Assembly: GCF_014164775.1 (NCBI RefSeq)
Contig: NZ_JACJGB010000002.1
Location: forward strand, 1 to 64,000
Direction of reading: 5' to 3'
Source of the DNA: Tessaracoccus sp. MC1679
GTDB lineage: Bacteria; Actinomycetota; Actinomycetes; Propionibacteriales; Propionibacteriaceae
DNA: 64,000 nucleotides
The notes below the pieces were generated by a model that was given only the letters and a program-made list of their open reading frames with translations, ran no database searches and had not been told where the DNA came from. A program made the translations under genes and the position numbers. Positions 1-64,000 of the stretch are shown piece after piece. Each line of letters starts with the position of its first letter. Within the stretch, counting starts at the first letter, position 1.

Positions 1-1128
1 GAAGCGATCACCGACGGGCTGCGCCGACTGCCCGCCCGGCTGAGCCCCGCGGAGCTCGAGCAATGCCAGACGGAGATCCTGTCGTGGGTCGACGAGCTGG
101 GCCCCTCCGAGCTGCGGACCCTCGCTTCGCGGATGGCAGAGATCATCGACCCAGACCGCGCCGACGCCGACGAGGCCAAGCGCCTCGCGCGGGAGGAGCG
201 CGCCGCGCACCGGAACAGGTTCCTGCGCCTCGCCCCGGACCACCACGGCTCGATGCGGATCACGGGCCAGCTCCCGCTCGCCGACGCCGCCCTGTTGACG
301 GCCCAGCTCGATGCGTTGATGCCTCCGGCCTCGAAGTACACGGCCACCAGCGAAACACCCACCAGAGACGCCCGCCGCGCCGACGCTTTGGTGCTGCTGA
401 CCCAGCACGCCGCCAGCGGCGGGACACTGCCCTCACACGGGGTGGACCGCCCCCACGTCCACATCACCCTGGACTACGACACCCTCGTCACCGGCCTCGG
501 CAACGTGACACTGCTCGGCGCGGGCGGCGACCGGCTCTCGGCCAGCGACGCACGTCGCCTGGCCTGCAACGCCGACCTGATCCCCATGGTGCTAGGCACC
601 ACCTCACGCCCCCTGGACGTCGGCCGCACCCACCGCCTCTTCACCCCCGCCCTCCGCGCCGCCATCGTGCAGAGGGACCAGGGATGCGTATTCCCCGGCT
701 GCACCACCCCACCGGCACCGTGCCAGGCGCACCACATCATCCCCTGGTGGTCCGGCGGGGACACCTGCCTAGCCAACGGAGTTCTGCTCTGCCCACACCA
801 CCACCGCCTCGTCGAACCCGACCCCCTCCAATCAGAGGAATCCCAGTGGCGGGTCCACCTCGACCCCGCCACCGGCCTGCCATGGTTCACCCCACCCCGA
901 CACATCGACCCCGCCCGCCGACCCCGCCAGCACCAACGCCACCGACTCCAACAACTCAACCTCCAAGCAGGGGCACCACCCTGCCCACACGAGGCAGCCG
1001 ACCCCCCGGGCCGGGAACCGGAACCGCCAGACCCGGACACCCACAGCGCCCGCCACAAGCACGCCGAACACAGCCTCGACAACCTCATCGAACGCAGTGC
1101 CGCCATCTGGGGCTCCCCAAGTCCATGA
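1..1128 (+). CDS. DUF222 / HNH endonuclease domain protein (13E12-type), 5' partial
   Basis: The frame is open from the first base of the window, so the start lies upstream; an internal ATG at 133 is not the true start. The N-terminal part visible here is the helical, charged DUF222-type region. The C-terminal half carries a classic HNH core: GCVFPGC, then a CQAHHI stretch, then LLCPHHHRLV, with the Cys pairs and His cluster that bind the catalytic metal. Proteins of this family occur in many copies in actinobacterial genomes (13E12 repeat family) and are thought to be selfish or mobile HNH nucleases; a cellular role has not been set for most. The arginine/proline-rich tail past the HNH motif is usual. 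The gene is followed by a large hairpin and then by the cobalamin riboswitch, so it is not part of the cob operon. Confidence 0.85.
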   Translation, partial: EAITDGLRRLPARLSPAELEQCQTEILSWVDELGPSELRTLASRMAEIIDPDRADADEAKRLAREERAAHRNRFLRLAPDHHGSMRITGQLPLADAALLTAQLDALMPPASKYTATSETPTRDARRADALVLLTQHAASGGTLPSHGVDRPHVHITLDYDTLVTGLGNVTLLGAGGDRLSASDARRLACNADLIPMVLGTTSRPLDVGRTHRLFTPALRAAIVQRDQGCVFPGCTTPPAPCQAHHIIPWWSGGDTCLANGVLLCPHHHRLVEPDPLQSEESQWRVHLDPATGLPWFTPPRHIDPARRPRQHQRHRLQQLNLQAGAPPCPHEAADPPGREPEPPDPDTHSARHKHAEHSLDNLIERSAAIWGSPSP

Positions 1129-1210
1129 ACCGGGCACGGAAAGGTCTCGACGCTGACGCGCGTCGATCCCGCTCCACGCCGCCCGGCTCAACCAACGGTC
1201 CCCGCTGAGT

Positions 1211-1272
1211 GAGAAGGCCAGGCGCGGAGTGCAACCGCTCCGAAGCCTCGAAAACGTGAGCCTGGCCCTCTC
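1211..1272. terminator. Stem-loop after the HNH gene, probable terminator
   Basis: GAGAAGGCCAGGC at 1211-1223 pairs with GCCTGGCCCTCTC at 1260-1272 with one mismatch, and the interior holds a second short stem (CGGAG/CTCCG). No long T run follows, so rho-independent function is uncertain, but the position between the HNH gene and the riboswitch fits an insulating terminator. Confidence 0.45.
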
Positions 1273-1447
1273 AGCTACGCCCCCTCACCTGCTGGCCGAG
1301 GCGCCGAGAAGCGGCCTCGACGCTCAAAGAACGCGGCACAGCGACTGACGACTACGCACAGGAGCATCACTCTTCGCTCAACCGTCCGCCCGGGGAAAGT
1401 TCCGGGTTGAGATTCTCCGCACTGAGTTCGTCGGGACCACGACCAGG

Positions 1448-1655
1448 GGTCGTGTCGGCGCAAAGGAGGTAGGGTGACGGCTGCCAGTCGTACTCCGCAT
1501 CCCGGAGTCAGGGAACCCGGTGCGATTCCGGGACTGACGCGCAGCGGTGAGGGTGACGGTCGGAGCACGCCAGAGATGGCAGCCACTGGGTGATACCCGG
1601 GAAGGCGCCCCGATCCGAATGATCCCGAGTCCGAAGACCTGCTGGCCCTTGCGGC
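1448..1655 (+). promoter_or_regulatory. Cobalamin riboswitch ahead of cobG
   Basis: The conserved core GGGAACCCGGTGCGATTCC with the downstream CGCGCAGCGGTGA lies at about 1513-1552, and a B12-box-like stretch GAGTCCGAAGACCTGCTGG closes the element near 1629-1647. This is the adenosylcobalamin aptamer class. It lies directly upstream of the cobG-cobH-cobIJ-cobM operon and should shut expression when coenzyme B12 is plentiful. Boundaries are approximate. The cobG ATG lies about 60 bases after the B12 box, so control could act on translation start. Confidence 0.9.
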
Positions 1656-1717
1656 GACCGCCGCCAGGTCTCAGAGCGGCCCCGCGCAAGGGCCTCGGAC
1701 CGAAGGGCCTCCTTGCC

Positions 1718-2566
1718 ATGACACTTCTCCGCGACCGACGAGACCAGTGCCCAGGCGCGCTGCGTCCGTGGTCTGCCGACGACGGCCTCCTGGTGCGCCT
1801 GCGCATCATCGGTGGCCGCGTGGCCACCCGGTCCCTGATCGCCCTCGCTGAGGTGGCCGAGCGGTTCGGCGATGGTCGCGTGCGCGTCACCGGGCGCGCC
1901 AACCTGCAGGTGCGTGCCTTCCCCGGCACCGACGACTGCCTCGACGCGGAAGCACTGGCCGCCCTCGAGAGCACCGGTCTTCTGCCCAGCCGCTCGCATG
2001 AACTCGTCCGCAACGTGATGGTCTCACCGCAGAGCGGACTGGCCGGGGGCCGGGCAGACCTGCGCCCGGTCTCGGCAGCCTTCGACTCCCTGCTGCAGGG
2101 CACGCCGCGCCTGGCCGACCTGCCGGGCCGGTTCCTCGTCGTACTCGACGACGGGCGGGGAGACCTCATGGAGCGTCGCTCCGACCTCGCTTTCATCGCG
2201 TTGGACGCGGACACGGGGCAACTGCGCGCCGGCGGTGACTGGGGCGAGGTAGTCCCCATTGCCGCGGCGCCGGAGAGCCTCGCGGCCCTGGCCCTACGGT
2301 TCCTCGCCACTCGTGGTTCCGGACCCACGGCGCCCTGGCACGTGAGCGAACTGGCCGCCCCCCTCGTCGCCCCGGCCCCGCCGGATCCGCGGCTACCGAC
2401 CCCGGCTGCGCCGCTCCCCTACGGAGAGGTACCAGGGGGCAGGCACGTTCCCGTGCCGGACAACGGGCTCGACCGCACCGAGATCGCCGCACTGGCCGAC
2501 GGCGCGCCCGAAGTCATCGTCACACCCTGGCGGGGTGTGCTCGTCCCCCGAGGAGAATCAGCATGA
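1718..2566 (+). CDS. cobG: CobG-like precorrin-3B synthase, lacks Fe-S C-terminal part
   Basis: CobG oxidises precorrin-3A to the hydroxylactone precorrin-3B, the oxygen-dependent step that prepares ring contraction. The start chosen is the ATG at 1718 after the riboswitch; the 282-aa product opens with the nitrite/sulfite-reductase ferredoxin-like half (CPGALRPW, then RVRVTGRANLQVRAF). The frame ends shortly after VTPWRGVLVP and its stop overlaps the cobH start as ATGA. CobG proteins are normally about 350-450 aa and continue past this point into the four-cysteine [4Fe-4S]/siroheme-type segment. Only two cysteines are visible here, neither in such a motif. The gene context makes the assignment firm, but activity without the cluster region is doubtful unless another oxidase helps. 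Confidence 0.75.
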   Translation: MTLLRDRRDQCPGALRPWSADDGLLVRLRIIGGRVATRSLIALAEVAERFGDGRVRVTGRANLQVRAFPGTDDCLDAEALAALESTGLLPSRSHELVRNVMVSPQSGLAGGRADLRPVSAAFDSLLQGTPRLADLPGRFLVVLDDGRGDLMERRSDLAFIALDADTGQLRAGGDWGEVVPIAAAPESLAALALRFLATRGSGPTAPWHVSELAAPLVAPAPPDPRLPTPAAPLPYGEVPGGRHVPVPDNGLDRTEIAALADGAPEVIVTPWRGVLVPRGESA

Positions 2567-3228
2567 CGCACCCGACCCGGCCCACCAGGCACTACGACTA
2601 CATCGGCGAGGGCCAGGACATCTACGTCAACTCCTTCGCCGCCATCCGCCTCGCGGCCGACCTCGCCTCCGTTCCCCCGGACGCCGAGAAGGTGGCCGTG
2701 CGGATGATCCACGGCAGCGGTCAGGTTGACCTCGTGGGCGACCTGGTGATCCATCCGCAGCTCGTCTCGGCCGCCCGAGGGGCCCTCGAGGCGGGGGCGC
2801 CCATCCTCTGCGACGCCACCATGGTGGCCACCGGCGTCACCCGCCGTCGGCTACCCCGCGACAACGAGGTGCTGTGCTTCCTCAACGACGGCCGCGTCGC
2901 AGATCTCGCCAAGGCCTGGGGAACCACCCGCACCGCGGCGGCGGTCTCGCTGTGGGAGCCGCTGCTCGAGGGCGCCGTCGTCGCGATCGGCAACGCCCCC
3001 ACCGCGCTGTTCCACCTCCTGGAAATGATCATCGACGGCGCCCCCCGGCCCGCCGCGATCGTCGGCTGCCCCGTGGGTTTCATCGGCGCAGCGGAGTCCA
3101 AGCAGGAGTTGATCGATCTTCACGACAGACAAGGCATCGACATCCCGTATCTCACGGTCCTGGGCCGACGGGGCGGATCGGCCATGACCTCCTCGGCGCT
3201 CAACGCCTTGGCACTGGAGCAGGAATGA
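2563..3228 (+). CDS. cobH: Precorrin-8X methylmutase
   Basis: CobH (CbiC family) moves a methyl group from C-11 to C-12, converting precorrin-8X to hydrogenobyrinic acid. The 221-aa length is usual. The family signature around RMIHGSGQVDLVGDLVIHP carries the catalytic histidine, and the C-terminal part has GCPVGFIGAAESK, both typical. The start overlaps the cobG stop (ATGA) and the stop overlaps the cobIJ start (ATGA), so it is translationally coupled on both sides. Confidence 0.95.
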   Translation: MTHPTRPTRHYDYIGEGQDIYVNSFAAIRLAADLASVPPDAEKVAVRMIHGSGQVDLVGDLVIHPQLVSAARGALEAGAPILCDATMVATGVTRRRLPRDNEVLCFLNDGRVADLAKAWGTTRTAAAVSLWEPLLEGAVVAIGNAPTALFHLLEMIIDGAPRPAAIVGCPVGFIGAAESKQELIDLHDRQGIDIPYLTVLGRRGGSAMTSSALNALALEQE

Positions 3229-4742
3229 GCGGGCGGTTCTACGGTGTCGGAGTCGGCCCCGGCGACCCTGAGCTCATCACACTCAAGGCCGCGCGGCTCA
3301 TCCAGGGCGCCGACGTGGTGGCCTACCACGCCGCCGCGGGCCGCCAGTCGAACGCCCGCCGCACCGCAGGCGGACTCTTCCGGCCGGGTGTGGTGGAGGA
3401 GCAGCTGACCTACCCGCTGACGACAGGGAAGACGGACCACCCCGGCGGTTACGAGGGCGCCATGGCCGCCTTCTACGCGGACTCCGCGGCGCGGATCTCC
3501 GGGCATCTCCGGGCAGGGCGCGATGTCGTGCTGCTCGCTGAGGGTGACCCGCTGCTCTACGGGTCCTGCATGTACATGTCTGACCGGCTGGCCGTGGACT
3601 TCGACACCGAAATTGTTCCCGGCGTGCCGGCGTTCGCCGCCGCCACCGCCGCGATCCGCAGCCCCCTGGTGCGCCAGACCGACGTGCTGACCGTGCTCCC
3701 GGGAACCCTCCCCGAGCAGGAACTCGCCCGGCGCCTCGCCGACACGGACGGAGCGATCATCATGAAGCTGGGTCGCACCTTCCCGGCGGTCCGCCGCGCG
3801 CTGGAGGTCTCGGGCCGGCTCAACGACGCCGTCTACGTGGAGCGCGCCTCGCTGAGTCAGGAGCGCTGGATGCCCGTGAGCGCGGTGCAGGCCGACGAGG
3901 TGCCCTACTTCTCGCTCATCGTCGTCACCGGCGACTCACTCAACGGCACCCGGTCCCGCGACGGCGAGGGCGAGGGCGTCGAGCCGACGACGCCGGGGCT
4001 GAGCACCTCGCAGACCGGTGAGGTCCTCGTCGTCGGGCTCGGACCTGGGCCGGAGGACTGGATGACGGGCGAGGCGGTCACGGCGTTGAGTGACGTGGAC
4101 CACGTCGTCGGGTACGGACCCTACGTGGACCGGGTCCCGCACCGGGTGGGTCTGACGCGGCATGCGTCGGGCAACACCGTCGAGGTCGAACGGGCCCGGC
4201 TCGCCCTCGACCTCGCTCGCGCGGGCGAGCGGGTCGCGGTGGTGTCGGGGGGCGATGCCGGCATCTTCGGCATGGCCGCCGCCGTGTTCGAGGCGGCCGA
4301 GGATCCGGTCTACGCCGACGTGCGGATCCGCGTTCTCCCCGGCGTCAGCGCGGTGCAGGCGGTGGCCGCCCGCGCCGGGGCCCCGATCGGCGCCGACTTC
4401 GCAGTGGTCAGCCTGTCCGACCGGCTCAAGCCCTGGGCAGTGGTGGAGCGTCGGCTGCGCGCGATCGCTGAAGCCGATCTGGTCCTGGCCATCTACAACC
4501 CTGCCTCGCGGACCCGAAGCACCCAGATCGCCGAGGCACGTCGCATACTTCTGGAACACCGGGCCCGCGACACCGTCGTGGTGGTGGGCCGCGACATCGG
4601 GCGACGAGAGGAATCCCTCACGGTCACCACGCTCGGCGAGCTGGATCCGGCGTCGATTGACATGAAGTGCCTCCTCATTGTGGGCGCCTCGGCAACCCGC
4701 GTAGGGCCCGCCGGCGTATGGACCCCGAGGTTCGTGCGGTGA
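3225..4742 (+). CDS. cobIJ: Fused precorrin-2 C20- and precorrin-3B C17-methyltransferase
   Basis: This 505-aa protein joins two SAM-dependent tetrapyrrole methylases. The N-terminal half (about residues 1-240) is CobI, opening with FYGVGVGPGDPELIT and carrying LLAEGDPLLYGS. After an acidic, low-complexity linker near residues 240-264, the C-terminal half is CobJ, opening with VLVVGLGPGPEDWMT and carrying VVSGGDAGIFGMA and VLPGVSAVQAVAA. CobJ performs C-17 methylation together with ring contraction, using the product of CobG. The ATG at 3225 overlaps the cobH stop. CobIJ fusions are common in actinobacteria. Confidence 0.95.
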   Translation: MSGRFYGVGVGPGDPELITLKAARLIQGADVVAYHAAAGRQSNARRTAGGLFRPGVVEEQLTYPLTTGKTDHPGGYEGAMAAFYADSAARISGHLRAGRDVVLLAEGDPLLYGSCMYMSDRLAVDFDTEIVPGVPAFAAATAAIRSPLVRQTDVLTVLPGTLPEQELARRLADTDGAIIMKLGRTFPAVRRALEVSGRLNDAVYVERASLSQERWMPVSAVQADEVPYFSLIVVTGDSLNGTRSRDGEGEGVEPTTPGLSTSQTGEVLVVGLGPGPEDWMTGEAVTALSDVDHVVGYGPYVDRVPHRVGLTRHASGNTVEVERARLALDLARAGERVAVVSGGDAGIFGMAAAVFEAAEDPVYADVRIRVLPGVSAVQAVAARAGAPIGADFAVVSLSDRLKPWAVVERRLRAIAEADLVLAIYNPASRTRSTQIAEARRILLEHRARDTVVVVGRDIGRREESLTVTTLGELDPASIDMKCLLIVGASATRVGPAGVWTPRFVR

Positions 4743-5521
4743 GCGTCCACTTCGTCGGGGCCGGTCCCGGGGCCGCTGATCTGCTGACCGTACGGGCCAC
4801 GCGCCTGCTCGCCGGCGCGGATGTCGTGCTCTATCCGGGCACCTATCTGGACCCCGACGTGCTGTCACACGCAGGCCCGTCAGCGGATCTCGTGGACACG
4901 CAGCACCTCGACCTGGATGAGATCACCGGCCACCTCGTGGCCGCGCACCGCGCAGGCCGGGTCGCGGTCAGGCTCACCTCCGGTGACCCGTCGCTGTATT
5001 CCGCGCTCGCGGAGCAGACCCGACGCCTCGACGCGGTCGGGGTCCCGTGGGACGTCACCCCCGGTGTTCCCGCCTACGCTGCCGCGGCCGCCGCGATCGG
5101 GCGGGAGCTGACGGTACCGCTGCTGGCGCAGTCTGTGGTCCTCACCCGCACCCAGGCCCGCTCGACGCTGATGCCCGCCACCGAGTCACTCGCCGCGTTC
5201 GCCGCCACCCGCGCCACCCTCGTGCTCCACCTGGCCATGACGACGGTGCGGAGCCTCATGGCGGAGATCGAGCCCGAGTACGGCGCGGGCTGCCCCGCCG
5301 TCGTCGTCTACCGGGCCAGCCAGCAGGAGCAGCAGATTCTCACCGCGACGGTCGCGACCATAGCGGACGCCGTCGAGAGCGCGGGGCTCCGGCAGGCGGC
5401 GGTGATCCTGGTTGGGCCGGCTCTGGACCCGACCTCGGGCGGCGAGTCCTACCTGTACGACAGGGATCGGGCGCGCAGCAGGCAGCCTGTGGTCAGGCGA
5501 TCGTCAGCGCCCACCGCGTGA
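4739..5521 (+). CDS. cobM: Precorrin-4 C11-methyltransferase
   Basis: CobM (CbiF family) methylates precorrin-4 at C-11. The protein opens with VHFVGAGPGAADLLTVR and carries VRLTSGDPSLYSA and TPGVPAYAAAAAA, the three SAM/substrate-binding segments of the family. I chose GTG at 4739 because it overlaps the cobIJ stop as GTGA, matching the coupling used throughout the operon; an ATG at 4718 is an alternative that adds seven residues. The 260-aa length is usual. The 3' end overlaps the convergent cobL gene by 29 bases, an arrangement that leaves no room for a conventional terminator between the two. Confidence 0.93.
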   Translation: MSVHFVGAGPGAADLLTVRATRLLAGADVVLYPGTYLDPDVLSHAGPSADLVDTQHLDLDEITGHLVAAHRAGRVAVRLTSGDPSLYSALAEQTRRLDAVGVPWDVTPGVPAYAAAAAAIGRELTVPLLAQSVVLTRTQARSTLMPATESLAAFAATRATLVLHLAMTTVRSLMAEIEPEYGAGCPAVVVYRASQQEQQILTATVATIADAVESAGLRQAAVILVGPALDPTSGGESYLYDRDRARSRQPVVRRSSAPTA

Positions 5522-6770
5522 CCGCATAGCCGGGCACCCACCCCGAGGGCGTCCGCACCTCACAACCGATCCGGGTGAGCTGTCCCCCGAATCGGTGCTG
5601 CAGTTCCAGCAGCCGCGCAGCCTCCCCCTCCCCGACGGCGTGTGCGACGAGCCGTCCGCCGGGCCGAAGCGCGCCAAGACAGACGGCAGCGAGCCGGGCT
5701 GCAGCCGCGCCGGGGCCGAGATGCACCGCGTCCGGCCGGGCCAGGCCAGCCAGGACCGACGGCGCCGTCCCGACCGCGACCGGCAGCCGTGGTACGCCGA
5801 GCCGGGCGGCGAGGCCGCCGATCGGCCCGGCTGCCGCCACATCGGGCACCACGGCCGTGGCGAGGCAGGTGGGATGGGCGCGGAGCCACTCGACCGCCAC
5901 GGGACCCGCGCCCCGGCCGATGTCCCACAGCCGTCCGCCGGGGACCGGCCCCAACAGCGCTAGAGCCGCTGCCCGGACGTCGCGCGGGAGGGGGGTCACC
6001 ACCCCCGTCAACAGGCTGTCGGGCACACCCGCCGTCCACCCGGCGATCAGCTCCCCGACGCACTGGATCGCAACGATGTTGAGCCGCGGGAACTCCGCGA
6101 CCACGCCCGCGGCCGCGGCGAAGGCGTCCAGGTCGAGCCGGCTCTCGTCGCCGCCGAGATTCCCCAGTACCGTGAGAAGCGACGAGCCGTATCCGGCCTC
6201 GACGAGGAGCGCACCGAGGAGCCGCGGCGTGAGCTCGTCCGAGGACAGCACCAGGAGGCGTCGGCCGGGCGCCAGGTCCCGCAGCACGACCGACACGTCA
6301 CGCCCCACCACGCTGACCAGGCCGTGGGACTCCGCCGGCCAGCGCATCGCCGCCCGGGCCAACGCCACCGATGAGACGGCAGGGCGGATCTCGACGCTGT
6401 CGGGGCCGAGGATGTCGATGAGGACGGAGCCGATGCCCGAGACCAACGGGTCGCCGGATGCCAGCACCACCACCGTGGTGTCGCGGTGAGCGGTGACGAT
6501 CTCAGCCAGCCCGGCCCGCAGCGGAGAGGGTAGGGGGAGCCGCGCCTGCCCGCGGACCGGGGGCAGTAGACCCAGGTGCCGCGCCGCACCGACGACCAGC
6601 GTCCCGGATCCGGCGAGTTCCTCGCTGACCGCGTGCACACCGTCGGCCGCAACGCCGACGACGATCACCCGGCCGGTGGTGCGGCCAACCGCCGCGCGGG
6701 TTCCGTCGGACACGACAAAGGACGTTATCATGTGGGCATAGGCACGAGGTGCCCCGGAAAGCCGAACCAT
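5493..6770 (-). CDS. cobL: Precorrin-6Y C5,15-methyltransferase (decarboxylating), CbiE-CbiT fusion
   Basis: CobL methylates C-5 and C-15 of the corrin ring and removes the C-12 acetate carboxyl. About residues 33-230 are the CbiE domain (VIVVGVAADG, VLASGDPLVSGIG, VSSVALARAAMRWP), and about 250-425 the CbiT domain, a class I methyltransferase with DIGRGAGPVAVEW near residue 283; the usual family motif has a Gly/Ser-rich form of this loop, so the Arg is mildly unusual. The first ATG at 6770 adds about 13 residues before a second ATG at 6731; the upstream start lies almost at the edge of the opposite-strand riboswitch, and the shorter start is equally plausible. No riboswitch faces this gene. 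Confidence 0.92.
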   Translation of the reverse strand: MVRLSGAPRAYAHMITSFVVSDGTRAAVGRTTGRVIVVGVAADGVHAVSEELAGSGTLVVGAARHLGLLPPVRGQARLPLPSPLRAGLAEIVTAHRDTTVVVLASGDPLVSGIGSVLIDILGPDSVEIRPAVSSVALARAAMRWPAESHGLVSVVGRDVSVVLRDLAPGRRLLVLSSDELTPRLLGALLVEAGYGSSLLTVLGNLGGDESRLDLDAFAAAAGVVAEFPRLNIVAIQCVGELIAGWTAGVPDSLLTGVVTPLPRDVRAAALALLGPVPGGRLWDIGRGAGPVAVEWLRAHPTCLATAVVPDVAAAGPIGGLAARLGVPRLPVAVGTAPSVLAGLARPDAVHLGPGAAAARLAAVCLGALRPGGRLVAHAVGEGEAARLLELQHRFGGQLTRIGCEVRTPSGWVPGYAVTRWALTIA

Positions 6771-6774
6771 CGGA

Positions 6775-6896
6775 GACGGTGGCTTTGGGTGACGGGGAGA
6801 ATCTGGGAAGTCGGTGAGAGTCCGGCACAGGCCCGCTGCGGTGAACCCGGCCTTCGCGTGAGCGAAGGACCAGGCAAGTCCGAAGACCGGCCTCGC
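6775..6896 (+). promoter_or_regulatory. Cobalamin riboswitch ahead of the chelatase subunit gene
   Basis: The core TGGGAAGTCGGTGAGAGTCC lies near 6804-6823, followed by GCCCGCTGCGGTGA, a variable hairpin (CCTTCGCGTGAGCGAAGG) and the B12 box AGGCAAGTCCGAAGACCGGCC at about 6872-6892. All parts of the cobalamin aptamer are recognisable in order. It should control the 6936-9604 unit. It lies divergently against the cobL start. Confidence 0.95.
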
Positions 6897-6935
6897 GCCC
6901 GATCATGACCATGGCCACACGAGCGGGAGCCTCAC

Positions 6936-8990
6936 ATGCCGGTGCACTTTCCTTTCCCTGCCGTTCTCGGCTGCGACACCGACGCGATGGATGACATGGG
7001 CCTGGCGCTGGTCCTGGCCTCCATCTCCCCCGAAATCGGCGGGGTCCTCATCCGCGGCGAGAAGGGGACCGCCAAATCAACCACGGTGCGTGCGCTGACA
7101 GCCGTCCTCCCTCACGTGAGGGTCTACGCCGCGGACCGGTTCTCGGTTGACCCGGCCGACCCGGCATCGACCTCCCCGGACGGTCCCTTCGGGCCCGGGG
7201 CGGAGACGGTGGGCCGGCCCGTGCGGCTCGTCGAACTCCCCGTCGGGGCGACGGAGGACCGCGTGCTCGGCTCGCTGCACCTGGAGCGGGCGCTGTCCCA
7301 CGGGCGCGTCGAATACGAGCCCGGCCTGCTCGCCCGCGCCCACCGGGGCCTGCTGTACGTCGACGAGGTGAACCTCCTGCACGATCACCTTGTCGACCTG
7401 CTGCTGGACGCGGCCGCGATGGGGCGGGTGAGCGTGGAGCGTGACAGTGTCTCCGTGGAGCACCTGTCGCGCTTCGTGCTGATCGGGACCATGAACCCCG
7501 AGGAGGGCGAGTTGCGCCCGCAACTTCTGGACCGCTTCGGCCTCACCGTGGAGGTCGCGGCCCCCCGGGAACCCGGGTTGCGGGCCGAGGTCGTCCGGCG
7601 GCGGATGGCCTTCGACGGGGACCCGGTCAGCTTCGCAGAGAGGTACCGGCCCGCGGAGGAGGCACTCACCCGCCGGATCGAGGCGTCGCGCACCAGGGTC
7701 GTTTCGGTTGTGCTGTCCGACGCCGCCCTGCTGAAGATCGCCGAGATCTGCTCGGCGTTCGAGGTCGACGGGTTACGCGCCGACCTCGTCACGGCCCGAA
7801 CCGCCGTGGCCCATGCCGCCTGGGAGGGGCGCACGGAAGTGACGCGCGCCGATATCCGCCGGGCGGCTCTCCTGGCCCTGCCGCACCGGCGGCGGCGCAA
7901 CCCGTTTGACGCGCCCGGGCTCGACGAGCAACTCCTCGACGACATTCTCGGGCGCGACTCTCCTCCGCCGGACGACCCGCCCCGCGACGACGACCCGCCC
8001 CGCGACGACGACTCCACGCCGTCGGATCCCAGCGACGAGAGCCCTCATCCGCAGGACCCCACCGGCACCGATCCGGCGCCGCAGCCCCCCATGGAGGCCA
8101 GCCCGCCGATCGATGGCGAGGGCAAGGACACGGCGGAGGCAGCACCGGCACCGGAAGCATCCCCCGAGAGCCGGGTCTCCAGCGGGGAGCCCTACAGGCC
8201 GAAGGCATTCGTCGTGCAGGGAACTGGCCACGGGGCGCCCGGGCGCCGCAGCCGGGCCATCAGCGAGACCGGCCGTCGGATCGGGGCCAGCCGGGCGGTG
8301 GGCGCCGGCGGGGGTCTGCACCTCGTCGAAACCCTGCTGGCCGCCGCCGGGCGCGCTCCGGACCGCGACCCCCAAGGACGGGTCATGCTGCGGCCGGAGG
8401 ATGCCCGCACTGCGGTGCGGGAGGGCCGCGAAGCCAACCTCATCCTCTTCTGCGTCGACGCCTCGGGGTCCATGGCAGCCCGCAAGCGGATGGGCCAGGT
8501 CAAGACGGCGATCCTCTCGCTGTTGCTCGACGCCTACAGGCGGCGGGACAAGGTGGGGCTCATCAGTTTCCGGGGTCGGCGGGCGGATCTGGTCCTGCCG
8601 CCGACGCACTCCGTCGACGTGGCGGCGGCCCGCCTCGACGATCTGTCCGCGGGGGGCCGGACGCCGCTGGCGGAGGGGCTCCTTGAGGCGGCAGCCGTAC
8701 TGACGCGTGAGCGCCGCCGCGACCCACGCCTGCGTCCTCTCCTCATCGTCGTCACCGACGGGCGCGCCACCGGCGGAGCCGACGCGCTGGCCCGCTCCGA
8801 GTTGGCAGCCGCGCACCTGGCGGGGCTGGGCGTGATGAGCGTCGTCATCGACGGCGAGAGCGGCCCGCTGCGGCTCGGCCTCGCGGCGCGCCTGGCTGAT
8901 CGGCTCGGCGCCCGACACGTCCCGGTGGCGGAGGTCACCGCGGACGCCCTCACTTCCACGGTCCACACCCATATGAGAAGAGCCGCCTGA
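6936..8990 (+). CDS. ChlI/ChlD-like fused AAA+ and VWA chelatase subunit (cobalt insertion)
   Basis: This 684-aa protein combines the two small subunits of a CobN-type chelatase. The N-terminal AAA+ module has Walker A GEKGTAKST near residue 41 and Walker B LLYVDEVNLL near 143, as in ChlI/BchI. A proline- and aspartate-rich linker (about residues 345-400) leads to a C-terminal von Willebrand A domain with the MIDAS motif DASGSMAA near residue 508. With CobN encoded nearby it should drive ATP-dependent Co(II) insertion into hydrogenobyrinic acid a,c-diamide; magnesium chelatase itself is unlikely, as no chlorophyll gene is seen. Its stop shares one base with the cobO ATG (TGATG). Confidence 0.88.
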   Translation: MPVHFPFPAVLGCDTDAMDDMGLALVLASISPEIGGVLIRGEKGTAKSTTVRALTAVLPHVRVYAADRFSVDPADPASTSPDGPFGPGAETVGRPVRLVELPVGATEDRVLGSLHLERALSHGRVEYEPGLLARAHRGLLYVDEVNLLHDHLVDLLLDAAAMGRVSVERDSVSVEHLSRFVLIGTMNPEEGELRPQLLDRFGLTVEVAAPREPGLRAEVVRRRMAFDGDPVSFAERYRPAEEALTRRIEASRTRVVSVVLSDAALLKIAEICSAFEVDGLRADLVTARTAVAHAAWEGRTEVTRADIRRAALLALPHRRRRNPFDAPGLDEQLLDDILGRDSPPPDDPPRDDDPPRDDDSTPSDPSDESPHPQDPTGTDPAPQPPMEASPPIDGEGKDTAEAAPAPEASPESRVSSGEPYRPKAFVVQGTGHGAPGRRSRAISETGRRIGASRAVGAGGGLHLVETLLAAAGRAPDRDPQGRVMLRPEDARTAVREGREANLILFCVDASGSMAARKRMGQVKTAILSLLLDAYRRRDKVGLISFRGRRADLVLPPTHSVDVAAARLDDLSAGGRTPLAEGLLEAAAVLTRERRRDPRLRPLLIVVTDGRATGGADALARSELAAAHLAGLGVMSVVIDGESGPLRLGLAARLADRLGARHVPVAEVTADALTSTVHTHMRRAA

Positions 8991-9604
8991 TGCCCCAAGG
9001 TCAACCGCTGTCCGTCCCCGACGACGGACTCACCACACGCCAGCGACGCACCCAGCCGCTTCTCGTCGTCCACACCGGCGAGGGCAAGGGCAAGTCCACG
9101 GCGGCCTTCGGCCTCGCGCTGCGTGGGTGGAACCAGGGCTGGCGCATCGGTGTGTTCCAGTTCGTCAAGTCGGCCAAGTGGCGCATCGGCGAGCAGACCG
9201 TCCTGGAACGCCTCGGGCGGCTCCACGACGAGACCGGCGAGGGGGGCCCCGTGGAATGGCACAAGATGGGCGCCGGCTGGTCGTGGACCCGCAAACAGGG
9301 TGAGGTGGAGGACCATCGGGCCGCCGCCCGCGAGGGGTGGCTGGAGGTCCAGCGAAGGCTCGCAGACCAGACGCACGACCTGGTCATCCTCGATGAGTTC
9401 ACCTACCCCATGACGTGGGGATGGGTCGATGTGGAGGACGTGGTCACCACCCTGGCCAGCCGCCCGGGACGACAGCACGTCATCATCACCGGGCGCGGCG
9501 CCGATGCACGTCTGATCGAGATGGCGGACCTGGTCACCGAGATGACCAAGGTGAAACACCCGATGGACGCGGGGCAGAAAGGTCAGCGCGGTATCGAGTG
9601 GTGA
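8990..9604 (+). CDS. cobO: Cob(I)yrinic acid a,c-diamide adenosyltransferase
   Basis: CobO (CobA/BtuR type) transfers the 5'-deoxyadenosyl group from ATP to the cobalt of reduced corrinoids. The P-loop HTGEGKGKST lies near residue 28, and the family features LILDEFTYPMTWGWV and HVIITGRGAD follow. Length 204 aa is usual, with an N-terminal extension ahead of the P-loop. It is coupled to the chelatase subunit gene by a TGATG junction. Only 18 bases separate its stop from the convergent cobK stop. Confidence 0.95.
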   Translation: MPQGQPLSVPDDGLTTRQRRTQPLLVVHTGEGKGKSTAAFGLALRGWNQGWRIGVFQFVKSAKWRIGEQTVLERLGRLHDETGEGGPVEWHKMGAGWSWTRKQGEVEDHRAAAREGWLEVQRRLADQTHDLVILDEFTYPMTWGWVDVEDVVTTLASRPGRQHVIITGRGADARLIEMADLVTEMTKVKHPMDAGQKGQRGIEW

Positions 9605-9622
9605 GGCCGCCGGTTGCGGGGC

Positions 9623-10351
9623 TCACACCCTCCGCAGCAACCAGGCCAGCGCCGCGTCGACGTCCACCACAGTGGGCACGCCCTGAGGGCCCGGTGGCCG
9701 ACGCACCATCACCACCGTCACGCCGAGTTCCGCGGCCGCTTCCAGCTTCGCGCTGGTGTAGGTCCCACCCGAGTCCTTCGTGACCAGAACATCGGTGCGG
9801 TGGCGGCGCATGAGCGCCCGCTCGTCATCGAGCGGGTACGGGCCACGACTCCGCACCACCTCCCAGGCCGGCGGCACCGTGAAGTCGGGCGCATCCACCA
9901 CGCGGGCCAGCACTGCACGCTCTGACAGCGCCGGCACGTAGCGCGCGAGCTCCTGTCGTCCGACGGTGATCAACGGCCGGGCACCTGCCTGGGCGGCGGT
10001 ATCGGCCGCCGTCTCGTGATCGTCCACGTAGCACCAGGCCGGATCGGGCGACCAGCCCGGCCGCTCCAGCCTGAGCAGCGGCACACCGTCGGCGCGGCAC
10101 GCCTCGACCGCGTTCGCGGTCATCCCCAGCGCGAAGGGGTGGGTGGCGTCCACGACGGCGTCGTAGTCCACCAGCTGGGCGCGGAGGCCCTCCACGCCAC
10201 CGAAACCTCCCGTGCGCACGCGCCCCGGCGGCAGTCGCGGGGCAGCGACGCGGCCGGCCAGGGAGGTGGTGACATCGATGCCCGCAGCTTCGACGAGCCG
10301 CGCGGCCAGGCGGCGCGCCTCGCTGGTGCCACCAAGAATGAGCACTCTCAT
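9623..10351 (-). CDS. cobK: Precorrin-6A reductase
   Basis: CobK reduces precorrin-6A to dihydroprecorrin-6A with NADPH. The product opens with [16 protein letters not shown], the Rossmann-like dinucleotide site of the family, and carries [14 protein letters not shown] and TVGRQEL. I placed the start at 10351 because this ATG overlaps the cobF stop as ATGA; the frame stays open far upstream but that part is out-of-frame cobF sequence. The resulting 242 aa matches the family. It is the last gene of the cobN-cobF-cobK unit. Confidence 0.94.
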
Positions 10352-11112
10352 CCGGCACCGCCCTCCAGCGGTGGGGCGGACCCATCGGGGGCACGCAGGA
10401 GTGCGATGTCCATGACCCAGCCTGCGCTGGCCCGGGCGCGCTCCCGCGCCGCAGTCAGGTCGCGGCTGACCTCCGCCACCCGGCCGGCCACCAGTTCCTC
10501 GGAGTCCGCTCCGAGGTTGGCGCCCCACCAGATCGACCAGTCATCGAGACCCTCCAGGGCGGGCGCTCCACCCAGCATGACCACAAGGTTCCTCTGGCCC
10601 GCCGCGATGTCCTGGCGCAGCCTCCGCGCCGTCGTGACGTGCACCGGGTCCGCCACGGGGTGGAGGACCATCCGGTGCCGGGCCGCCAGCACCTGCGGGG
10701 CGCTGATCCCCGGCAGCACGTCGTAGCTGAGCGGGAGCCTCGCCGCGATCCCCTCGACGATGCGGATGGTCGAGTCGTAGAGGCCCGGGTCACCCCAGAC
10801 CAGGAAGGCGGCGGTGCCACGCCGGGCACGCAGGATCTCCTCGTAGGCGCTGACCCGGGCAGCGTGCCAGGCCCTGACCGCGGCCGGATAGTCCGCGGGA
10901 GCGTCCCGGTCGCGCTCGGGGTCGGGTACCTCCACCACCTCGACGCCGTGGGCGGCGGCGATGGCCCGGCGGGCCGCCAGCAGCCCGTCGTCGTCGCGCT
11001 TCCTGGCTGCGAGCACGTAGTCGGTCTCAGCCAGAGCCCGCGACACCTCCGGCGTCACATGGTGCGCACCCATACCGATACCGAGTATCCGCACCCTCAC
11101 CGATCCGCTCAT
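10348..11112 (-). CDS. cobF: Precorrin-6A synthase (deacetylating)
   Basis: CobF methylates C-1 and releases the acetyl group from precorrin-5, a step unique to the aerobic pathway. The product (254 aa) opens with [14 protein letters not shown], has [14 protein letters not shown] and [15 protein letters not shown], all typical of this methylase branch. Its ATG overlaps the cobN stop (ATGA) and its stop overlaps the cobK start. Its presence argues that the pathway really is the oxygen-dependent one, which makes the short CobG more puzzling. Confidence 0.94.
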
Positions 11113-14100
11113 GTGTCGTCCTCCAGCTCACCCTCGACCTCGAGGTAGACCTCACGCATGGCCGCGAGGGTGTCGGCGTCTGGCTCCGCCCACAGGCCGC
11201 GCTCCGCGGCCTCGTGCAAACGCTCGATGATCCCCCGCAGGGCCCAGGGGTTCGACCTGCGCAGGAACTCCTGAGTGGGGCCGTCGAGGACGTAGGCGTG
11301 GGCCAACCGGTCGTACATCCAGTCATGGACCACGCCGGCCGTCGCGTCGAAGCCGAACAGATAGTCGACGGTCGCGGCGAGTTCGAAGGCCCCCTTGTAG
11401 CCATGGCGCTGCATCGCCGCGATCCATCGAGGATTCACCACGCGGGCCCTGAATACGCGCGCCGTCTCCTCGGCGAGGGTGCGGGTACGGACAGAGTCCG
11501 GTGAGGTCGAGTCCCCGACGTACGCCTTCGGCGCCGTCCCGGCCAGCGCCCGGACGGTGGCCACCATCCCGCCGTGGTACTGGAAATAGTCGTCGGAGTC
11601 CGCGATGTCGTGCTCGGCGGAGTCGATGTTCTTCGCCGCCACCGCGATCCGCCTGTAGTTGGTCCGCATGTCCTCGGCCGCCGGGGACCCGTCCAGACCG
11701 CGGCCGTAGGCGAAGCCACCCCAGGCCGTGTACACCTCGGCGAGGTCCGCGTCATCGCGCCAGTTGCCGGACTCGATCACCTGCAGGATCCCGGCGCCGT
11801 AGGAGCCGGGCTTCGAGCCGAAGATACGCGTGGTCGCCCGGCGATGGTCGCCGTGCACCGCGAGATCTGCGCGGGCGTGAGCACGCACGAAATTCATCTC
11901 GTCGGGCTCGTCAAGGCCGGCGACCATGCCGACGGCGTCGTCGAGCATCGCGACCACGTGCGGGAATGCGTCACGAAAGAACCCTGAGATGCGAAGCGTC
12001 ACGTCGATCCGAGGGCGGCCCAACTCCTCCAGCGGCACCACCGTCAGCCGCGACACCCGCCGCGAGGCCTCGTCCCACTCCGGCCGCACGCCGAGCAGGG
12101 CGAGGACTTCGGCGATGTCGTCGCCAGAGGTCCGCATGGCGCTGGTGCCCCAGACCGAGAGCCCTACCGACGGCGGGTAGCTGCCGGCCTCGTCCAGGTG
12201 GCGCTGGAGAAGGGAGTCCGCCATCGCCTGCCCCGTCTGCCACGCCAGGCGGCTCGGCACCGCCCGAGGATCCACGGTGTAGAAATTGCGCCCGGTGGGC
12301 AGCACGTTCACGAGCCCGCGCAGCGGCGACCCTGATGGTCCGGCGGGGACGAAGCCACCGGCGAGCGCATGGACGACGGCCGTGAGCTCGTCTGTGGTGG
12401 AGGCCAGGCGGGGGACCACCTGCTCCGCGGCGAAGCGGAGGACGCGCCCGACTCTGGCGTCCGTGTGGAGCGTCGAGACCGCGGATGGGTCCCAGCCCGC
12501 CGCCTCCGCACGGTGGATGAGATCACGCGCCTGGGACTCGGCCAGATCGACGGCCGCCAGGTCTGCCCCATCGGTGAGGCCCAACGCAGCCCGCAGACCA
12601 GGGACGGCGTCCCCCACACCTCCCCAGACCTGCGTCGCCCGCAGGATGGCCAGCACGAGGTTGACGCGGGCCTCACCGGTGGGGGCGGCACCCAGGATGT
12701 GGAGACCGTCACGGATCTGGGCGTCCTTGATCTCGCAGAGCCAGCCGTCGACGTGGAGCAGGAAGTCATCGAATTCCTCGGCGTGGGGCTGCTCCTCGAG
12801 GCCCAGGTCCCGGTGCATCTCAGCCGAGCGCATCAGCTGCCAGATCTCGCCGCGGATCGCGGGAAGTTTCGCCGGGTCCATGGCCGCGATGTTGGCGTGC
12901 TCGTCGAGGAGTTGCTCGAGCCGGGCGATGTCGCCATAAGTCTCCGCCCGGGCCATCGGCGGGATGAGGTGGTCGACGATCGTTGCGTGGGCCCGGCGCT
13001 TGGCCTGGGCTCCCTCACCCGGGTCGTTGACCAGGAACGGGTAGATCAGGGGCAGGTCGCCGAGCGCGGCATCCGGGCCGCAGGAGGCGGAAAGGGCGGC
13101 GTTCTTCCCGGGGAGCCACTCCATCGAGCCGTGTTTGCCCAGATGAACCACCGCGTCGGCCCTGAAGCCGCGCTCAAGCCACCGGTACGCGGCGAGGTAG
13201 TGGTGGCTGGGCGGCAGGTCCGGGTCGTGATAGATCGCCACAGGGTTCTCACCGAAGCCCCGCGGCGGTTGGATGAGGACGATGACGTTGCCTGCCTGCA
13301 GCGTCGCCAGCACCAGTTCCCCCGCCTCGTTGACGAACAAAGTGCCGGGCGACTCCCCCCAGGCGGCCACCATGGAGGCGCGCAGGTCGGGGGGCAGGTG
13401 TGCGGTCCACGCGTCGTAATCGGCGGCCGGGATGCGGACGTGCGCCCCGGTCAACTGAGCTGAGGTGAGCCACTCCTCGTCCTGACCGCCGGCGGCGATG
13501 AGAGCGTGGATGAGCGCGTCCCCGGCCGCGGTGTCGTCGCCCAGGTCCAGCAGGTGGTGGATCGGGAAGTCGGCGGTGTCGTCGTCCGGCCCCAGGTCGT
13601 AGCCTTCGGCGCGGAGAAGGCGCAACAGACGGATCGCGGAGACCGGGGTGTCGAGCCCCACCGCGTTGCCGATGCGGGAGTGTTTGGTGGGATAGGCCGA
13701 CAGCACCAGGGCCACGCGCTTTCGCGCGTTGGGGATGCTGCGGAGCCGGGCGTGGTTGACGGCGACGCGTGCCACGCGGGCGGTGCGCTCCGGGTCCGCT
13801 ACGTAGGCGGGGAGGCCCTGCTCGTCGATCTCCTTGAACGAGAACGGTGCGGTGATGATGCGCCCGTCGAATTCGGGAATCGCGATCTGGTTGGCCGAGT
13901 CGAGCGGCGTCGCACCCTCGGACGAGGCCTCCCACTCGGCGCGCGACGAGGTCAGACACAGACCCTGGAGCACAGGGATGTCCAGTGCGGCCATCCGGGC
14001 GACGTCCCAGGACTCGTCCTCCCCGCCGGCCCCTGCGGTGGCGGGGACGGATCCACCGGCGGCCAGCACGGTGACGACGAGCGCGTCCAAGGTGCCGAGC

Positions 14101-14720
14101 GCCTCATAGAGGGCGTCAGGAGCGGATCGAAGCGACCCCGCGTAGATCGGGACGCCGACAGCTTCACGGGTCTCATCGACGGCGTCGGCCAGCGCATGCG
14201 CGAAGGCATTGTTGCCGCTGGCCTCGTGGGCCCGGTAGTAGAGGATGCCGATGCGCGGAAGCGCCGGATCAACGGCGGGTCGAGGCGCGTAGCCCCACGC
14301 GGCGATCACGCTGGGAGGGTCGAAGCCGAGACCGGTGAGCAGGACGGTGTCGGAGAGGAAGGAGTGCAGTGCGGCCAGGTTCGCCGGGCCGCCCTCCGCC
14401 AGGTAGCGGTGCGCCTCCGCCGCGACCCTCATCGGCACCGTCGACAGCTCCATCAGTTCGGGGCTCGGCTGGTGCTCACCGCCGAGGATCACCAGCGGGG
14501 TTCCGATGGTCCGCGCGTGGGCGATTCCCGGCCAGAGGTCCTGTGGGGAGCCGAGGAGCCTCACCACCACCAGATCGGCGTCCTCGACGAGGCGGGTCAG
14601 CACGCCGTCGGTCGTGCGTCCGGGATTGGCCCACGTGTATCTCGACCCGCTGGCGCGGGCCGACAACAGGTCCGTGTCGGACGTGGACAGAAGCGCGATG
14701 CGCGCGGGTGAATCGGTCAT
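11109..14720 (-). CDS. cobN: Cobaltochelatase large subunit CobN
   Basis: CobN binds the corrin macrocycle and cobalt and works with an AAA+/VWA partner, here encoded at 6936-8990. The 1203-aa length is normal for CobN. Recognisable conserved stretches include HLGKHGSMEWLPGKN, PEWDEASRRVS, GRPRIDVTLRISGFFRDAFP and RIFGSKPGSYGAGI, all in the expected order. The ATG at 14720 is preceded by a GAGGAGGAAA-type ribosome site and, further upstream, by a cobalamin riboswitch. Stop and cobF start overlap as ATGA. Confidence 0.97.
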   Translation of the reverse strand: MTDSPARIALLSTSDTDLLSARASGSRYTWANPGRTTDGVLTRLVEDADLVVVRLLGSPQDLWPGIAHARTIGTPLVILGGEHQPSPELMELSTVPMRVAAEAHRYLAEGGPANLAALHSFLSDTVLLTGLGFDPPSVIAAWGYAPRPAVDPALPRIGILYYRAHEASGNNAFAHALADAVDETREAVGVPIYAGSLRSAPDALYEALGTLDALVVTVLAAGGSVPATAGAGGEDESWDVARMAALDIPVLQGLCLTSSRAEWEASSEGATPLDSANQIAIPEFDGRIITAPFSFKEIDEQGLPAYVADPERTARVARVAVNHARLRSIPNARKRVALVLSAYPTKHSRIGNAVGLDTPVSAIRLLRLLRAEGYDLGPDDDTADFPIHHLLDLGDDTAAGDALIHALIAAGGQDEEWLTSAQLTGAHVRIPAADYDAWTAHLPPDLRASMVAAWGESPGTLFVNEAGELVLATLQAGNVIVLIQPPRGFGENPVAIYHDPDLPPSHHYLAAYRWLERGFRADAVVHLGKHGSMEWLPGKNAALSASCGPDAALGDLPLIYPFLVNDPGEGAQAKRRAHATIVDHLIPPMARAETYGDIARLEQLLDEHANIAAMDPAKLPAIRGEIWQLMRSAEMHRDLGLEEQPHAEEFDDFLLHVDGWLCEIKDAQIRDGLHILGAAPTGEARVNLVLAILRATQVWGGVGDAVPGLRAALGLTDGADLAAVDLAESQARDLIHRAEAAGWDPSAVSTLHTDARVGRVLRFAAEQVVPRLASTTDELTAVVHALAGGFVPAGPSGSPLRGLVNVLPTGRNFYTVDPRAVPSRLAWQTGQAMADSLLQRHLDEAGSYPPSVGLSVWGTSAMRTSGDDIAEVLALLGVRPEWDEASRRVSRLTVVPLEELGRPRIDVTLRISGFFRDAFPHVVAMLDDAVGMVAGLDEPDEMNFVRAHARADLAVHGDHRRATTRIFGSKPGSYGAGILQVIESGNWRDDADLAEVYTAWGGFAYGRGLDGSPAAEDMRTNYRRIAVAAKNIDSAEHDIADSDDYFQYHGGMVATVRALAGTAPKAYVGDSTSPDSVRTRTLAEETARVFRARVVNPRWIAAMQRHGYKGAFELAATVDYLFGFDATAGVVHDWMYDRLAHAYVLDGPTQEFLRRSNPWALRGIIERLHEAAERGLWAEPDADTLAAMREVYLEVEGELEDDT

Positions 14721-14764
14721 TCGCGGGTTTCCTCCTCGGGGTTCTCGCCCCGTAGACCGGTCGG

Positions 14765-14875
14765 ATGCACCTGTGGAGAGTGTCTGGCTGGTCGATCAAC
14801 GACGTCACAGTGGCGGAACCGCCCCGGAGCCACACCGGGTTCCTCGCCCACAAGCTGCCTGGAGCCTAGCGACAT
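14765..14875 (-). promoter_or_regulatory. Cobalamin riboswitch ahead of cobN
   Basis: Read on the minus strand, the core GAGGAACCCGGTGTGGCTCC followed by GGGCGGTTCCGCCACTGTGA spans about 14807-14847. These are the conserved GGTG...TCC and GC...CCGCCACTGT parts of the cobalamin aptamer. It should control cobN-cobF-cobK. Outer limits are approximate. Confidence 0.88.
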
Positions 14876-14949
14876 TCTCAGCGGCAGGACAGGCGAGCCC
14901 GCCCAGCGGTGGCCGACGCCCGACCCACGTGCTGAGTACGCTTGGTGGA

Positions 14950-16428
14950 ATGGCTGTCAAGGGTTGGTTCGGACTTCCTTTCTTCGGGCGTAGCCCGCGC
15001 CCTGAGGTGGTGTCCTGCACGCTGTCGGGCGGCGGCTCCCGGGCCGGCTTTCAGCTGGGTGCGCTGGACTACCTGTACCGGCACGACGAGGCGTTCGCGC
15101 CCAGCGTCTTCGTCGGGGCCTCCGCGGGGGCCATCCTTGCCTCCGCCCTCGCACAGGACCCCACCAGGGAGGGCCAGCGCGCCTATCTGGAGCGGCTGAC
15201 CGGGCTATGGATGTCCATGACCGGCCCTGAGGACATGTTCACACCGCGCCCCTGGTTCCAGCGGCTCCAGGCGGAGGCGCCCGTCTGGCTCGAGGTGGTC
15301 TCCCTGCCGCGACAGGCGCCGCCGCGCCCCCCACGGAGGCCGGCGCTGTTGCCGTTCCTGCGCTCCTCGCCGGTGAGCCCGCAGAGCCCCGATGAGCCGC
15401 CGCCGATGGATCCACTGGAGCTGGCGCTCACGCCCGACGAGGACGTCCCGTCCGAGTGGTCCCTCTCGGTGCTGTCCGGCATCGCCGCCCACCTCGGCCG
15501 GCTGCCCCGCATCGGCAGCGGCCTCGGCAGCATCTGGCAGGGCATGGGCCGCTCGCGCTCCATGTACCGGCCGGGTCCCATGCTCGCCCACCTGCTCGAC
15601 CCGGGCACCTTCGACCCTCAGCGAGTGGCCGCCTCCGGCGTGACGCTCCGGATCGCCATGGTCGCGCTGGAGAGCGGCGAGCTGCGGTTCATGACCGAGA
15701 CCGGCACCCTGGTCGACCGCGCCGACCGCCCCGTCGACGAAACCGAGCACAACCTCGCCGTCGGCGTGCTCGCCTCCTGCGCCATCCCCGCCGTGTTCCG
15801 GCCCGTCCCGATCGGAGACGAGACCTACGTCGACGGCGGCGCGCGGGAGAATCTGCCCGCGGAACTGGCCATCGGCCACCTCGGTGCGGCGCGCAACTAC
15901 GTCATCTCGTCGCAGGCACAGGGACTGCCCCGGCGCACCAGCATGATGGACGCCGACATGTTCAGCGTGGTGATGCGCTCCACCGAGATACTGATCGACG
16001 AGGCGGGACGCGACGAGCTCGCCTACGCGCACTCGGCCGGCGCCATCGTCATCCACCCCGAGCTCGCCGTGCACGACACCATGACCGTCCACCCCGGCCT
16101 GATCGCCATCAATCGGGACTACGGCTGGCTCCGGGCCGCCGAGCGGCACCTGGGCCTGGGAGAGGCGGCGGAGGAGCTGCACCGCCGCATCATCACGCTC
16201 CGCATGCGCATCATCCGCCTGGAGGAGCGCCTGTTGGAGAACCCCGAGCCGAGCCGGCGGGACTTCCTCACGCTGCGGGGCGCCAAGGTAGAGCTGCGCG
16301 ACGCGGTCCGCTCCGCCCACGACACGCCGTTGCCCGACGGCGCCGAGGACTGGTGGACGACGTGGGAACGCCACGCGGTCACGCCGACCACCGAACCCCC
16401 CTGGATGCCGCTCACCGGGCGAGGCTGA
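14950..16428 (+). CDS. Patatin-like phospholipase family protein
   Basis: A 492-aa lipid acyl hydrolase of the patatin/RssA type. The oxyanion-hole motif SGGGSRAGF lies near residue 25, the nucleophile elbow GASAG near 56, and the catalytic DGG of the Ser-Asp dyad near 295 ([11 protein letters not shown]). The proline-rich insert around residues 115-155 is not part of the catalytic fold. No signal peptide is visible, so the enzyme is probably cytoplasmic or peripheral. Substrate is unknown. The start at 14950 lies next to the N-terminal MAVKGWFG. It is separated by only 17 bases from the amylosucrase start, so the two may be co-transcribed. Confidence 0.88.
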
Positions 16429-16445
16429 GCACTACGCTGAGCAGG

Positions 16446-18305
<1,860 letters not shown>

Positions 18306-18415
18306 CGGTGCACCAGCGTAGAGAGTTTGAGAACCCTGGCCCGGCCCTGAAAACCGTGGCTTCTCGCCTGTCTCAGGGTGCCTACAAGCGCAGCGAACGG
18401 CCCTCGGAACCCTCG

Positions 18416-18781
18416 GTGACCGACTCTCGCGGTCGTGTGGTGCGCGCAGTTGGGAGGACTCGAACCTTTCTGAGCCCCGCCGAGGTCGATGAGCTGGTGA
18501 CCCTGTACGAGCAGGGCATGACGCTTGCGCAGCTCGGTGAGAGGTTCGGGGTCTATCACCGCACAGTGTCCGCGCACCTCGTCCGCCGCTCCGCTGCGAC
18601 GCGCACGAGAGGGCTTGCTGAGGAACACACGCCCGAGGCGGTGCGGCTCCACGAAAGCGGCTTGACCTTGGTGGCGGTCGGCCTGCGCTTCGGAGCGAGC
18701 CAGGGGGCAGTAAGGAGGGCGGTGGCCGCAGCAGGCGCGACCATCCGCCCTCGGGGACGTCGGGTGTCGGCTACAGCGTAA
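18416..18781 (+). CDS. Small protein with two helix-turn-helix units, resolvase-tail-like
   Basis: The frame encodes two similar motifs: LVTLYEQGMTLAQLGERFG followed by VYHRTVSAHL, and about 35 residues later AVRLHESGLTLVAVGLRFG followed by ASQGAVRRAV. Each resembles the Hin/resolvase-type helix-turn-helix. No catalytic resolvase domain is present. GTG at 18416 is a guess; the frame is open back to a GTG at 18308, just after the amylosucrase stop. It may be a DNA-binding remnant of a recombinase or a small regulator. Role unknown. Confidence 0.45.
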   Translation: MTDSRGRVVRAVGRTRTFLSPAEVDELVTLYEQGMTLAQLGERFGVYHRTVSAHLVRRSAATRTRGLAEEHTPEAVRLHESGLTLVAVGLRFGASQGAVRRAVAAAGATIRPRGRRVSATA

Positions 18782-19007
18782 AGCCCTCCGCCGAGTGCTC
18801 GGCCTCGTACTCGGAGATCGCGAGCATGATGCCGAGCTCGGGCGTCGTCGGGAGGCTCACGCGGCCCTGACCGACGATATAGAGCGGCATGCCGACCTCG
18901 TCCAGCGTCTCAACGATGCCCGCGAACGCATGCCCCTCAGGGACCAGCCTCGGCGCTCGTTCCTCGGACGCGTGCGCCTCAGGGTCCAGATGCCCCAGCT
19001 CGTTCCT
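18771..19007 (-). pseudogene. Possible gene fragment, no start codon visible
   Basis: On the minus strand a frame with natural composition (VGMPLYIVGQGRVSLP, then LGIMLAISEYEAEHSAEGF) ends at 18771 but runs upstream into sdhB sequence without a convincing start. I do not recognise the family. It may be the 3' end of a gene whose front was lost, or chance coding bias in high-GC DNA. Confidence 0.2.
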
Positions 19008-19009
19008 CG

Positions 19010-19756
19010 CTAGTTTGGCCCTCGGACGGCGGCTCGGAGGCGCTCGCGATGCAGGGCCGCGACCGCCGCCAAGTCAATCCCCGCGGGGCACACCTTGACG
19101 CACTCGCCGTAGGTCGAGCACGGGCCAAATTCTGCCTCGACGGCGTCCACCATCACCCGCGCCCGGCGGCTCCGCTCCGTCGACGGTTGGGGCAGGAGCG
19201 CCAAATGCGCGACCTTGGCGCCCGCGAACAGATGCGCCGAACCATTCGGGCAGGCTGCGACACACGCGCCGCACCCGATGCAGGCGGCGAAATCGAGCGC
19301 CAACTCCGCGTCGTCGTGGCTCACTAGCAGCGCATCGGCCTCGGCTGCCGTGCCCGCATTCACCGCGACTGTCCCACCCGCAGCGCCAAGCCGGTCGAGC
19401 GCCGAGCGGTCCACCACGAGGTCGCGCACCACCGGGAACGACGCCGAGCGCAGCGGCTCGATCCGCAGCCGCCGGATATCGCCGAACGCGCGCAGATGCT
19501 GACGGCACGACGGCGTGTTCGGCACCGGGCCGTGCGGCACCCCGTTCACCGTCACCCCACACGCCCCGCAAATGCCCTCCCGGCAGTCCGATTCGTAGGC
19601 GACCGCCTCGCCGCCGCCGTCGACGATCTGCGCGTTGAGGAGGTCTAACACGTCGAGCAGCGACGCCTGCGGGGTGAGGCCGTCGAGCTCGTGGCGCTCC
19701 CACCGACCTCGGTCGAGCGGGCCGTTCTGCCGCCAGATTTCCAGTGCGAGTTTCAC
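19010..19756 (-). CDS. sdhB: Succinate dehydrogenase iron-sulfur subunit
   Basis: SdhB carries electrons from the flavoprotein to the membrane subunit. The [2Fe-2S] ligands sit in ESDCREGICGACGVTVNG, followed by the next cysteine in NTPSCRQHL; the C-terminal ferredoxin part has CIGCGACVAACPNGS and CSTYGECVKVCPAGI for the [4Fe-4S] and [3Fe-4S] centres. I placed the start at the GTG at 19756, which overlaps the sdhA stop as GTGA and opens VKLALEIWRQ; longer starts run into sdhA. Length 248 aa fits the type found with five-helix cytochrome b subunits. Confidence 0.95.
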   Translation of the reverse strand: MKLALEIWRQNGPLDRGRWERHELDGLTPQASLLDVLDLLNAQIVDGGGEAVAYESDCREGICGACGVTVNGVPHGPVPNTPSCRQHLRAFGDIRRLRIEPLRSASFPVVRDLVVDRSALDRLGAAGGTVAVNAGTAAEADALLVSHDDAELALDFAACIGCGACVAACPNGSAHLFAGAKVAHLALLPQPSTERSRRARVMVDAVEAEFGPCSTYGECVKVCPAGIDLAAVAALHRERLRAAVRGPN

Positions 19757-21687
19757 CGGTAGTCCCTCTCCTGCAGCGCGACGGCGTGGAACCGCAGTGG
19801 TTCCCGGTGGCGGATCGGCGGCGACGCATGTTCCCAAACGCTGGTGAAAGCCCAGTTGGCGTCGTCGCGCTGGGCTTCCCCGCCGTCGGTGTGGAACTCC
19901 TCACGGAAGTGCGCGCCGGCGGATTCTTCGCGGTCGAGGGCGTCGAGGCACATGAGCTGCGCGAGTTCGATGAAGTCGGCCACACGTCCGGCTTCCTCGA
20001 GTTCTTGGTTGAGGTGGTCGGCTCGGCCGGGGAGCCGAAGGTCGCGCCAGAAGCTCTCTCGGAGTGCGTCGATCTCCGCGATTGCCCTTGTCAACCCCGC
20101 TTCGGTGCGAGCGAAGCCACACCCGGCATAGAGGATCTCGCCCAACTCGCGATGGAACGACGACGCCCTCGTGGTCCCGCCAATGCTGAGCAACTTCTCC
20201 ACCCGGGCACCCACTTCGTCGACGGCGGCGACGGCGCTCGGGGCGTCGGCGCTGAGCAGCGGCGTGCCGCGGACGCCAGCGAGGTAGTTGGGTACCGACA
20301 GCGGGAGCGTGAACCAGCCGTCGACACACGCCGACAACAGCGAGTTCGCACCCAGGCGGTTCGCCCCGTGGTAACCGGCGCCCGCCTCGCCGCCGACGAA
20401 CAATCCGGGGATGGAGGTCATCAGATCGAAGTCGGCCCACAGCCCTCCCATCGTGAAGTGCGCAGCCGGCGCGATCCGCATGGGTTCCACGTAGGGATCC
20501 TCGCCCGTGACGTCGGCGTACATGTGGAAGAGGTTGCCGTAGCGCTCGGCGATGGTGTCGCGGCCAAGACGGGCGATGGCGTCGGAGAAATCTAAGTAGA
20601 CGGAGTTCTTCAACGGCCCGACGCCGTGGCCCGCATCGATCATCCGCCGGGCTGCGCGCGACGAGATGTCACGCGGGGCGAGGTTGCCGAACGCCGGGTA
20701 CTGGCGCTCGAGGTAGTAATCGCGCTCGGCCTCGGGGATGTCGTTGGGGGCACGGGTGTCATCGGTGCGGGCGGGCACCCAGATCCGACCATCGTTGCGC
20801 AGCGATTCACTCATCAGTGTGGTCTTCGACTGGTGCGGCGAGTCCACGGGCAACGCCGTCGGATGGAACTGGATGAACGACGGCGAGGCCATCCGCGCGC
20901 CGCGCAGGTGTGCGCGCCAGGCGGCGCTGGCATTGGAGTGTCGGGCGAGCGTGGAGTGATAGAAGACCGAGCCGTAGCCGCCGGTAGCGAGTACGACGGC
21001 GTGCGCCGGGTAGGCGCGGATCGTGCCGGTCACCAGGTCGCGGGCGACGATGCCTTGGGCGCTACCGTCGTCGACGATGAGGTCGAGCATTTCGTGCCGG
21101 GTGTGCAGTTCAACTCGACCGGCGTGCACCTGCCGCAGCAGCGCCTGCGCCGACGCCACCTGCAACTGCTGCCCCGTCTGGCCGCGCGTGTAGTACGTGC
21201 GCGACACCTGGACCCCGCCGAAGGAGCGGGTCGCCAGCGCCCCGCCGTACTCGCGGGCGAAAGGGGCGCCGATGGCGTTGAGATGGTCGATGACGCGGCC
21301 GGATTCCGCGCCCAGCCGGTAGGCCTCCGCCTCCCGACCACGGAAATCGCCGCCCTTGATCACGTCGATGACGAAACGCTCCAACGAGTCGTTGTCGACG
21401 GCGCGGGCACGGGCCGCGTTGATTCCGCCTTGGGCGGCCACGCTGTGCGCGCGGCGTGGGGCGTCGTGGTAGGTGAAGACCTCCACCCGGTAGCCGAGTT
21501 CGGCGAGCGCCGCGGCGGCGCCGGCCCCGGCGAGTCCGGTGCCGACCACCGCCACCGTGAGGTGCCTCCGGTTGGCGGGGGCAACGAGGCGGTACTCGAG
21601 CGTGCGGACGGCCCAAGCCTCGGCGGGTGGGACGTCGGGGATGTTGGCCGCGACCTCGGTGCCCACGGTGCGCAGGTCGTCGATCAT
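19753..21687 (-). CDS. sdhA: Succinate dehydrogenase / fumarate reductase flavoprotein subunit
   Basis: SdhA oxidises succinate at a covalent FAD. The 644-aa protein has the dinucleotide motif VVGTGLAGAGAAAALAELG near residue 45, the FAD-linking region HSVAAQGGINAA (His-attachment loop), FIQFHPTALP with the active-site histidine, and HFTMGGLWAD further on. It overlaps sdhC by ATGA and sdhB by GTGA, so the three subunits are translated in step. The order C-A-B without a separate sdhD is that of the single-cytochrome b complexes. Confidence 0.96.
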   Translation of the reverse strand: MIDDLRTVGTEVAANIPDVPPAEAWAVRTLEYRLVAPANRRHLTVAVVGTGLAGAGAAAALAELGYRVEVFTYHDAPRRAHSVAAQGGINAARARAVDNDSLERFVIDVIKGGDFRGREAEAYRLGAESGRVIDHLNAIGAPFAREYGGALATRSFGGVQVSRTYYTRGQTGQQLQVASAQALLRQVHAGRVELHTRHEMLDLIVDDGSAQGIVARDLVTGTIRAYPAHAVVLATGGYGSVFYHSTLARHSNASAAWRAHLRGARMASPSFIQFHPTALPVDSPHQSKTTLMSESLRNDGRIWVPARTDDTRAPNDIPEAERDYYLERQYPAFGNLAPRDISSRAARRMIDAGHGVGPLKNSVYLDFSDAIARLGRDTIAERYGNLFHMYADVTGEDPYVEPMRIAPAAHFTMGGLWADFDLMTSIPGLFVGGEAGAGYHGANRLGANSLLSACVDGWFTLPLSVPNYLAGVRGTPLLSADAPSAVAAVDEVGARVEKLLSIGGTTRASSFHRELGEILYAGCGFARTEAGLTRAIAEIDALRESFWRDLRLPGRADHLNQELEEAGRVADFIELAQLMCLDALDREESAGAHFREEFHTDGGEAQRDDANWAFTSVWEHASPPIRHREPLRFHAVALQERDYR

Positions 21688-22391
21688 GACAACACCCCTA
21701 GCCAGATAGCGATTGGAAGGGACGCGTTACCCGCCGCGATGACGGCGGCGAGCAGGTAGGCGATGACCTTCCACGTGTGGCGCGCGCGCCGGCCTGTGAC
21801 CCCGACATCGTTGGCGGTGGTCCACAGGCCGTGCGCAAGATGGGCGGCCAGCGCGGCCATGGCGAGGAAGTAGAACGCGCCGGCGAGCGGTCGAGCCAAG
21901 CTAGCGACCGTGTTCTGGTAGGCGAAGGATTCGGTGGCAGTGGCCGCCTGATACGTGGCGGGGCCGAAAATGCCGAGGGTGAGATCGAGGAGGTGGAACA
22001 CGATGAAGGCTAGGAGGAACAGGCCGGTCCACGGCATCGATCGTGCCGCCCACGCCCCGTAGGAGGCCCGACGATGTGGCCCCCGGAAGCGCCGACCTCG
22101 CGCCCACAGGATCGCGGAGGCGCCCACATGCGCGACCAGCGCAATGGCCAACACGACGCGCATGATCCACAGCAGCCCCTCCTCCGGGAGGAGGGGATAG
22201 AGGGCGTGGCGCAGCCAGAATGAGTAGGAGTTGTAGGCCTCCGCGCCCACGAACGCCTTGAGGTTGCCATACATGTGAATGCCGACGAAGGCCGCGAAGA
22301 TCCATCCGGTGACGGCCATGGTGAGTTTGAGGGCGAAGCTGGTCAGCGCAGGCGTCGCTCGCCCGACTGCCGGTTTGGTCGTTGTGGACAT
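21684..22391 (-). CDS. sdhC: Succinate dehydrogenase cytochrome b subunit
   Basis: This 235-aa membrane protein has five hydrophobic helices and histidines well placed for heme b (GIHMYGNLKAF in helix I, VAHVGASAILW, IVFHLLDLTLG, AAHLAHGLWTT). It anchors SdhAB and passes electrons to menaquinone. The family is the Bacillus/Wolinella-type single cytochrome b. ATG at 22391 is preceded by a purine-rich stretch. It is first in sdhCAB. Confidence 0.93.
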   Translation of the reverse strand: MSTTTKPAVGRATPALTSFALKLTMAVTGWIFAAFVGIHMYGNLKAFVGAEAYNSYSFWLRHALYPLLPEEGLLWIMRVVLAIALVAHVGASAILWARGRRFRGPHRRASYGAWAARSMPWTGLFLLAFIVFHLLDLTLGIFGPATYQAATATESFAYQNTVASLARPLAGAFYFLAMAALAAHLAHGLWTTANDVGVTGRRARHTWKVIAYLLAAVIAAGNASLPIAIWLGVLS

Positions 22392-22446
22392 GGCCTCACC
22401 TCGCGCACCATTCTACGAAAGGCGAGGTCCGGTTCCGACGGCGGGG

Positions 22447-22794
22447 TCAGCGTCCGCGGAGCCGCTCGATGTCGCGACGATCGCGCTTGGTGGGGCGCCC
22501 CGCACCGCGTTCACGGACGGCCACTCGACCCACCATCTCCGGAATCGGAGGCGGCTTCTCGGGTGTGCGCTCGATGTAGGCGGCCTGGGCTTGCGGCGCG
22601 CCGACGCGCTTCACCAAGGTGGGATCGACCACCTCGATGATCCGGTCCTCGTGCTCGGCGCGACGCACCCGGACCACTTGGCCTTCCCCCACGTGCTGCG
22701 ACGACTTGGGCAGCTTGTCATCGACCCGCACGTGCCCGCCGCGCACGGCAGCGGTCGCCACGGAGCGGGTCTTGTACATCCGCACCGCCCACAA
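22447..22794 (-). CDS. S4-domain RNA-binding protein (Hsp15 family), start uncertain
   Basis: The S4 fold is clear: WAVRMYKTRSVATAAVRGGHVRV and the following VGEGQVVRVR. Hsp15-type proteins bind stalled 50S subunits carrying peptidyl-tRNA. The conserved front of this domain, RLDAWLW, is encoded in the same frame just before the TTG at 22794, but between it and the upstream in-frame TAG (near 22857) there is no ATG, GTG or TTG; only CTG and ATC codons occur. The coordinate given is therefore the first ordinary start codon, and the real start is probably upstream at a rare codon. The C-terminal tail is basic. Confidence 0.75.
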   Translation of the reverse strand: MWAVRMYKTRSVATAAVRGGHVRVDDKLPKSSQHVGEGQVVRVRRAEHEDRIIEVVDPTLVKRVGAPQAQAAYIERTPEKPPPIPEMVGRVAVRERGAGRPTKRDRRDIERLRGR

Positions 22795-22920
22795 CCATGC
22801 GTCCAGCCGAGCCCTGGAGCGAGTCCATCGTGGGCTCTTGACGCGGATCCTCCGCTAGTTCCGGATTTTCGCCCGTGGGGCGCCCGGAATCAGAACTCGG
22901 GGAGGATTCGCGTCAAGGAC

Positions 22921-23303
22921 TCAGGCGCCAGCGAACCCGTTGGGGTTGTCCGACTGCCAGCGGTAGGTGTCGGCGCACGCATCAGCAACAGACTTCTCCG
23001 CCCGCCAACCCAGCTCCGTGTGCGCCTTATCGACGTCGGCGTACGAGGCCGCCACGTCACCCGGGCGGCGCGCCACAATCTCGTACGGAACCGTGATCCC
23101 AGCGGCCTCCTCAAAGGCGCGCACGATCTCGAGGACCGTGGTCGGATTGCCCGTGCCCAAGTTCCATACGTAGTAGCCAGCGTGATCGCTCAGGTAATCG
23201 AGCGCCGCGAGGTGCCCAGCAGCGAGGTCGACGACGTGGATGTAGTCCCGCGCGCCCGTACCGTCGGCCGTTGCGTAGTCGTCACCGAAGATCATCAGCT
23301 TCT
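22921..23303 (-). pseudogene. galE: 3' fragment of UDP-glucose 4-epimerase
   Basis: About 125 residues match the C-terminal part of GalE: IFGDDYATADGTGARDYIHV, VVDLAAGHLAALDYL, YYVWNLGTGNPTTVLEI and PGDVAASYADVDKA. The NAD-binding Rossmann half and the catalytic Tyr-x-x-x-Lys are absent; upstream of 23303 the frame turns into arginine-rich non-GalE sequence. The gene has lost about 60 percent of its length, so it cannot be an epimerase. The cut end lies close to the 30-bp hairpin at 23532-23600. Confidence 0.85.
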
Positions 23304-23531
23304 CCCGACGCCCGGCCCCGCGACGGCGGGCCTCGACACGCTGCGAGGGCACCGAAGACAAGGTCGAGGAGTAAATCCCGCCAACGGCAGCACCGCCTTG
23401 ATCAGCGCGGCTCCTGCACGCGCCATCTGAAGCGGCGTGGAGCGCGTCCGATCTTTGACGTGGCCTATTGATCGCGCGCGTTCTCCGGTAGGGACGACGG
23501 AGCCCAGGCGGACCATCTTCACGGGTCTGTG

Positions 23532-23600
23532 ATTCTTCTATATGTAGGCGTGCAGATCGTCGCTATGCGTGACGATCTGCACGCCTACATATGAAAGAAT
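23532..23600. repeat. 30-bp near-perfect inverted repeat, 9-base loop
   Basis: Bases 23532-23561 and 23571-23600 are complementary with only two mismatches; the inner 22 bases (starting ATATGTAGGCGTGCAG) match perfectly. It lies between the galE fragment and the stop of the AbiEi/DUF559 gene. It is far longer than a normal terminator stem and has no T run. Candidate roles are a mobile-element end, a palindromic REP-like element, or a strong bidirectional terminator. Confidence 0.85.
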
Positions 23601-23620
23601 TCTGACTTGGCCTGGTGAGT

Positions 23621-24448
23621 TCAGGCAGCGCGCGGTTTCGGTGGCCTCAGATGGCGTTTCGACGCAAGCCCAGCGAGGAGAGCCTGCTGCGTCCTCTCCC
23701 AAGACCACCAGATTTGCTGGTACGTGAAGCGTGTCCGTTCGTACCCGAGCTCCCAGGCGTTGAGATCCCGGTCTCGGTCCACTTCGATGTTGAACCCCGC
23801 GGAGTGGTGAGCGTGGCTGTCCGCTTCAACGATCCATGAGCGGCCTACCAGCATGTCAACGCGTCCTACTCCCGGGATGAACGCTTGAGACTTGACCTTC
23901 ACCCGGCGTTGCTGAAAGAAGAGTCGGAGCCTTGTCTCTGATCCCGATTGTGCGCCGAGCTGGAAGTGCTCGAGCGCGCGGCGCTTCCGCACGGGGGCGG
24001 CGTTGATAAGGGCCCGGGCATCAGCCGGAGCTATGAGTTCGAGGTTCACGGCCGACTCCAGCACGACCAACGCCTCCTCCGGAGAGTGGCGCTGGATCAC
24101 TTGCCCGAGACATTGATCCACTGAAGCGAGGGCGTCGGCGCAGAAAGAATCAAGGCGGTGGAACTGCACACCAGACTGGGAGCGGGGCACAGCCACTCCG
24201 GGGTTGACTACTACATGCAGGTGCGAGTCCGGGGGGACCCACAGACCATGGGCGCGACTTCCGCTGAGACACCCCAGCCGCCCGCCGAGCGTGATTGCTC
24301 GGACCACTTCGGAATCGGCGAACGGCTCGGCGAACCAGCCCCGGCCGATGCGGCGAAGTCGCCCAACCGACAACTCCAGCTTGAGCTGCGCTCGACTTAC
24401 CCCGGCCGCTAGCAGTTGCTGCAGCGAATAGACACCCCGTGGATCCAC
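23621..24448 (-). CDS. AbiEi-like winged-helix and DUF559 nuclease-fold protein
   Basis: The N-terminal part (GVYSLQQLLAAGVSRAQLK, then GRLRRIGRGWFA) is the winged-helix unit seen in AbiEi-type antitoxins. The C-terminal part (GVGRVDMLVGRSWIVEADS, then FTYQQIWWSW) has the DUF559 / Vsr-like restriction-nuclease fold. Such two-domain proteins are abundant as solitary genes in actinobacteria, and no AbiEii toxin partner is seen here. The start is taken at GTG 24448 just before DPRGVYSL, giving 275 aa; the frame stays open upstream to about the VOC gene. Function is not established. Confidence 0.75.
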   Translation of the reverse strand: MDPRGVYSLQQLLAAGVSRAQLKLELSVGRLRRIGRGWFAEPFADSEVVRAITLGGRLGCLSGSRAHGLWVPPDSHLHVVVNPGVAVPRSQSGVQFHRLDSFCADALASVDQCLGQVIQRHSPEEALVVLESAVNLELIAPADARALINAAPVRKRRALEHFQLGAQSGSETRLRLFFQQRRVKVKSQAFIPGVGRVDMLVGRSWIVEADSHAHHSAGFNIEVDRDRDLNAWELGYERTRFTYQQIWWSWERTQQALLAGLASKRHLRPPKPRAA

Positions 24449-24548
24449 CCTCCGAGGCTGCCATCCATGCGGTTCCAGGACGCGCCGTTTGAAGGGGTTG
24501 TGGATAACTTCTCGGCCGGAGCCGCAAGGAGCAGCGCGTGTGCCCGGC

Positions 24549-24917
24549 CTAGGCGTTGGGGTCGGTCGTGCCCTCGTACAGGCCGATGTGGTTGCCGTCG
24601 GGGTCATCGAAAGCGGCCCACCAGCTGGTTTCCGAGATGGGGGACTTCTCCATCGTGACCGTCCCACCGGCCGCACGAACCAGTTCCAAGGTTTCGTCGA
24701 TCGAGTCGACCTCCACGTAGGAGCGCGGCTGCTGGAACCCGTCCCCGCGCGGCGCGAGTCCGCCGCCGCTGATCTTGTTGGGCGCCTGCCACATGGGGTA
24801 CCCCTCGAAGCCCGGGTATTCGTTGAATTGCCAGCCGAACAGCTTCCCATAGAACTCCTGGGAAGCCTTGTGGTTGCTGACGGGGATGTCGATGTGGGTG
24901 ATGTCGCCGTGGGGCAT
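24549..24917 (-). CDS. VOC (glyoxalase/bleomycin resistance) family protein
   Basis: A 122-aa single-unit VOC protein: ITHIDIPVSNHKASQEFYGK at the first beta-alpha unit, then SYVEVDSIDETLELVRAAG and FDDPDGNHIGLYE at the second, with the metal-ligand His and Glu positions at both ends. The start at 24917 is supported by AGGAGG six bases upstream; an in-frame ATG further up gives a longer form without support. Substrate unknown. Confidence 0.88.
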   Translation of the reverse strand: MPHGDITHIDIPVSNHKASQEFYGKLFGWQFNEYPGFEGYPMWQAPNKISGGGLAPRGDGFQQPRSYVEVDSIDETLELVRAAGGTVTMEKSPISETSWWAAFDDPDGNHIGLYEGTTDPNA

Positions 24918-25262
24918 GAGTCCTCCTGATCTCTTGCTCATCACGCTACTTCAGGGCCGTCGCTGACGAGGAGAGTGCGGGAGATACTTGCCTCGGGACG
25001 CAAGCCGTGCGACTCTGGACGACAGGCGCCACCGTCGGCGCCTTTTCGAGAAGGATGAACATGACCAGGATGGAGCTCCGTCGCACTGCGACGTTTGAGC
25101 CCTGCCCGCATGCCGTCGAACGCCCCCAATCCGGTTCTGCGCACCAGCGCTGAACCTTGGGGTAACTGACTTTCCTTTCGCTAACTCGACATCTCGCCCA
25201 CACGCCCGTTCGCGGGAGGGCCGTCGGTTGCCCCTGTCACACCAACTCACAGGAGAACCATC
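24918..25262. other. Intergenic region before rtcB
   Basis: No convincing gene is seen in this stretch. It should hold the divergent promoters of the VOC gene and rtcB. An ACAGGAGAACC ribosome site sits at 25250-25260 in front of rtcB. Confidence 0.5.
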
Positions 25263-26474
25263 ATGTCCATCTATCCGGTGCCACTCAGCGGCACCGACAA
25301 CACCCTCATGTGGGCCAACGAGGCCGGCATTGAGGAGAAGGCGCGCGCCCAGCTGCGCAACGTCGCAGCGCTTGAGTGGACGCACGGGGTGCGTGTCATG
25401 CCCGACGTCCACTACGGCCTTGGCGCGACCGTCGGGTCAGTCATCGCCATGGACCAGGCAGTTTCCCCCGCCGCTGTCGGCGTCGACATTGGCTGCGGAA
25501 TGACGGCGGTGCGCACCAACCTGCGTCCCGACCAACTACCCGACGACCTTGCTCCGATCCGCCGCGGCATTGAGCGGGCGGTGCCGGTGGGGTTCTCATC
25601 TCACCCAGACGAGCCCCGGACCGTCGCTCGGCATGCCGAACTCGGCCACCGGTACGCGGCCATGATGCGCGAGTTTGGCGGACTGAAGGCGGGCGAGGTC
25701 ACACCGTCGGCCGCGTCGGGTACGGCTGAGCGCAAGGCGATGACGCAGGTGGGGACCCTGGGCGGCGGGAACCACTTCATCGAACTGTGCGCAGGGGACG
25801 ACGGCCGGGTGTGGGTGACGCTGCATTCGGGGTCGCGCGGGACGGGCAACCAGTTGGCTCAGGTGCACATGAAGGTCGCGCAGGCGCTGCCGCACAACCA
25901 GGGCCTAGTGGATCGGGATCTTGCCGTGTTCCTCGCCGGGACCACGCAGATGGAGGCCTACCTGCACGACCTGTGGTGGGCGCAGTCGTACGCGCTGCTC
26001 AACCGCGACGTGATGCTGCAGGCCATCTGCGACGAGCTGACCCACCGGATTCCGGGGGTCGCGTTCGAGGCGCCGATCCGCTGCCACCACAACTACGTGG
26101 CGGTGGAAACCTACGATGACACCGAGCTGATCGTGACCCGCAAGGGTGCGATTCGAGCGGGGTTGGGCGACCTGGGCGTGATCCCGGGGTCGATGGGCAC
26201 CGGCTCCTACATCGTTCGAGGCTTGGGGAACCCGGCGTCGTACCAGTCGGCTTCGCACGGGGCTGGGCGTCGGATGTCGCGCTCTGCCGCGCGGAAGCGG
26301 TTCACCGCTGCCGACCTGGCGGAGCAGACCGCCGGGATCGAGTGCCGCAAGGACGAGGGGGTGGTCGATGAGATCCCGGCCGCGTACAAGGATATCAACG
26401 AGGTCATCGACGCGCAGCGAGACTTGGTCGATGTTGCCGCGCGGCTCCAAACGCTGCTCTGCGTCAAGGGATAG
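25263..26474 (+). CDS. rtcB: RtcB family RNA ligase
   Basis: RtcB joins RNA 2',3'-cyclic phosphate or 3'-phosphate ends to 5'-OH ends using GTP and Mn2+. Metal and guanylate motifs are present: MPDVHYGLG, GVDIGCGMTAV with the invariant Cys, GTLGGGNHFIEL, TLHSGSRGTG and CHHNYV. The C-terminal SYIVRG and the final Lys-rich region match. At 403 aa it is the shorter bacterial form. No partner rtcA or rtcR regulator is seen beside it; it may stand alone after a strong ribosome site. Confidence 0.95.
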   Translation: MSIYPVPLSGTDNTLMWANEAGIEEKARAQLRNVAALEWTHGVRVMPDVHYGLGATVGSVIAMDQAVSPAAVGVDIGCGMTAVRTNLRPDQLPDDLAPIRRGIERAVPVGFSSHPDEPRTVARHAELGHRYAAMMREFGGLKAGEVTPSAASGTAERKAMTQVGTLGGGNHFIELCAGDDGRVWVTLHSGSRGTGNQLAQVHMKVAQALPHNQGLVDRDLAVFLAGTTQMEAYLHDLWWAQSYALLNRDVMLQAICDELTHRIPGVAFEAPIRCHHNYVAVETYDDTELIVTRKGAIRAGLGDLGVIPGSMGTGSYIVRGLGNPASYQSASHGAGRRMSRSAARKRFTAADLAEQTAGIECRKDEGVVDEIPAAYKDINEVIDAQRDLVDVAARLQTLLCVKG

Positions 26475-26493
26475 GCGGCGTCAACCCGCTAGA

Positions 26494-26553
26494 AACTTCC
26501 TCGATGGGGTCTCCCTGCGTGGGGTCACGCAGGGAACCCCCATCGAGGGAGTT
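26494..26553. terminator. 28-bp stem-loop after rtcB
   Basis: Bases 26494-26521 pair with 26526-26553 with three mismatches around a GGGT loop (core CCTCGATGGGG / CCCCCATCGAGG). It lies 20 bases after the rtcB stop and inside the tail of the convergent dead deaminase gene. It likely ends transcription from both sides, though no T run follows. Confidence 0.6.
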
Positions 26554-27067
26554 GTGAGCGGGTGAGTGGGTCGCTGTCCGGGTCGTTACCCTGCGACTGA
26601 CGTTCCTCGCGCAAGCGCTCGTCTCTGCTCAGAAAACTAGTTGAGGCCAAGTGGACGGCGAGGCCAGCGTCGCGGAGGATGTGGGCGCCGGAGGGGAGGC
26701 CGGCGGTGGCGCGCGCCGTCTCCGTGTAGCCCTGTTCGTACACAACTCGCGTCACACGGCGCGAGTTCACGATGGGCCGTGCGCACGTGGCGCACGGCCC
26801 ATGCGTGACGAACAAGGTGTGCCCCTCACCGTTTCAATTCGCCGCAAGCAGCGCGTTGACTTCGGCGTGGATGAACCCGCTGTGGCCTTGGTCGAGGCTT
26901 TCGCGTTCTTTCGGCTCCCCGGCTGCTCGGCCGTTGTACCCCACCCCGACCACCCGGTTCCACTGATCCAACAAGCACGCGCCCACGTGGACTTTCGGGT
27001 CTGCGCTGCGGGTGGCTCAGAGTCGCGCTGTGGCGACGCCCAGGTCGTCGAAACTTGGTCGGCTCAT
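26525..27067 (-). pseudogene. dCMP deaminase family gene with one in-frame stop
   Basis: Reading from ATG 27067, the frame gives VHVGACLLDQWNRVVGVGYN and then FIHAEVNALLAAN, the zinc-site HAE of deoxycytidylate deaminases, then a TGA at 26834-26836, then in the same frame HTLFVTHGPCATCARPIVNS with the PCxxC zinc ligands and VVYEQGYTETA. Both halves together form one complete zinc-deaminase core. A CGA-to-TGA change would explain the stop. Past the core, the tail runs into the stem-loop at 26494-26553. The gene is probably dead, unless the stop is a sequence error or a restart occurs at the TTG after it. Confidence 0.8.
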
Positions 27068-27076
27068 GAGATCATC

Positions 27077-27520
27077 CTAGGGGTAGTAGTAGAAGGTATC
27101 CGCTCCCGGGCACCCCGCCTGGCGACTAGCCCAAATGGGGTAGCTGCGTGGCACACGGCCGGGGAAGTTGGCCTCGCCCATCCCCGGCTGGCACAGCACT
27201 TGCCAGGTCTTCGGGCCGACAATACCGTCGATCCCAGACATCCTCAGGATGTACCAACCCGATTGAAGAGTCCGCACCGCACGATCGGTCCGCGCACCAA
27301 AAATCCCGTCGACCGCGAGCGGGGTGCTCCGCGGCAGCTGATAGTTCAGCAGCGCCTGGATTGACTTCACGCAGTCGCCGCGGCTGTTCAACCGCCACAT
27401 CGACTGGTAGCACGTCGCCGCCGAGGCGTCCTGGGTCGGGATGACCGTCACCAGCGACGCGACCGTCAGCCCCATCGCGACCAGGCCAGCTCGGATCCTA
27501 TTTCGTAGCTTCAATGCCAC
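27077..27520 (-). CDS. Exported peptidoglycan-binding domain protein
   Basis: The 147-aa product has a signal peptide (basic start, hydrophobic LVAMGLTVASLVTVI, then an Ala-x-Ala cut near DASAATC). The mature part is a PG_binding_1 repeat: VKSIQALLNYQLP, then VDGIFGARTDRAVRTLQ and DGIVGPKTWQVLC. Three or four cysteines could form disulfides outside the cell. Function beyond wall binding is unknown; no catalytic domain is attached. Confidence 0.85.
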   Translation of the reverse strand: MALKLRNRIRAGLVAMGLTVASLVTVIPTQDASAATCYQSMWRLNSRGDCVKSIQALLNYQLPRSTPLAVDGIFGARTDRAVRTLQSGWYILRMSGIDGIVGPKTWQVLCQPGMGEANFPGRVPRSYPIWASRQAGCPGADTFYYYP

Positions 27521-27585
27521 ACTCCTTCGCTCGGATGGAGCAAGCGTACGCGCGGCTGGGGGTCAATTCCCGGGGTTGGATGACA

Positions 27586-28188
27586 CTATCTTTCCACTGG
27601 TTGCCGCAAGATCGTCCGCAGTTTTTCCGGCGCGGTCCGGCGAGCGTCGCTGAGGTAAATCTCATGGTGTTTCCCCGCCAAGGCGTAGCCGGCGCCGACG
27701 ATCGCCTCCTCGTGCATCTGCTGCAGCACCGGGCCCTCGTCGTCGAACCGCCCCACGTGCAACGTCTGCACGCTCAGGCCCTCGTCGAACGTCTCGACCC
27801 GCAGGTCCGCCAGCCGCGGCGCCTTCTCTCCGACGGCGGCGCGAACCACCTCAACATGCTCAGCCTCGATCCACCCGGGCACCATGATCATCATCGTCCA
27901 CAGCCACTGCGCCTTGTCGCGACCCACGGTAAACGCGGCCATGTCGTCGGCCCACCACAGGCCTTCGAGCGGCATGACGGTGTAGTCGCGGCCCAGTTCC
28001 TTCTTGTTGAAGAACTTGAGCTTGTATGCCATCGGGTAGAGCGTCGCGAGGGTCGCCGAGTACTGCGGGTCGGTGTTCGGGTCGCCGGCGCCGTCGATCA
28101 TCAGGAACTTCAGCGGCGGCACCTCGACGACGTCGAACCGGCCCCGACGAGCCTTGTAGCAGTCCAGTTCGCGCTTGAAGTCGGTCAT
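27586..28188 (-). CDS. GyrI-like small-molecule-binding domain protein
   Basis: The 200-aa protein matches the GyrI-like/YhhA-type family seen in solitary form: FDVVEVPPLKFLMIDGAGDP near the start, then YPMAYKLKFFNKKELG, PLEGLWWADD and a C-terminal EEAIVGAGYALAGKHHEIYL. There is no DNA-binding domain. Related proteins bind hydrophobic compounds, and some hydrolyse cyclopropanoid compounds; activity here cannot be told. Confidence 0.82.
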   Translation of the reverse strand: MTDFKRELDCYKARRGRFDVVEVPPLKFLMIDGAGDPNTDPQYSATLATLYPMAYKLKFFNKKELGRDYTVMPLEGLWWADDMAAFTVGRDKAQWLWTMMIMVPGWIEAEHVEVVRAAVGEKAPRLADLRVETFDEGLSVQTLHVGRFDDEGPVLQQMHEEAIVGAGYALAGKHHEIYLSDARRTAPEKLRTILRQPVER

Positions 28189-28309
28189 GGCTGCAGGCTA
28201 GCTCGGCGGTACTGTTACGCGGGTCGAAATGGAGGCGGGTTGCTGCGGCTGATCCTGTGGCCGGTGCTGGTGCCCTCGTTCCTGTTCGGAACCGGCGCGG
28301 GGGGCGGTC

Positions 28310-29992
28310 ATGCCCATCATGGTGCTCGCCGCGCACCCGCAGCTCGCCCGCACGCTCGCGGAGCATGGCATGACCCTCGATCCGGTGAGCGGTGAGGTGG
28401 TGGAGTTGGAACCGTTCAACGCGGTGATGTCGAAGCGGTCGGCGCAGATCAGGCGCAACCTCGACCGGCTCGAAGCCGAATGGCAGGCCGCGCATCCGGG
28501 CGAGGTGCTCGGCCCGGTGATGACCGCTCGGTTGCAGGGCATCGCGTGGACGCATCAGCGGCCCGGGAAGAAGCCCGCCGACCTCAAGAACGAGCAATGG
28601 TGGCGGCAAGAACTCGCGGATGCCGGATACGACCCCGCAACCCTCGAACACCGGGCCGTGCGTCCAGTGGTGTCGGTCGATGACCTGGCCGTGCAGGAGG
28701 TTGCGTCGCGCGCGTTGGATCGGTGCGCGGCGTCGTCGTCGGCGTGGACGCGGCACACGATCCAAGAGCAGGTCACCAGGATCACCACCGAGGCAGGCGT
28801 GCACGCAACGGCCGCCGAGTTGCGCGAGTTCATCGCCTTGGCGACCGGCTTGGCCGTCTCGGACTGCTTCACCATCCTGCCGCCCGGTAGTGCGATGCCG
28901 GAGCATGTCGCGCACCTGACCAGCCTGACCGTGATCGCAGCAGAGACCGCACTACGCGACCAACTCACCGCCACCGTTCCCGCTGCTCGACGTAGCCGAG
29001 GCGGCACACGTCGCAGGACTCGAGGCTGGCCAGCAGGTGGCCGCCGCCGCTGTTGCTTCGAGCGATCCGTTAGTGATCGTGGAAGGAGCGGCGGGCGCGG
29101 GCAAGACCACCATGCTCGGCGTCGCCATCAAGGTCGCTGCCGAGCAGGGGCGGATGTCTCGGGTGGTTGCGCCCACTCTCAGTGCGGCGCAGGTCGCGCA
29201 CGACGAACTTGGCGTGCCCGCAACCAGTGTTGCGGCGCTCGTGCACGCGCACGGCTGGCGATGGAAAGACGATGGGGTCTGGACATGTCTCAACCCCGGC
29301 GATCGCGATCCCGAGTCGGGGCGCATCTACATCGGCCCACCCATAGACGCGCGCCTGCGCGGTGGTGAGCGGGTGATCGTGGATGAGGCCGGGATGCTCG
29401 ACCAAGACACCGCCCACGCCCTCCTGACCGTCACCGCCGAAGCCAGGGCGACCGTCGCGCTCGTCGGTGACCGCGCACAGCTCCCGGCGGTTGGTCGGGG
29501 CGGGGTGCTCGACATGGCCGCGCAGATCAGGGGCCGCACCTACGACATGACCGAACTCCACAGCTTCGCTGATCCCGAGTACGCGGCCCTGCCCCTGGCG
29601 ATGCGCGACAGGCAGAATCCCGGCGACGTGTTCGACCAGCTCGCCACGATGGGCCTGGTCACGCTGCACGCCGACGACGGCCACGCCCAAGAACACATCA
29701 CCAACGACGCGCGAGACGGGGAGGCGATCACCCTCGCCACCAACGATGAAGCGGCAGCGGTGAACGAGCGCATCCGCGCCGGACGCATCGAGCGCGGCGA
29801 GGTCAACGACATCATGACGGCGACCGGCAGCGACGGCCTGCCCATCGGAGCCGGTTCTACATCGAGGAGGACGACGAGCTGCGCGTCGAGAATGCATGAC
29901 CGTTCGAGATGCTGCCCGAGCCCGGGGTCAACGCGGACGCCCTCACATGGGCCGCGAACGCCGACAAGGCCCGAGCCCCGGCCCTTGATTCA
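28310..29992 (+). pseudogene. Decayed MobF-type conjugative relaxase/helicase
   Basis: From 28310 the frame encodes relaxase-family spacer sequence (FNAVMSKRSAQIRRNLDRLE, LEAEWQAAHPGE). Near 28980 the reading shifts by one base into the frame of LDVAEAAHVAGLEAGQQV and the helicase module with Walker A VEGAAGAGKTTMLG, then RVIVDEAGMLDQDTAHALL. A second shift near 29856 breaks the frame again, and a further piece (FEMLPEPGVNADALTWA) is readable to about 29990. The N-terminal relaxase domain with its histidine triad is missing. The gene is a dead remnant of a conjugative element, lying directly against the left attachment site. Confidence 0.8.
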
Positions 29993-30021
29993 TCGGGCCA
30001 AGGTTCGAGCCTTGTGCGTTG

Positions 30022-30067
30022 GGTGCCCCCAGCGGGGCTCGAACCCGCGACCCATGGATTAAAAGTC
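30022..30067. repeat. Left attachment site (tRNA-Lys 3' fragment)
   Basis: A 46-bp copy identical to 54635-54680. It contains bases 30-73 of the tRNA-Lys gene (minus strand) up to the anticodon loop, after which the sequence diverges (TGACAAC instead of CACTGCTC). This is the displaced tRNA end left by integration. Confidence 0.92.
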
Positions 30068-30166
30068 TGACAACACTGTCCGGAACTGTGCGCTCAAGTG
30101 CGATCTACAGCGGTCGATGCTTTGAGTCGTCCGGTCTGGGGCGGCTTGTTGGTCACTGTTCCGGAT

Positions 30167-30193
30167 CGGTTTGTGACCAAGTTTGTGACCACG
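30167..30193. repeat. Arm-type repeat near the left end
   Basis: A 27-bp sequence, CGGTTTGTGACCAAGTTTGTG and then ACCACG, identical to 54543-54569 at the right end. It contains two tandem GTTTGTGACCA units 12 bases apart; an inverted TTGGTCAC lies 20 bases upstream. It fits an integrase or excisionase arm-binding site. Confidence 0.75.
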
Positions 30194-30356
30194 TTTTCAT
30201 CCACGCCGAGAGCCTCCCGGGCCTCCTGCGACCAGATCGCAGCCGCACGCTGACACGGCTGACCGGCCACCCACTCAACCATGAGCTCCTGAAGTGCAGC
30301 ACTGCAGGCCAGGAGGTCAGAGCCTGAGGCTCAATACCCACCCGCATGGGGACGCC

Positions 30357-31139
30357 TTAAGCGCCAATCTCCCCCTGCCCAACATCGGACGACTTCCGAG
30401 CAGCTCGGAGTTCTTGCAGCGGGTCAGGCCCCAACACTTCGCGGGCACGCTTCGCTTCTTCGAGCAGCGCCGTGTCTCCCTGCACCTGAGCCAGCAGGCT
30501 TTCCGCAGCCTGGACCTTGGCCGTGTGATCCGCGCTGAAGCGCGGGAAGTCCACCGCGGCACTGTTCACGCTGGCGGCGAATTGCCGGGCCGACTCACCT
30601 TGCTGCGCTGGGACCTTCACGACTTCTGCCCAACCGTCACCAACAACCATGACGAAGAGCTCGCGCGTGTCCAAGGTCTTGATGGACTGCTTCTTCGCCA
30701 CACCACCTGCGATAGCCCCAGCCCCGCCGAATAAGACGGCTCCCGTAGCCATTCGGGTCACGGTGCTTCGGGATGCCAAGAAGCCCGTTACGTCGCCCGT
30801 GGAGTCCACTTGAGCAGCGACATTGGCGGACATCGGATGCCGGTGCCCCTTCATGTTGACCTCCAACGGGGTCACGCTGTGCGTCTGAAGTGTCGCGAGG
30901 GTGGGCACCTTCTGAGCCGCTCTCAGTTCGCGCTGCGCTCGGGCGACTTCGCTCTGATGCTTGCGCTCCTCTTCGCGCAGAGCCTTGTCAGCTGCGACAC
31001 ATTGCTCATGTAGCGCGAGTCGTTCGGGGCTCAGCGTCGCAAGGTCCCTCACTTTCGCTTTGTGGGCGCGGACTGCGAAGAAAGAGATGAGGGCGATGAC
31101 CGCGACGGCCACCAGAAGCCAGACTAGCCCTGTATCCAT
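30357..31139 (-). CDS. Membrane-anchored protein of unknown function
   Basis: The 260-aa product starts with one transmembrane helix (GLVWLLVAVAVIALISFFAV), then a charged, probably coiled-coil segment (about residues 35-80, rich in Glu/Arg/Lys), then a globular part with a small glycine/alanine-rich hydrophobic stretch (GAVLFGGAGAIAGGVAKK). I do not recognise a named family. It faces away from the restriction operon and is the first gene inside the left end. Its stop lies 165 bases from the left arm repeat. Confidence 0.7.
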   Translation of the reverse strand: MDTGLVWLLVAVAVIALISFFAVRAHKAKVRDLATLSPERLALHEQCVAADKALREEERKHQSEVARAQRELRAAQKVPTLATLQTHSVTPLEVNMKGHRHPMSANVAAQVDSTGDVTGFLASRSTVTRMATGAVLFGGAGAIAGGVAKKQSIKTLDTRELFVMVVGDGWAEVVKVPAQQGESARQFAASVNSAAVDFPRFSADHTAKVQAAESLLAQVQGDTALLEEAKRAREVLGPDPLQELRAARKSSDVGQGEIGA

Positions 31140-31609
31140 GCGGTCAGGCTACTGTGGTCTGCTCGCGGGCGTGTCGAATACTTTGCATCGCGGCGAACCG
31201 CAGCTAGGCGAGAAGCTGTACCAGCAACGCGCAACACCCCGCGTTCCCGACGCCGGCGCTTGGAGGTTGGGCACGAACGGCGCCTGAAGAGTGAGCACTC
31301 TCGACGATTGGAGTGTGATCACGATGGAGCCGTGCGGGATCACTGACGCTGGGTTCACGCCGCGCAAGGTGGTAGCCGTGGATCGTCGCGACCCACAGAA
31401 CAGGCTCCTGGTCGCTACGACTTGCCGAGGCGAGACAATCCACGTGCTCCGAGCGCGGTCGGGCTACGGTGACAGTAGACCGTTGTGGCTGCGGGGTTGT
31501 TCCTGCCGAGTCACTGGACGACGAGGGGGCTTGGGGTGCGCATGGGTGATGGATTGTCGTTGCCATCCGGCATCGTGTTGTCCGTTATCCACTCTGAGGA
31601 GTTCACCGA
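31140..31609. other. Intergenic region before the restriction operon
   Basis: No gene is supported here; open frames have unnatural composition. It should carry the promoter of the hsd operon. A TGAGGAG ribosome site at about 31596-31602 serves the GTG start of the first hsdM. Confidence 0.5.
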
Positions 31610-33172
31610 GTGACCCAAGACGAGGCACGCGCGCTTGCTCTTGCCCTGATCCCTGCCAACTTCGGCCCCTTGTCGTTGTCGGAGCTTGAGAGCTATTTGT
31701 CTGCGGCGGCCGACCTGTTGCGCGGCGCGATCGACCAAGCCGACTTCAAGGCGTACATCTTCCCGTTGATGTTCTTCAAGCGGATCTCGGACGTCTACAT
31801 GGAGGAGTACGGGCAAGCCCTGGCCCAGTCGGGAGGCGACCACGAGTTCGCTTCGTTCTCTGAGAACCACCGCTTCACGATCCCCGAGGGTTGCCTATGG
31901 GAAGACGTCCGCGCCCGTACGCAGAACATCGGGACGGCTCTCCAGACGGCCTTCCGGGCCATCGAGAAGGCGAACCCCGAGACGCTCTACGGGATCTTCG
32001 GGAACGCGAACTGGACCAACAAGGACAAGCTGCCGGACCGGCGGTTGAGCGATTTGATCGAGCACTTCTCCTCGAAGGCTTTGACTAACGCGGCGGTGCC
32101 CCCGGACGTCTTCGGCAACGCCTACGAGTACCTGATCAAGAGGTTCGCCGACCAGTCCAACAAGAAGGCCGGGGAGTACTACACCCCGCGCTCGGTGGTG
32201 GGCCTGCTGATCAACATCCTCGACCCGAAGGAGGGCGAGACCGTCTACGACCCAGCCTGTGGCACGGGCGGAATGTTGATCGAGGTCATCCAGCACGTGA
32301 AGGACCGAGGCGGCAACCCGAAGACCCTGTGGGGCAAGCTATACGGCCAGGAGCGGGTGCTGGCCACCGCCAGCATCGCCCGCATGAACCTACTGCTCCA
32401 TGGCATCGAGGACTTCAGGATCGCCCGCGAGGACACCCTCCGCAGCCCCGCCTTCTTCACAGGCAACCGGCTCGCCCAGTTCGACTGCGTGGTTGCCAAC
32501 CCGCCCTTCTCGCTGAAGAAGTGGGGCGAACTGGAGTGGGCCTCCGACAACTGGGGCCGCAACCTGCTTGGTGGCGTCCCCCCGACCAGCTACGCGGACT
32601 GGGCTTGGGTGCAGCACATGCTCACCTCGAAAAAGCCCCGCACTGGCCGTGTCGCGGTGGTACTGCCCCGAGGTGCACTGTTCCGGCAGGGGGCCGAAGC
32701 TCGAATCCGAACCCACATCGTGAAGTCGGACGTCGTCGAGGCCGTCATCGGTCTTGCGCCCAACCTTTTCTACGGGACCGGCTTGGCCGCGTGTGTGCTG
32801 ATCCTGCGCGCCAGCAAGGCCCCGGAGCGGGCGGGCAAGGCGTTGTTCATCAACGGCGAGAAGCTGTACAGGCGCGGCCGGAACCAGAACACTCTCGAAC
32901 CCGAGCACGCCGAAGCGTTGTTGAAGGCGTACGTGGCGTTCGCCGACGCCGATGGGGTGGCCCACGTCGCTACTCTCGACGAGATCGCGTCGAACGACTT
33001 CAATCTGAACATCCCCCTCTACGTACCGCCAGCCGACACGGGCGAACGAGCGACCCTCGCCGATGCGCTCCGCGAGCTGAAAGCGGCGAAGGCCGCGGCG
33101 GCCGCCACCCGTGCCGCGCTGGAAGCCGAACTGGCCAAGTGGGGGCTCGGCACGGACGGAGCCAACCAATGA
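31610..33172 (+). CDS. hsdM: Type I restriction-modification N6-adenine methyltransferase, first copy
   Basis: HsdM methylates adenine in the site read by HsdS. The N-terminal HsdM_N bundle (SELESYLSAAADLLRGAID, then IFPLMFFKRISDVYMEEY) is followed by the methylase domain with motif I YDPACGTGGM near residue 213 and catalytic motif IV ANPPF near 297. The C-terminal tail is a long alanine-rich helix. At 520 aa it is normal in length. The GTG start has a TGAGGAG site upstream. It differs clearly from the second hsdM that overlaps it, so this is not a recent duplication. Which of the two pairs with HsdS cannot be told from sequence alone. Confidence 0.93.
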   Translation: MTQDEARALALALIPANFGPLSLSELESYLSAAADLLRGAIDQADFKAYIFPLMFFKRISDVYMEEYGQALAQSGGDHEFASFSENHRFTIPEGCLWEDVRARTQNIGTALQTAFRAIEKANPETLYGIFGNANWTNKDKLPDRRLSDLIEHFSSKALTNAAVPPDVFGNAYEYLIKRFADQSNKKAGEYYTPRSVVGLLINILDPKEGETVYDPACGTGGMLIEVIQHVKDRGGNPKTLWGKLYGQERVLATASIARMNLLLHGIEDFRIAREDTLRSPAFFTGNRLAQFDCVVANPPFSLKKWGELEWASDNWGRNLLGGVPPTSYADWAWVQHMLTSKKPRTGRVAVVLPRGALFRQGAEARIRTHIVKSDVVEAVIGLAPNLFYGTGLAACVLILRASKAPERAGKALFINGEKLYRRGRNQNTLEPEHAEALLKAYVAFADADGVAHVATLDEIASNDFNLNIPLYVPPADTGERATLADALRELKAAKAAAAATRAALEAELAKWGLGTDGANQ

Positions 33173-34659
33173 CGATCCGGATCACCCAGAACGAACTGGA
33201 ATCCTACCTGTGGGGCGCTGCAGTCGTGCTCCGCGGCCTGATCGACGCCGGTGACTACAAGCAGTACATCTTCCCGCTGGTGTTCCTGAAGCGGATCTCC
33301 GACGTCTACGACGAGGAACACGCCGACGCTCTCGCCGTATACGGCGACGAAGACCTGGCCGACCTACCCGAGAATCACCGCTTCGCCATCCCCGCGGGCT
33401 GCCACTGGTCCGGCATCCGCGGGGTCACCAGCAACATTGGTGCCGCCATCCTCACCGCGATGCGCGCCATCGAGAAAGCCAACCCCGATACTCTGCCCGG
33501 GGTGTTCGGCGACGGTGACTGGGGCAACAAGAACCTGCTCTCCGACCGGACTCTGTCCGATCTCATCGAGCACTTCTCGACCAAGACCCTGTCGATCGCG
33601 AACTTGCCCGAAGACGAGCTCGGCAACGGGTATGAGTACCTGATCAAGAAGTTCGCCGACGACTCCGGACACACCGCGCAGGAGTTCTATACCAACCGCA
33701 CGCTGGTCCACCTGATGACGATGATGCTGCAGCCCGAGCCCGGGGAGTCCGTCTACGACCCAACGTGCGGCACCGGGGGAATGCTCATCTCGACCGCGGC
33801 CGAGTTGAAGCGCCAAGGAAAGGAATGGCGCAACCTCCGCCTCTACGGTCAGGAACTGAACTACGGAACCTCGGCCATCGCCCGCATGAACCTGTTCCTC
33901 CACGGCATCATCGACGGCCAGATCGCCCACGGTGACACCCTCACCAAACCTGCCTTTCACGACCAGCACGGTCGTCTGCAGTCCTTCGACGTCGTCCTCG
34001 CTAACCCGCCCTACTCGATCAAGGCGTGGAACCGGGAAGCGTTCGCCAAGGACCCTTACGGCCGCAACATGTGGGGCGTCCCACCCCAGGGCCGCGCCGA
34101 CTACGCCTTCTTCCAACACATCGCCAAGAGCCTCCACCCGAAGACTGGCCGCGCCGCCATTCTGTTCCCGCACGGCGTTCTGTTCCGCCGCGAAGAAGCT
34201 GCCCTCCGCGAAGGACTCGTGAAGTCCGACCTGGTCGAGTGTGTCCTCGGCCTTGGCGAAGGGCTCTTCTACAACAGCCCCATGCCCGCAACGGTTGTCT
34301 TCCTACGCTCGAAGAAGAGTCCGTCTCGTCAAGGCAAGGTCCTGTTCATCAATGCAGCGAACGAATTCGCTCGCGAGCAGGCACAGTCGCTCCTCCGGCC
34401 CAGCCACCAGAAGAAGATCCTCAACGCCTACCGCGCATTCACCAACGACGACGGCTTCGCGGCCGTCGCCGACCTCGACCGGATCGCAGCCAAGGGCTAC
34501 AGCCTCGCCATCCCTCTCTACGTCAACAGCACCACAACGAGCAAGGCAGAACGAGTATCGGTAGCCGATGCGGTTGAGGACTGGCGATACGCAGCCGAGT
34601 CAGCCGATGAGGCCATCGCGGACGTCCTAGCCCTGCTTCAGCAGGAGGCGGTCCGGTGA
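33169..34659 (+). CDS. hsdM: Type I restriction-modification N6-adenine methyltransferase, second copy
   Basis: A second, divergent HsdM (496 aa). It begins with the same layout (QNELESYLWGAAVVLRGLID, then IFPLVFLKRISDVYDEEH), has motif I YDPTCGTGGM near residue 197 and motif IV ANPPYS near 279. Motif IV is NPPY here and NPPF in the first copy. The ATG at 33169 overlaps the first hsdM stop as ATGA, and its stop overlaps the hsdS GTG as GTGA. Both genes look intact, so the enzyme may hold two kinds of methylase subunit in one complex. Confidence 0.93.
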   Translation: MTIRITQNELESYLWGAAVVLRGLIDAGDYKQYIFPLVFLKRISDVYDEEHADALAVYGDEDLADLPENHRFAIPAGCHWSGIRGVTSNIGAAILTAMRAIEKANPDTLPGVFGDGDWGNKNLLSDRTLSDLIEHFSTKTLSIANLPEDELGNGYEYLIKKFADDSGHTAQEFYTNRTLVHLMTMMLQPEPGESVYDPTCGTGGMLISTAAELKRQGKEWRNLRLYGQELNYGTSAIARMNLFLHGIIDGQIAHGDTLTKPAFHDQHGRLQSFDVVLANPPYSIKAWNREAFAKDPYGRNMWGVPPQGRADYAFFQHIAKSLHPKTGRAAILFPHGVLFRREEAALREGLVKSDLVECVLGLGEGLFYNSPMPATVVFLRSKKSPSRQGKVLFINAANEFAREQAQSLLRPSHQKKILNAYRAFTNDDGFAAVADLDRIAAKGYSLAIPLYVNSTTTSKAERVSVADAVEDWRYAAESADEAIADVLALLQQEAVR

Positions 34660-35825
34660 CCCTCAACCTCGACAAATCCAGTTGGAATCGAGTAGTTCTC
34701 GGAGACGTCGCCTCAGCCTCCAAAGAGAAGGTTGACCCCACTGATGGCACCATACATCGATACGTCGCCGGGGAACACATGAACTCCAATGACCTCAAGC
34801 TCAACCGCTGGGGTGATGTCGGTGACATAGACGTCGGTCCGGCATTCCATCGTCGGTTCAGGCCCGGCCAGGTGCTGTATGGCTCGCGCCGCACCTACCT
34901 GCGCAAGGTAGCGGTGGCCGAGTTCGACGGCGTCTGCGCCAATACCACCTTCGTTGTTGAGCCAACAGATCTCAACGCCCTGCTGCCGGATTTCCTTCCC
35001 TTCATCATGAGCGCCGAACCGTTCCACGCGTTCGCCATCGCTGAGTCGAAGGGATCGGTGAACCCCTACGTCAACTGGTCGGACATCGCACGCTACGAGT
35101 TCCTTCTCCCGGCGCTCGACGAGCAGAAGCGCATCGCGGATCTGTTGTGGGCCGCAGAGCGCCATCGGGCATCACTTCGGTTATCGGCCACCCGCGCTCG
35201 CCTCACAATCCAGCATTGGCTGGATGACACGATATGCGGTCTTGAATTGGCGCGGCCACTTAGGGCCGTGGTCGGATCGTCTGCATACGGCCCGCGGTTC
35301 TCGAACTCGCTGTACTCGGATGACGGAGAATTCCGACTTCTGCGTACGACAGATATGGATGGTGTGGGGAGAATCGACTACGGGACCATGCCAAGGGCGA
35401 GGTTGGACGACTCCTTCCGGCCCCACCTCCTAGCAGATGGTGACTTCTTGATTTCGAGGTCCGGCTCCTGTGGAGTCCCCGCGGTCTTCGACGTCTCCGT
35501 TGGCGGCGACCAAGTGATCCCGGGCGCCTTCTTGATCCGGCTGCGACTGACCGAGGAAATGGATCCACACTTCCTACGGGCCTACTTCAACTCCGCCCCT
35601 GGCCGGAATCTCTCCCAGAGCCTCGCGCAGGGTGGTGTGCAGAAGAACATCCGAGGATCTTCGCTCTTAGCAGCGCACGTCCCTGTACCGACGCGAGCCA
35701 CTCAAGCCGAGATAATGGACACCTTGGGTCGTCTCTTGGTGGGTGCCGAGTCAATCAATGGCGAACTTGCGGCCCTGGACGCAGTGCGTTTCTCCCTGAT
35801 CGACGACATCCTTGGAGGCGCCTGA
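34656..35825 (+). CDS. hsdS: Type I restriction specificity subunit
   Basis: HsdS carries two target-recognition domains that read the two halves of a split DNA site. The first repeat runs to about residue 180 (GQVLYGSRRTYLRKVAVAEF, then NPYVNWSDIARYEFLLPALDEQKRIADLL), the second to the end (DGDFLISRSGSCG, then IPGAFLIRLRL, then NIRGSSLLAAHVPVP). The conserved ends of both halves end in the spacer helix. Length 389 aa is usual. The recognition sequence cannot be predicted by eye. Confidence 0.92.
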   Translation: MTLNLDKSSWNRVVLGDVASASKEKVDPTDGTIHRYVAGEHMNSNDLKLNRWGDVGDIDVGPAFHRRFRPGQVLYGSRRTYLRKVAVAEFDGVCANTTFVVEPTDLNALLPDFLPFIMSAEPFHAFAIAESKGSVNPYVNWSDIARYEFLLPALDEQKRIADLLWAAERHRASLRLSATRARLTIQHWLDDTICGLELARPLRAVVGSSAYGPRFSNSLYSDDGEFRLLRTTDMDGVGRIDYGTMPRARLDDSFRPHLLADGDFLISRSGSCGVPAVFDVSVGGDQVIPGAFLIRLRLTEEMDPHFLRAYFNSAPGRNLSQSLAQGGVQKNIRGSSLLAAHVPVPTRATQAEIMDTLGRLLVGAESINGELAALDAVRFSLIDDILGGA

Positions 35826-38764
35826 TGTCTCAGTTCAAAGAGGACTCAACCGTGCGTGACTTCGTACGCGACTTGGTGGCGTCGGTCGATGTCCAATTCG
35901 TGGCTGGCAAGGACCTGCCGCGGAGTCTGGGCGAGGTGGTGTTGGAGTCCCAGGTGCGGGCGGCGTTGCTCCGGTTGAATCCGGCGATCGCGGAGGACCC
36001 CTCGCGGGCGGACGAGGTGCTCTATCAGTTGCGGGCGATCCTGATCTCGGCGCGGACGAGTCCGCACCCGGTGGTCGCGAACGAGGAGTTCACCGCCTGG
36101 TTGACAGCCCAGAAGTCCCTGCCGTTCGGGCCGAATGGCGAGCACGTCACGGTGCGGCTGATCGACTTTGACCACCCGGAGGATGCGTCGGCCAACCAGT
36201 GGGTGTTCTCCACGGAGGTGATCTTCCGGCAGGGGCGGATCGAGAAGCGGTTCGACAACGTGTTGTGGTGCAACGGTTTCCCGTTGGTGGTGGGTGAGGC
36301 GAAGTCCGCTACGCGGCCGGCGTATACGTGGATTGACGGTGCCGCGCAGATCCACGATGACTACGAGGTGAACGTCCCGCAGTTCTTTGTCCCGAACGTT
36401 CTGGTTTACGCCACGGAGGGCAAGGACTTCAGGTACGGCTCGATCGGGATGCCAGTCGAGATGTGGGGGCCGTGGCGTGAGGAAGAGAACCGCTCCGAGG
36501 CACCGGTGAAGATGGGGCTCGCGGTGGTGAAGGAGGCTGTCGAGGGTGTGCTGCGCCCGGCGGCGGTGTTGGACTTCCTGCGGTACTTCACGCTGTTCGC
36601 CACGGATAAGAAGTTCCGCAAGATCAAGATCATCGCTCGGTTCCAGCAGTTCCAGGCTACCAACCTCATGGTCGAGCGGGTGTTGCACGGCAAGGTCAAG
36701 AAGGGCCTCATCTGGCACTTCCAGGGCTCCGGCAAGTCGCTGCTCATGGTGTTCACCGCGCTCAAACTGCGCGGCATCGCCGGGCTGCGGAAGCCGACCG
36801 TGATCATTGTGGTGGATCGGGTGGACCTCGACACCCAGATCACTGGCACGTTCAACGCCGCCGACGTCCCCGGCCTCGTGCGGGTGGACTCCCGCGCGGA
36901 GCTGCAGCAGTTGCTTGCCCAAGGCACCCGCAAGGTCCTTATCACGACGATCCACAAGTTCGGCGAGGCCCCCGGTGTCCTGAACGACCGCGACGACGTG
37001 ATCGCTCTGGTAGACGAGGCGCACCGCTCGCAAGAAGGCGACTTTGGTCAGGCAATGCGGATCGCGCTGCCCAATGCGTTCCTGTTCGGCATGTCGGGCA
37101 CTCCGATCAACAAGCGGGACAGGAACACGTTCAAGTGGTTCGGCTCAGAGGACGACGCGGGCGGCTACCTGTCCCGCTACACCTACCAGGACTCGATCCG
37201 TGATGGGGCCACGCTGCCGCTGCACTTCGAGCCACGGCTCTCAGAGATCCACATCGACCAGGAGGCGCTCGACGTCGCTTTTGACGAACTGGCCCGCGAG
37301 CGGGGCTTGTCCGAGGGCGAGAAGATCAGCCTGTCCAAGCGGGCGGCCTCCATCGAGGTGCTGATCAAGGCGCCGGCGCGGATCGCGAAGATCGCCGCTG
37401 ACATCGCCGAGCACTTCAAGACCCGTGTCGATCCGGAGGGGCTCAAGGCAATGATCGTCGTCTACGACAAAGCCTCATGCGTGGCCTACAAGGCCGAGCT
37501 GGACCAGCACCTGCCGCCTGAGGCGTCCACCATCGTGATGTCGAAGAGCCGCGACGACAAGCCCGAGTGGAGCGAGTGGACCCCGAACGCCGAGCAGACC
37601 GAGAAGTTCCTCGCCGCGTTTAACGACGCCGCCGACCCGCTGCGGATAGTGATCGTCACCGCCAAGCTGCTGACCGGCTTCGACGCCCCCATCCTGTACT
37701 GCCAGTACCTCGACAAGCCGCTCAAGGAGCACACCCTGCTCCAGGCAATCACCCGTACCAACCGGGTTTACCCGCCCAACAAGTCCCATGGATTGATCGT
37801 GGATTACCTGGGGATCTTCGACGACGTCGCGAAGTCGTTGGCCTTCGACGAGAAGAGCGTCCATGACGTCGTCACCAACATCGAGGAACTAAAGGCACGG
37901 GTCGCCCCGGCCGTGGCGGCAGCCCTGTCTTTCTTCCCGGGGGTGGACCGCACTGTCGGCGGCTACGAGGGCCTGATCCAGGCCCAGGCCGCCATCGCCG
38001 ACACCGCGACGAAGGACGCCTTCGGTCTGGCGTACAGCGTTGTCTCGCAACTGTGGGAGATCGTCAGCCCCGACCCGATGCTCGCGCCGTTCAAGGCCGA
38101 CTATCGCTGGCTGACCGACGTCTACGAGTCAGTGCGTCTTCCCGACATCACCGGCCGCCTAGTTTGGCATGCCCTCGGGGCCAAGACCGTGGAGCTCATC
38201 AACGAGCACGTCCAAGTCGAGGTGCCTCAGGACGATGTCGAAACCATCGTGCTGGACGCCGAAACCATTGCTGACCTGATGCACGGCCGACGCACTGGCG
38301 TCACCCCGCAAGAGATCGAGAGACAGATCACCGCCCGCATCGCCCGCCACCTCAGCAATCCGGTATTCGTCGAACTGGGCAAGCGACTCAACGAACTGCG
38401 TGAACGGTACGCAGCGGTGCAGCAGTCCAGTCTGGACTTCCTGCGAGAGCTTCTGGAACTGGCCCGAGACACCGTGGCCGCGGAGAAGGCCATCAACGAG
38501 GTTCCCCGTGAGGAGCGCGGCAAGGCTGCCCTCAGCGAGCTGTTCGAGGCGCTCAAGACTGAAGAGACCCCGATCATCGTGGAGAACATCGTCAGCCGCA
38601 TCGACGAGGTCGTCCGGGCCGTCCGCTTCGATGGCTGGCAGTCCACGATCGGCGGGGACCAAGAGGTCAGGAGAGCACTCCGTCAGGTGCTCTACCTGCA
38701 GTTCAAGATCCGCGACAACGACGTCTTCGAGAAGGCCCTCGGCTACGTCAAGGAGTACTACTGA
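35825..38764 (+). CDS. hsdR: Type I restriction endonuclease subunit
   Basis: HsdR translocates DNA and cuts unmethylated sites. The N-terminal PD-(D/E)xK nuclease motif is seen as LVVGEAKSA near residue 155. The helicase follows: Walker A FQGSGKSLLM near 300, DEAH-type box LVDEAHRSQEG near 395, GMSGTPINKRD, and motif VI LLQAITRTNRVYPP. The C-terminal part is helical and binds the methylase core. Length 979 aa is normal. Its ATG shares one base with the hsdS stop (TGATG). Confidence 0.95.
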   Translation: MSQFKEDSTVRDFVRDLVASVDVQFVAGKDLPRSLGEVVLESQVRAALLRLNPAIAEDPSRADEVLYQLRAILISARTSPHPVVANEEFTAWLTAQKSLPFGPNGEHVTVRLIDFDHPEDASANQWVFSTEVIFRQGRIEKRFDNVLWCNGFPLVVGEAKSATRPAYTWIDGAAQIHDDYEVNVPQFFVPNVLVYATEGKDFRYGSIGMPVEMWGPWREEENRSEAPVKMGLAVVKEAVEGVLRPAAVLDFLRYFTLFATDKKFRKIKIIARFQQFQATNLMVERVLHGKVKKGLIWHFQGSGKSLLMVFTALKLRGIAGLRKPTVIIVVDRVDLDTQITGTFNAADVPGLVRVDSRAELQQLLAQGTRKVLITTIHKFGEAPGVLNDRDDVIALVDEAHRSQEGDFGQAMRIALPNAFLFGMSGTPINKRDRNTFKWFGSEDDAGGYLSRYTYQDSIRDGATLPLHFEPRLSEIHIDQEALDVAFDELARERGLSEGEKISLSKRAASIEVLIKAPARIAKIAADIAEHFKTRVDPEGLKAMIVVYDKASCVAYKAELDQHLPPEASTIVMSKSRDDKPEWSEWTPNAEQTEKFLAAFNDAADPLRIVIVTAKLLTGFDAPILYCQYLDKPLKEHTLLQAITRTNRVYPPNKSHGLIVDYLGIFDDVAKSLAFDEKSVHDVVTNIEELKARVAPAVAAALSFFPGVDRTVGGYEGLIQAQAAIADTATKDAFGLAYSVVSQLWEIVSPDPMLAPFKADYRWLTDVYESVRLPDITGRLVWHALGAKTVELINEHVQVEVPQDDVETIVLDAETIADLMHGRRTGVTPQEIERQITARIARHLSNPVFVELGKRLNELRERYAAVQQSSLDFLRELLELARDTVAAEKAINEVPREERGKAALSELFEALKTEETPIIVENIVSRIDEVVRAVRFDGWQSTIGGDQEVRRALRQVLYLQFKIRDNDVFEKALGYVKEYY

Positions 38765-38823
38765 GATCGTGAAGTGCGCCAGCATGACGCGACGTGATGC
38801 ATCACCCGAGGAAGGACTAATGA

Positions 38824-40920
38824 ATGGCAGCGATCTTCAAGACCGTGTCCTGGCAGGTTGACCAACTGGTCAACGGAGTCAAGACCGGCACCGTCCAGCT
38901 GCCGGACCTGCAACGTCCGTTCGTGTGGCCTGCCACCAAAGTTCGGGACTTGTTCGACTCCATGTATCGCGGGTACCCGGTGGGCGAACTCATGTTCTGG
39001 GACGTCCCGGCCGAGGGAGAGACGCGGACCATCGGCGGCGACGCGAAACTCGCCGCGAGCCACCAGATCATCGATGGTCAGCAGCGGCTGACGAGCCTCT
39101 ATGCGGCGATGCAAGGCCACCCTGTTCGTGACGAGGCGTACCGGCAGCGGACCATCATGATCTCGTTTAACCCGTTCAGTGAGAAGTTCGAGGTCCGGAC
39201 GCCAGCGTTGGCCAAGTCCGTGCAATGGGTGGAGGACATCTCCACGTGCTTCGACTCACCAATTCGCGCCCGCAAGGACTTCCTCAAGCGATACAGGTCC
39301 GCCGACAACACACTCACCAACGACGATGAGGAACGCATCGAGGAGGTGTTCGCACGACTCAGCGAACTGAAGAACTACCTGTTCGACGTCGTCCACATCC
39401 AGAAGGAGGCGGACAAGCGACTGGTCGCCGACATCTTCGTGCGAATCAACTCCGAAGGAGTCCGGCTCAAGGCGTACGACTACATCCTCACGTGGTTGAG
39501 CGTCTTCTGGCCAGAGGGCCGCGAGGCCATCGAGCAGTTTGCCCGCAACTCACGTATCTCGCCTCAGCGGGCATCCGAGATTGCGGGGCGCCCGGTGAAG
39601 TGGACCGCCCTGAACCCCTACATCGCGGTTGACAACGGTCACCTCGTCAGGGCGATGGTCGCTATCGGACAAGGGCGCGGGCGACTCCAAGACGCCTACG
39701 CGGCCTTGCAGGCCAAGGACTCGACCACCGGCTTCGTAAACCCGGACCGCCAAGAAGGGGAGCTGAACAAGTTGAAGGGCGCGCTGCCCGTCGTCACGGA
39801 CCGAGTCAGTTGGACCGAGTACATCCGTGCCATCCAGACGGCAGGCTTCCGTTCCTCACAGAACGTGACGTCCAACATGAACCTCATCTACAGCTACGTG
39901 ATCTTCGTGCTAGGCCGCACCCGCTACAAGGTCGCCTTGGACGAATTGCGCACCCTGATTGCCCGGTGGCTGTTCATGTCGCAACTCACCGCCCGCTACA
40001 CCGGCTCGTCAGAGTCCCAGATCCAGAAGGACTTGGACCGGATCGAATCCATTCAATCCGGAGATGCCGAGGGCTTCACTCGGGTGCTGAACGAGATCAT
40101 CGGAGCCCAGCTCACAGCTGACTTCTGGCGCTACAGCGTGCCCCAGCAGCTCATCACCTCCGGCCCTGGGCTGTCCCCGCATTATCAGTGCTACTTGGCG
40201 GCGCTGAACATCCTCGACGCCCCGATGTTCATGCTCGACTCCCGGGTCCGGGACTGGATGGACCCGTCCCAGCCGGCGATCAAGGGAACCGAGGGTCATC
40301 ACCTGTTCCCCCGGGACTACCAGGAGAAGGTCCTCGGCATCACTGACATCAAGCGGATCAACCAGGCCGGGAACTTCGCTCCGACAGACTGGAGCACCAA
40401 CATTGCGATCTCGAACAAGGCACCGGCCGAGTACTGGCCCGAACTCGTCGCTTCCAGGGCCAAGGACCAAGCTTGGCTCGACCACCAGATGTATTGCCAC
40501 GCCCTCCCCCATGGGTGGGAAAACATGGACTACGAGGAGTTCCTCGCCGCTCGTCGCTCCCTCATGGCGCGGCTGACCCGGGACGCCTACAACAAGCTCA
40601 CCGGGGGCCATGTGCAGCCGGTGGAGCCCATGTCCGCGACACCGGAGCATGTTCAGGAGCCGACGCTGAGTGAGCTCGTGGAGCGCGACCTTCTCAGGCC
40701 GGGTGATCTACTGGACCCCGTGGATCCTGAGTGGGAGGTTGACGCGGTGATCAATGACGACGGCACCTTGGTCATCGACGGCACGGAGCTGTTCGATTCC
40801 CTCGATGAAGCAGCTCACCACCTCGAAGTGACGAACATGTCAGGGCTTGAGTTCTGGGCGCTGGAGACTGGTAGGGACCTCATCCCTCTCCACGAGTTGA
40901 TCTCGGTCGGCCGCTCGTAG
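38824..40920 (+). CDS. GmrSD-type DUF262/HNH restriction protein with RAMA-like tail
   Basis: The N-terminal DUF262 (GmrS-like, ParB-fold) domain shows VQLPDLQRPFVWP and IIDGQQRLTSLYAAM near residue 84, the nucleotide-sensing signature. The middle carries an HNH core of DUF1524 type (GTEGHHLFPRDY near 490, then NIAISNKAPAEYW), the GmrD-like nuclease. The last about 80 residues (LSELVERDLLRPGDLL, then DGTELFDSLDEAAHHL, then GLEFWALETG) match the layout of the RAMA domain often attached to methylases and restriction factors. GmrSD enzymes cut DNA with modified (hydroxymethylated or glucosylated) cytosine. It lies 59 bases after hsdR on the same strand and is probably in the same transcription unit. 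Confidence 0.85.
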   Translation: MAAIFKTVSWQVDQLVNGVKTGTVQLPDLQRPFVWPATKVRDLFDSMYRGYPVGELMFWDVPAEGETRTIGGDAKLAASHQIIDGQQRLTSLYAAMQGHPVRDEAYRQRTIMISFNPFSEKFEVRTPALAKSVQWVEDISTCFDSPIRARKDFLKRYRSADNTLTNDDEERIEEVFARLSELKNYLFDVVHIQKEADKRLVADIFVRINSEGVRLKAYDYILTWLSVFWPEGREAIEQFARNSRISPQRASEIAGRPVKWTALNPYIAVDNGHLVRAMVAIGQGRGRLQDAYAALQAKDSTTGFVNPDRQEGELNKLKGALPVVTDRVSWTEYIRAIQTAGFRSSQNVTSNMNLIYSYVIFVLGRTRYKVALDELRTLIARWLFMSQLTARYTGSSESQIQKDLDRIESIQSGDAEGFTRVLNEIIGAQLTADFWRYSVPQQLITSGPGLSPHYQCYLAALNILDAPMFMLDSRVRDWMDPSQPAIKGTEGHHLFPRDYQEKVLGITDIKRINQAGNFAPTDWSTNIAISNKAPAEYWPELVASRAKDQAWLDHQMYCHALPHGWENMDYEEFLAARRSLMARLTRDAYNKLTGGHVQPVEPMSATPEHVQEPTLSELVERDLLRPGDLLDPVDPEWEVDAVINDDGTLVIDGTELFDSLDEAAHHLEVTNMSGLEFWALETGRDLIPLHELISVGRS

Positions 40921-40952
40921 CCGCGGTTCAGCCGGGCCGTTGGGAGGAGACC

Positions 40953-41381
40953 TCAGCGATGGCGCTTGCGATCCGCTCCGCCAAGCTGATTAGAAGAAGG
41001 GCCTCTCATCTCGAGTGCGAGCCGGTAAGCCGTCGCCTGCGAGGTGCCCAGCAGCGCAGCCTGAACCCTCGTCGAGAACGTCGCCAGAGTCGGCGGTGGC
41101 GGCTCCACCCACTGCGGCGCGCCGAGCGGGTAGGCGTCGCCCTGGACGGTGGAGTCCGACCTGGCGAGCGCCAGGTGCGGCATCCTGCGGTGATCCTTCG
41201 ACATCACGCAGACGTAGATCGCGCGGGCACGACCAGTCTCCGCCAGGCGCTTTGCGGCGCGCCGCCAGACGGCGGCCTCCGCCTGGCTCACGCCGTCAGG
41301 AACGACCCGCACGACTCCGGAAGGCTGAGCGTTGAGGGCGGCCAGCAGTGCGCGTTGCCGCACTCCGGGACCCGTACTCAT
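40953..41381 (-). CDS. Unknown protein, element cargo
   Basis: A 142-aa product without a recognised family. The middle part (AEAAVWRRAAKRLAETGRA, then IYVCVMSKDHRRMPHLAL) looks like a winged-helix unit and the C-terminal part (QAALLGTSQATAYRLALEMRG) like a helix-turn-helix. It overlaps the upstream gene 41378-41701 by four bases (ATGA), so the two form a pair. It converges on the GmrSD-like gene. Confidence 0.6.
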   Translation of the reverse strand: MSTGPGVRQRALLAALNAQPSGVVRVVPDGVSQAEAAVWRRAAKRLAETGRARAIYVCVMSKDHRRMPHLALARSDSTVQGDAYPLGAPQWVEPPPPTLATFSTRVQAALLGTSQATAYRLALEMRGPSSNQLGGADRKRHR

Positions 41382-41701
41382 AGGGCCGTATCTTTCATGT
41401 GGCTCGCGTGACTCGCCTCCTCCTTGCTGGCGTGCAGTGCAGCGAGTCGCTCGATAATGACGTCAACCGCCGGCCGTTCCGGGCGCGCAGGCCGAATGTC
41501 TACCAGCGCGGCGGCTGAGAGGCCGACATCGACACCACGACGAAGGCCGACCCGGTCGAGGACTGCGCGCGCGGCGCGCACGCGGACGATGTCAGAGTCG
41601 GCGTGCGTAGCAAGGTCGAGGAGGTTCTTGGCCAATGCGACCGGGTCTGCCGCAAGCGCCTCCCACGCCTTTCGCAACTCCTCGACGCCCAGTTTCTGCA
41701 C
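41378..41701 (-). CDS. Small helical protein of unknown function
   Basis: A 107-aa, mostly helical product (LRKAWEALAADPVALAKNL, then HADSDIVRVRAARAVLDRVG), a pattern seen in small phage and plasmid proteins of actinobacteria, ending in a charged tail. It overlaps the next gene, 40953-41381, by four bases and is likely co-expressed with it. No function is assigned. Confidence 0.55.
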   Translation of the reverse strand: MQKLGVEELRKAWEALAADPVALAKNLLDLATHADSDIVRVRAARAVLDRVGLRRGVDVGLSAAALVDIRPARPERPAVDVIIERLAALHASKEEASHASHMKDTAL

Positions 41702-41783
41702 GACGCAATCGTCTCAGACGGGTGCGGTTGCTACCACGCTTTGGGTTGACCTCATGCGGAGGGCGGGTCGTAGGGTAGTTGAC

Positions 41784-41996
41784 ATGCCGGAGCCGGAAGG
41801 GATGACCGCGGAAGATCTGCGCGCATGCGCCGATCATCTCCGCGACGTCCTCCGTCTGCTCGACGACGGCGAGGTCGAAGTCTCCTCCCGTGAGCGCGCG
41901 TACATCGCTGGCGCGCTACGAGCGGTCGAACTGATGCACGAGAACTTGGGCCAAGCCTTCTCGGTTGCGGCGCTAGCGCGCGACGGCCGCATCTGA
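41784..41996 (+). CDS. Small acidic protein of unknown function
   Basis: A 70-aa product starting at ATG 41784: MTAEDLRACADHLRDVLRLL, then SRERAYIAGALRAVELMHEN. The helical, acidic character and codon use look natural. It lies divergent to the pair at 40953-41701. No family recognised. Confidence 0.5.
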   Translation: MPEPEGMTAEDLRACADHLRDVLRLLDDGEVEVSSRERAYIAGALRAVELMHENLGQAFSVAALARDGRI

Positions 41997-42193
41997 TGGG
42001 CCGCGAGCCTTGGTGCTGCGCAGCTTGCCTTGGCACGAGTTCCAGAAATGCGGGGCAGTCGCGGTGCAGAGTTAGCTATCCAGACGCCCCTGAGTGCCTC
42101 AGTAACCTACTTTCTCGCTGGCCAAGCTGGATACTGTGCCAAGGGGGGACGATGTCGAAGTCCCCAGCGTGCCCACCGGCTGCGATCTGAGCC

Positions 42194-43267
42194 CTACTCG
42201 TCGCTCACAGTCAATTTCAGGTACAGGTCCTGGCCATGACGGTACGGCCACATACCGTGGTGGTGGAGGTGGTGCAGGATAACGCCCGAACTAACGCCAG
42301 CTCGGCGGGCTAGGTCCGCAACTCCCGATTTAGATTGGATCCCGATTAGTTCATCACGGATGCTCGCCGGAATCAGCCACTCTTCAGCGAATTCGTTTGC
42401 CTCAGCTTCCCGATCCTCATCAGGGTTAGTCCCAGGCTCTCCCTCCACACACAAAGCAAGGGGATGGCGAAGTACATGTCCGAGTTCATGAAAGAGGGTG
42501 AACCACAACGGCCCATCCTTCTTACCTCGTGCACTAAGGACGATGACAGGCTGGTCTGCCAGCCAGAAGGTCGCGCCGTACGCGCGACATCCCTTGATCT
42601 CTGGCTGCACTACCACCTGCACTCCGGCCTGAGCGAGACATTCCACGAATGCCATGGGTTCCGCGACCAGCCGCATTGACATGGCACGGATTTCAGGTAG
42701 CGCTTCCTGCAGCAAGGAAGCTTGGTACTTGTGGGCTAGAGGTTCCTCCACAGCCGCCAGCTTTGCGAGGCGCAACCACGTGGCCAGACTCGCCATTTCT
42801 GCGTCGAATGCCTGGGTCTGATGGAACGCAACTTGGGGGAGTAGATTTGCAGGCACGAGTGCCTCAGGCGCTCCCACATCGAAGAAGGACATCAGCTGCA
42901 CCATCAGGTGCCCCGGTTTCCGCACATCGCCGGCGATGACGCCACGAGCACGGAGATAGGTAAGGCTCGCCTTGAAGCGCTCCAATAGGCACTTGTCTGC
43001 AGACAGCGAGTTCTCTAGCCCGAGTCGCTCAACGTCGGCCCGGTACTGGGCCTCAAGCGCAAGCCAGCGTTCAGCGGGAACGTGGGTGACGAGGGCCAAC
43101 TTGGTTGCGAAATCTGGCGTGACGGGAGCCCCTGCAATTACCATGGTGATGTGTTTCCGGGACACGCCAGCGCGCCGCGCCAACTCCGCCCGGGACATGT
43201 CGCGATCCTCCAGCCACTCGGCGATGAACTCGCCCGTAGGAACGGCGTAATCAGTCTTGCTTGCCAT
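42194..43267 (-). CDS. higA: HigA-type antitoxin: XRE helix-turn-helix plus ImmA/IrrE metallopeptidase
   Basis: The N-terminal about 70 residues are a helix-turn-helix (MSRAELARRAGVSRKHITMV). The C-terminal half is a DUF955 ImmA/IrrE domain with zinc motif LFHELGHVLRHP near residue 259 and DREAEANEFAEEWL, which supplies the third ligand. The protein (357 aa) lies 14 bases after the HigB-like toxin gene, in the toxin-first order of higBA modules. It should bind the toxin and its own promoter; the peptidase may allow signal-dependent cleavage, but that is inference. Confidence 0.82.
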   Translation of the reverse strand: MASKTDYAVPTGEFIAEWLEDRDMSRAELARRAGVSRKHITMVIAGAPVTPDFATKLALVTHVPAERWLALEAQYRADVERLGLENSLSADKCLLERFKASLTYLRARGVIAGDVRKPGHLMVQLMSFFDVGAPEALVPANLLPQVAFHQTQAFDAEMASLATWLRLAKLAAVEEPLAHKYQASLLQEALPEIRAMSMRLVAEPMAFVECLAQAGVQVVVQPEIKGCRAYGATFWLADQPVIVLSARGKKDGPLWFTLFHELGHVLRHPLALCVEGEPGTNPDEDREAEANEFAEEWLIPASIRDELIGIQSKSGVADLARRAGVSSGVILHHLHHHGMWPYRHGQDLYLKLTVSDE

Positions 43268-43281
43268 GGTCTTCCCTCCCC

Positions 43282-43593
43282 TCAGTGCTTGTAGCAGTCA
43301 CCTATACATAGAACTCGCCATCCCCGGGTTCCACCGTTCTCGACTATTGGCTGAGCGATGATCGTGCTGGCGCCAGAGAGCTCACCACCGAGGCAACCCG
43401 GCCAGTCGTGGTTGATCGGGTGCCAGTCTCCCGGTCCCTGCCGAAGGGCCACGCTATCCGCCGACACTTCAAGTTCCTTGATCCTGCGGGCCAGCTTCTT
43501 GGCCCCCGGCCTCCCGAGTTGCCTGGTCGCTACCGCCTGCCTTTCACACAGCTCCCTCAGATCTTCACTCGCGTACTCGATGCAGTAGGTCAT
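43282..43593 (-). CDS. higB: HigB/RelE-family toxin
   Basis: A 103-aa protein with the RelE/HigB layout: LRELCERQAVATRQLGRPGA, then KKLARRIKELEVSAD, a central WHPINHDWPGCLGG and an ending IGDCYKH close to the usual IGDYH. HigB toxins cut mRNA on the ribosome. The gene is directly upstream of the HTH-ImmA gene. The ending has Cys where Tyr/His is common, so activity should not be taken for granted. It may help keep the element in the chromosome. Confidence 0.75.
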   Translation of the reverse strand: MTYCIEYASEDLRELCERQAVATRQLGRPGAKKLARRIKELEVSADSVALRQGPGDWHPINHDWPGCLGGELSGASTIIAQPIVENGGTRGWRVLCIGDCYKH

Positions 43594-43889
43594 CGAGCAT
43601 CCTCGTTACCTGATAGGTAACAGTCTGCCACGTTCAACGCAGGAGAGCGCCGCCTTCCGCCACCCTCGCGAGGCGTGGAAGGACGCGCAGCCCTTGCATC
43701 CGACATCCTGACCGCCCTCCCCCTGGCCTCGTGAGCCTAACCACCACCACTCGGAACCCCCTGATGCGCCCGCGCACTGAACCGCGGATCGGCGTTTGGC
43801 TACTCCCACGCCGCCCGCCCAAGACGCGGAATCCGAACTACCGTATCGGCATCCCAGCAGGTCCCCCAGCCGGAGGTGGCCGAGTAGCG

Positions 43890-43919
43890 GTGTACAGCAA
43901 TCGACCCATTGCTGTACAC
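43890..43919. promoter_or_regulatory. Perfect 12-bp inverted repeat before the resolvase
   Basis: GTGTACAGCAAT (43890-43901) and ATTGCTGTACAC (43908-43919) are perfectly complementary around a CGACCC spacer, ending 8 bases before the resolvase ATG at 43928. It fits an operator or resolvase subsite; it also lies between the divergent toxin and resolvase genes. Confidence 0.7.
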
Positions 43920-43927
43920 TCATATAC

Positions 43928-44587
43928 ATGAAGACACCCATCCAGGTAGGCGAGCGACCGCTGGCGCTCGCCTACGTGCGTGTCTCCACAGCGGAGCAGG
44001 TCGAGACAGGTGCATCGCTGGACGCCCAACGGGCCACGCTGGTTGCTGAAGCGGACAAGCGCGGGTGGGCTGTCGAGGTGGTTGCGGACGAAGGCAAAAG
44101 TGCCAAGTCGCTGAACCGTCCCGGACTGCAGTCTGCGCTGGCTCGGCTCGACGCAGGGCAGGCCGACTACTTGATGGCGATCCGACTCGACCGGGTTTCC
44201 CGTTCCGTGAGTGACTTCGCGGGCTTGCTTGACCGGGCGACGAGGAAGGGGTGGGGCTTGGCTTTGTTGTCCCCCAACCTCGACACCAGCGACCCGGCTG
44301 GCCGCTTCACAGCGAACGTCCTAGCCAGCGCTGCCCAGTACGAGCGCGAGTTGATTGGCGCACGGACACGCGAGGGCATGGCGCAGCGCGTTGCGGAAGG
44401 CGTGCGGATGGGGCGACCCCGCACAATGGCGACCGCGGTCGTTGATCGCATTCGCGCCGCCCGCACGCAAGGTCAATCGCTTCGGCGCATCGCCGACGCC
44501 CTAAATGCCGACGAAGTGCCGACCGCCCAGGGCGGGGCTCGATGGCACGCCTCGACGGTCAAGGCAGTGCTCGACTCCGCGGAGTAA
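43928..44587 (+). CDS. Serine resolvase/invertase family recombinase
   Basis: A 219-aa small serine recombinase. The catalytic part shows LALAYVRVSTAEQVETGASL with the active Ser, then YLMAIRLDRVSRSVSDFAGLL with the conserved Arg residues, then FTANVLASAAQYERELIGAR. The C-terminal helix-turn-helix is RIRAARTQGQSLRRIADALN. The start at ATG 43928 follows the inverted repeat; longer frames lack support. Likely jobs are dimer resolution of an excised or replicating form, or cassette inversion. Confidence 0.92.
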   Translation: MKTPIQVGERPLALAYVRVSTAEQVETGASLDAQRATLVAEADKRGWAVEVVADEGKSAKSLNRPGLQSALARLDAGQADYLMAIRLDRVSRSVSDFAGLLDRATRKGWGLALLSPNLDTSDPAGRFTANVLASAAQYERELIGARTREGMAQRVAEGVRMGRPRTMATAVVDRIRAARTQGQSLRRIADALNADEVPTAQGGARWHASTVKAVLDSAE

Positions 44588-44743
44588 GCGAGCGAGTCAT
44601 CGTCGATGTCAACCAGGGCGGTGGACATCGCAATCGTGTCAACCGTTCAACCGGCCACCTGGCGTGTCAACAACGCCCTCAACGATCTCAACCAGCAGGG
44701 CACCCGACCCCGCCGGTCTCCAACCAACCCCAAGGAGAATGCC

Positions 44744-46186
44744 TTGAACCTCACCTCAACCATCACCGACCGCGCCGCGGGCGTCCTGCTGGGCCAGGCC
44801 ATCGGCGACGCCCTCGGCGTACCTTACGAGTTCGCCAGCCCCATCCGCGCGGGTGAGGCCCGCATGGTAGGCGGGGGCCTCGGCCCCTACGCCCCCGGGG
44901 AGTGGAGCGACGACACGCAGATGGCGATCTGCATCGCGCAGGTCACCGCGACCGGCTCGGACCTGCGGACCGCCAAGGCGCTGAACGCCGTCGCTAGGAG
45001 CTTCCTGGACTGGCAGCAGCGCGGAGCCTCGGACATCGGCGCTCAGACATCGTCGGTGCTGCACGCCGCCCGCCGTAGCAAAGGCGCGCTCGCCACGCGT
45101 ATGACCAATGCTGCCCAGCACGCCGCTCGCGAGGGACGGGCCGGAAACGGCGCGTTGATGCGCACGGGCGTCGTCGGCCTCGTCTCGCTCGACGACCGGC
45201 AGGCCACTGCGGATGCCGCTCGTCGCGTGGCTGGTCTGACCCACGCCGATGATCGATGCTTGGATTCGTGCGTCTTGTGGTCGGAGGCGGTCCGGGTCGC
45301 GGTGGTCGAGGGGCGTTTCGACGTCCGCGCCGGCCTAGACCTCCTTCCCCAGAACCGCCGCGCTGAGTTGACCGCGATCATAGACGAGGCCGAGAACCGA
45401 CCGCCGGCCTACTTCGCGAAGAACGGCTACACGATCACCGCGATGCAGGCCGCATGGTCTTCGATCCACTCCACGAGACACATCGAGGGGCCCGATCATG
45501 TCGAGCTCGCCCTCCAGACGGCCATCTCCATTGGTCACGACACCGACACCGTGGCGGCCATCGCCGGTGCACTCCTCGGCGCGAGGTACGGCGTCTCCGG
45601 GCTATCCACCGATCTGGCCCGCCGTGTCCACGGCTGGCCGGGCCTGCGAGCCCAGGACCTGATCCGGCTGGCCTTAGGCACCGCAACCCAGAAGGAGGAC
45701 CCCGTGTGGCCGGGGACCGCGTCCATGTTGTCCGGACTGGGCAGGCAACTAGCCGTCCCTCACCCGGCAGACCCCGACGTGCTCCTCGGCACCGAGGCCG
45801 ACCTCGCACGATGCGTCGAACTTGGCGTGACCGCGGTGGTCAGCCTCTCGCGAGTGGGCGCGGTTGACACCGCCGCTGCGGGAGTCGCTTCGGACAAGCA
45901 TGCGCATGTCTGGCTTGTGGACTCCGACGACCCTGAGTACAACTCGAACCTCGCCTGGACCATTGAAGACGCCGCCCGCACTATCAAGCGGTTCCGGGAC
46001 CACGGGGAGCGGGTCCTGGTCCACTGTGTCGCCGCCCAGCACCGCACGCCCACTGTTGCCCTGGCCTACGCCCTCCTGCGGGGCCAACCACTGGCTGAAG
46101 CTATCGCGACCCTCACAGACCTCCTCGGCCCCATGGACGAATTGCTCTGGGAAACCGTCACCCTCCAGAAGGCTGAATCACGGTGA
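44744..46186 (+). CDS. ADP-ribosylglycohydrolase fused to a dual-specificity phosphatase-like domain
   Basis: Residues 1-about 300 form an ADP-ribosylglycohydrolase: GVLLGQAIGDALGVPYEF, GEWSDDTQMAICIAQ, EGRAGNGALMRTG and ISIGHDTDTVAAIAGALLG supply the two-magnesium site. The last about 150 residues form a cysteine phosphatase-like domain with HCVAAQHRTPTVA, a CX5R loop with Cys near residue 428. I chose TTG at 44744 because AAGGAG lies seven bases upstream; ATG at 44606 would add a 46-residue tail of unusual composition. Its stop overlaps the next gene's GTG. It may remove ADP-ribose from a target and then act on a phosphate, a two-step role that is inference. Confidence 0.85.
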   Translation: MNLTSTITDRAAGVLLGQAIGDALGVPYEFASPIRAGEARMVGGGLGPYAPGEWSDDTQMAICIAQVTATGSDLRTAKALNAVARSFLDWQQRGASDIGAQTSSVLHAARRSKGALATRMTNAAQHAAREGRAGNGALMRTGVVGLVSLDDRQATADAARRVAGLTHADDRCLDSCVLWSEAVRVAVVEGRFDVRAGLDLLPQNRRAELTAIIDEAENRPPAYFAKNGYTITAMQAAWSSIHSTRHIEGPDHVELALQTAISIGHDTDTVAAIAGALLGARYGVSGLSTDLARRVHGWPGLRAQDLIRLALGTATQKEDPVWPGTASMLSGLGRQLAVPHPADPDVLLGTEADLARCVELGVTAVVSLSRVGAVDTAAAGVASDKHAHVWLVDSDDPEYNSNLAWTIEDAARTIKRFRDHGERVLVHCVAAQHRTPTVALAYALLRGQPLAEAIATLTDLLGPMDELLWETVTLQKAESR

Positions 46187-46806
46187 CTCCAAGCGCTAGC
46201 ACCTGGGTCTATTTCGCGGCGGTTGACTCGCTAGACAAAGGCGCGGTCCTCGCCCTCATCCGGACCGCTCATGGAGGTTCCGAGTCCTTCTCCGCCACCG
46301 ATGGGTGGCAACCCATCGAGGATGTTACCCATGCGTCGGGCAGTCACCCCAACCTGCTGGTGAAGCTGACCGACGCTCAGGCCCGGAGCGTGCTCAGGCA
46401 GATCGGAGCCCCTGCCCCGTCCTCACCCGCGCCCCCGCAAACGAGCGAGGAGGACGCCATCAACGCTCTAGAAGCGGCCCTCAGAGCCGCCAGGGGCGAC
46501 CCCGGCGCCCGCCATCTGGTGTTCGGGGATGTCTACGCCCAGTGGCTCGACCAGGGCCCCCATCTGCTCGTGGAGGTCTCCGCGAACAGGTTCCTGCCCC
46601 CGGGCCACCGGCTCTCTGCTCAGGAGGAGTGGCGATTGCTCGTGGACTCCCCGCTGGAACCGCCCTGGGACGCCAGCCCAAACTGGTCGATCGAAGCCAC
46701 CACCGACGCCCAGTTCCGCCAAGCTGCCGCCACGGTCGTGTGGGCGCTCGCCCTCTTCCGGATCACGCCCGCTGCCATCGTCGCCGCGCTCAAGCACCAG
46801 CAGTAG
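46183..46806 (+). CDS. Unknown partner of the ADP-ribosylglycohydrolase
   Basis: A 207-aa product whose GTG overlaps the upstream stop (GTGA), so it is translated together with the hydrolase-phosphatase. The front part (STWVYFAAVDSLDKGAVLAL, then LLVKLTDAQARSVLRQIG) and the back part (HLLVEVSANRFLPPGHRLS, then EEWRLLVDSPLEPPW) look like two alpha/beta units joined by a proline-rich linker. The back half resembles a protein with an immunity-like or TY-Chap-like fold, but I cannot assign it. Function unknown. Confidence 0.65.
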   Translation: MTPSASTWVYFAAVDSLDKGAVLALIRTAHGGSESFSATDGWQPIEDVTHASGSHPNLLVKLTDAQARSVLRQIGAPAPSSPAPPQTSEEDAINALEAALRAARGDPGARHLVFGDVYAQWLDQGPHLLVEVSANRFLPPGHRLSAQEEWRLLVDSPLEPPWDASPNWSIEATTDAQFRQAAATVVWALALFRITPAAIVAALKHQQ

Positions 46807-46849
46807 CAGCCAGGCATCCCGCACGGCGAGAATGACTGTGACGGCAGGG

Positions 46850-47045
46850 CTAGACCCCGCCCTTGCGCCGGTTGCAGTCAAGGCACAGCATCTGGCAGTT
46901 GTCCGCCGAGGTCTTGCCCCCCCCTTCGACCACGGTGTGATGTGGTCGGCTTCCATCTCGCTGATGTCGAGGGCCTTATCCCGGTTGCAGGTCCCGCCGC
47001 CGACCTTTAGCAGCTTCTCGATGTTCCTGCAGGGGCAGATGATCG
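46850..47045 (-). pseudogene. HNH nuclease C-terminal fragment with frameshift in a G8 run
   Basis: The minus strand reads ISEMEADHITPWSKGG in one frame, then, after a run of eight G (46917-46924), KTSADNCQMLCLDCNRRKGG in another frame. Together they form a complete HNH core (DH, N, H-equivalent, CxxC). The front of the protein is missing or unrecognisable. A one-base change in the run, or its slippage, would join both frames. Confidence 0.65.
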
Positions 47046-47275
47046 GCGCACTGACGGGTCGCCCGTTTCGGCAGAGACTGTGGCGCGGATCACGGCGAAG
47101 GGCCCGCGCCCCGGAATGGAGACGGAGGCGGTACCCGCGGTGGGACTGCAGTAGTCCGGCCCCAGGGGTCCGCTTCGACAGCATGTCAACCGGCTCCCAA
47201 GATCTCGCGAGACGTGTCAACCAGAGCCTGCACCCGTCCAGGGGGATCTGTTCATCCCTCTGCGATGATGGGGCA

Positions 47276-48007
47276 GTGACTGATAGCACGCAATGGTCCC
47301 CCGCTCTGGCGAACCGGACGGAGTGGGTGACAGAAGTGCTGGATTCACTGCCCAGGACTGTTCCGCACCGCCGCGCCGCGCTGCTTGCAGCCGGCGACAT
47401 GTCGTACAAGGCGGGGTCGCCCGTCACTGACTACGCGCCTGGCCTCATGCGGTTGGACGACAAGGTCCTTGAAGAGGTGGCCCGCCTTGCCCACAACTTC
47501 GCCCTCGCCCACCCGAGCATTCCCGAACACCCGATGGCCGAGGACGAACGAGTCCGCTACCTCGCAGAGATCAAGGTAGTCGCGCAGGACGTCGAGTCAG
47601 ACGAAGATCTGAGTCCGACGGAGCGCCGACACGTGAAGTCACTCATTCAGGAGTTGCTTCGCGCCCTGGAGGCAGCGCCCCAGGACGGTGCTCGACCTGT
47701 TGAGACTGCCGCAAAGGCCGTCCTAGGCGACGTCGCTTTGAACAGGGGACTCTGGCAAAGACTCTCACCCAAGCCGTGGATGAAGAGGTTGGGCCGAATA
47801 GCTGTTGCGCTGAGCATGCTGGTCAGCTTCTATTCAGACGGCAAGGAACTCGTCGCAGATGCCTCTGCTTGGTTCGGTCAGCCACTCGCCATCATCGCCG
47901 AACAGCACCATCCGCAGCCTCGAATGTCTGAAGTAGTAACCAGTGACGAGAACGAAATACATGACGCCGAGACCGTCCCCGAAGATGACACGGACGAGCC
48001 GCGGTAG
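47276..48007 (+). CDS. Protein with one predicted membrane segment, unknown function
   Basis: A 243-aa product starting at GTG 47276. The front is acidic and helical (VLEEVARLAHNFALAHPS, then TERRHVKSLIQELLRALEAA), followed by a short hydrophobic stretch (RIAVALSMLVSFYSDG) near residue 190 and an acidic tail. Similar orphan proteins occur in restriction or defence islands, but no family can be named. It lies alone between the HNH remnant and the minus-strand block. Start is uncertain; ATG codons nearby are out of frame. Confidence 0.55.
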   Translation: MTDSTQWSPALANRTEWVTEVLDSLPRTVPHRRAALLAAGDMSYKAGSPVTDYAPGLMRLDDKVLEEVARLAHNFALAHPSIPEHPMAEDERVRYLAEIKVVAQDVESDEDLSPTERRHVKSLIQELLRALEAAPQDGARPVETAAKAVLGDVALNRGLWQRLSPKPWMKRLGRIAVALSMLVSFYSDGKELVADASAWFGQPLAIIAEQHHPQPRMSEVVTSDENEIHDAETVPEDDTDEPR

Positions 48008-48154
48008 TCAGTCCTCTGACAGCCGGCGCTTCAGCCACCACCTTCTTGAGACGGGGGCGCATTGCCTTTCGGGTATCAACACCGCAGATTCCAGCGAGCC
48101 GGTGGTGGGACCGGGCGATGATCGCGATGTGGCGGGCGGAGGTTACGGGCACAG

Positions 48155-48559
48155 CTAGCCGTGGAAGTCGCACCGCCCGTCCTGGAGCGCCAGCAGGCGG
48201 CAGCGCGTCCCGCGGGAGTTGGTCCCTTCGCACTGCCCTTCGAAGGGCGGCTTCGGGGTCCTCGGGGGCTTCGCCAGCGGCGGACGCTGGGAGGGCCTCA
48301 GTGCCTTCGTGCGGGCCTTGGAGGTCCGGCTGCCGCTGACGGTAGGGGGCGCCGCAGCAGCAGTCCTGAGCGCTCTCGCGGCGCGCTCCTGTTCAGCGAA
48401 CCAGAACTCCACAGCCGGGTACAGCTGGCGGGCGGTCGGGCGCGGCGCCAGCACCCGGGGGGCTCCTTCCGCGAGGATCCTCCGCGCCGCGGTCACGCCC
48501 GGATGCTCCCCCGGGAACGCCGCTCGTGCTCGAAAAGAGCGTCTCCGCCTGTAGATCAC
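48155..48559 (-). CDS. Small protein ending in a Cys/His zinc-knuckle-like motif
   Basis: A 134-aa basic product starting at GTG 48559, which overlaps the previous stop (GTGA). The middle (RQLYPAVEFWFAEQERAARA) is helical; the end, GQCEGTNSRGTRCRLLALQ followed by DGRCDFHG, has four Cys/His spaced like small zinc-binding tails of phage and plasmid proteins (C-x-G-T...G-x-x-C...C-x-x-H-G). Role unknown. Confidence 0.55.
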   Translation of the reverse strand: MIYRRRRSFRARAAFPGEHPGVTAARRILAEGAPRVLAPRPTARQLYPAVEFWFAEQERAARALRTAAAAPPTVSGSRTSKARTKALRPSQRPPLAKPPRTPKPPFEGQCEGTNSRGTRCRLLALQDGRCDFHG

Positions 48560-49066
48560 CGCGGTCCCGATTCGGAGCTGAGCTTCAACGCCAGGTCTTC
48601 GTCCAGATCGCGTTGCAGACGGCGCAGTGCGATCGAACTGGGGACCGGTCGCGGACCCTCGCCTCGGTCGTAGGCTCTTTTGGCGCGGAGATACTCCGAG
48701 ATATTGGCGGCGCGCTGTTCGGGGTGCCACGTGATGGGCGGGGGCAGCGGCCATCCGCCGTTGATGGCGATGAAGCAGCGCACTATCTGCGCCCAGCGCC
48801 AGTCCTCCAGGCCTCGCAGCCACGGAATGTTCCAGTTCTCCGGGTCGCCTCGGTGCCGTGGCGCGGCGCTTCCGGGCGCGGGTACGTCGCAATCAGTTCG
48901 GCGTCTGAAATGTCGGCGGGGTTGACCGGGAACCGGACGCGGTCAGGCTTCGTGGTGCGGGCAGCTTCCTCAAGCCAGCCCCGCACTTTGGCGGAAGCTT
49001 CGAGGTTGATCGACCAGCGGTGCTGCGGGTCAAGATGTAAAGCTGCTGTTCCTGGTCGTTGTTCAT
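48556..49066 (-). pseudogene. Unknown gene readable only across two frame changes
   Basis: An ATG at 49066 with a good AAGGAGAG site begins MNNDQEQQLYIL, after which natural sequence continues in a second frame (WSINLEASAKVRGWLEEAAR, then FPVNPADISDAELIATYPRP) and near 48846 in a third frame (ENWNIPWLRGLEDWRWAQIV, then EYLRAKRAYDRGEGPRPVP) up to 48556. Three pieces joined make a plausible 165-170-aa phage-type protein. The shifts fall near 49031 and 48846. It is either broken or affected by sequence errors; family unknown. Confidence 0.5.
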
Positions 49067-49138
49067 CTCTGTTTCTCTCCTTCTTGTTGATTGACTGACG
49101 GGGCGTGACGAGTGATCTACGCCGTCGTGGGGTCCTGG

Positions 49139-49302
49139 ACCTGTCCGCGAAACCTGTCCGGGAAGGCTCGACCTGTCCGGTCCGCAGAAGCTGTCCGCGA
49201 CCTGTCCAGACCTGTCCGCGACTGTCCGCAGCTGACCGCACGGCGTATTTAGCACCTGTCCCGGACAGCCCCCACACACGAAGTGTGGGGGGGCGGACAG
49301 GT
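49139..49302. repeat. CTGTCC iteron cluster, possible replication origin
   Basis: Eight direct copies of CTGTCC (most as CCTGTCCG) at about 49141, 49154, 49173, 49191, 49202, 49212, 49222 and 49256, plus two inverted copies (GGACAG) at 49263 and 49295. Several are spaced by 10 or about 19-20 bases, so they lie on one face of the helix. The cluster lies just after a RecA-fold Rep-like gene, as in iteron plasmids. Confidence 0.7.
49255..49302 (-). terminator. Compound hairpin at the end of the Rep-like gene
   Basis: CCCCCACAC (49269-49277) pairs with GTGTGGGGG (49283-49291) around ACGAA; outside it, CACCTGTCC pairs with GGACAGGTG, which are the inverted outer iterons. It starts two bases after the Rep-like stop and may both end transcription and act as part of the origin. 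Confidence 0.65.
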
Positions 49303-49304
49303 GC

Positions 49305-50477
49305 CTAAGCCCCATCACGGGCCTTCCTATGCTTCACCGCCTGTGCAAGCACCTCATTGGAGAATGAGATAGCGAGCGGCTGCAATTTCCCCCGCGCCTT
49401 TTCGCGACCGAAGTCGTTCGGCACGCCAGCGTCGTCCAAGACTTCGATCGCCTCTACGACGGCATCCGACCACTCGGCCACATCCGAGCCCGGAACCCCG
49501 ACGGAGCCCGCGAGCACATGGATCAGCGGGTCGCTTAGGCGCATGAGGTTCAGAGTCGCCTCACCGGACAGGCCGGGGCGGTTCTTCTCGCGCGTGAGGC
49601 GGAACCGCTCACCGCCGACGTGGCTGAGTTTGTAGATGAGGTCCACATCGTCGTTCTTGCCCGACGATCCACGGGTGCCACGTTCTGCATCCTTACCGGC
49701 ATGGTCGAGCCTGATGATTGAGACCCCCCGCTTCTTCAACTCGCGCATGGTGAAGGCGTGCAAGTGGCGGAACGTGTCCGAGTCATTCTCACGCCCCGAG
49801 ATGACCCTCTGGGTGGTGTCGATGACCACTACATCCACCCCGTACGCCTCCACAGCCTTCACAAGCGCCATGCCGCCCTGGAGGGTATCGAGCATGGGCC
49901 AGTCGCCGTAGAGGCTGTAGATGAGCTGCTGATCAAGGACTGCGGCCTGATCAGGACTCTTGATGCCCAACGACATCAGGCGAGCGCGTATGAGGTGCTG
50001 GTCGTTCTCCAGATCCACATACAGGACCCTCTTCTGCGGCACCTTCTGACCAAAGATCTCGCCACCCAGCGCGAGGTTCACAGACCACTCCAAAGCCAAC
50101 AGGGACTTGCCGATGCCCGCAGGGGAGTACAACGTCATTAGACCACCCCGCGTCAGAACCCCGGGCACGAGCCACTCAATAGGTTCCGGCTCGCTCAGCA
50201 ACAGGTTCGACCAGTTGACACGCCCTATCGCGTCATCCAAGGCGGCGTTGACGTTGTGCTCGTTTGTGCGTGGCTCGTGGTCAATAAGAAAGTCCAGCCC
50301 TGCGGCGCCGTTCGCCTCGGCTTCGGCTTCCGACGCGGCGATGTCTTGTTCGCTGGGGGCTTCCCGGCTTGAATTGCCTTCAGCCTGCGAGTCTTTCCAG
50401 TTGGCCCCCTCTTCCCTCTGAAACTTCTCGAACTCAGCCCATTCCTCTTCTGTGGGCGGGCAGTCGGGGCACTCCAT
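49305..50477 (-). CDS. RecA-fold ATPase/helicase, RepA-like
   Basis: The 390-aa protein has a P-loop (YSPAGIGKSLLALEWSVNLA, near residue 118), a Walker B-like VDVVVIDTTQRVISG and a RKxH-type SIIRLDHAGKDAERGTRG. This is the AAA_25/RepA-like hexameric ATPase family (RSF1010 RepA, phage and plasmid DNA helicases). The N-terminal region is acidic. Its location next to iterons points to replication of the excised element. The frame is open 5' of ATG 50477 to a TAA, and the sequence there (PPFDLAAEYAEIFGS) looks coding, so a longer N-terminus with a lost or rare start is possible. Confidence 0.8.
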   Translation of the reverse strand: MECPDCPPTEEEWAEFEKFQREEGANWKDSQAEGNSSREAPSEQDIAASEAEAEANGAAGLDFLIDHEPRTNEHNVNAALDDAIGRVNWSNLLLSEPEPIEWLVPGVLTRGGLMTLYSPAGIGKSLLALEWSVNLALGGEIFGQKVPQKRVLYVDLENDQHLIRARLMSLGIKSPDQAAVLDQQLIYSLYGDWPMLDTLQGGMALVKAVEAYGVDVVVIDTTQRVISGRENDSDTFRHLHAFTMRELKKRGVSIIRLDHAGKDAERGTRGSSGKNDDVDLIYKLSHVGGERFRLTREKNRPGLSGEATLNLMRLSDPLIHVLAGSVGVPGSDVAEWSDAVVEAIEVLDDAGVPNDFGREKARGKLQPLAISFSNEVLAQAVKHRKARDGA

Positions 50478-50575
50478 CGAGCCGAAGATCTCCGCGTACT
50501 CGGCCGCGAGGTCAAAGGGGGGATCCGAGCGGGGCGGATGGTAAGATTTCCATTAGGTTCAGCTCCTTGTGTGGG

Positions 50576-50606
50576 AAAGCGCCCCGGTTAGTCGCCGGGG
50601 CGCTTT
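50576..50606 (-). terminator. Rho-independent terminator after 50617-51516
   Basis: AAAGCGCCCCGG (50576-50587) and CCGGGGCGCTTT (50595-50606) pair perfectly around a seven-base loop, with T residues at the 3' side on both strands. It separates the 51516-50617 gene from the Rep-like gene. Confidence 0.85.
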
Positions 50607-50616
50607 CTTGTTCTGG

Positions 50617-51516
50617 TTAGTTGGTGGTGGTGGCGTTCAGGACGTAGTCGCGGTCAAGGCAGACCACGAAGCCCTCGCGCTCCAGGGCGTCCAGGAGCAG
50701 GCGCTCTGAGTCGTCCTTGGGGCGGACCGAGATCTCGACGGCAAGCCGCCCGCGCATGGCCTCCAGCGCGTTCTTGAGTTCGCTTCGCCGCGCCGCGTCC
50801 GCCTGCTCGGCCAACCGCTCAGCGATCCAGACGTCGCGGTCCCCGGACAGCGGCTTGGTCCAGACGCCGCCTTCCACCACGGCCACGTCCACACCCCAGC
50901 GGGTGAGCTGATGCACCACCGGACGCTCACTGAGCCAGCCGAGAAGCCATCTGGTTCCGGTGCCCACCGAGGTCCCCGCCACCCAGATGCGCTGAACTGG
51001 GGCAACGGGGACCGGCTCGAAGTCCAGGTAGGGCTTCGCCAGGGCGATGTAGGCGCACTTCTTGTCCTGGTGGAGGACGCGAGCCTCACCTGACTCGACC
51101 AGCTCCTTGACTGCCTTCAGCTGCGTGTCCCAGACGTGATCTTTGATGCCGTGGAGACCGCGGGCGATGTAGATCGCCCAGTCCTTGCGGAACGCGCCCA
51201 GCAGGTAGCTGACCTGAGCGTCCGTCTCCTTCCGAGCCGCCCGCTCCTCCCGGGCCAGAAGCTCAGCGAGCTGCCATTGGGCGAGGTCGAACTGCGACCG
51301 GTCCGCCACAAGGACGTGGGGCTCGTCCGGGGAGATGGTGCGAACCTTCCCGTGGACGCTCTTGACGACCCACCGCCCCTGCGCGTCGGTGCCGATCACC
51401 TGGTGCACCGTGTTCTCGCCCTGCTTCACCGGGCAGTCCATCGCTGCGATGTATCCGCCCAGGTCGCGCTTGAACCCTTCGAACTTCTTCATGGTCTGCT
51501 CCTTCGTGGTTGACAT
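50617..51516 (-). CDS. Unknown protein next to Rep-like gene
   Basis: A 299-aa product. Central part (QVSYLLGAFRKDWAIYIARG, then GIKDHVWDTQLKAVKELVES) looks like a winged-helix-type region; other parts (YIAAMDCPVKQGENTVHQVI) look beta-rich. The C-terminal section (LAEQADAARRSELKNALEAM) is helical. I recognise no family. It lies between two terminator-like hairpins and the DNA-binding pair, in the replication/regulation block. Start MSTTKEQTMKKFEGF has an alternative ATG nine codons in. A role in replication or copy control is only positional inference. Confidence 0.65.
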   Translation of the reverse strand: MSTTKEQTMKKFEGFKRDLGGYIAAMDCPVKQGENTVHQVIGTDAQGRWVVKSVHGKVRTISPDEPHVLVADRSQFDLAQWQLAELLAREERAARKETDAQVSYLLGAFRKDWAIYIARGLHGIKDHVWDTQLKAVKELVESGEARVLHQDKKCAYIALAKPYLDFEPVPVAPVQRIWVAGTSVGTGTRWLLGWLSERPVVHQLTRWGVDVAVVEGGVWTKPLSGDRDVWIAERLAEQADAARRSELKNALEAMRGRLAVEISVRPKDDSERLLLDALEREGFVVCLDRDYVLNATTTN

Positions 51517-51529
51517 TCTTGTGTTCCTC

Positions 51530-51742
51530 TCAGATGTCGCCGAGCATCCGGCGGAGTGCCGGGACCGGCACGCGGAGCAGTCGCCCCACGCGGATTACAG
51601 GTAGCTCACCGGCGGCGGCGGCTTGGTAGGCGCTGTCGCGGGACAGGCCCATCACCGAGGCCGCGCTGGGAGCGGTGCGGTGCCACACGGGCAGGCTCGC
51701 GAGATGGCGGATATCAGCAAGGGGCGTGGCGGTCGCGCTCAT
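51530..51742 (-). CDS. Excisionase-like helix-turn-helix protein
   Basis: A 70-aa protein with a MerR-like/excisionase fold: APSAASVMGLSRDSAYQAAAAGELPVIR read in two parts (SVMGLSRDSAYQAAA and GELPVIRVGRLLRVP), with the C-terminal VPVPALRRMLG. Small proteins of this type bend att DNA with tyrosine integrases. The ATG overlaps the XRE gene stop by four bases. Confidence 0.75.
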   Translation of the reverse strand: MSATATPLADIRHLASLPVWHRTAPSAASVMGLSRDSAYQAAAAGELPVIRVGRLLRVPVPALRRMLGDI

Positions 51743-51981
51743 CGCTGTGCTCGTTCCAGAGAACGCAGAAGCTCCAAGTAGGCGAAAGCTGCGCCACCTG
51801 AGACGGGGACACGCTCAGCGCGCTCCCAGCGGCCCACAGTGGACTGATCGACGCCCACTGAGCGGGCGACAACAGCGATCGGCATCCGGGCAGCCTTGCG
51901 CAGCTCAAGCGCCCGGCCGGTTGTGCAGTACTCGCGGAGCGCCAGGTGGCGAGCCGCTTCGGTGGTGTGTGTCGTCGTCAT
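51739..51981 (-). CDS. XRE-family transcriptional regulator
   Basis: An 80-aa product starting at ATG 51981. ALELRKAARMPIAVVARSVG and VDQSTVGRWERAERVPVS form the Cro/C1-type helix-turn-helix. An upstream ATG at 52008 adds nine residues. It faces the divergent gene at 52120 over a 138-base spacer containing a palindrome, so it likely controls both directions and its own excisionase-like neighbour. Confidence 0.78.
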   Translation of the reverse strand: MTTTHTTEAARHLALREYCTTGRALELRKAARMPIAVVARSVGVDQSTVGRWERAERVPVSGGAAFAYLELLRSLERAQR

Positions 51982-52057
51982 GAATTCAGTGTGCACCCAC
52001 CCAGCCACGCACTAAAGCGCTTATTACAAGCCTGTCAACCCGCGACAACTAGTGCTT

Positions 52058-52069
52058 ATGGCGCGCCAT
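52058..52069. promoter_or_regulatory. Palindrome ATGGCGCGCCAT in a divergent promoter
   Basis: A perfect 12-bp palindrome between the XRE gene and the divergent 52120 gene. Nearby TAAAGCGCTTA and CTAGTGCTTA are partial matches to one another. It is the best candidate operator for the XRE regulator. Confidence 0.5.
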
Positions 52070-52119
52070 TATCGGCATAGCTTTTGAGTCCCGAGGGGCT
52101 CTCATGCTAGATTCATGCC

Positions 52120-52794
52120 ATGAGCGAGCCACCAGTCACCTTCGTTGCCTACTTCAGATGGCACCGGTTGACACGGCGAGACCAGCGCTTGGAGCGGGTC
52201 CTACCGGAACCCAGCCTCTACATCCACCCGTGGGCATCCGGCGTCGATGTAGAGGTTCACCTCAAGATCTACGAGCGCGACCGCAAGCTGTACGTCGGCG
52301 GCGTAGACGTCCGCACCACTCCTGAGGACTTCGTCACGCCCTACGAGACCGTTTCCCCTCCGCAGTTGGCCCCCCGACCCATGTCAACCGATCTGATGCG
52401 GCTGATCCCCCTAGGCGCACTGGAACAGGAGGCGCTGGAGTGGCTCAGCTCCCGAGAGGCGGGATCGGAGGTCGCCGACATCCTGGCGGAGCGGCCGGAT
52501 GTGTTCGAAAGGTTCAGCAAGGTGGGAGCCCCCAGTACCCGTCCACGTCGGGGACGCCCGCCGAAGCTCACGCCCCAACTGCTGGCGATTGTGGCTGGCG
52601 CCTATCTCACCGGCGGCAGACAGGGAGTACGGGCAGTCCAGCGTGCGCTGGATGAAGCCGGGTACGAAGGCAACGGCCCAAAAGGCGAGACCACGTGGGA
52701 CCAGGCGGCTAAGGCAGTAGCCAGGGCTAGAAAAGAAGGATTGCTGCCCCCGGCGGGTGGCCGACGAAAGGAACAAGATGTGGATCTTCTCTGA
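52120..52794 (+). CDS. Unknown protein with C-terminal DNA-binding-like region
   Basis: A 224-aa product. The front is beta-rich (VTFVAYFRWHRLTRRDQRL, then VDVEVHLKIYERDRKLYVGG). The back (RRGRPPKLTPQLLAIVAGAY, then GVRAVQRALDEAGYEGNG, then QAAKAVARARKEGLLPP) resembles a small helix-turn-helix region common in actinobacterial integrating elements. It overlaps the next gene by 17 bases. Confidence 0.65.
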   Translation: MSEPPVTFVAYFRWHRLTRRDQRLERVLPEPSLYIHPWASGVDVEVHLKIYERDRKLYVGGVDVRTTPEDFVTPYETVSPPQLAPRPMSTDLMRLIPLGALEQEALEWLSSREAGSEVADILAERPDVFERFSKVGAPSTRPRRGRPPKLTPQLLAIVAGAYLTGGRQGVRAVQRALDEAGYEGNGPKGETTWDQAAKAVARARKEGLLPPAGGRRKEQDVDLL

Positions 52795-53194
52795 AAAGGG
52801 CTTCGTCTCACTGGTCCAGGACCGTGACGACGCCAGCAAACTGCAAGTCCGCGCACGCGTCGCGGACGACATCACCGACACCTTCCCCGGTGCGGAGCTG
52901 TTCACCGCGGACGGGGCGGACTACCGCTACCGCGCGCGCATCGACCGACGCGAAGTGGCCGACGTCATGCACCGCGCCGTGATGGGCGTCAACTACGACT
53001 CGCACTTCAAGGACGTGGCGATCGAGGCCAGCAACCACCCGGGCCGCTGGCGCGCCTACTACGGCGTGTGGACGGCACTCGCAGAACTCCAGGACTATAA
53101 GCCCTACAGCAGCGTCCCGCGGGCGCTGGAGCCCCGCTGGGACGAAGACGTGGACGACGACGACGAAGCGCACGACAGCCGGTGGTGGCGATGA
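52778..53194 (+). CDS. Unknown acidic protein upstream of the integrase
   Basis: Starting at ATG 52778 (after GAAAGG), the 138-aa product begins MWIFSEKGFVSLVQDRDDAS and continues with LQVRARVADDITDTFPGAEL and RRAEVADVMHRAV-like helical sequence, ending in an aspartate-rich tail. Proteins of this shape often precede integrases in actinobacterial elements, but no function is known. The stop overlaps the integrase ATG as ATGA. Confidence 0.65.
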   Translation: MWIFSEKGFVSLVQDRDDASKLQVRARVADDITDTFPGAELFTADGADYRYRARIDRREVADVMHRAVMGVNYDSHFKDVAIEASNHPGRWRAYYGVWTALAELQDYKPYSSVPRALEPRWDEDVDDDDEAHDSRWWR

Positions 53195-54519
53195 GCGGCA
53201 ACCGGGCCGCTCTCCCCGCCGACGCGATGAAGCGCTGCCCCGCCTGCGGGACCGGACGCGGCACCGTGAAGAAGGACTGGACTGCGATCCACCAGGACGG
53301 GGGCATCGTCGGCTTCACCTGCCCGCAGTGCCCCACCTGGACCGAACCGATCCGGCGCGAGTCCTCGCGGGCGGGCGTGCGGTTCGTGGCCGTCGTTGCT
53401 GGACGGGTCGCCGGGAAGCGTCGTCAGCTCAAGCGACGTTTCAACACGCTGGAGGGGGCCCGCGCGTGGGTGGACGAGATGCGCGGGCTCGCTGCTACCG
53501 GGCAGGCTGGCGATCCGTCGCTGCTCACGGTTCGCGAGGTCTGCGAGCGCTGGATGGCGCACCGCGAGGCGGAGGCCTCAACCCCCGGCGGACTGCGCCC
53601 CAGCTCGCTGGAGGGCTACCGGTTGACACTCGTGTCACCGCTTCAGCTGATCGGTGATCGACGGGCCCGGGAGTTGACTCCCAGCGACATCGAGGCAGCC
53701 CTGCGGAAGCTCGCCACCGTCGGAGGGATCAAGGGCAAGCCGCTCAGCCACCGCAGCCGCACGTACGCGCTGGGCGCGCTGCGACAGGCGTTCAAGTTCG
53801 CCCAGCGGGAGGGCTGGCTTCAGGGCAACCCCGCGGCGCTCGCGAAGGTCCAGGGCAAACCGGCCAAGACTCGCCAGTCCCAGCGCTGGACGGTGGCGCA
53901 GCTCCAAGGTTTCCGCGCCTACGTGGATTCGGCCTACGCCACTCCCGCACGGCTCGCTGCGGAGCCGTGGGTTCCGGCTGCGATGAGGCTCGCGCTCTGC
54001 GGACTCCGCCGCTCTGAGGTGCTGGGGCTGGACTGGGGCTCGGTTGACATCGAACAGGGGACGGTTGACATCTGCGCGAGCCGCACGGCGTCAGGCCCGG
54101 GCCGCTCAACGGCGATCGGGGCACCCAAGACGGCCAACTCCGTCCGGCGCGTGGCCGTGGAGACGCTCCACCCCGGCACCCGCGCGGTGCTGCGGGCGCT
54201 GTGGTTGGCGCAGGGGCAGCCTGCCGACGGGCTGGTCATCCGCGACTCGCTGGGCGAGCCGGTCCACCCGGACACGCTCTCGTGGCGCTTCAAGACGCTC
54301 TGCTCCGAGGCGGGCGTCCCCTTCCCGGGCGCGATCCACGCGACCCGCCACACACTGGCGACTGCACTGGAGGAGGCTGGGGTCCCGTCGAACCAGGGCG
54401 CCGCCCTGCTGGGGCACGACGTGCAGACCTACCAGCGGTTCTACCTGGTGACCGACCAGGATGCCGCCGGGGCAGCCGCCACAGTGGCCGGGAGCATCTT
54501 CGCGACAGCTACCGGATAG
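53191..54519 (+). CDS. int: Tyrosine site-specific integrase with N-terminal zinc ribbon
   Basis: The 442-aa integrase belongs to the tyrosine family. A CxxC-x(n)-CxxC ribbon lies at residues 9-45 (RCPACGTG, TCPQCPTW). An arm-binding and core-binding domain follow (LTVREVCERWMAHREAEAST). Catalytic residues: Arg in CGLRRSEVLGLDW near 273, HATRH with His 383 and Arg 386, LLGHD near 409, and Tyr in YQRFYLVTDQ near 418. The ATG at 53191 overlaps the upstream stop (ATGA). It sits 115 bases from the attachment site in tRNA-Lys, with which it should catalyse integration and excision. Confidence 0.95.
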   Translation: MSGNRAALPADAMKRCPACGTGRGTVKKDWTAIHQDGGIVGFTCPQCPTWTEPIRRESSRAGVRFVAVVAGRVAGKRRQLKRRFNTLEGARAWVDEMRGLAATGQAGDPSLLTVREVCERWMAHREAEASTPGGLRPSSLEGYRLTLVSPLQLIGDRRARELTPSDIEAALRKLATVGGIKGKPLSHRSRTYALGALRQAFKFAQREGWLQGNPAALAKVQGKPAKTRQSQRWTVAQLQGFRAYVDSAYATPARLAAEPWVPAAMRLALCGLRRSEVLGLDWGSVDIEQGTVDICASRTASGPGRSTAIGAPKTANSVRRVAVETLHPGTRAVLRALWLAQGQPADGLVIRDSLGEPVHPDTLSWRFKTLCSEAGVPFPGAIHATRHTLATALEEAGVPSNQGAALLGHDVQTYQRFYLVTDQDAAGAAATVAGSIFATATG

Positions 54520-54542
54520 TGGCGAAGATGACCGATTCTCCA

Positions 54543-54569
54543 CGGTTTGTGACCAAGTTTGTGACCACG
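54543..54569. repeat. Arm-type repeat near the right end
   Basis: Identical 27-bp copy of 30167-30193 in the same orientation, with two GTTTGTGACCA units. It lies between the integrase stop and the right attachment site, 65 bases from the core, which is the usual place for an integrase arm site. Confidence 0.75.
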
Positions 54570-54634
54570 GACCGCCGGGAATGCGCAGCACTACCGATCA
54601 TTCAGGTTGCGCCCCTAGTCAGAAGCCTTTCAGC

Positions 54635-54680
54635 GGTGCCCCCAGCGGGGCTCGAACCCGCGACCCATGGATTAAAAGTC
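54635..54680. repeat. Right attachment site, inside tRNA-Lys
   Basis: The 46-bp direct repeat that matches 30022-30067. It covers the 3' 44 bases of the intact tRNA-Lys plus two bases beyond, so insertion rebuilds a whole tRNA gene. Confidence 0.92.
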
Positions 54681-54709
54681 CACTGCTCTACCTACTGAGC
54701 TATAGGGGC
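54637..54709 (-). tRNA. tRNA-Lys (anticodon TTT)
   Basis: The minus strand gives a 73-base cloverleaf: GCCCCTA acceptor pairing with TGGGGGC, D arm AGCTCAGTAGGTAGAGC, anticodon loop with TTT, T arm GCGGGTTCGAGCCCCGC. Intact. Its 3' half is the integration target. Confidence 0.97.
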
Positions 54710-54750
54710 GTCAGCAGTGTACCGGTCCCAGGTCGTGGCAGGCTGGGGAC

Positions 54751-55398
54751 ATGCCCGCGTGGTCCTGGTTCATCGTCGCCGTCATCCTCGGCGGCGCGCT
54801 GCTCGCGCTCGCCGCGCTGGCTGACCGCCGCTCGCGTCGCCGCGCCACCGGCGCCGACGAGCCCGCCCCGCGACGCGGCCTCGACGACGTGGACCGCCAC
54901 GTTCCGCACTACCTCACGCAGGACGAGATCGACGCCATGCCCGCCCCTGCGTCCGGACGTGGACCGGCCCCGCTCTCGCCCGCGGGCGAAGGGTTCGGAT
55001 TCGGGCACGCCCATGCAGACTTCGCGAACCACCGCGACGGCGCCGCGCACAGCGAGCCGCTGATCCTCGTCGTCGACGGCGACGTGACAGCCATGCGCGA
55101 ACTCCTCGCCCCCCTGGGCAGGGCCAGTGATGAGCACCCGTTGGCCATCGTCGCCGCCGGGTTCCACCCTGAGGTGCTCACGGCGCTGACTGCCAATCGC
55201 AGGGCGCTCGCCCTGCCTGTGGTGGCCGCAGTGGCGGGTTCCCGCGACAGGACGCGGCTGGCCGAACTCCTGGGCGTCGCCCCGGTCCCGTCCGAGGATC
55301 TGAGATCGGGCTACCTCCCCGAGCAGGCATACGGGCGGGCCGCCACATGGTTCAGCACCCTCAAGCGGACCTGGGTGGACCCCCGGGATCTTCCCTGA
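54751..55398 (+). CDS. Membrane-anchored protein with a GroEL apical-like domain
   Basis: A 215-aa product with one N-terminal helix (WFIVAVILGGALLALAALA), a basic and proline-rich linker, then from about residue 100 a soluble part: PLILVVDGDVTAMRELLAPL, HPLAIVAAGFHPEVLTALTA, LPVVAAVAGSRDRTRLAELL. The order of strands and helices and the spacing match the GroEL apical domain stretch that reads KPLLIIAEDVEGEALATL in chaperonins. No equatorial ATPase domain is present. It should be cytoplasmic, tethered to the membrane. Function unknown; it may sense or hold substrates at the membrane. It starts just after tRNA-Lys, on the chromosome side. Confidence 0.7.
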   Translation: MPAWSWFIVAVILGGALLALAALADRRSRRRATGADEPAPRRGLDDVDRHVPHYLTQDEIDAMPAPASGRGPAPLSPAGEGFGFGHAHADFANHRDGAAHSEPLILVVDGDVTAMRELLAPLGRASDEHPLAIVAAGFHPEVLTALTANRRALALPVVAAVAGSRDRTRLAELLGVAPVPSEDLRSGYLPEQAYGRAATWFSTLKRTWVDPRDLP

Positions 55399-55437
55399 AC
55401 CTCAACCCATGACAGTGAACCTCAACCGAGAGTTGAG
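55396..55437. repeat. TGAACCTCAACC direct repeat and CTCAAC/GTTGAG inverted repeat
   Basis: TGAACCTCAACC occurs at 55396-55407 and 55416-55427, exactly 20 bases apart; the second copy continues into CTCAAC-CGAGA-GTTGAG (55421-55437). The pattern, two helical turns apart, fits a regulator binding site for the wall gene at 55745. Between 55438 and 55670 I see no gene. Confidence 0.45.
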
Positions 55438-55671
55438 CTCACCTTGATTCTGAGGCATCCAAGAGTTTCTCACTGCACACTCAGCCTGAACTTTCGGCCA
55501 GGCGCTCCACCATAATGCCTAGTCAAGTCCATTGAGAACGTCACCATCCCCCAAAATCCCACGGCTGTAATTCTTACCCCGCAGACGACGTGTCGGCTTG
55601 CATCCTCTCACCCAATTCTCAGCGCTCGTTGTCCGATCATGAGGATCGCTCTTAGTCTCCGGGGCAGTGGC

Positions 55672-55716
55672 CGGACGTGTCGGGGGCTACGGAGCCCCGA
55701 GGAAGCGGCACGTCCG
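55672..55716 (+). promoter_or_regulatory. Nested stem-loop in the leader of the SH3 protein gene
   Basis: CGGACGTG (55672-55679) pairs with CACGTCCG (55709-55716), and inside TCGGGGGCT pairs with AGCCCCGA around ACGG. It lies about 28 bases before the GTG start. It could be a leader structure or transcription attenuator. It does not match the c-di-AMP riboswitch consensus that often precedes wall hydrolases. Confidence 0.45.
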
Positions 55717-55744
55717 ACCTCCCGAAGTAAGTGCGAGGAGAGAC

Positions 55745-57130
55745 GTGAGAACAGCATTCAAAGGCCTGCGCGGCATCGGTGCCGCGGCAGGCATCGCCGT
55801 CCTGGTCCAAGGGCTGGGCACGCTGGCCATCGGGCCGGCGGCGGACGCGGAGATCGCCAACGTGACCGCCACCACCAACGTCAACATCCGCACAGCCCCC
55901 ACCGTCTCCAGCACGCGCCTGGCCGTCCTGCAGAAGGGCCAGAGCCTTCCCAGCCAGGGCTCCTCCAACGGGTGGACGACGGTGACCTACCAGGGGCGGA
56001 CGGCCTACGTCGCCAGCGCCTACCTCAACGGAGGCACCGCCGCCTCGACGCCGTCGTCGACCACCTCCAACGGCAGCACCACTTCATCGACCGGCACCGT
56101 GTACACCACGGCCAACCTCAACCTGCGCGTCGGGCCCTCGCTGTCCGACGCAGTCTCGGTCGTCGTCCAGCGCGGCACAGCACTCCAGCTCGCCGGAAAG
56201 GTCAGCGGCGCCTACGTCCAGGTGTCCCACAACGGCAAGCTTCTGTGGGCCGCCTCGCAGTACATCAGCGCGACCGCCGCGGCCGCCTACGGCCAACTCC
56301 CTGCAGTCACCGGCAAGGGGCGGGCCACTGCCGCCCTCATGATCCGCACCACGCCCTACACCGGCTTCGTCAACCTCGGCGACGTGCCGGCTGGCACCAT
56401 CCTCGACACCACCGGAGTGGTGACCAACGGCATGGCCCAGGTGGTCTACAAGGGCGCCGTCAGGTGGGTCAACGCGAAGTATCTGGTGGCCGTGAGCGCC
56501 AGCACGCCGGCCCCCACAGCGCCCGCCCTGCCCGCCACCACCGTCCGCTACGCCACGACGGTGCTCAACATCTGGACCGCAAGCAGCGGAACCTCCTACG
56601 TGGGCGAGATCCCCAGGGGCGGCGAGGTGCGGGTCACCGGCCTGGTCACCAACGGGCGGGCCCAGGCCGTCGTCAACGGCGCCGTCCGCTGGGTGACGGC
56701 CCGCTACCTGTCAACGACGAAACCCTCCGAGAGCACGGCCTCCAGCGGCAGCAGCACCACCCTCAACCGCGGCTACTCGAGCGGTCTCGACCAGACCAAC
56801 GCCAACGTCCAGGCCATCGTCCGCGACATCTGGAACCGCTACCCCGCGATCAAGACGATGTACGGCTGGCGGCAAGATGTCACGCCGGACCACCCCGCGG
56901 GCCGCGCCGTCGACGTGATGATCCCGAGCTACTCGAGCAACCAGGCCCTCGGCTGGGAGATCGCGAACTACTACAAGGCCAACGCCTCGAAGTACAACAT
57001 CAACTACATCATCTTCGCGCAGAAGATCTGGTCGGTTCAGCGCTCCAGCGAGGGGTGGCGGCTGATGGCAGACCGTGGCAGCGACAACGCGAACCACTAC
57101 AACCACGTCCACATCAACACCTACGGGTAA
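55745..57130 (+). CDS. Exported SH3-repeat protein with ARB_07466-like C-terminal domain
   Basis: The 461-aa product has a signal peptide (GAAAGIAVLVQGLGTLAIG, cut near ADAEIANV) and four bacterial SH3-type units, each with a N-x-R-x-x-P-like front (VNIRTAPTVSS, LNLRVGPSLSD, LMIRTTPYTGF, LNIWTASSGTS) separated by Ser/Thr-rich linkers. The C-terminal part (TMYGWRQDVTPDHPAGRAVD, then HYNHVHINT) is the domain found in many actinobacterial wall-associated proteins and resembles LAS-type peptidases with Asp and two His. GTG 55745 follows GAGGAGAGAC. It probably binds and trims peptidoglycan. Confidence 0.85.
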   Translation: MRTAFKGLRGIGAAAGIAVLVQGLGTLAIGPAADAEIANVTATTNVNIRTAPTVSSTRLAVLQKGQSLPSQGSSNGWTTVTYQGRTAYVASAYLNGGTAASTPSSTTSNGSTTSSTGTVYTTANLNLRVGPSLSDAVSVVVQRGTALQLAGKVSGAYVQVSHNGKLLWAASQYISATAAAAYGQLPAVTGKGRATAALMIRTTPYTGFVNLGDVPAGTILDTTGVVTNGMAQVVYKGAVRWVNAKYLVAVSASTPAPTAPALPATTVRYATTVLNIWTASSGTSYVGEIPRGGEVRVTGLVTNGRAQAVVNGAVRWVTARYLSTTKPSESTASSGSSTTLNRGYSSGLDQTNANVQAIVRDIWNRYPAIKTMYGWRQDVTPDHPAGRAVDVMIPSYSSNQALGWEIANYYKANASKYNINYIIFAQKIWSVQRSSEGWRLMADRGSDNANHYNHVHINTYG

Positions 57131-57267
57131 GCTGGGTCGGTGCGAACGGCGTCGCCCTTCCCCCCAGGGTGGCGCCGTTCCGCACGTCCCACAGGCCCTC
57201 AACTCGCTCCAGTTTCCGCCCCCCGTTTGCGCGGTCCCGCCGCGAGTCTCTAGACTCTGCCTAGCTG

Positions 57268-57340
57268 GTCCCCATCGTCTAGCGGCCTAGGACTCCGCCC
57301 TTTCACGGCGGCAGCACGGGTTCGAATCCCGTTGGGGATG
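57268..57340 (+). tRNA. tRNA-Glu (anticodon TTC)
   Basis: A 73-base cloverleaf: GTCCCCA acceptor with TGGGGAT, D arm CGTCTAGCGGCCTAGGAC, anticodon loop CTTTCAC, T arm ACGGGTTCGAATCCCGT. Confidence 0.97.
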
Positions 57341-57464
57341 CTCCTGCCCACTCCCCCGCGGAGTGGGCTGAAACGGTAACGACAAGGCGTTTCGGTCGAT
57401 TTCCCTTGAGGGAATCACTCACGCTATAGTTACCGGGCTGGCACGGCCAGCAGGTCAAGAAATT

Positions 57465-57538
57465 GGCCCCGTAGCGCAGTTGGTTAGCGCGCCGCCCTGT
57501 CACGGCGGAGGTCGCGGGTTCGAGTCCCGTCGGGGTCG
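57465..57538 (+). tRNA. tRNA-Asp (anticodon GTC)
   Basis: A 74-base cloverleaf: GGCCCCG acceptor with CGGGGTC, D arm AGCGCAGTTGGTTAGCGC, anticodon loop CTGTCAC, T arm GCGGGTTCGAGTCCCGT. A TATAGT at 57425-57430 is a likely -10 box. Confidence 0.97.
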
Positions 57539-57566
57539 CTAGGTCGGCTTAAACGCCCGGCCATCT

Positions 57567-57640
57567 GGCCAGGTAGCTCAGCTGGTAGCAGCGTTCGCCT
57601 GAAAAGTGAAAGGTCGCCGGTTCGATCCCGGCCCTGGCCA
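57567..57640 (+). tRNA. tRNA-Phe (anticodon GAA)
   Basis: A 74-base cloverleaf: GGCCAGG acceptor with CCTGGCC, D arm AGCTCAGCTGGTAGCAGC, anticodon loop CTGAAAA, T arm GCCGGTTCGATCCCGGC. Confidence 0.97.
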
Positions 57641-57646
57641 CCGATC

Positions 57647-57667
57647 CCCCGCCCCGGCGGGGTTCTT
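57647..57667 (+). terminator. Terminator of the tRNA cluster
   Basis: CCCCGCC pairs with GGCGGGG around CC, followed by TTCTTT. A short GC-rich stem and T-rich tail right after tRNA-Phe, typical of rho-independent terminators. Confidence 0.8.
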
Positions 57668-57673
57668 TCGGTT

Positions 57674-58228
57674 CTAGCCCACACTGAGCAGCGCGAGGGC
57701 CTCATCGATCTCGTCCGGGGATAGCGCACCCTTGCGGATGTCCGCCACCGTCCCGTCGGCGTTGATGAAGTAGTGCGTCGGCACTGACGAGGCGAGGTAA
57801 CGCAGCGAGATCTCGCCGATCGGGTCCGGCACGCTCGTGATGCTCAGCCCCATCCGCGCCGCGTAGTCGGTCACCAGCTCGCGGTCCTCGCGCAGGTAGA
57901 TGGCCACCACGTCGATGCGATCCGACGCCTCCTCCACGTCAGGAAGCTCCGCGCGGCAGATCGAGCACCAGGTGGCCTGGAACAGCAGCCATACGGGTCG
58001 GCCGGCATAGTCCTCGAGCGAGACCGGGGCCCCGTCGATGTCCAATGCCCTGAATCCGGGGGCGAGGGCCCCGACGGACGGCCCCTGGAGCGGCACCGCC
58101 TGCCCCGTGGAGGCCGCCTCACTGGCCGCCCCACCCTTGATGAGGTAGATACCGCCGACGACCAGCGCGACGAGCACAGCGAGCCCCAGAGTGCCAAGGA
58201 GGCGCCCCCGGGCCCGGTTGCTAGGCAT
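57674..58228 (-). CDS. TlpA/ResA-like membrane-tethered thioredoxin
   Basis: The 184-aa product has an N-terminal helix (LLGTLGLAVLVALVVGGIYL) and an exported thioredoxin fold with active-site WCSIC in LFQATWCSICRAELPDVEEA and the cis-Pro loop SVPTHYFINADG. ResA-type proteins reduce apocytochrome c cysteines before heme is attached. It overlaps the ccsB stop by eight bases and so ends the nrfHA-resBC-type operon. This supplies the reductant for CXXCH maturation. Confidence 0.88.
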   Translation of the reverse strand: MPSNRARGRLLGTLGLAVLVALVVGGIYLIKGGAASEAASTGQAVPLQGPSVGALAPGFRALDIDGAPVSLEDYAGRPVWLLFQATWCSICRAELPDVEEASDRIDVVAIYLREDRELVTDYAARMGLSITSVPDPIGEISLRYLASSVPTHYFINADGTVADIRKGALSPDEIDEALALLSVG

Positions 58229-59123
58229 AAGAGTGCAACCCTCCGAAGAAGTGGTTGCCGAAGTAGGCGAACAGGATGGTGAGGAACCCGATCACGAGCA
58301 GCCAGGAGGCCTTGGTGCCTCGCCAGTCCCGCACGACCCGGGCGTGCAGGAACGCGCCGTAGACCAGCCAGGTGACCAGCGCTGCGGTCTCCTTCGGGTC
58401 CCAACCCCAGTAGCGACCCCACGCGGTGCTCGCCCACACCGAGCCCAGCACGATCATGATGGTGAGCAGAGGAAAGGTGATGACGGCCGCCCGGTAACCC
58501 ACATCGTCAAGGACCTCCTGCCGCGGCAGGTGGACGCGGGTGATGTGCGGGTGGAGAAGGTAGAGCACGGCCGCGCCGAAGGACACGCAGGCGGCGCCGT
58601 AGGCAATGATGGCGAATCCGACGTGCAGGGTCAGCAGCAGGTTGTTCTGAAGGGCAGGGATCAAGGGCCGGACCCCGGTGTCCAGGCTCAGCGCGTAGAC
58701 CAGCATGGCCGCCGCCACGGGCAGCACGACCAGCGACAGCATCCTGATCCGGTAGCGCAACCCGAAGAACAGGTTGACCAACAGGATCCCCCACGTGAAG
58801 GCGACGGCGAATTCGTGCTGGTTCGCGAACGGCCCGTGCCCGGTGAGGCTCATCCGGATCGCCATGTAGGCCGTCAGCAGCAGCAGCGCGATCACCTGGA
58901 ACGCCGTGGCGTACCACCCCAGACTGGTGCCCCGTCCGGCCTGCACGGGCGCCTCGGACTGCGCGGGAGCCAACGCGGCACCACCCACACTGACCTTCGC
59001 GCGCACGCTGACCGTCGCAACGGGATTCCTGCGGCGCGAGGTGACCAGCGCGATGCCGCTGACCAGGCCCAGCAGGACGAAGACCGCGGCGGCGGTGACC
59101 AGATATTCAGCGAACTCGAGCAT
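58221..59123 (-). CDS. ccsB: Cytochrome c biogenesis protein CcsB/ResC
   Basis: The 300-aa product has about eight hydrophobic helices and the tryptophan-rich WWD-like motif WGRYWGWDPKETAALVTWLV, which binds heme outside the membrane. Conserved histidines flank it (NQHEFAVAFTW and LLTLHVGFAIIAYG). Together with ResB it forms the system II heme synthetase. The chosen start (ATG 59123, MLEFAEYLV) gives a normal length; an upstream start exists. It overlaps resB by 17 bases. Confidence 0.92.
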   Translation of the reverse strand: MLEFAEYLVTAAAVFVLLGLVSGIALVTSRRRNPVATVSVRAKVSVGGAALAPAQSEAPVQAGRGTSLGWYATAFQVIALLLLTAYMAIRMSLTGHGPFANQHEFAVAFTWGILLVNLFFGLRYRIRMLSLVVLPVAAAMLVYALSLDTGVRPLIPALQNNLLLTLHVGFAIIAYGAACVSFGAAVLYLLHPHITRVHLPRQEVLDDVGYRAAVITFPLLTIMIVLGSVWASTAWGRYWGWDPKETAALVTWLVYGAFLHARVVRDWRGTKASWLLVIGFLTILFAYFGNHFFGGLHSYA

Positions 59124-60510
59124 CAACAGGCTCCTTCTCAGCAGCGTCCGGGGCGGTCGCGTCGATCTGCTCCACGAGGGCACGGAAGTGCCGCTCGAAG
59201 GTGGTGTCCAACTTCTCGGCGGAGGCGATGCGCAGCATCGTGTGATCCCCCTCCGGCACGGCGCGCACCCAGAGGCGGCGGTGGCGCAGCGTGAAGGTCA
59301 TCGTCATGCCGATCACCAGCAGGGCCGAGCCCACCCACATCCACATCGCCCCCGGGTCCTGGCGAGCGATGATGCCGGTGTAGCGCTGCTCCCGCTCGAA
59401 GGTCAGCTGCAGCCCGTCCCCGGAAGCGGTCTCCCCCTGCTCCACGGGCAACACGTCGATCTTCTCGCCGCTGGCCACGTCGTAGAGCTCGAAGACGGCG
59501 CTCCCCGCGGTGATGGCCGCGTCGACCGCACCGGAGGCGGGCGTGACGACCAGTACCTCGGTGCCGGCGGCCTCCGGGGTGACCTTGCCGATGGCGTAGC
59601 GCCCGTCGTTGCTCTGCCACTTCAACGGGACCGATCCCTCGAACAGGGTGGCGCCGGCATCGTCGGCGATGCGGATGCGGGCCGCGATCCCGAAGGAGGC
59701 CTGGTGAAGCGCGGTGCCCTCCACCACCAGCGGCGAGTTGACCCGGACGTCGCGGGCATCAAGCACGGCACCGTCGCGGGTGACGACGAGGTGGCTCACG
59801 TAGTCCGTGGGGCGGCCGGCGTCGTCGTAGGAGTCCTTGAAGGACTGGGCGGTGACCGTGAGACCGGTGCCGTGGCCCACCTCGACGCTCTCGCCGACGG
59901 CGATGTCGAGGTTCTGCTCGAAGCCGGTGAACGCGGACACCCCGAAGGCCGCCAGGATGACCACCATGGCGGCATGGGCGATGGCCGTGCCGAAGGGGCC
60001 CCACCTGAACCGGTCGGCGTAGAGGCCGACGGCGGGGGCGGCGAGCCGTTCATCCGCAAGGAAGCGGTAGCGCTGGCCACCCAGCACGGAGCGCACGTGG
60101 CCGTCCGCCTCCTGCGGACTCAGCGGCAGCGTCATCTCCGCCCGGTACTGCGCATGCTCGAAGAACTTGTCGGTGACATGCGTCCGGGGACGGGTGGCCC
60201 GCTCCCACAGCTGCGGAAGCCGGTGCACGGTGCAGGCGATGATCGACATCGCCAGCAGGGCCGTCACTGCGAGGAACAGCGGGGAGGTCCAGAGCCCGAA
60301 CAGGCCGAGGAACTCGAGGACGGACGTCCATCCGCCGTAGCGGGGCCGCACGGACTCCAGCCAGTCTGCTCTGGCGAGGGTGTCCAGCCCCGAGGGGGCC
60401 TGGACGATCAGGGTGCCCAGCAACGACAGCACGGCCATCGCCAGGATGACCAGAACCCCCAGCAGCTTCGAACGCAGAACCCGGTAGGTCCAGCTGAACA
60501 GCTCGCGCAC
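59107..60510 (-). CDS. resB: Cytochrome c biogenesis protein ResB
   Basis: ResB (467 aa) has membrane helices at the N-terminus (LLGVLVILAMAVLSLLGTLI and LFLAVTALLAMSIIACTVHR), one near residue 185 (AIAHAAMVVILAAFGVSAFT) and one near 390 (MWMWVGSALLVIGMTMTFTL), with a large external domain between. The CTVHRLP motif is typical. It binds heme with CcsB and attaches it to CXXCH motifs. It overlaps ccsB. Confidence 0.93.
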   Translation of the reverse strand: MRELFSWTYRVLRSKLLGVLVILAMAVLSLLGTLIVQAPSGLDTLARADWLESVRPRYGGWTSVLEFLGLFGLWTSPLFLAVTALLAMSIIACTVHRLPQLWERATRPRTHVTDKFFEHAQYRAEMTLPLSPQEADGHVRSVLGGQRYRFLADERLAAPAVGLYADRFRWGPFGTAIAHAAMVVILAAFGVSAFTGFEQNLDIAVGESVEVGHGTGLTVTAQSFKDSYDDAGRPTDYVSHLVVTRDGAVLDARDVRVNSPLVVEGTALHQASFGIAARIRIADDAGATLFEGSVPLKWQSNDGRYAIGKVTPEAAGTEVLVVTPASGAVDAAITAGSAVFELYDVASGEKIDVLPVEQGETASGDGLQLTFEREQRYTGIIARQDPGAMWMWVGSALLVIGMTMTFTLRHRRLWVRAVPEGDHTMLRIASAEKLDTTFERHFRALVEQIDATAPDAAEKEPVDARVR

Positions 60511-60516
60511 GGCCCC

Positions 60517-61317
60517 TCACTCCTCGCTGGACGGGGACGGGGAGGCCACTGAGGCGGCCAACGCATCCAGGTGGGAGCGCACGGTGGCCGCCAGGTCCGA
60601 ATCCGGCGCCACGTCGAGCACCCTCTGCCAATCGGCCTGAGCCGCCTCGGCGTTGGGCGGATCCTCCGACAGGTGGACGAAACCCAGGTTGAACCAGGCC
60701 TGCGGATTGCTGGGGTCCACCTCTGTCACCGTCGTCCAGAGCTGCTCCGCCCGCTTCACATCACCGTCGTTGAAGGTGAGCACGCCGAGTTCGAGGTTGG
60801 CTGCGACATCCTCCGGGCTGTCCGCCAGCGTGGCCTCCAGCTCGGCCCTGCGGGCCACGCTGTCGGTGGCCGACGCCTGGGTTGCCTCCGTGGTCGCGGG
60901 AGCCGCGGTGTCCGCGGGGAGACCCAGCCGGAACACCCCGTAGACCACCGCCGCAACCAGCAGCACGCCCAGCAATGGCATGAGAAACCCGGACTTTCTG
61001 GGCACCGACGTGACCAGGGCCGCTGGCTTGTCCGCCGGCGTGTGGACGACGGGGCGACGGCGGGGCTCGTCGTCGTGCTCCCCCAGCTCGGCCAAGGCGA
61101 GGTCTGCCGCGTCGTGGACCCCGGTGGGCGTGATCGACGGGGGTTCCGGCTGCGCTGACGAGGCGAGCGCTCGTGCCTCGTCCGCGCGGGCGTCGGCCCA
61201 GTCCCGCAGCGGCCCAGGGGCCGTGGCGAGAAAGTCCAGCAGGAGTTGGGTGTGCGCGTCCGCGGGGCCCTCGACCGTGTCGGGGGCCCCGGGCCGCGCG
61301 CTGGTGTCAGGCTCCAC
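60517..61317 (-). CDS. TPR protein of cytochrome c maturation (CcmI/NrfG-like)
   Basis: The 266-aa product has a cytoplasmic charged front, one membrane helix (FLMPLLGVLLVAAVVYGVFR), then an external TPR region: LEATLADSPEDVAANLELG, WTTVTEVDPSNPQAWFNLG, WQRVLDVAPDSDLAATV. TPR proteins such as NrfG and CcmI hold apocytochrome c for heme ligation. Its start overlaps nrfA by 11 bases. It fits a helper for NrfA. Sequence alone does not prove the ligand. Confidence 0.8.
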   Translation of the reverse strand: MEPDTSARPGAPDTVEGPADAHTQLLLDFLATAPGPLRDWADARADEARALASSAQPEPPSITPTGVHDAADLALAELGEHDDEPRRRPVVHTPADKPAALVTSVPRKSGFLMPLLGVLLVAAVVYGVFRLGLPADTAAPATTEATQASATDSVARRAELEATLADSPEDVAANLELGVLTFNDGDVKRAEQLWTTVTEVDPSNPQAWFNLGFVHLSEDPPNAEAAQADWQRVLDVAPDSDLAATVRSHLDALAASVASPSPSSEE

Positions 61318-62782
61318 GTTCCTCGGACTTCTTCTCGTTCTCCGCGCTGATGTCGGAGGGCTCCAGAGTGGTGACGTCGACGCCGCTGAGGACCAGCTGA
61401 CCCTTGCGCGACGCGTCGAGCGAATCCGCGAGGATCCGCTGGATGTAGGCCGGCGCGTGGAACCCGTAGGAGTTCTCGGAGTACACGTAATCCAGGTAGA
61501 AGCTCGCCTTGTTCTGGAACTCGCGTGCCTGCTCGATCGCCTCCGCCGGGGTGCCGTCCGTCTGCGCCGTCTCCAGTGCCCGGATCAGCGCCACGAGCGA
61601 GTCGAAGGCCACGTCGCGGGTGCCGATGAACTCATCCTGGATGCCCACAACGCGCTCGGTCATCTCCTCCTCGCTGGTGTGGTGGCAGGTCATGCAGGAG
61701 GAGTTCACGGCCAGTAGCGGCGACTGGATGTGATGGTCGGTGACCTTCCTCGCGCCTTCAGCCTCGTAGGGCATGTGGCAGTCGGCGCAGCTGACGCCGT
61801 TGGCCGCATGCACCGAATTGGACCAGAAGATGTCGAACTCGGGGTGCTGCGCCTTGACTACCTGGGCTCCCGTGGTGGCGTGCTCAAAGTCCTTGTGACC
61901 GTCCTTCAGGTAGTACTCCCAGATCTGGTCGATGTCCAGGCCCTTGGTCCAGGGGAACGTCAGCTCCTTGGTGTCCTTCTCGAAGTAGTACTCCACGTGG
62001 CATTGGCCGCACACGAAGCTGCGCATCTCCTGACGCGTGGCGTCACGGTTGACGTCGTAGTCCTCCACACCCTCGCTGGCCTTGAGCGCCGCGATCCCCT
62101 TCTCGAACGCCGGGCGGGTTATCCGCAGTTCCATGGTCTCGGGGTCGTGGCAGTCGATGCAGGCCACGGGGTGCTCGACGAGCTGGGTGACATCCGCGTA
62201 GGACATCTGGTTCATCGCCGTGAAACCGGCCTCGCGATCGCCGTCGCCGAGCTCGTCCATGAGCGCGACGGTGGAGGCGTGGCAGTTGAGGCAGGTGCCG
62301 GGCTGGTCGAACTCGGTGACCCGCAGGGTGTAGCGCTGGTCCTCGAGCATGTACTCGTGCCCGCGGGCGTGGCGGTAGTCCACGGAGAACGGGTAGCCGG
62401 CCCACATGTCCGTGAGCCGCGGATCCTCCTCCAGCCTGCTGGTGGACACGATGGTCCGCGGATCGGTCGCGGTGGGCGTGCGCTCCTGCTCGACCGAACC
62501 CGCGTGGGTGGTTCCCCCCATCTGCTGCGTCTCCAGGTAGGACTGGTACTGGGCGGGGAAGTTCTGCCCCCAGACAGCCGGGTCCACGACGGTATCGTCG
62601 AGTTCGACCACCTTCGTGAACGAGTCGCTGGCCTCACCCATGCGCTCGATGACGTTCGCCAGCAGCGCGGTAATGCCCGCCGTGACGACGGCGGTGATCG
62701 CTATCGCCACGATGAGGATGCCGATCCAGCGGTTGCGCTTCCTCTTCTCCGGCGTTGCCTGGGGTTCTTCGGTGGTAGTCAT
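61307..62782 (-). CDS. nrfA: Cytochrome c552 nitrite reductase, ammonia-forming, pentaheme
   Basis: NrfA reduces nitrite to ammonium by six electrons outside the cell membrane. A single anchor helix (WIGILIVAIAITAVVTAGIT) precedes five heme motifs: CLNCH (residue 164), CIDCH (208), CGQCH (258), CADCH (332) and CMTCH (363). Heme 1 has CXXCH, not the CXXCK of the E. coli enzyme. Calcium-site-like residues are present: CHVEYYF and VVKAQHPEFD. The start (ATG 62782) opens MTTTEEPQATPEKRKRN, giving 491 aa. It lies just after nrfH, its quinol-oxidising partner. Confidence 0.94.
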   Translation of the reverse strand: MTTTEEPQATPEKRKRNRWIGILIVAIAITAVVTAGITALLANVIERMGEASDSFTKVVELDDTVVDPAVWGQNFPAQYQSYLETQQMGGTTHAGSVEQERTPTATDPRTIVSTSRLEEDPRLTDMWAGYPFSVDYRHARGHEYMLEDQRYTLRVTEFDQPGTCLNCHASTVALMDELGDGDREAGFTAMNQMSYADVTQLVEHPVACIDCHDPETMELRITRPAFEKGIAALKASEGVEDYDVNRDATRQEMRSFVCGQCHVEYYFEKDTKELTFPWTKGLDIDQIWEYYLKDGHKDFEHATTGAQVVKAQHPEFDIFWSNSVHAANGVSCADCHMPYEAEGARKVTDHHIQSPLLAVNSSCMTCHHTSEEEMTERVVGIQDEFIGTRDVAFDSLVALIRALETAQTDGTPAEAIEQAREFQNKASFYLDYVYSENSYGFHAPAYIQRILADSLDASRKGQLVLSGVDVTTLEPSDISAENEKKSEERGA

Positions 62783-62787
62783 GTGCC

Positions 62788-63282
62788 TCACCTGCTCCTG
62801 TGCCCGACGTCGACGTGGCAACGGGTGCAGTTGACCTGCTCGCTGCCGGCTGTCATTCGCATATCGCTCGTGAAATCCGAGTGGCAGTAGAGGCACGCCT
62901 CGTTCGTCACCGCCCGGTTGGAATCACGGATCTCGATGTTCTCGGGGTACCAGCCGGTGGTGAACTTCAACCCGTGCCAGAACCCGTTGTCGGCCTTGAC
63001 GTAGTACTTGTTGACGAGGTTGTCGTGGGGAGCGTGGCAGTCGTTGCACGTCGCCACATTGGTGTGGCTACCCGCCAGCCAGGCGTCGTACTGGCGCTCC
63101 ATCACGTGGCAGTTGACGCAGGATGCCGGGTCGTTGCCGAGGTAGGAGATGCCGCGGGCGTACACGAAGGTGAACAGGCCGACGCCGATGAGCGAACCCA
63201 CGACGAACACCGCTGCTGCGATGAGCAGCCGCGGCTTCGTCATCCAGGCGCGGACGCCGGTCTTCGCGGTCAAGGCAATCAC
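62788..63282 (-). CDS. nrfH: Membrane-anchored tetraheme cytochrome NrfH
   Basis: NrfH (NapC/NirT family) takes electrons from menaquinol and passes them to NrfA. The 164-aa product has one helix (LLIAAAVFVVGSLIGVGLFT) and four CXXCH motifs: CVNCH, CNDCH, CLYCH and CTRCH. The stop lies five bases before the nrfA start. It is the first gene of a minus-strand operon of six genes. The start chosen at 63282 follows a purine-rich segment. Confidence 0.93.
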   Translation of the reverse strand: MIALTAKTGVRAWMTKPRLLIAAAVFVVGSLIGVGLFTFVYARGISYLGNDPASCVNCHVMERQYDAWLAGSHTNVATCNDCHAPHDNLVNKYYVKADNGFWHGLKFTTGWYPENIEIRDSNRAVTNEACLYCHSDFTSDMRMTAGSEQVNCTRCHVDVGHRSR

Positions 63283-63302
63283 TCCTACGACGCATAGTAG
63301 TG

Positions 63303-63312
63303 CTACGCGTAG
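63303..63312. promoter_or_regulatory. Palindrome CTACGCGTAG upstream of nrfH
   Basis: A perfect ten-base palindrome flanked by TAGTAG repeats, 20 bases upstream of the nrfH start. It may be an operator or an expression site for a regulator of nitrite respiration. No known consensus matches with certainty. Confidence 0.4.
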
Positions 63313-63348
63313 TAGTAGATGCCGAGTTTGGCAGAACCTGCGGCGAGA

Positions 63349-64000
63349 TCAGCGGGCGTAGCAGCGCAGGAAGCGCGAGTACTCCGCGAACACCTTCGCC
63401 CGAACGTCGGCCCCTGACAGAACCAGGTCATGGACCGCATCCGGGATCCGGGCAATGACGACGAAGTTGCCCAACTGGGGGGCGCGGTCCGCGATCCGGT
63501 CCACGTCCAGCACGACGTCCGCCAGGCGGAACTCTTCGGCCCACACCCGCCGGAAGTCGCTTCGCCCGGAGACGGCCACCAGCACGGGGCAGTCGATGGA
63601 GAGGCCGGCGGCGACGCTCGCGTGCCCCTCGAGGATGGCCGCCATCCACCCCACCCGGATCAGGAACGCCGGGTCACCCTTGAGGTTCGCGTTGTACGCC
63701 CACTCGCCCTCCTCCGCCTTCGAGATGGTTCGGCGGTAGAAGCCGGTGTCCATCTGCGGCAGGGCCGTGGTGGCCACGACGGCGCGGGCAGCGCTGAACA
63801 TCGGCTGGGTGGCTGGGCGCAGCAGGGAGTTGGCCTGCAGTTCCAGCCAGGGCGCGTTGAGGATCAGCGCCGAGAACACGCCCGGGCGCTGGTCCGCCCA
63901 GAGGGAGGCGATGAGGCCGCCCGTCGAGTGGCCCATCAGCACGATGTCGTCGTGCCCCTCGTCGACGAGGATGGCGAGAGCCCGGTCAAGCTCGTGGAAG
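63349..64000 (-). CDS. Alpha/beta hydrolase, serine-type, 5' partial at window end
   Basis: The frame runs from the window end (first codon reads Phe) to the stop at 63349, about 216 residues seen. The nucleophile elbow is LMGHSTGGLIASLWAD, followed by LILNAPWLEL, and the acid and base sites are likely in LVAVSGRSDFRRV and the C-terminal AVHDLVLSGADVR. This is the monoglyceride lipase/S33-type hydrolase family. Front part lies outside the window. Substrate unknown. Confidence 0.85.
   Translation of the reverse strand, partial: FHELDRALAILVDEGHDDIVLMGHSTGGLIASLWADQRPGVFSALILNAPWLELQANSLLRPATQPMFSAARAVVATTALPQMDTGFYRRTISKAEEGEWAYNANLKGDPAFLIRVGWMAAILEGHASVAAGLSIDCPVLVAVSGRSDFRRVWAEEFRLADVVLDVDRIADRAPQLGNFVVIARIPDAVHDLVLSGADVRAKVFAEYSRFLRCYAR

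Follow-up and report, generated by a model that had tools for sequence, protein, structure and literature searches.

Classical type I restriction-modification enzymes such as EcoR124I and EcoKI use the product of a single hsdM gene twice. The window analysed here (the whole stretch of 64,000 nucleotides at the start of contig NZ_JACJGB010000002.1 of Tessaracoccus sp. MC1679) carries instead two diverged hsdM genes in one operon, although its HsdM and HsdS proteins belong to the same families and folds as those of EcoR124I and EcoKI. The locus raises the question of whether both methylases work in one enzyme, each on its own half-site, and whether such an enzyme would be a new layout, as an earlier note on this DNA had proposed. 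The operon comprises the following parts:

31610-33172, + strand: hsdM1, 520 aa, GTG start, NPPF methylase subunit, predicted m6A
32498-32509, + strand: NPPF codons of hsdM1
33169-34659, + strand: hsdM2, 496 aa, ATG start, NPPY methylase subunit, predicted m4C
34003-34014, + strand: NPPY codons of hsdM2
34656-35825, + strand: hsdS, specificity subunit, 389 aa, GTG start
34656-35114, + strand: TRD1, S residues 1-153 (limits from the model), predicted cytosine half-site
35238-35693, + strand: TRD2, S residues 195-346 (limits from the model), predicted adenine half-site, diverse among relatives
35825-38764, + strand: hsdR, restriction/translocation subunit, 979 aa

The four genes are arranged head to tail on the + strand with every frame open, and successive genes overlap by ATGA (hsdM1/hsdM2, 33169-33172), GTGA (hsdM2/hsdS, 34656-34659) and TGATG (hsdS/hsdR, 35823-35827). 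Pfam recognised HsdM_N and N6_Mtase in both M1 and M2, Methylase_S in S, and HSDR_N and SWI2_SNF2 in R; the R protein scored 478 bits against TIGR00348 hsdR (cut-off 285). Motif I reads DPACGTGG in M1 and DPTCGTGG in M2, neither protein is interrupted by an internal stop, and the two are 53% identical over their matched part. The coordinates, the Pfam matches and the intact motifs thus confirmed the earlier description of two intact, diverged hsdM genes, one NPPF and one NPPY, overlapping each other and hsdS. Two paralogues lying side by side could also suggest an ordinary homodimeric type I enzyme accompanied by a spare or decaying duplicate hsdM. We rejected this reading as very improbable because both genes are full length, their motifs are intact and their reading frames are coupled. 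Weak matches to the MAD2, MAD5 and PglX models might place the locus in a MADS or BREX methylase defence system rather than in type I; these matches fell far below the NCBIfam cut-offs (MAD2 83.9 and 59.8 bits versus 720, MAD5 28 versus 400, PglX 27 versus 500) and a full HsdR scoring above its cut-off directly follows S, so that we consider the probability of such an assignment negligible.

Sequence searches against the PDB pointed to PacII. The best match of M1 was the PacII M1 chain (7vru_A, 522 bits; 7vru_B, 467 bits) and that of M2 the PacII M2 chain (7vru_B, 552 bits; 7vru_A, 407 bits), so that each M is closest to its own counterpart in this characterised system, as is also the case for S. 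In contrast to the 400-550 bits reached by the PacII chains, the M chains of EcoR124I and EcoKI obtained 180 and 92 bits with M1 as query and 144 and 76 bits with M2. Identities to PacII over the aligned parts were 52.5% for M1, 53.6% for M2 and 27.6% for S. As in the window, PacII has two different HsdM (one NPPF, one NPPY), one HsdS and one HsdR. According to Zhu 2022 (PMC9613975), PacII, for which structures are available (7vru, 7vs4), makes both m6A and m4C and belongs to the M1M2S class, in which the NPPF subunit makes m6A and the NPPY subunit m4C; the same source credits this class to Morgan 2016, so that it has been known since 2016. The suggestion of a new layout is thus superseded: the layout was already known, and the window holds an M1M2S member with a small number of substitutions characteristic of the actinobacterial branch to which it belongs. 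We consider it highly probable from the sequence that the four genes form a complete non-canonical type I restriction-modification system of this m6A/m4C kind. The other part of the proposal, a hetero-dimer in which M1 and M2 are each assigned to their own half-site, fared better and is very likely, given the solved M1M2S homologue and the subunit-by-subunit similarity to it, although it would be no novelty.

To place the two methylases among their relatives, we scanned genome contigs with M2 as the sole query, M1 never being used as one, and retained the best 80 loci of 294 relatives. These 80 loci came from Actinomycetota, Bacillota, Bacteroidota, Chloroflexota, Planctomycetes, Cyanobacteria, Pseudomonadota and others. 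M1 was also present in 78 of these best 80 loci, which were gathered by M2 alone, indicating that the pairing is not due to chance; it was absent from L081, in which M2 begins 110 bases from the end of the locus, and from L065, which has 1.7 kb upstream of M2. The last residue of motif IV was F in all 76 M1 rows and Y in all 81 M2 rows of this set, window included (the M1 rows of L038, L067 and L071 were dropped as short), and the likeness of M2 among these loci is partly a matter of ascertainment since they are the best 80 of 294 gathered with M2. In a FastTree phylogeny, the M1 rows clustered together (support 95), as did the M2 rows (support 99); three further HsdMs encoded in the window genome fell outside both groups, as an outgroup that sits on long branches and drew a program warning. 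The window M1 fell in the M1 group and the window M2 in the M2 group. Two separate groups co-occurring in 78/80 loci (best 80 of 294) are not expected from a recent local duplication, which further argues against a spare hsdM.

The earlier note had also called for a database search for the M-M-S-R order. A compact M1-M2-S-R arrangement, with no more than 200 bases separating one matched part from the next, was found in 45 of the best 80 of 294 loci, including 42 of the 43 loci L010-L050, L052 and L055 (L038 being counted with M1 only partly matched); the remainder had larger gaps between parts, or parts missing from the available stretch. Zimmermannella faecalis (L010) and Dermacoccus abyssi (L012) share the compact order of the window, with identities to it of 81% for M1, 83 and 82% for M2 and 77% for R, in contrast to 33 and 46% for S; across the set, the difference in S lies mainly in TRD2. 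Within the family, a close M2 (E <=1e-180) was present in 6 of 198 genomes, window genome included; among the 39 genomes of the genus, M2 was found in the window genome and in G005 (80% identity), with matches at only 41-42% in three further genomes. A copy whose M2 is 80% identical lies on the Streptomyces hirsutus plasmid NZ_CP109265.1 (L094), which is predicted to be conjugative and on which the operon is annotated as two methyltransferases, S and R. This patchy occurrence, together with the plasmid copy, fits horizontal spread.

Several other genes lie between or beside the four parts. Among distant loci, GmrSD_N-like genes occur between M1 and M2 in L070, L072 and L089 (Pfam) and in L079, L083 and L087 (similarity to the window copy). 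Other M1-M2 inserts in non-actinobacterial loci encode a PD-(D/E)XK nuclease (L068), a DUF4145 protein (L074) and Schlafen AlbA_2 proteins (L077, L085 and L086); those of L053, L067 and L088 had no Pfam match. Just upstream of hsdM1, L023 carries an extra methylase-like ORF (L023:2870-5005, Pfam N6_Mtase) without an NPP[FYW] match, and similar ORFs were found in L017, L019, L025, L026, L033, L045, L049 and L055. The window itself has a DUF262/GmrSD_N gene (38824-40920, + strand) directly after hsdR; towards the C-terminus its product shows a weak RAMA match that stays under the cut-off. We found no support for counting this gene as a constant component of the system: BLAST with the window copy matched in 5 of the best 80 of 294 loci (L029, L070, L079, L083 and L087), never directly after hsdR, in a survey that in most loci reaches only some 2.4 kb past hsdR and that overlooked at least two GmrSD_N genes recognised by Pfam (L072 and L089). 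Further downstream lie a gene encoding an HTH and an IrrE-like peptidase (42194-43593, - strand), which matches the PADLOC models PD-Lambda-2_B and RmrA, and adjoining it a small ORF (43282-43593) whose product resembles a RelE/HigB-type toxin, as judged solely by reading its sequence. They are followed at 43796-46186 (+ strand) by a serine recombinase and then an ADP-ribosylglycohydrolase fused to a dual-specificity phosphatase-like domain, the latter scoring 33.3 bits, just below the Pfam cut-off of 33.5. Upstream of the operon, an AAA_30 helicase ORF (29037-30062, + strand) may, from its apparent resemblance, be a fragment of a conjugative relaxase-helicase and possibly the remnant of a mobile element.

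Mapping onto PacII indicated that the NPPF and NPPY pockets, and most of the listed contact residues of both M subunits, are retained in the window. From the list of Zhu 2022 (PMC9613975), M1 retains D25, E170, R252, N276-S280, R336, T367 and R401 (PacII numbering); M2 retains R11, R29, D33/D36/K38, K167/K168, H175, F180, N285-S289, K291, R346, F373 and S376, among which K167, K168, H175, S289, K291, R346 and S376 are M2-DNA contacts of PacII. The differences concern the pocket loops, AGEF in PacII M1 becoming AGEY (F171 replaced by Tyr) and AAEF in PacII M2 becoming AQEF (A178 replaced by Gln), as well as M1 Thr21, replaced by Arg38, and M2 K15, D19, R130 and R410, replaced by N8, S12, L123 and Q404. 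The AGEF and AAEF loops come from an alignment of ten systems, in which they are descriptive and not class-defining (Zhu 2022, PMC9613975). In the best 80 of 294 set, with the window included, the M1 loop place was Y in 41/42 actinobacterial rows and F in 33/34 others, and the M2 loop place was Q in all 43 actinobacterial rows, the 38 others having A (27) or Q (11). The changes in the loops, at M1-Arg38, at M2-L123 and mostly at M2-Q404 are common to the actinobacterial group and thus look like a lineage trait and not like decay.

The motif NPPY alone does not prove cytosine methylation, as some adenine methylases, for instance M.TaqI, also have it. One could thus imagine that M1 and M2 form a hetero-dimer but are both adenine methylases, giving m6A on both strands; the M2 loop, AQEF and not the AAEF given for m4C subunits in the ten systems of Zhu 2022 (PMC9613975), would also fit this reading. 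We consider it improbable, since M2 belongs to an NPPY group that pairs with NPPF partners and is nearest to PacII M2, which comes from a complex reported by that source to make m4C. One m6A and one m4C, and not two adenine motifs, are thus the likely products predicted by our analysis, a chemistry that the test in the earlier note, which looked for one or two adenine motifs, would miss.

One residue deserves separate mention. The ten-system alignment describes Arg29 as conserved in M2 and not in M1 (Zhu 2022, PMC9613975), a mechanistic detail of PacII that does not define the M1M2S class. The window departs from this pattern: M2 has the expected arginine (Arg22), yet M1 also has one (Arg38), aligned with M2-R29. 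Throughout the best 80 of 294 set, window included, arginine occupied this place in 80/81 M2 rows (one gap) and in 41/42 actinobacterial M1 rows (one gap); among non-actinobacterial M1 rows it did so in 13/34, with 19 Lys and two gaps. Since this "gate" arginine is present in both M subunits of the actinobacterial branch, the asymmetric gating put forward for PacII may not hold for M1M2S enzymes in general.

The best PDB sequence match of the specificity subunit was PacII S (7vru_C, 116 bits; next match 41 bits), and in its predicted model (mean pLDDT 94.8) each of the two TRDs is followed by a long helix. This model aligned with PacII S (7vs4_C) at Z 34.9 and rmsd 3.2 over 366 residues, versus Z of at most 25.9 for other type I S subunits. 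In PacII, TRD1 binds CCC beside M2 and TRD2 binds GCAAT beside M1 (Zhu 2022, PMC9613975). Once filtered by length, the S alignment of the best 80 of 294 set comprised 72 rows, made up of the window, PacII and 70 of the 73 loci with an S match, and median identity to the window over the 71 other rows was 44% in TRD1 and 19% in TRD2. The PacII TRD1 residues R75, R76, Y78 and K81 are retained in the window as R78, R79, Y81 and K84, which again argues against adenine methylation by both subunits; they were conserved in 68, 70, 72 and 70 of the 72 rows, respectively. Other positions differ from PacII: the M2-TRD contacts N121, E128 and K136 are A125, K132 and N140 in the window, Q79 is L82, and the base contact H94 is T97, so that the half-site of the window need not be CCC. 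TRD1 subtypes can be distinguished by the residue at the H94 place (D, H, K or T), and the window subtype (GSRR, Leu82, Thr97) is shared with L024, L046, L048, L058, L062 and L066, which belong to several phyla of the best 80 of 294 set. Judging from this subtype, the cytosine half-site of the window may differ from CCC. In TRD2, two of the ten listed PacII residues are retained (R214 and N331), in a mapping that is unsure since the alignment of S rows pairs several places otherwise; as the contacts are mostly unlike those of PacII, a different recognition sequence is expected.

By homology, one M1 and one M2 would dock on one HsdS. TRD1 would present the cytosine half-site to M2, which would place m4C on one strand, and TRD2 would present the adenine half-site to M1, which would place m6A on the other. 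HsdR would then join to form a holoenzyme, R2M1M2S as anticipated by Zhu 2022 (PMC9613975), that would translocate on and cut DNA lacking these marks.

The conservation of TRD1 relative to TRD2 can be compared with the evolution of the two methylases. We computed distance correlations, corrected for HsdR and tested by permutation, over the actinobacterial clade (window, L010-L050, L052 and L055, with L048 and L050 left out beforehand), in which 39 of 42 loci could be used, three being without a usable part; this clade includes one Paenibacillus locus (L028). M2 and TRD1 showed a partial correlation of 0.615, with 0/500 permutations as high. Over the same 39 loci, no signal was obtained for M1-TRD1 (0.019, 210/500 as high) or M2-TRD2 (-0.129, 476/500), nor in this clade for a matching of M1 with TRD2 (0.010, 220/500; 451/1000 in a second run). 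Over 63 loci of all phyla, whole M2 correlated with TRD1 at 0.307 (0/300 as high). In sliding windows, the M2 part of the signal began near residue 300, being weak (0.26) at 251-310, and the S part extended to near residue 175. The C-terminal half of M2 correlated with TRD1 at 0.596 over the 39 loci (0/1000 as high) and at 0.224 over the 31 loci left after removal of eight K-type loci (20/1000); in the 21 D-type loci alone, the value was 0.227 for the C-terminal half (35/1000) and 0.270 for the N-terminal half (34/1000). The coupling thus comes mostly from one set of subtypes: it is weak outside the K type and is not confined to the C-terminal half within the D type.

Four loci (L043, L044, L045 and L047) have a VSAR-type TRD1, in which the first of the two base-contact arginines is missing. 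In "quick" tree runs they formed one clade in the C-terminal half of M2 and one clade in TRD1 (support 99 in each case), the latter partly by construction since they are named by their TRD1 motif, which is not the case for the former. Tests rejected a single clade of the four in M1 (p 1e-5), in the M2 N-terminal half (p 1e-8) and in HsdR (p 2e-55), the M1/M2 test using 40/43 loci with L048 put back. With L012, for example, L043 shares 93% identity in the M2 N-terminal half and 94% in R, but this drops to 66% in the M2 C-terminal half; the nearest relative there is L045 (73%), which is also nearest in TRD1 (81%). The C-terminal half of M2 and TRD1 have thus been exchanged together between operons in those four loci. 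No such block exchange was apparent for the window, whose nearest TRD1 relatives (L024 and L046) do not match its nearest M2 C-terminal halves (L011, L010 and L018).

Joint movement could reflect functional matching or linkage alone, since the end of hsdM2 adjoins TRD1 in the gene order. We tentatively propose, as a reading whose chances we put slightly under even, that in the actinobacterial branch the C-terminal half of M2 (from about NPPY) and TRD1 constitute a transferable cytosine module, M1, the N-terminal half of M2 and HsdR staying together and TRD2 being swapped on its own, in a branch to which the asymmetric gating of PacII would perhaps not extend. If true, such a module would mean that M2, and not M1, is co-specialised with its half-site. 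Among the literature matches listed, no title dealt with mosaic hsdM/hsdS recombination involving m4C, though such work may nevertheless have been published.

Judged by homology, the odd-looking double hsdM of this Tessaracoccus is thus no new architecture but a type I enzyme of the known m6A/m4C kind, and m4C is predicted besides m6A in the methylome of the organism. In the wider family, the TRD1 subtypes D, H, K and T may map to different cytosine half-sites. The set of loci gathered here is a usable resource of such subtypes, and the evidence that M2 and TRD1 move jointly bears on the engineering of new specificities.
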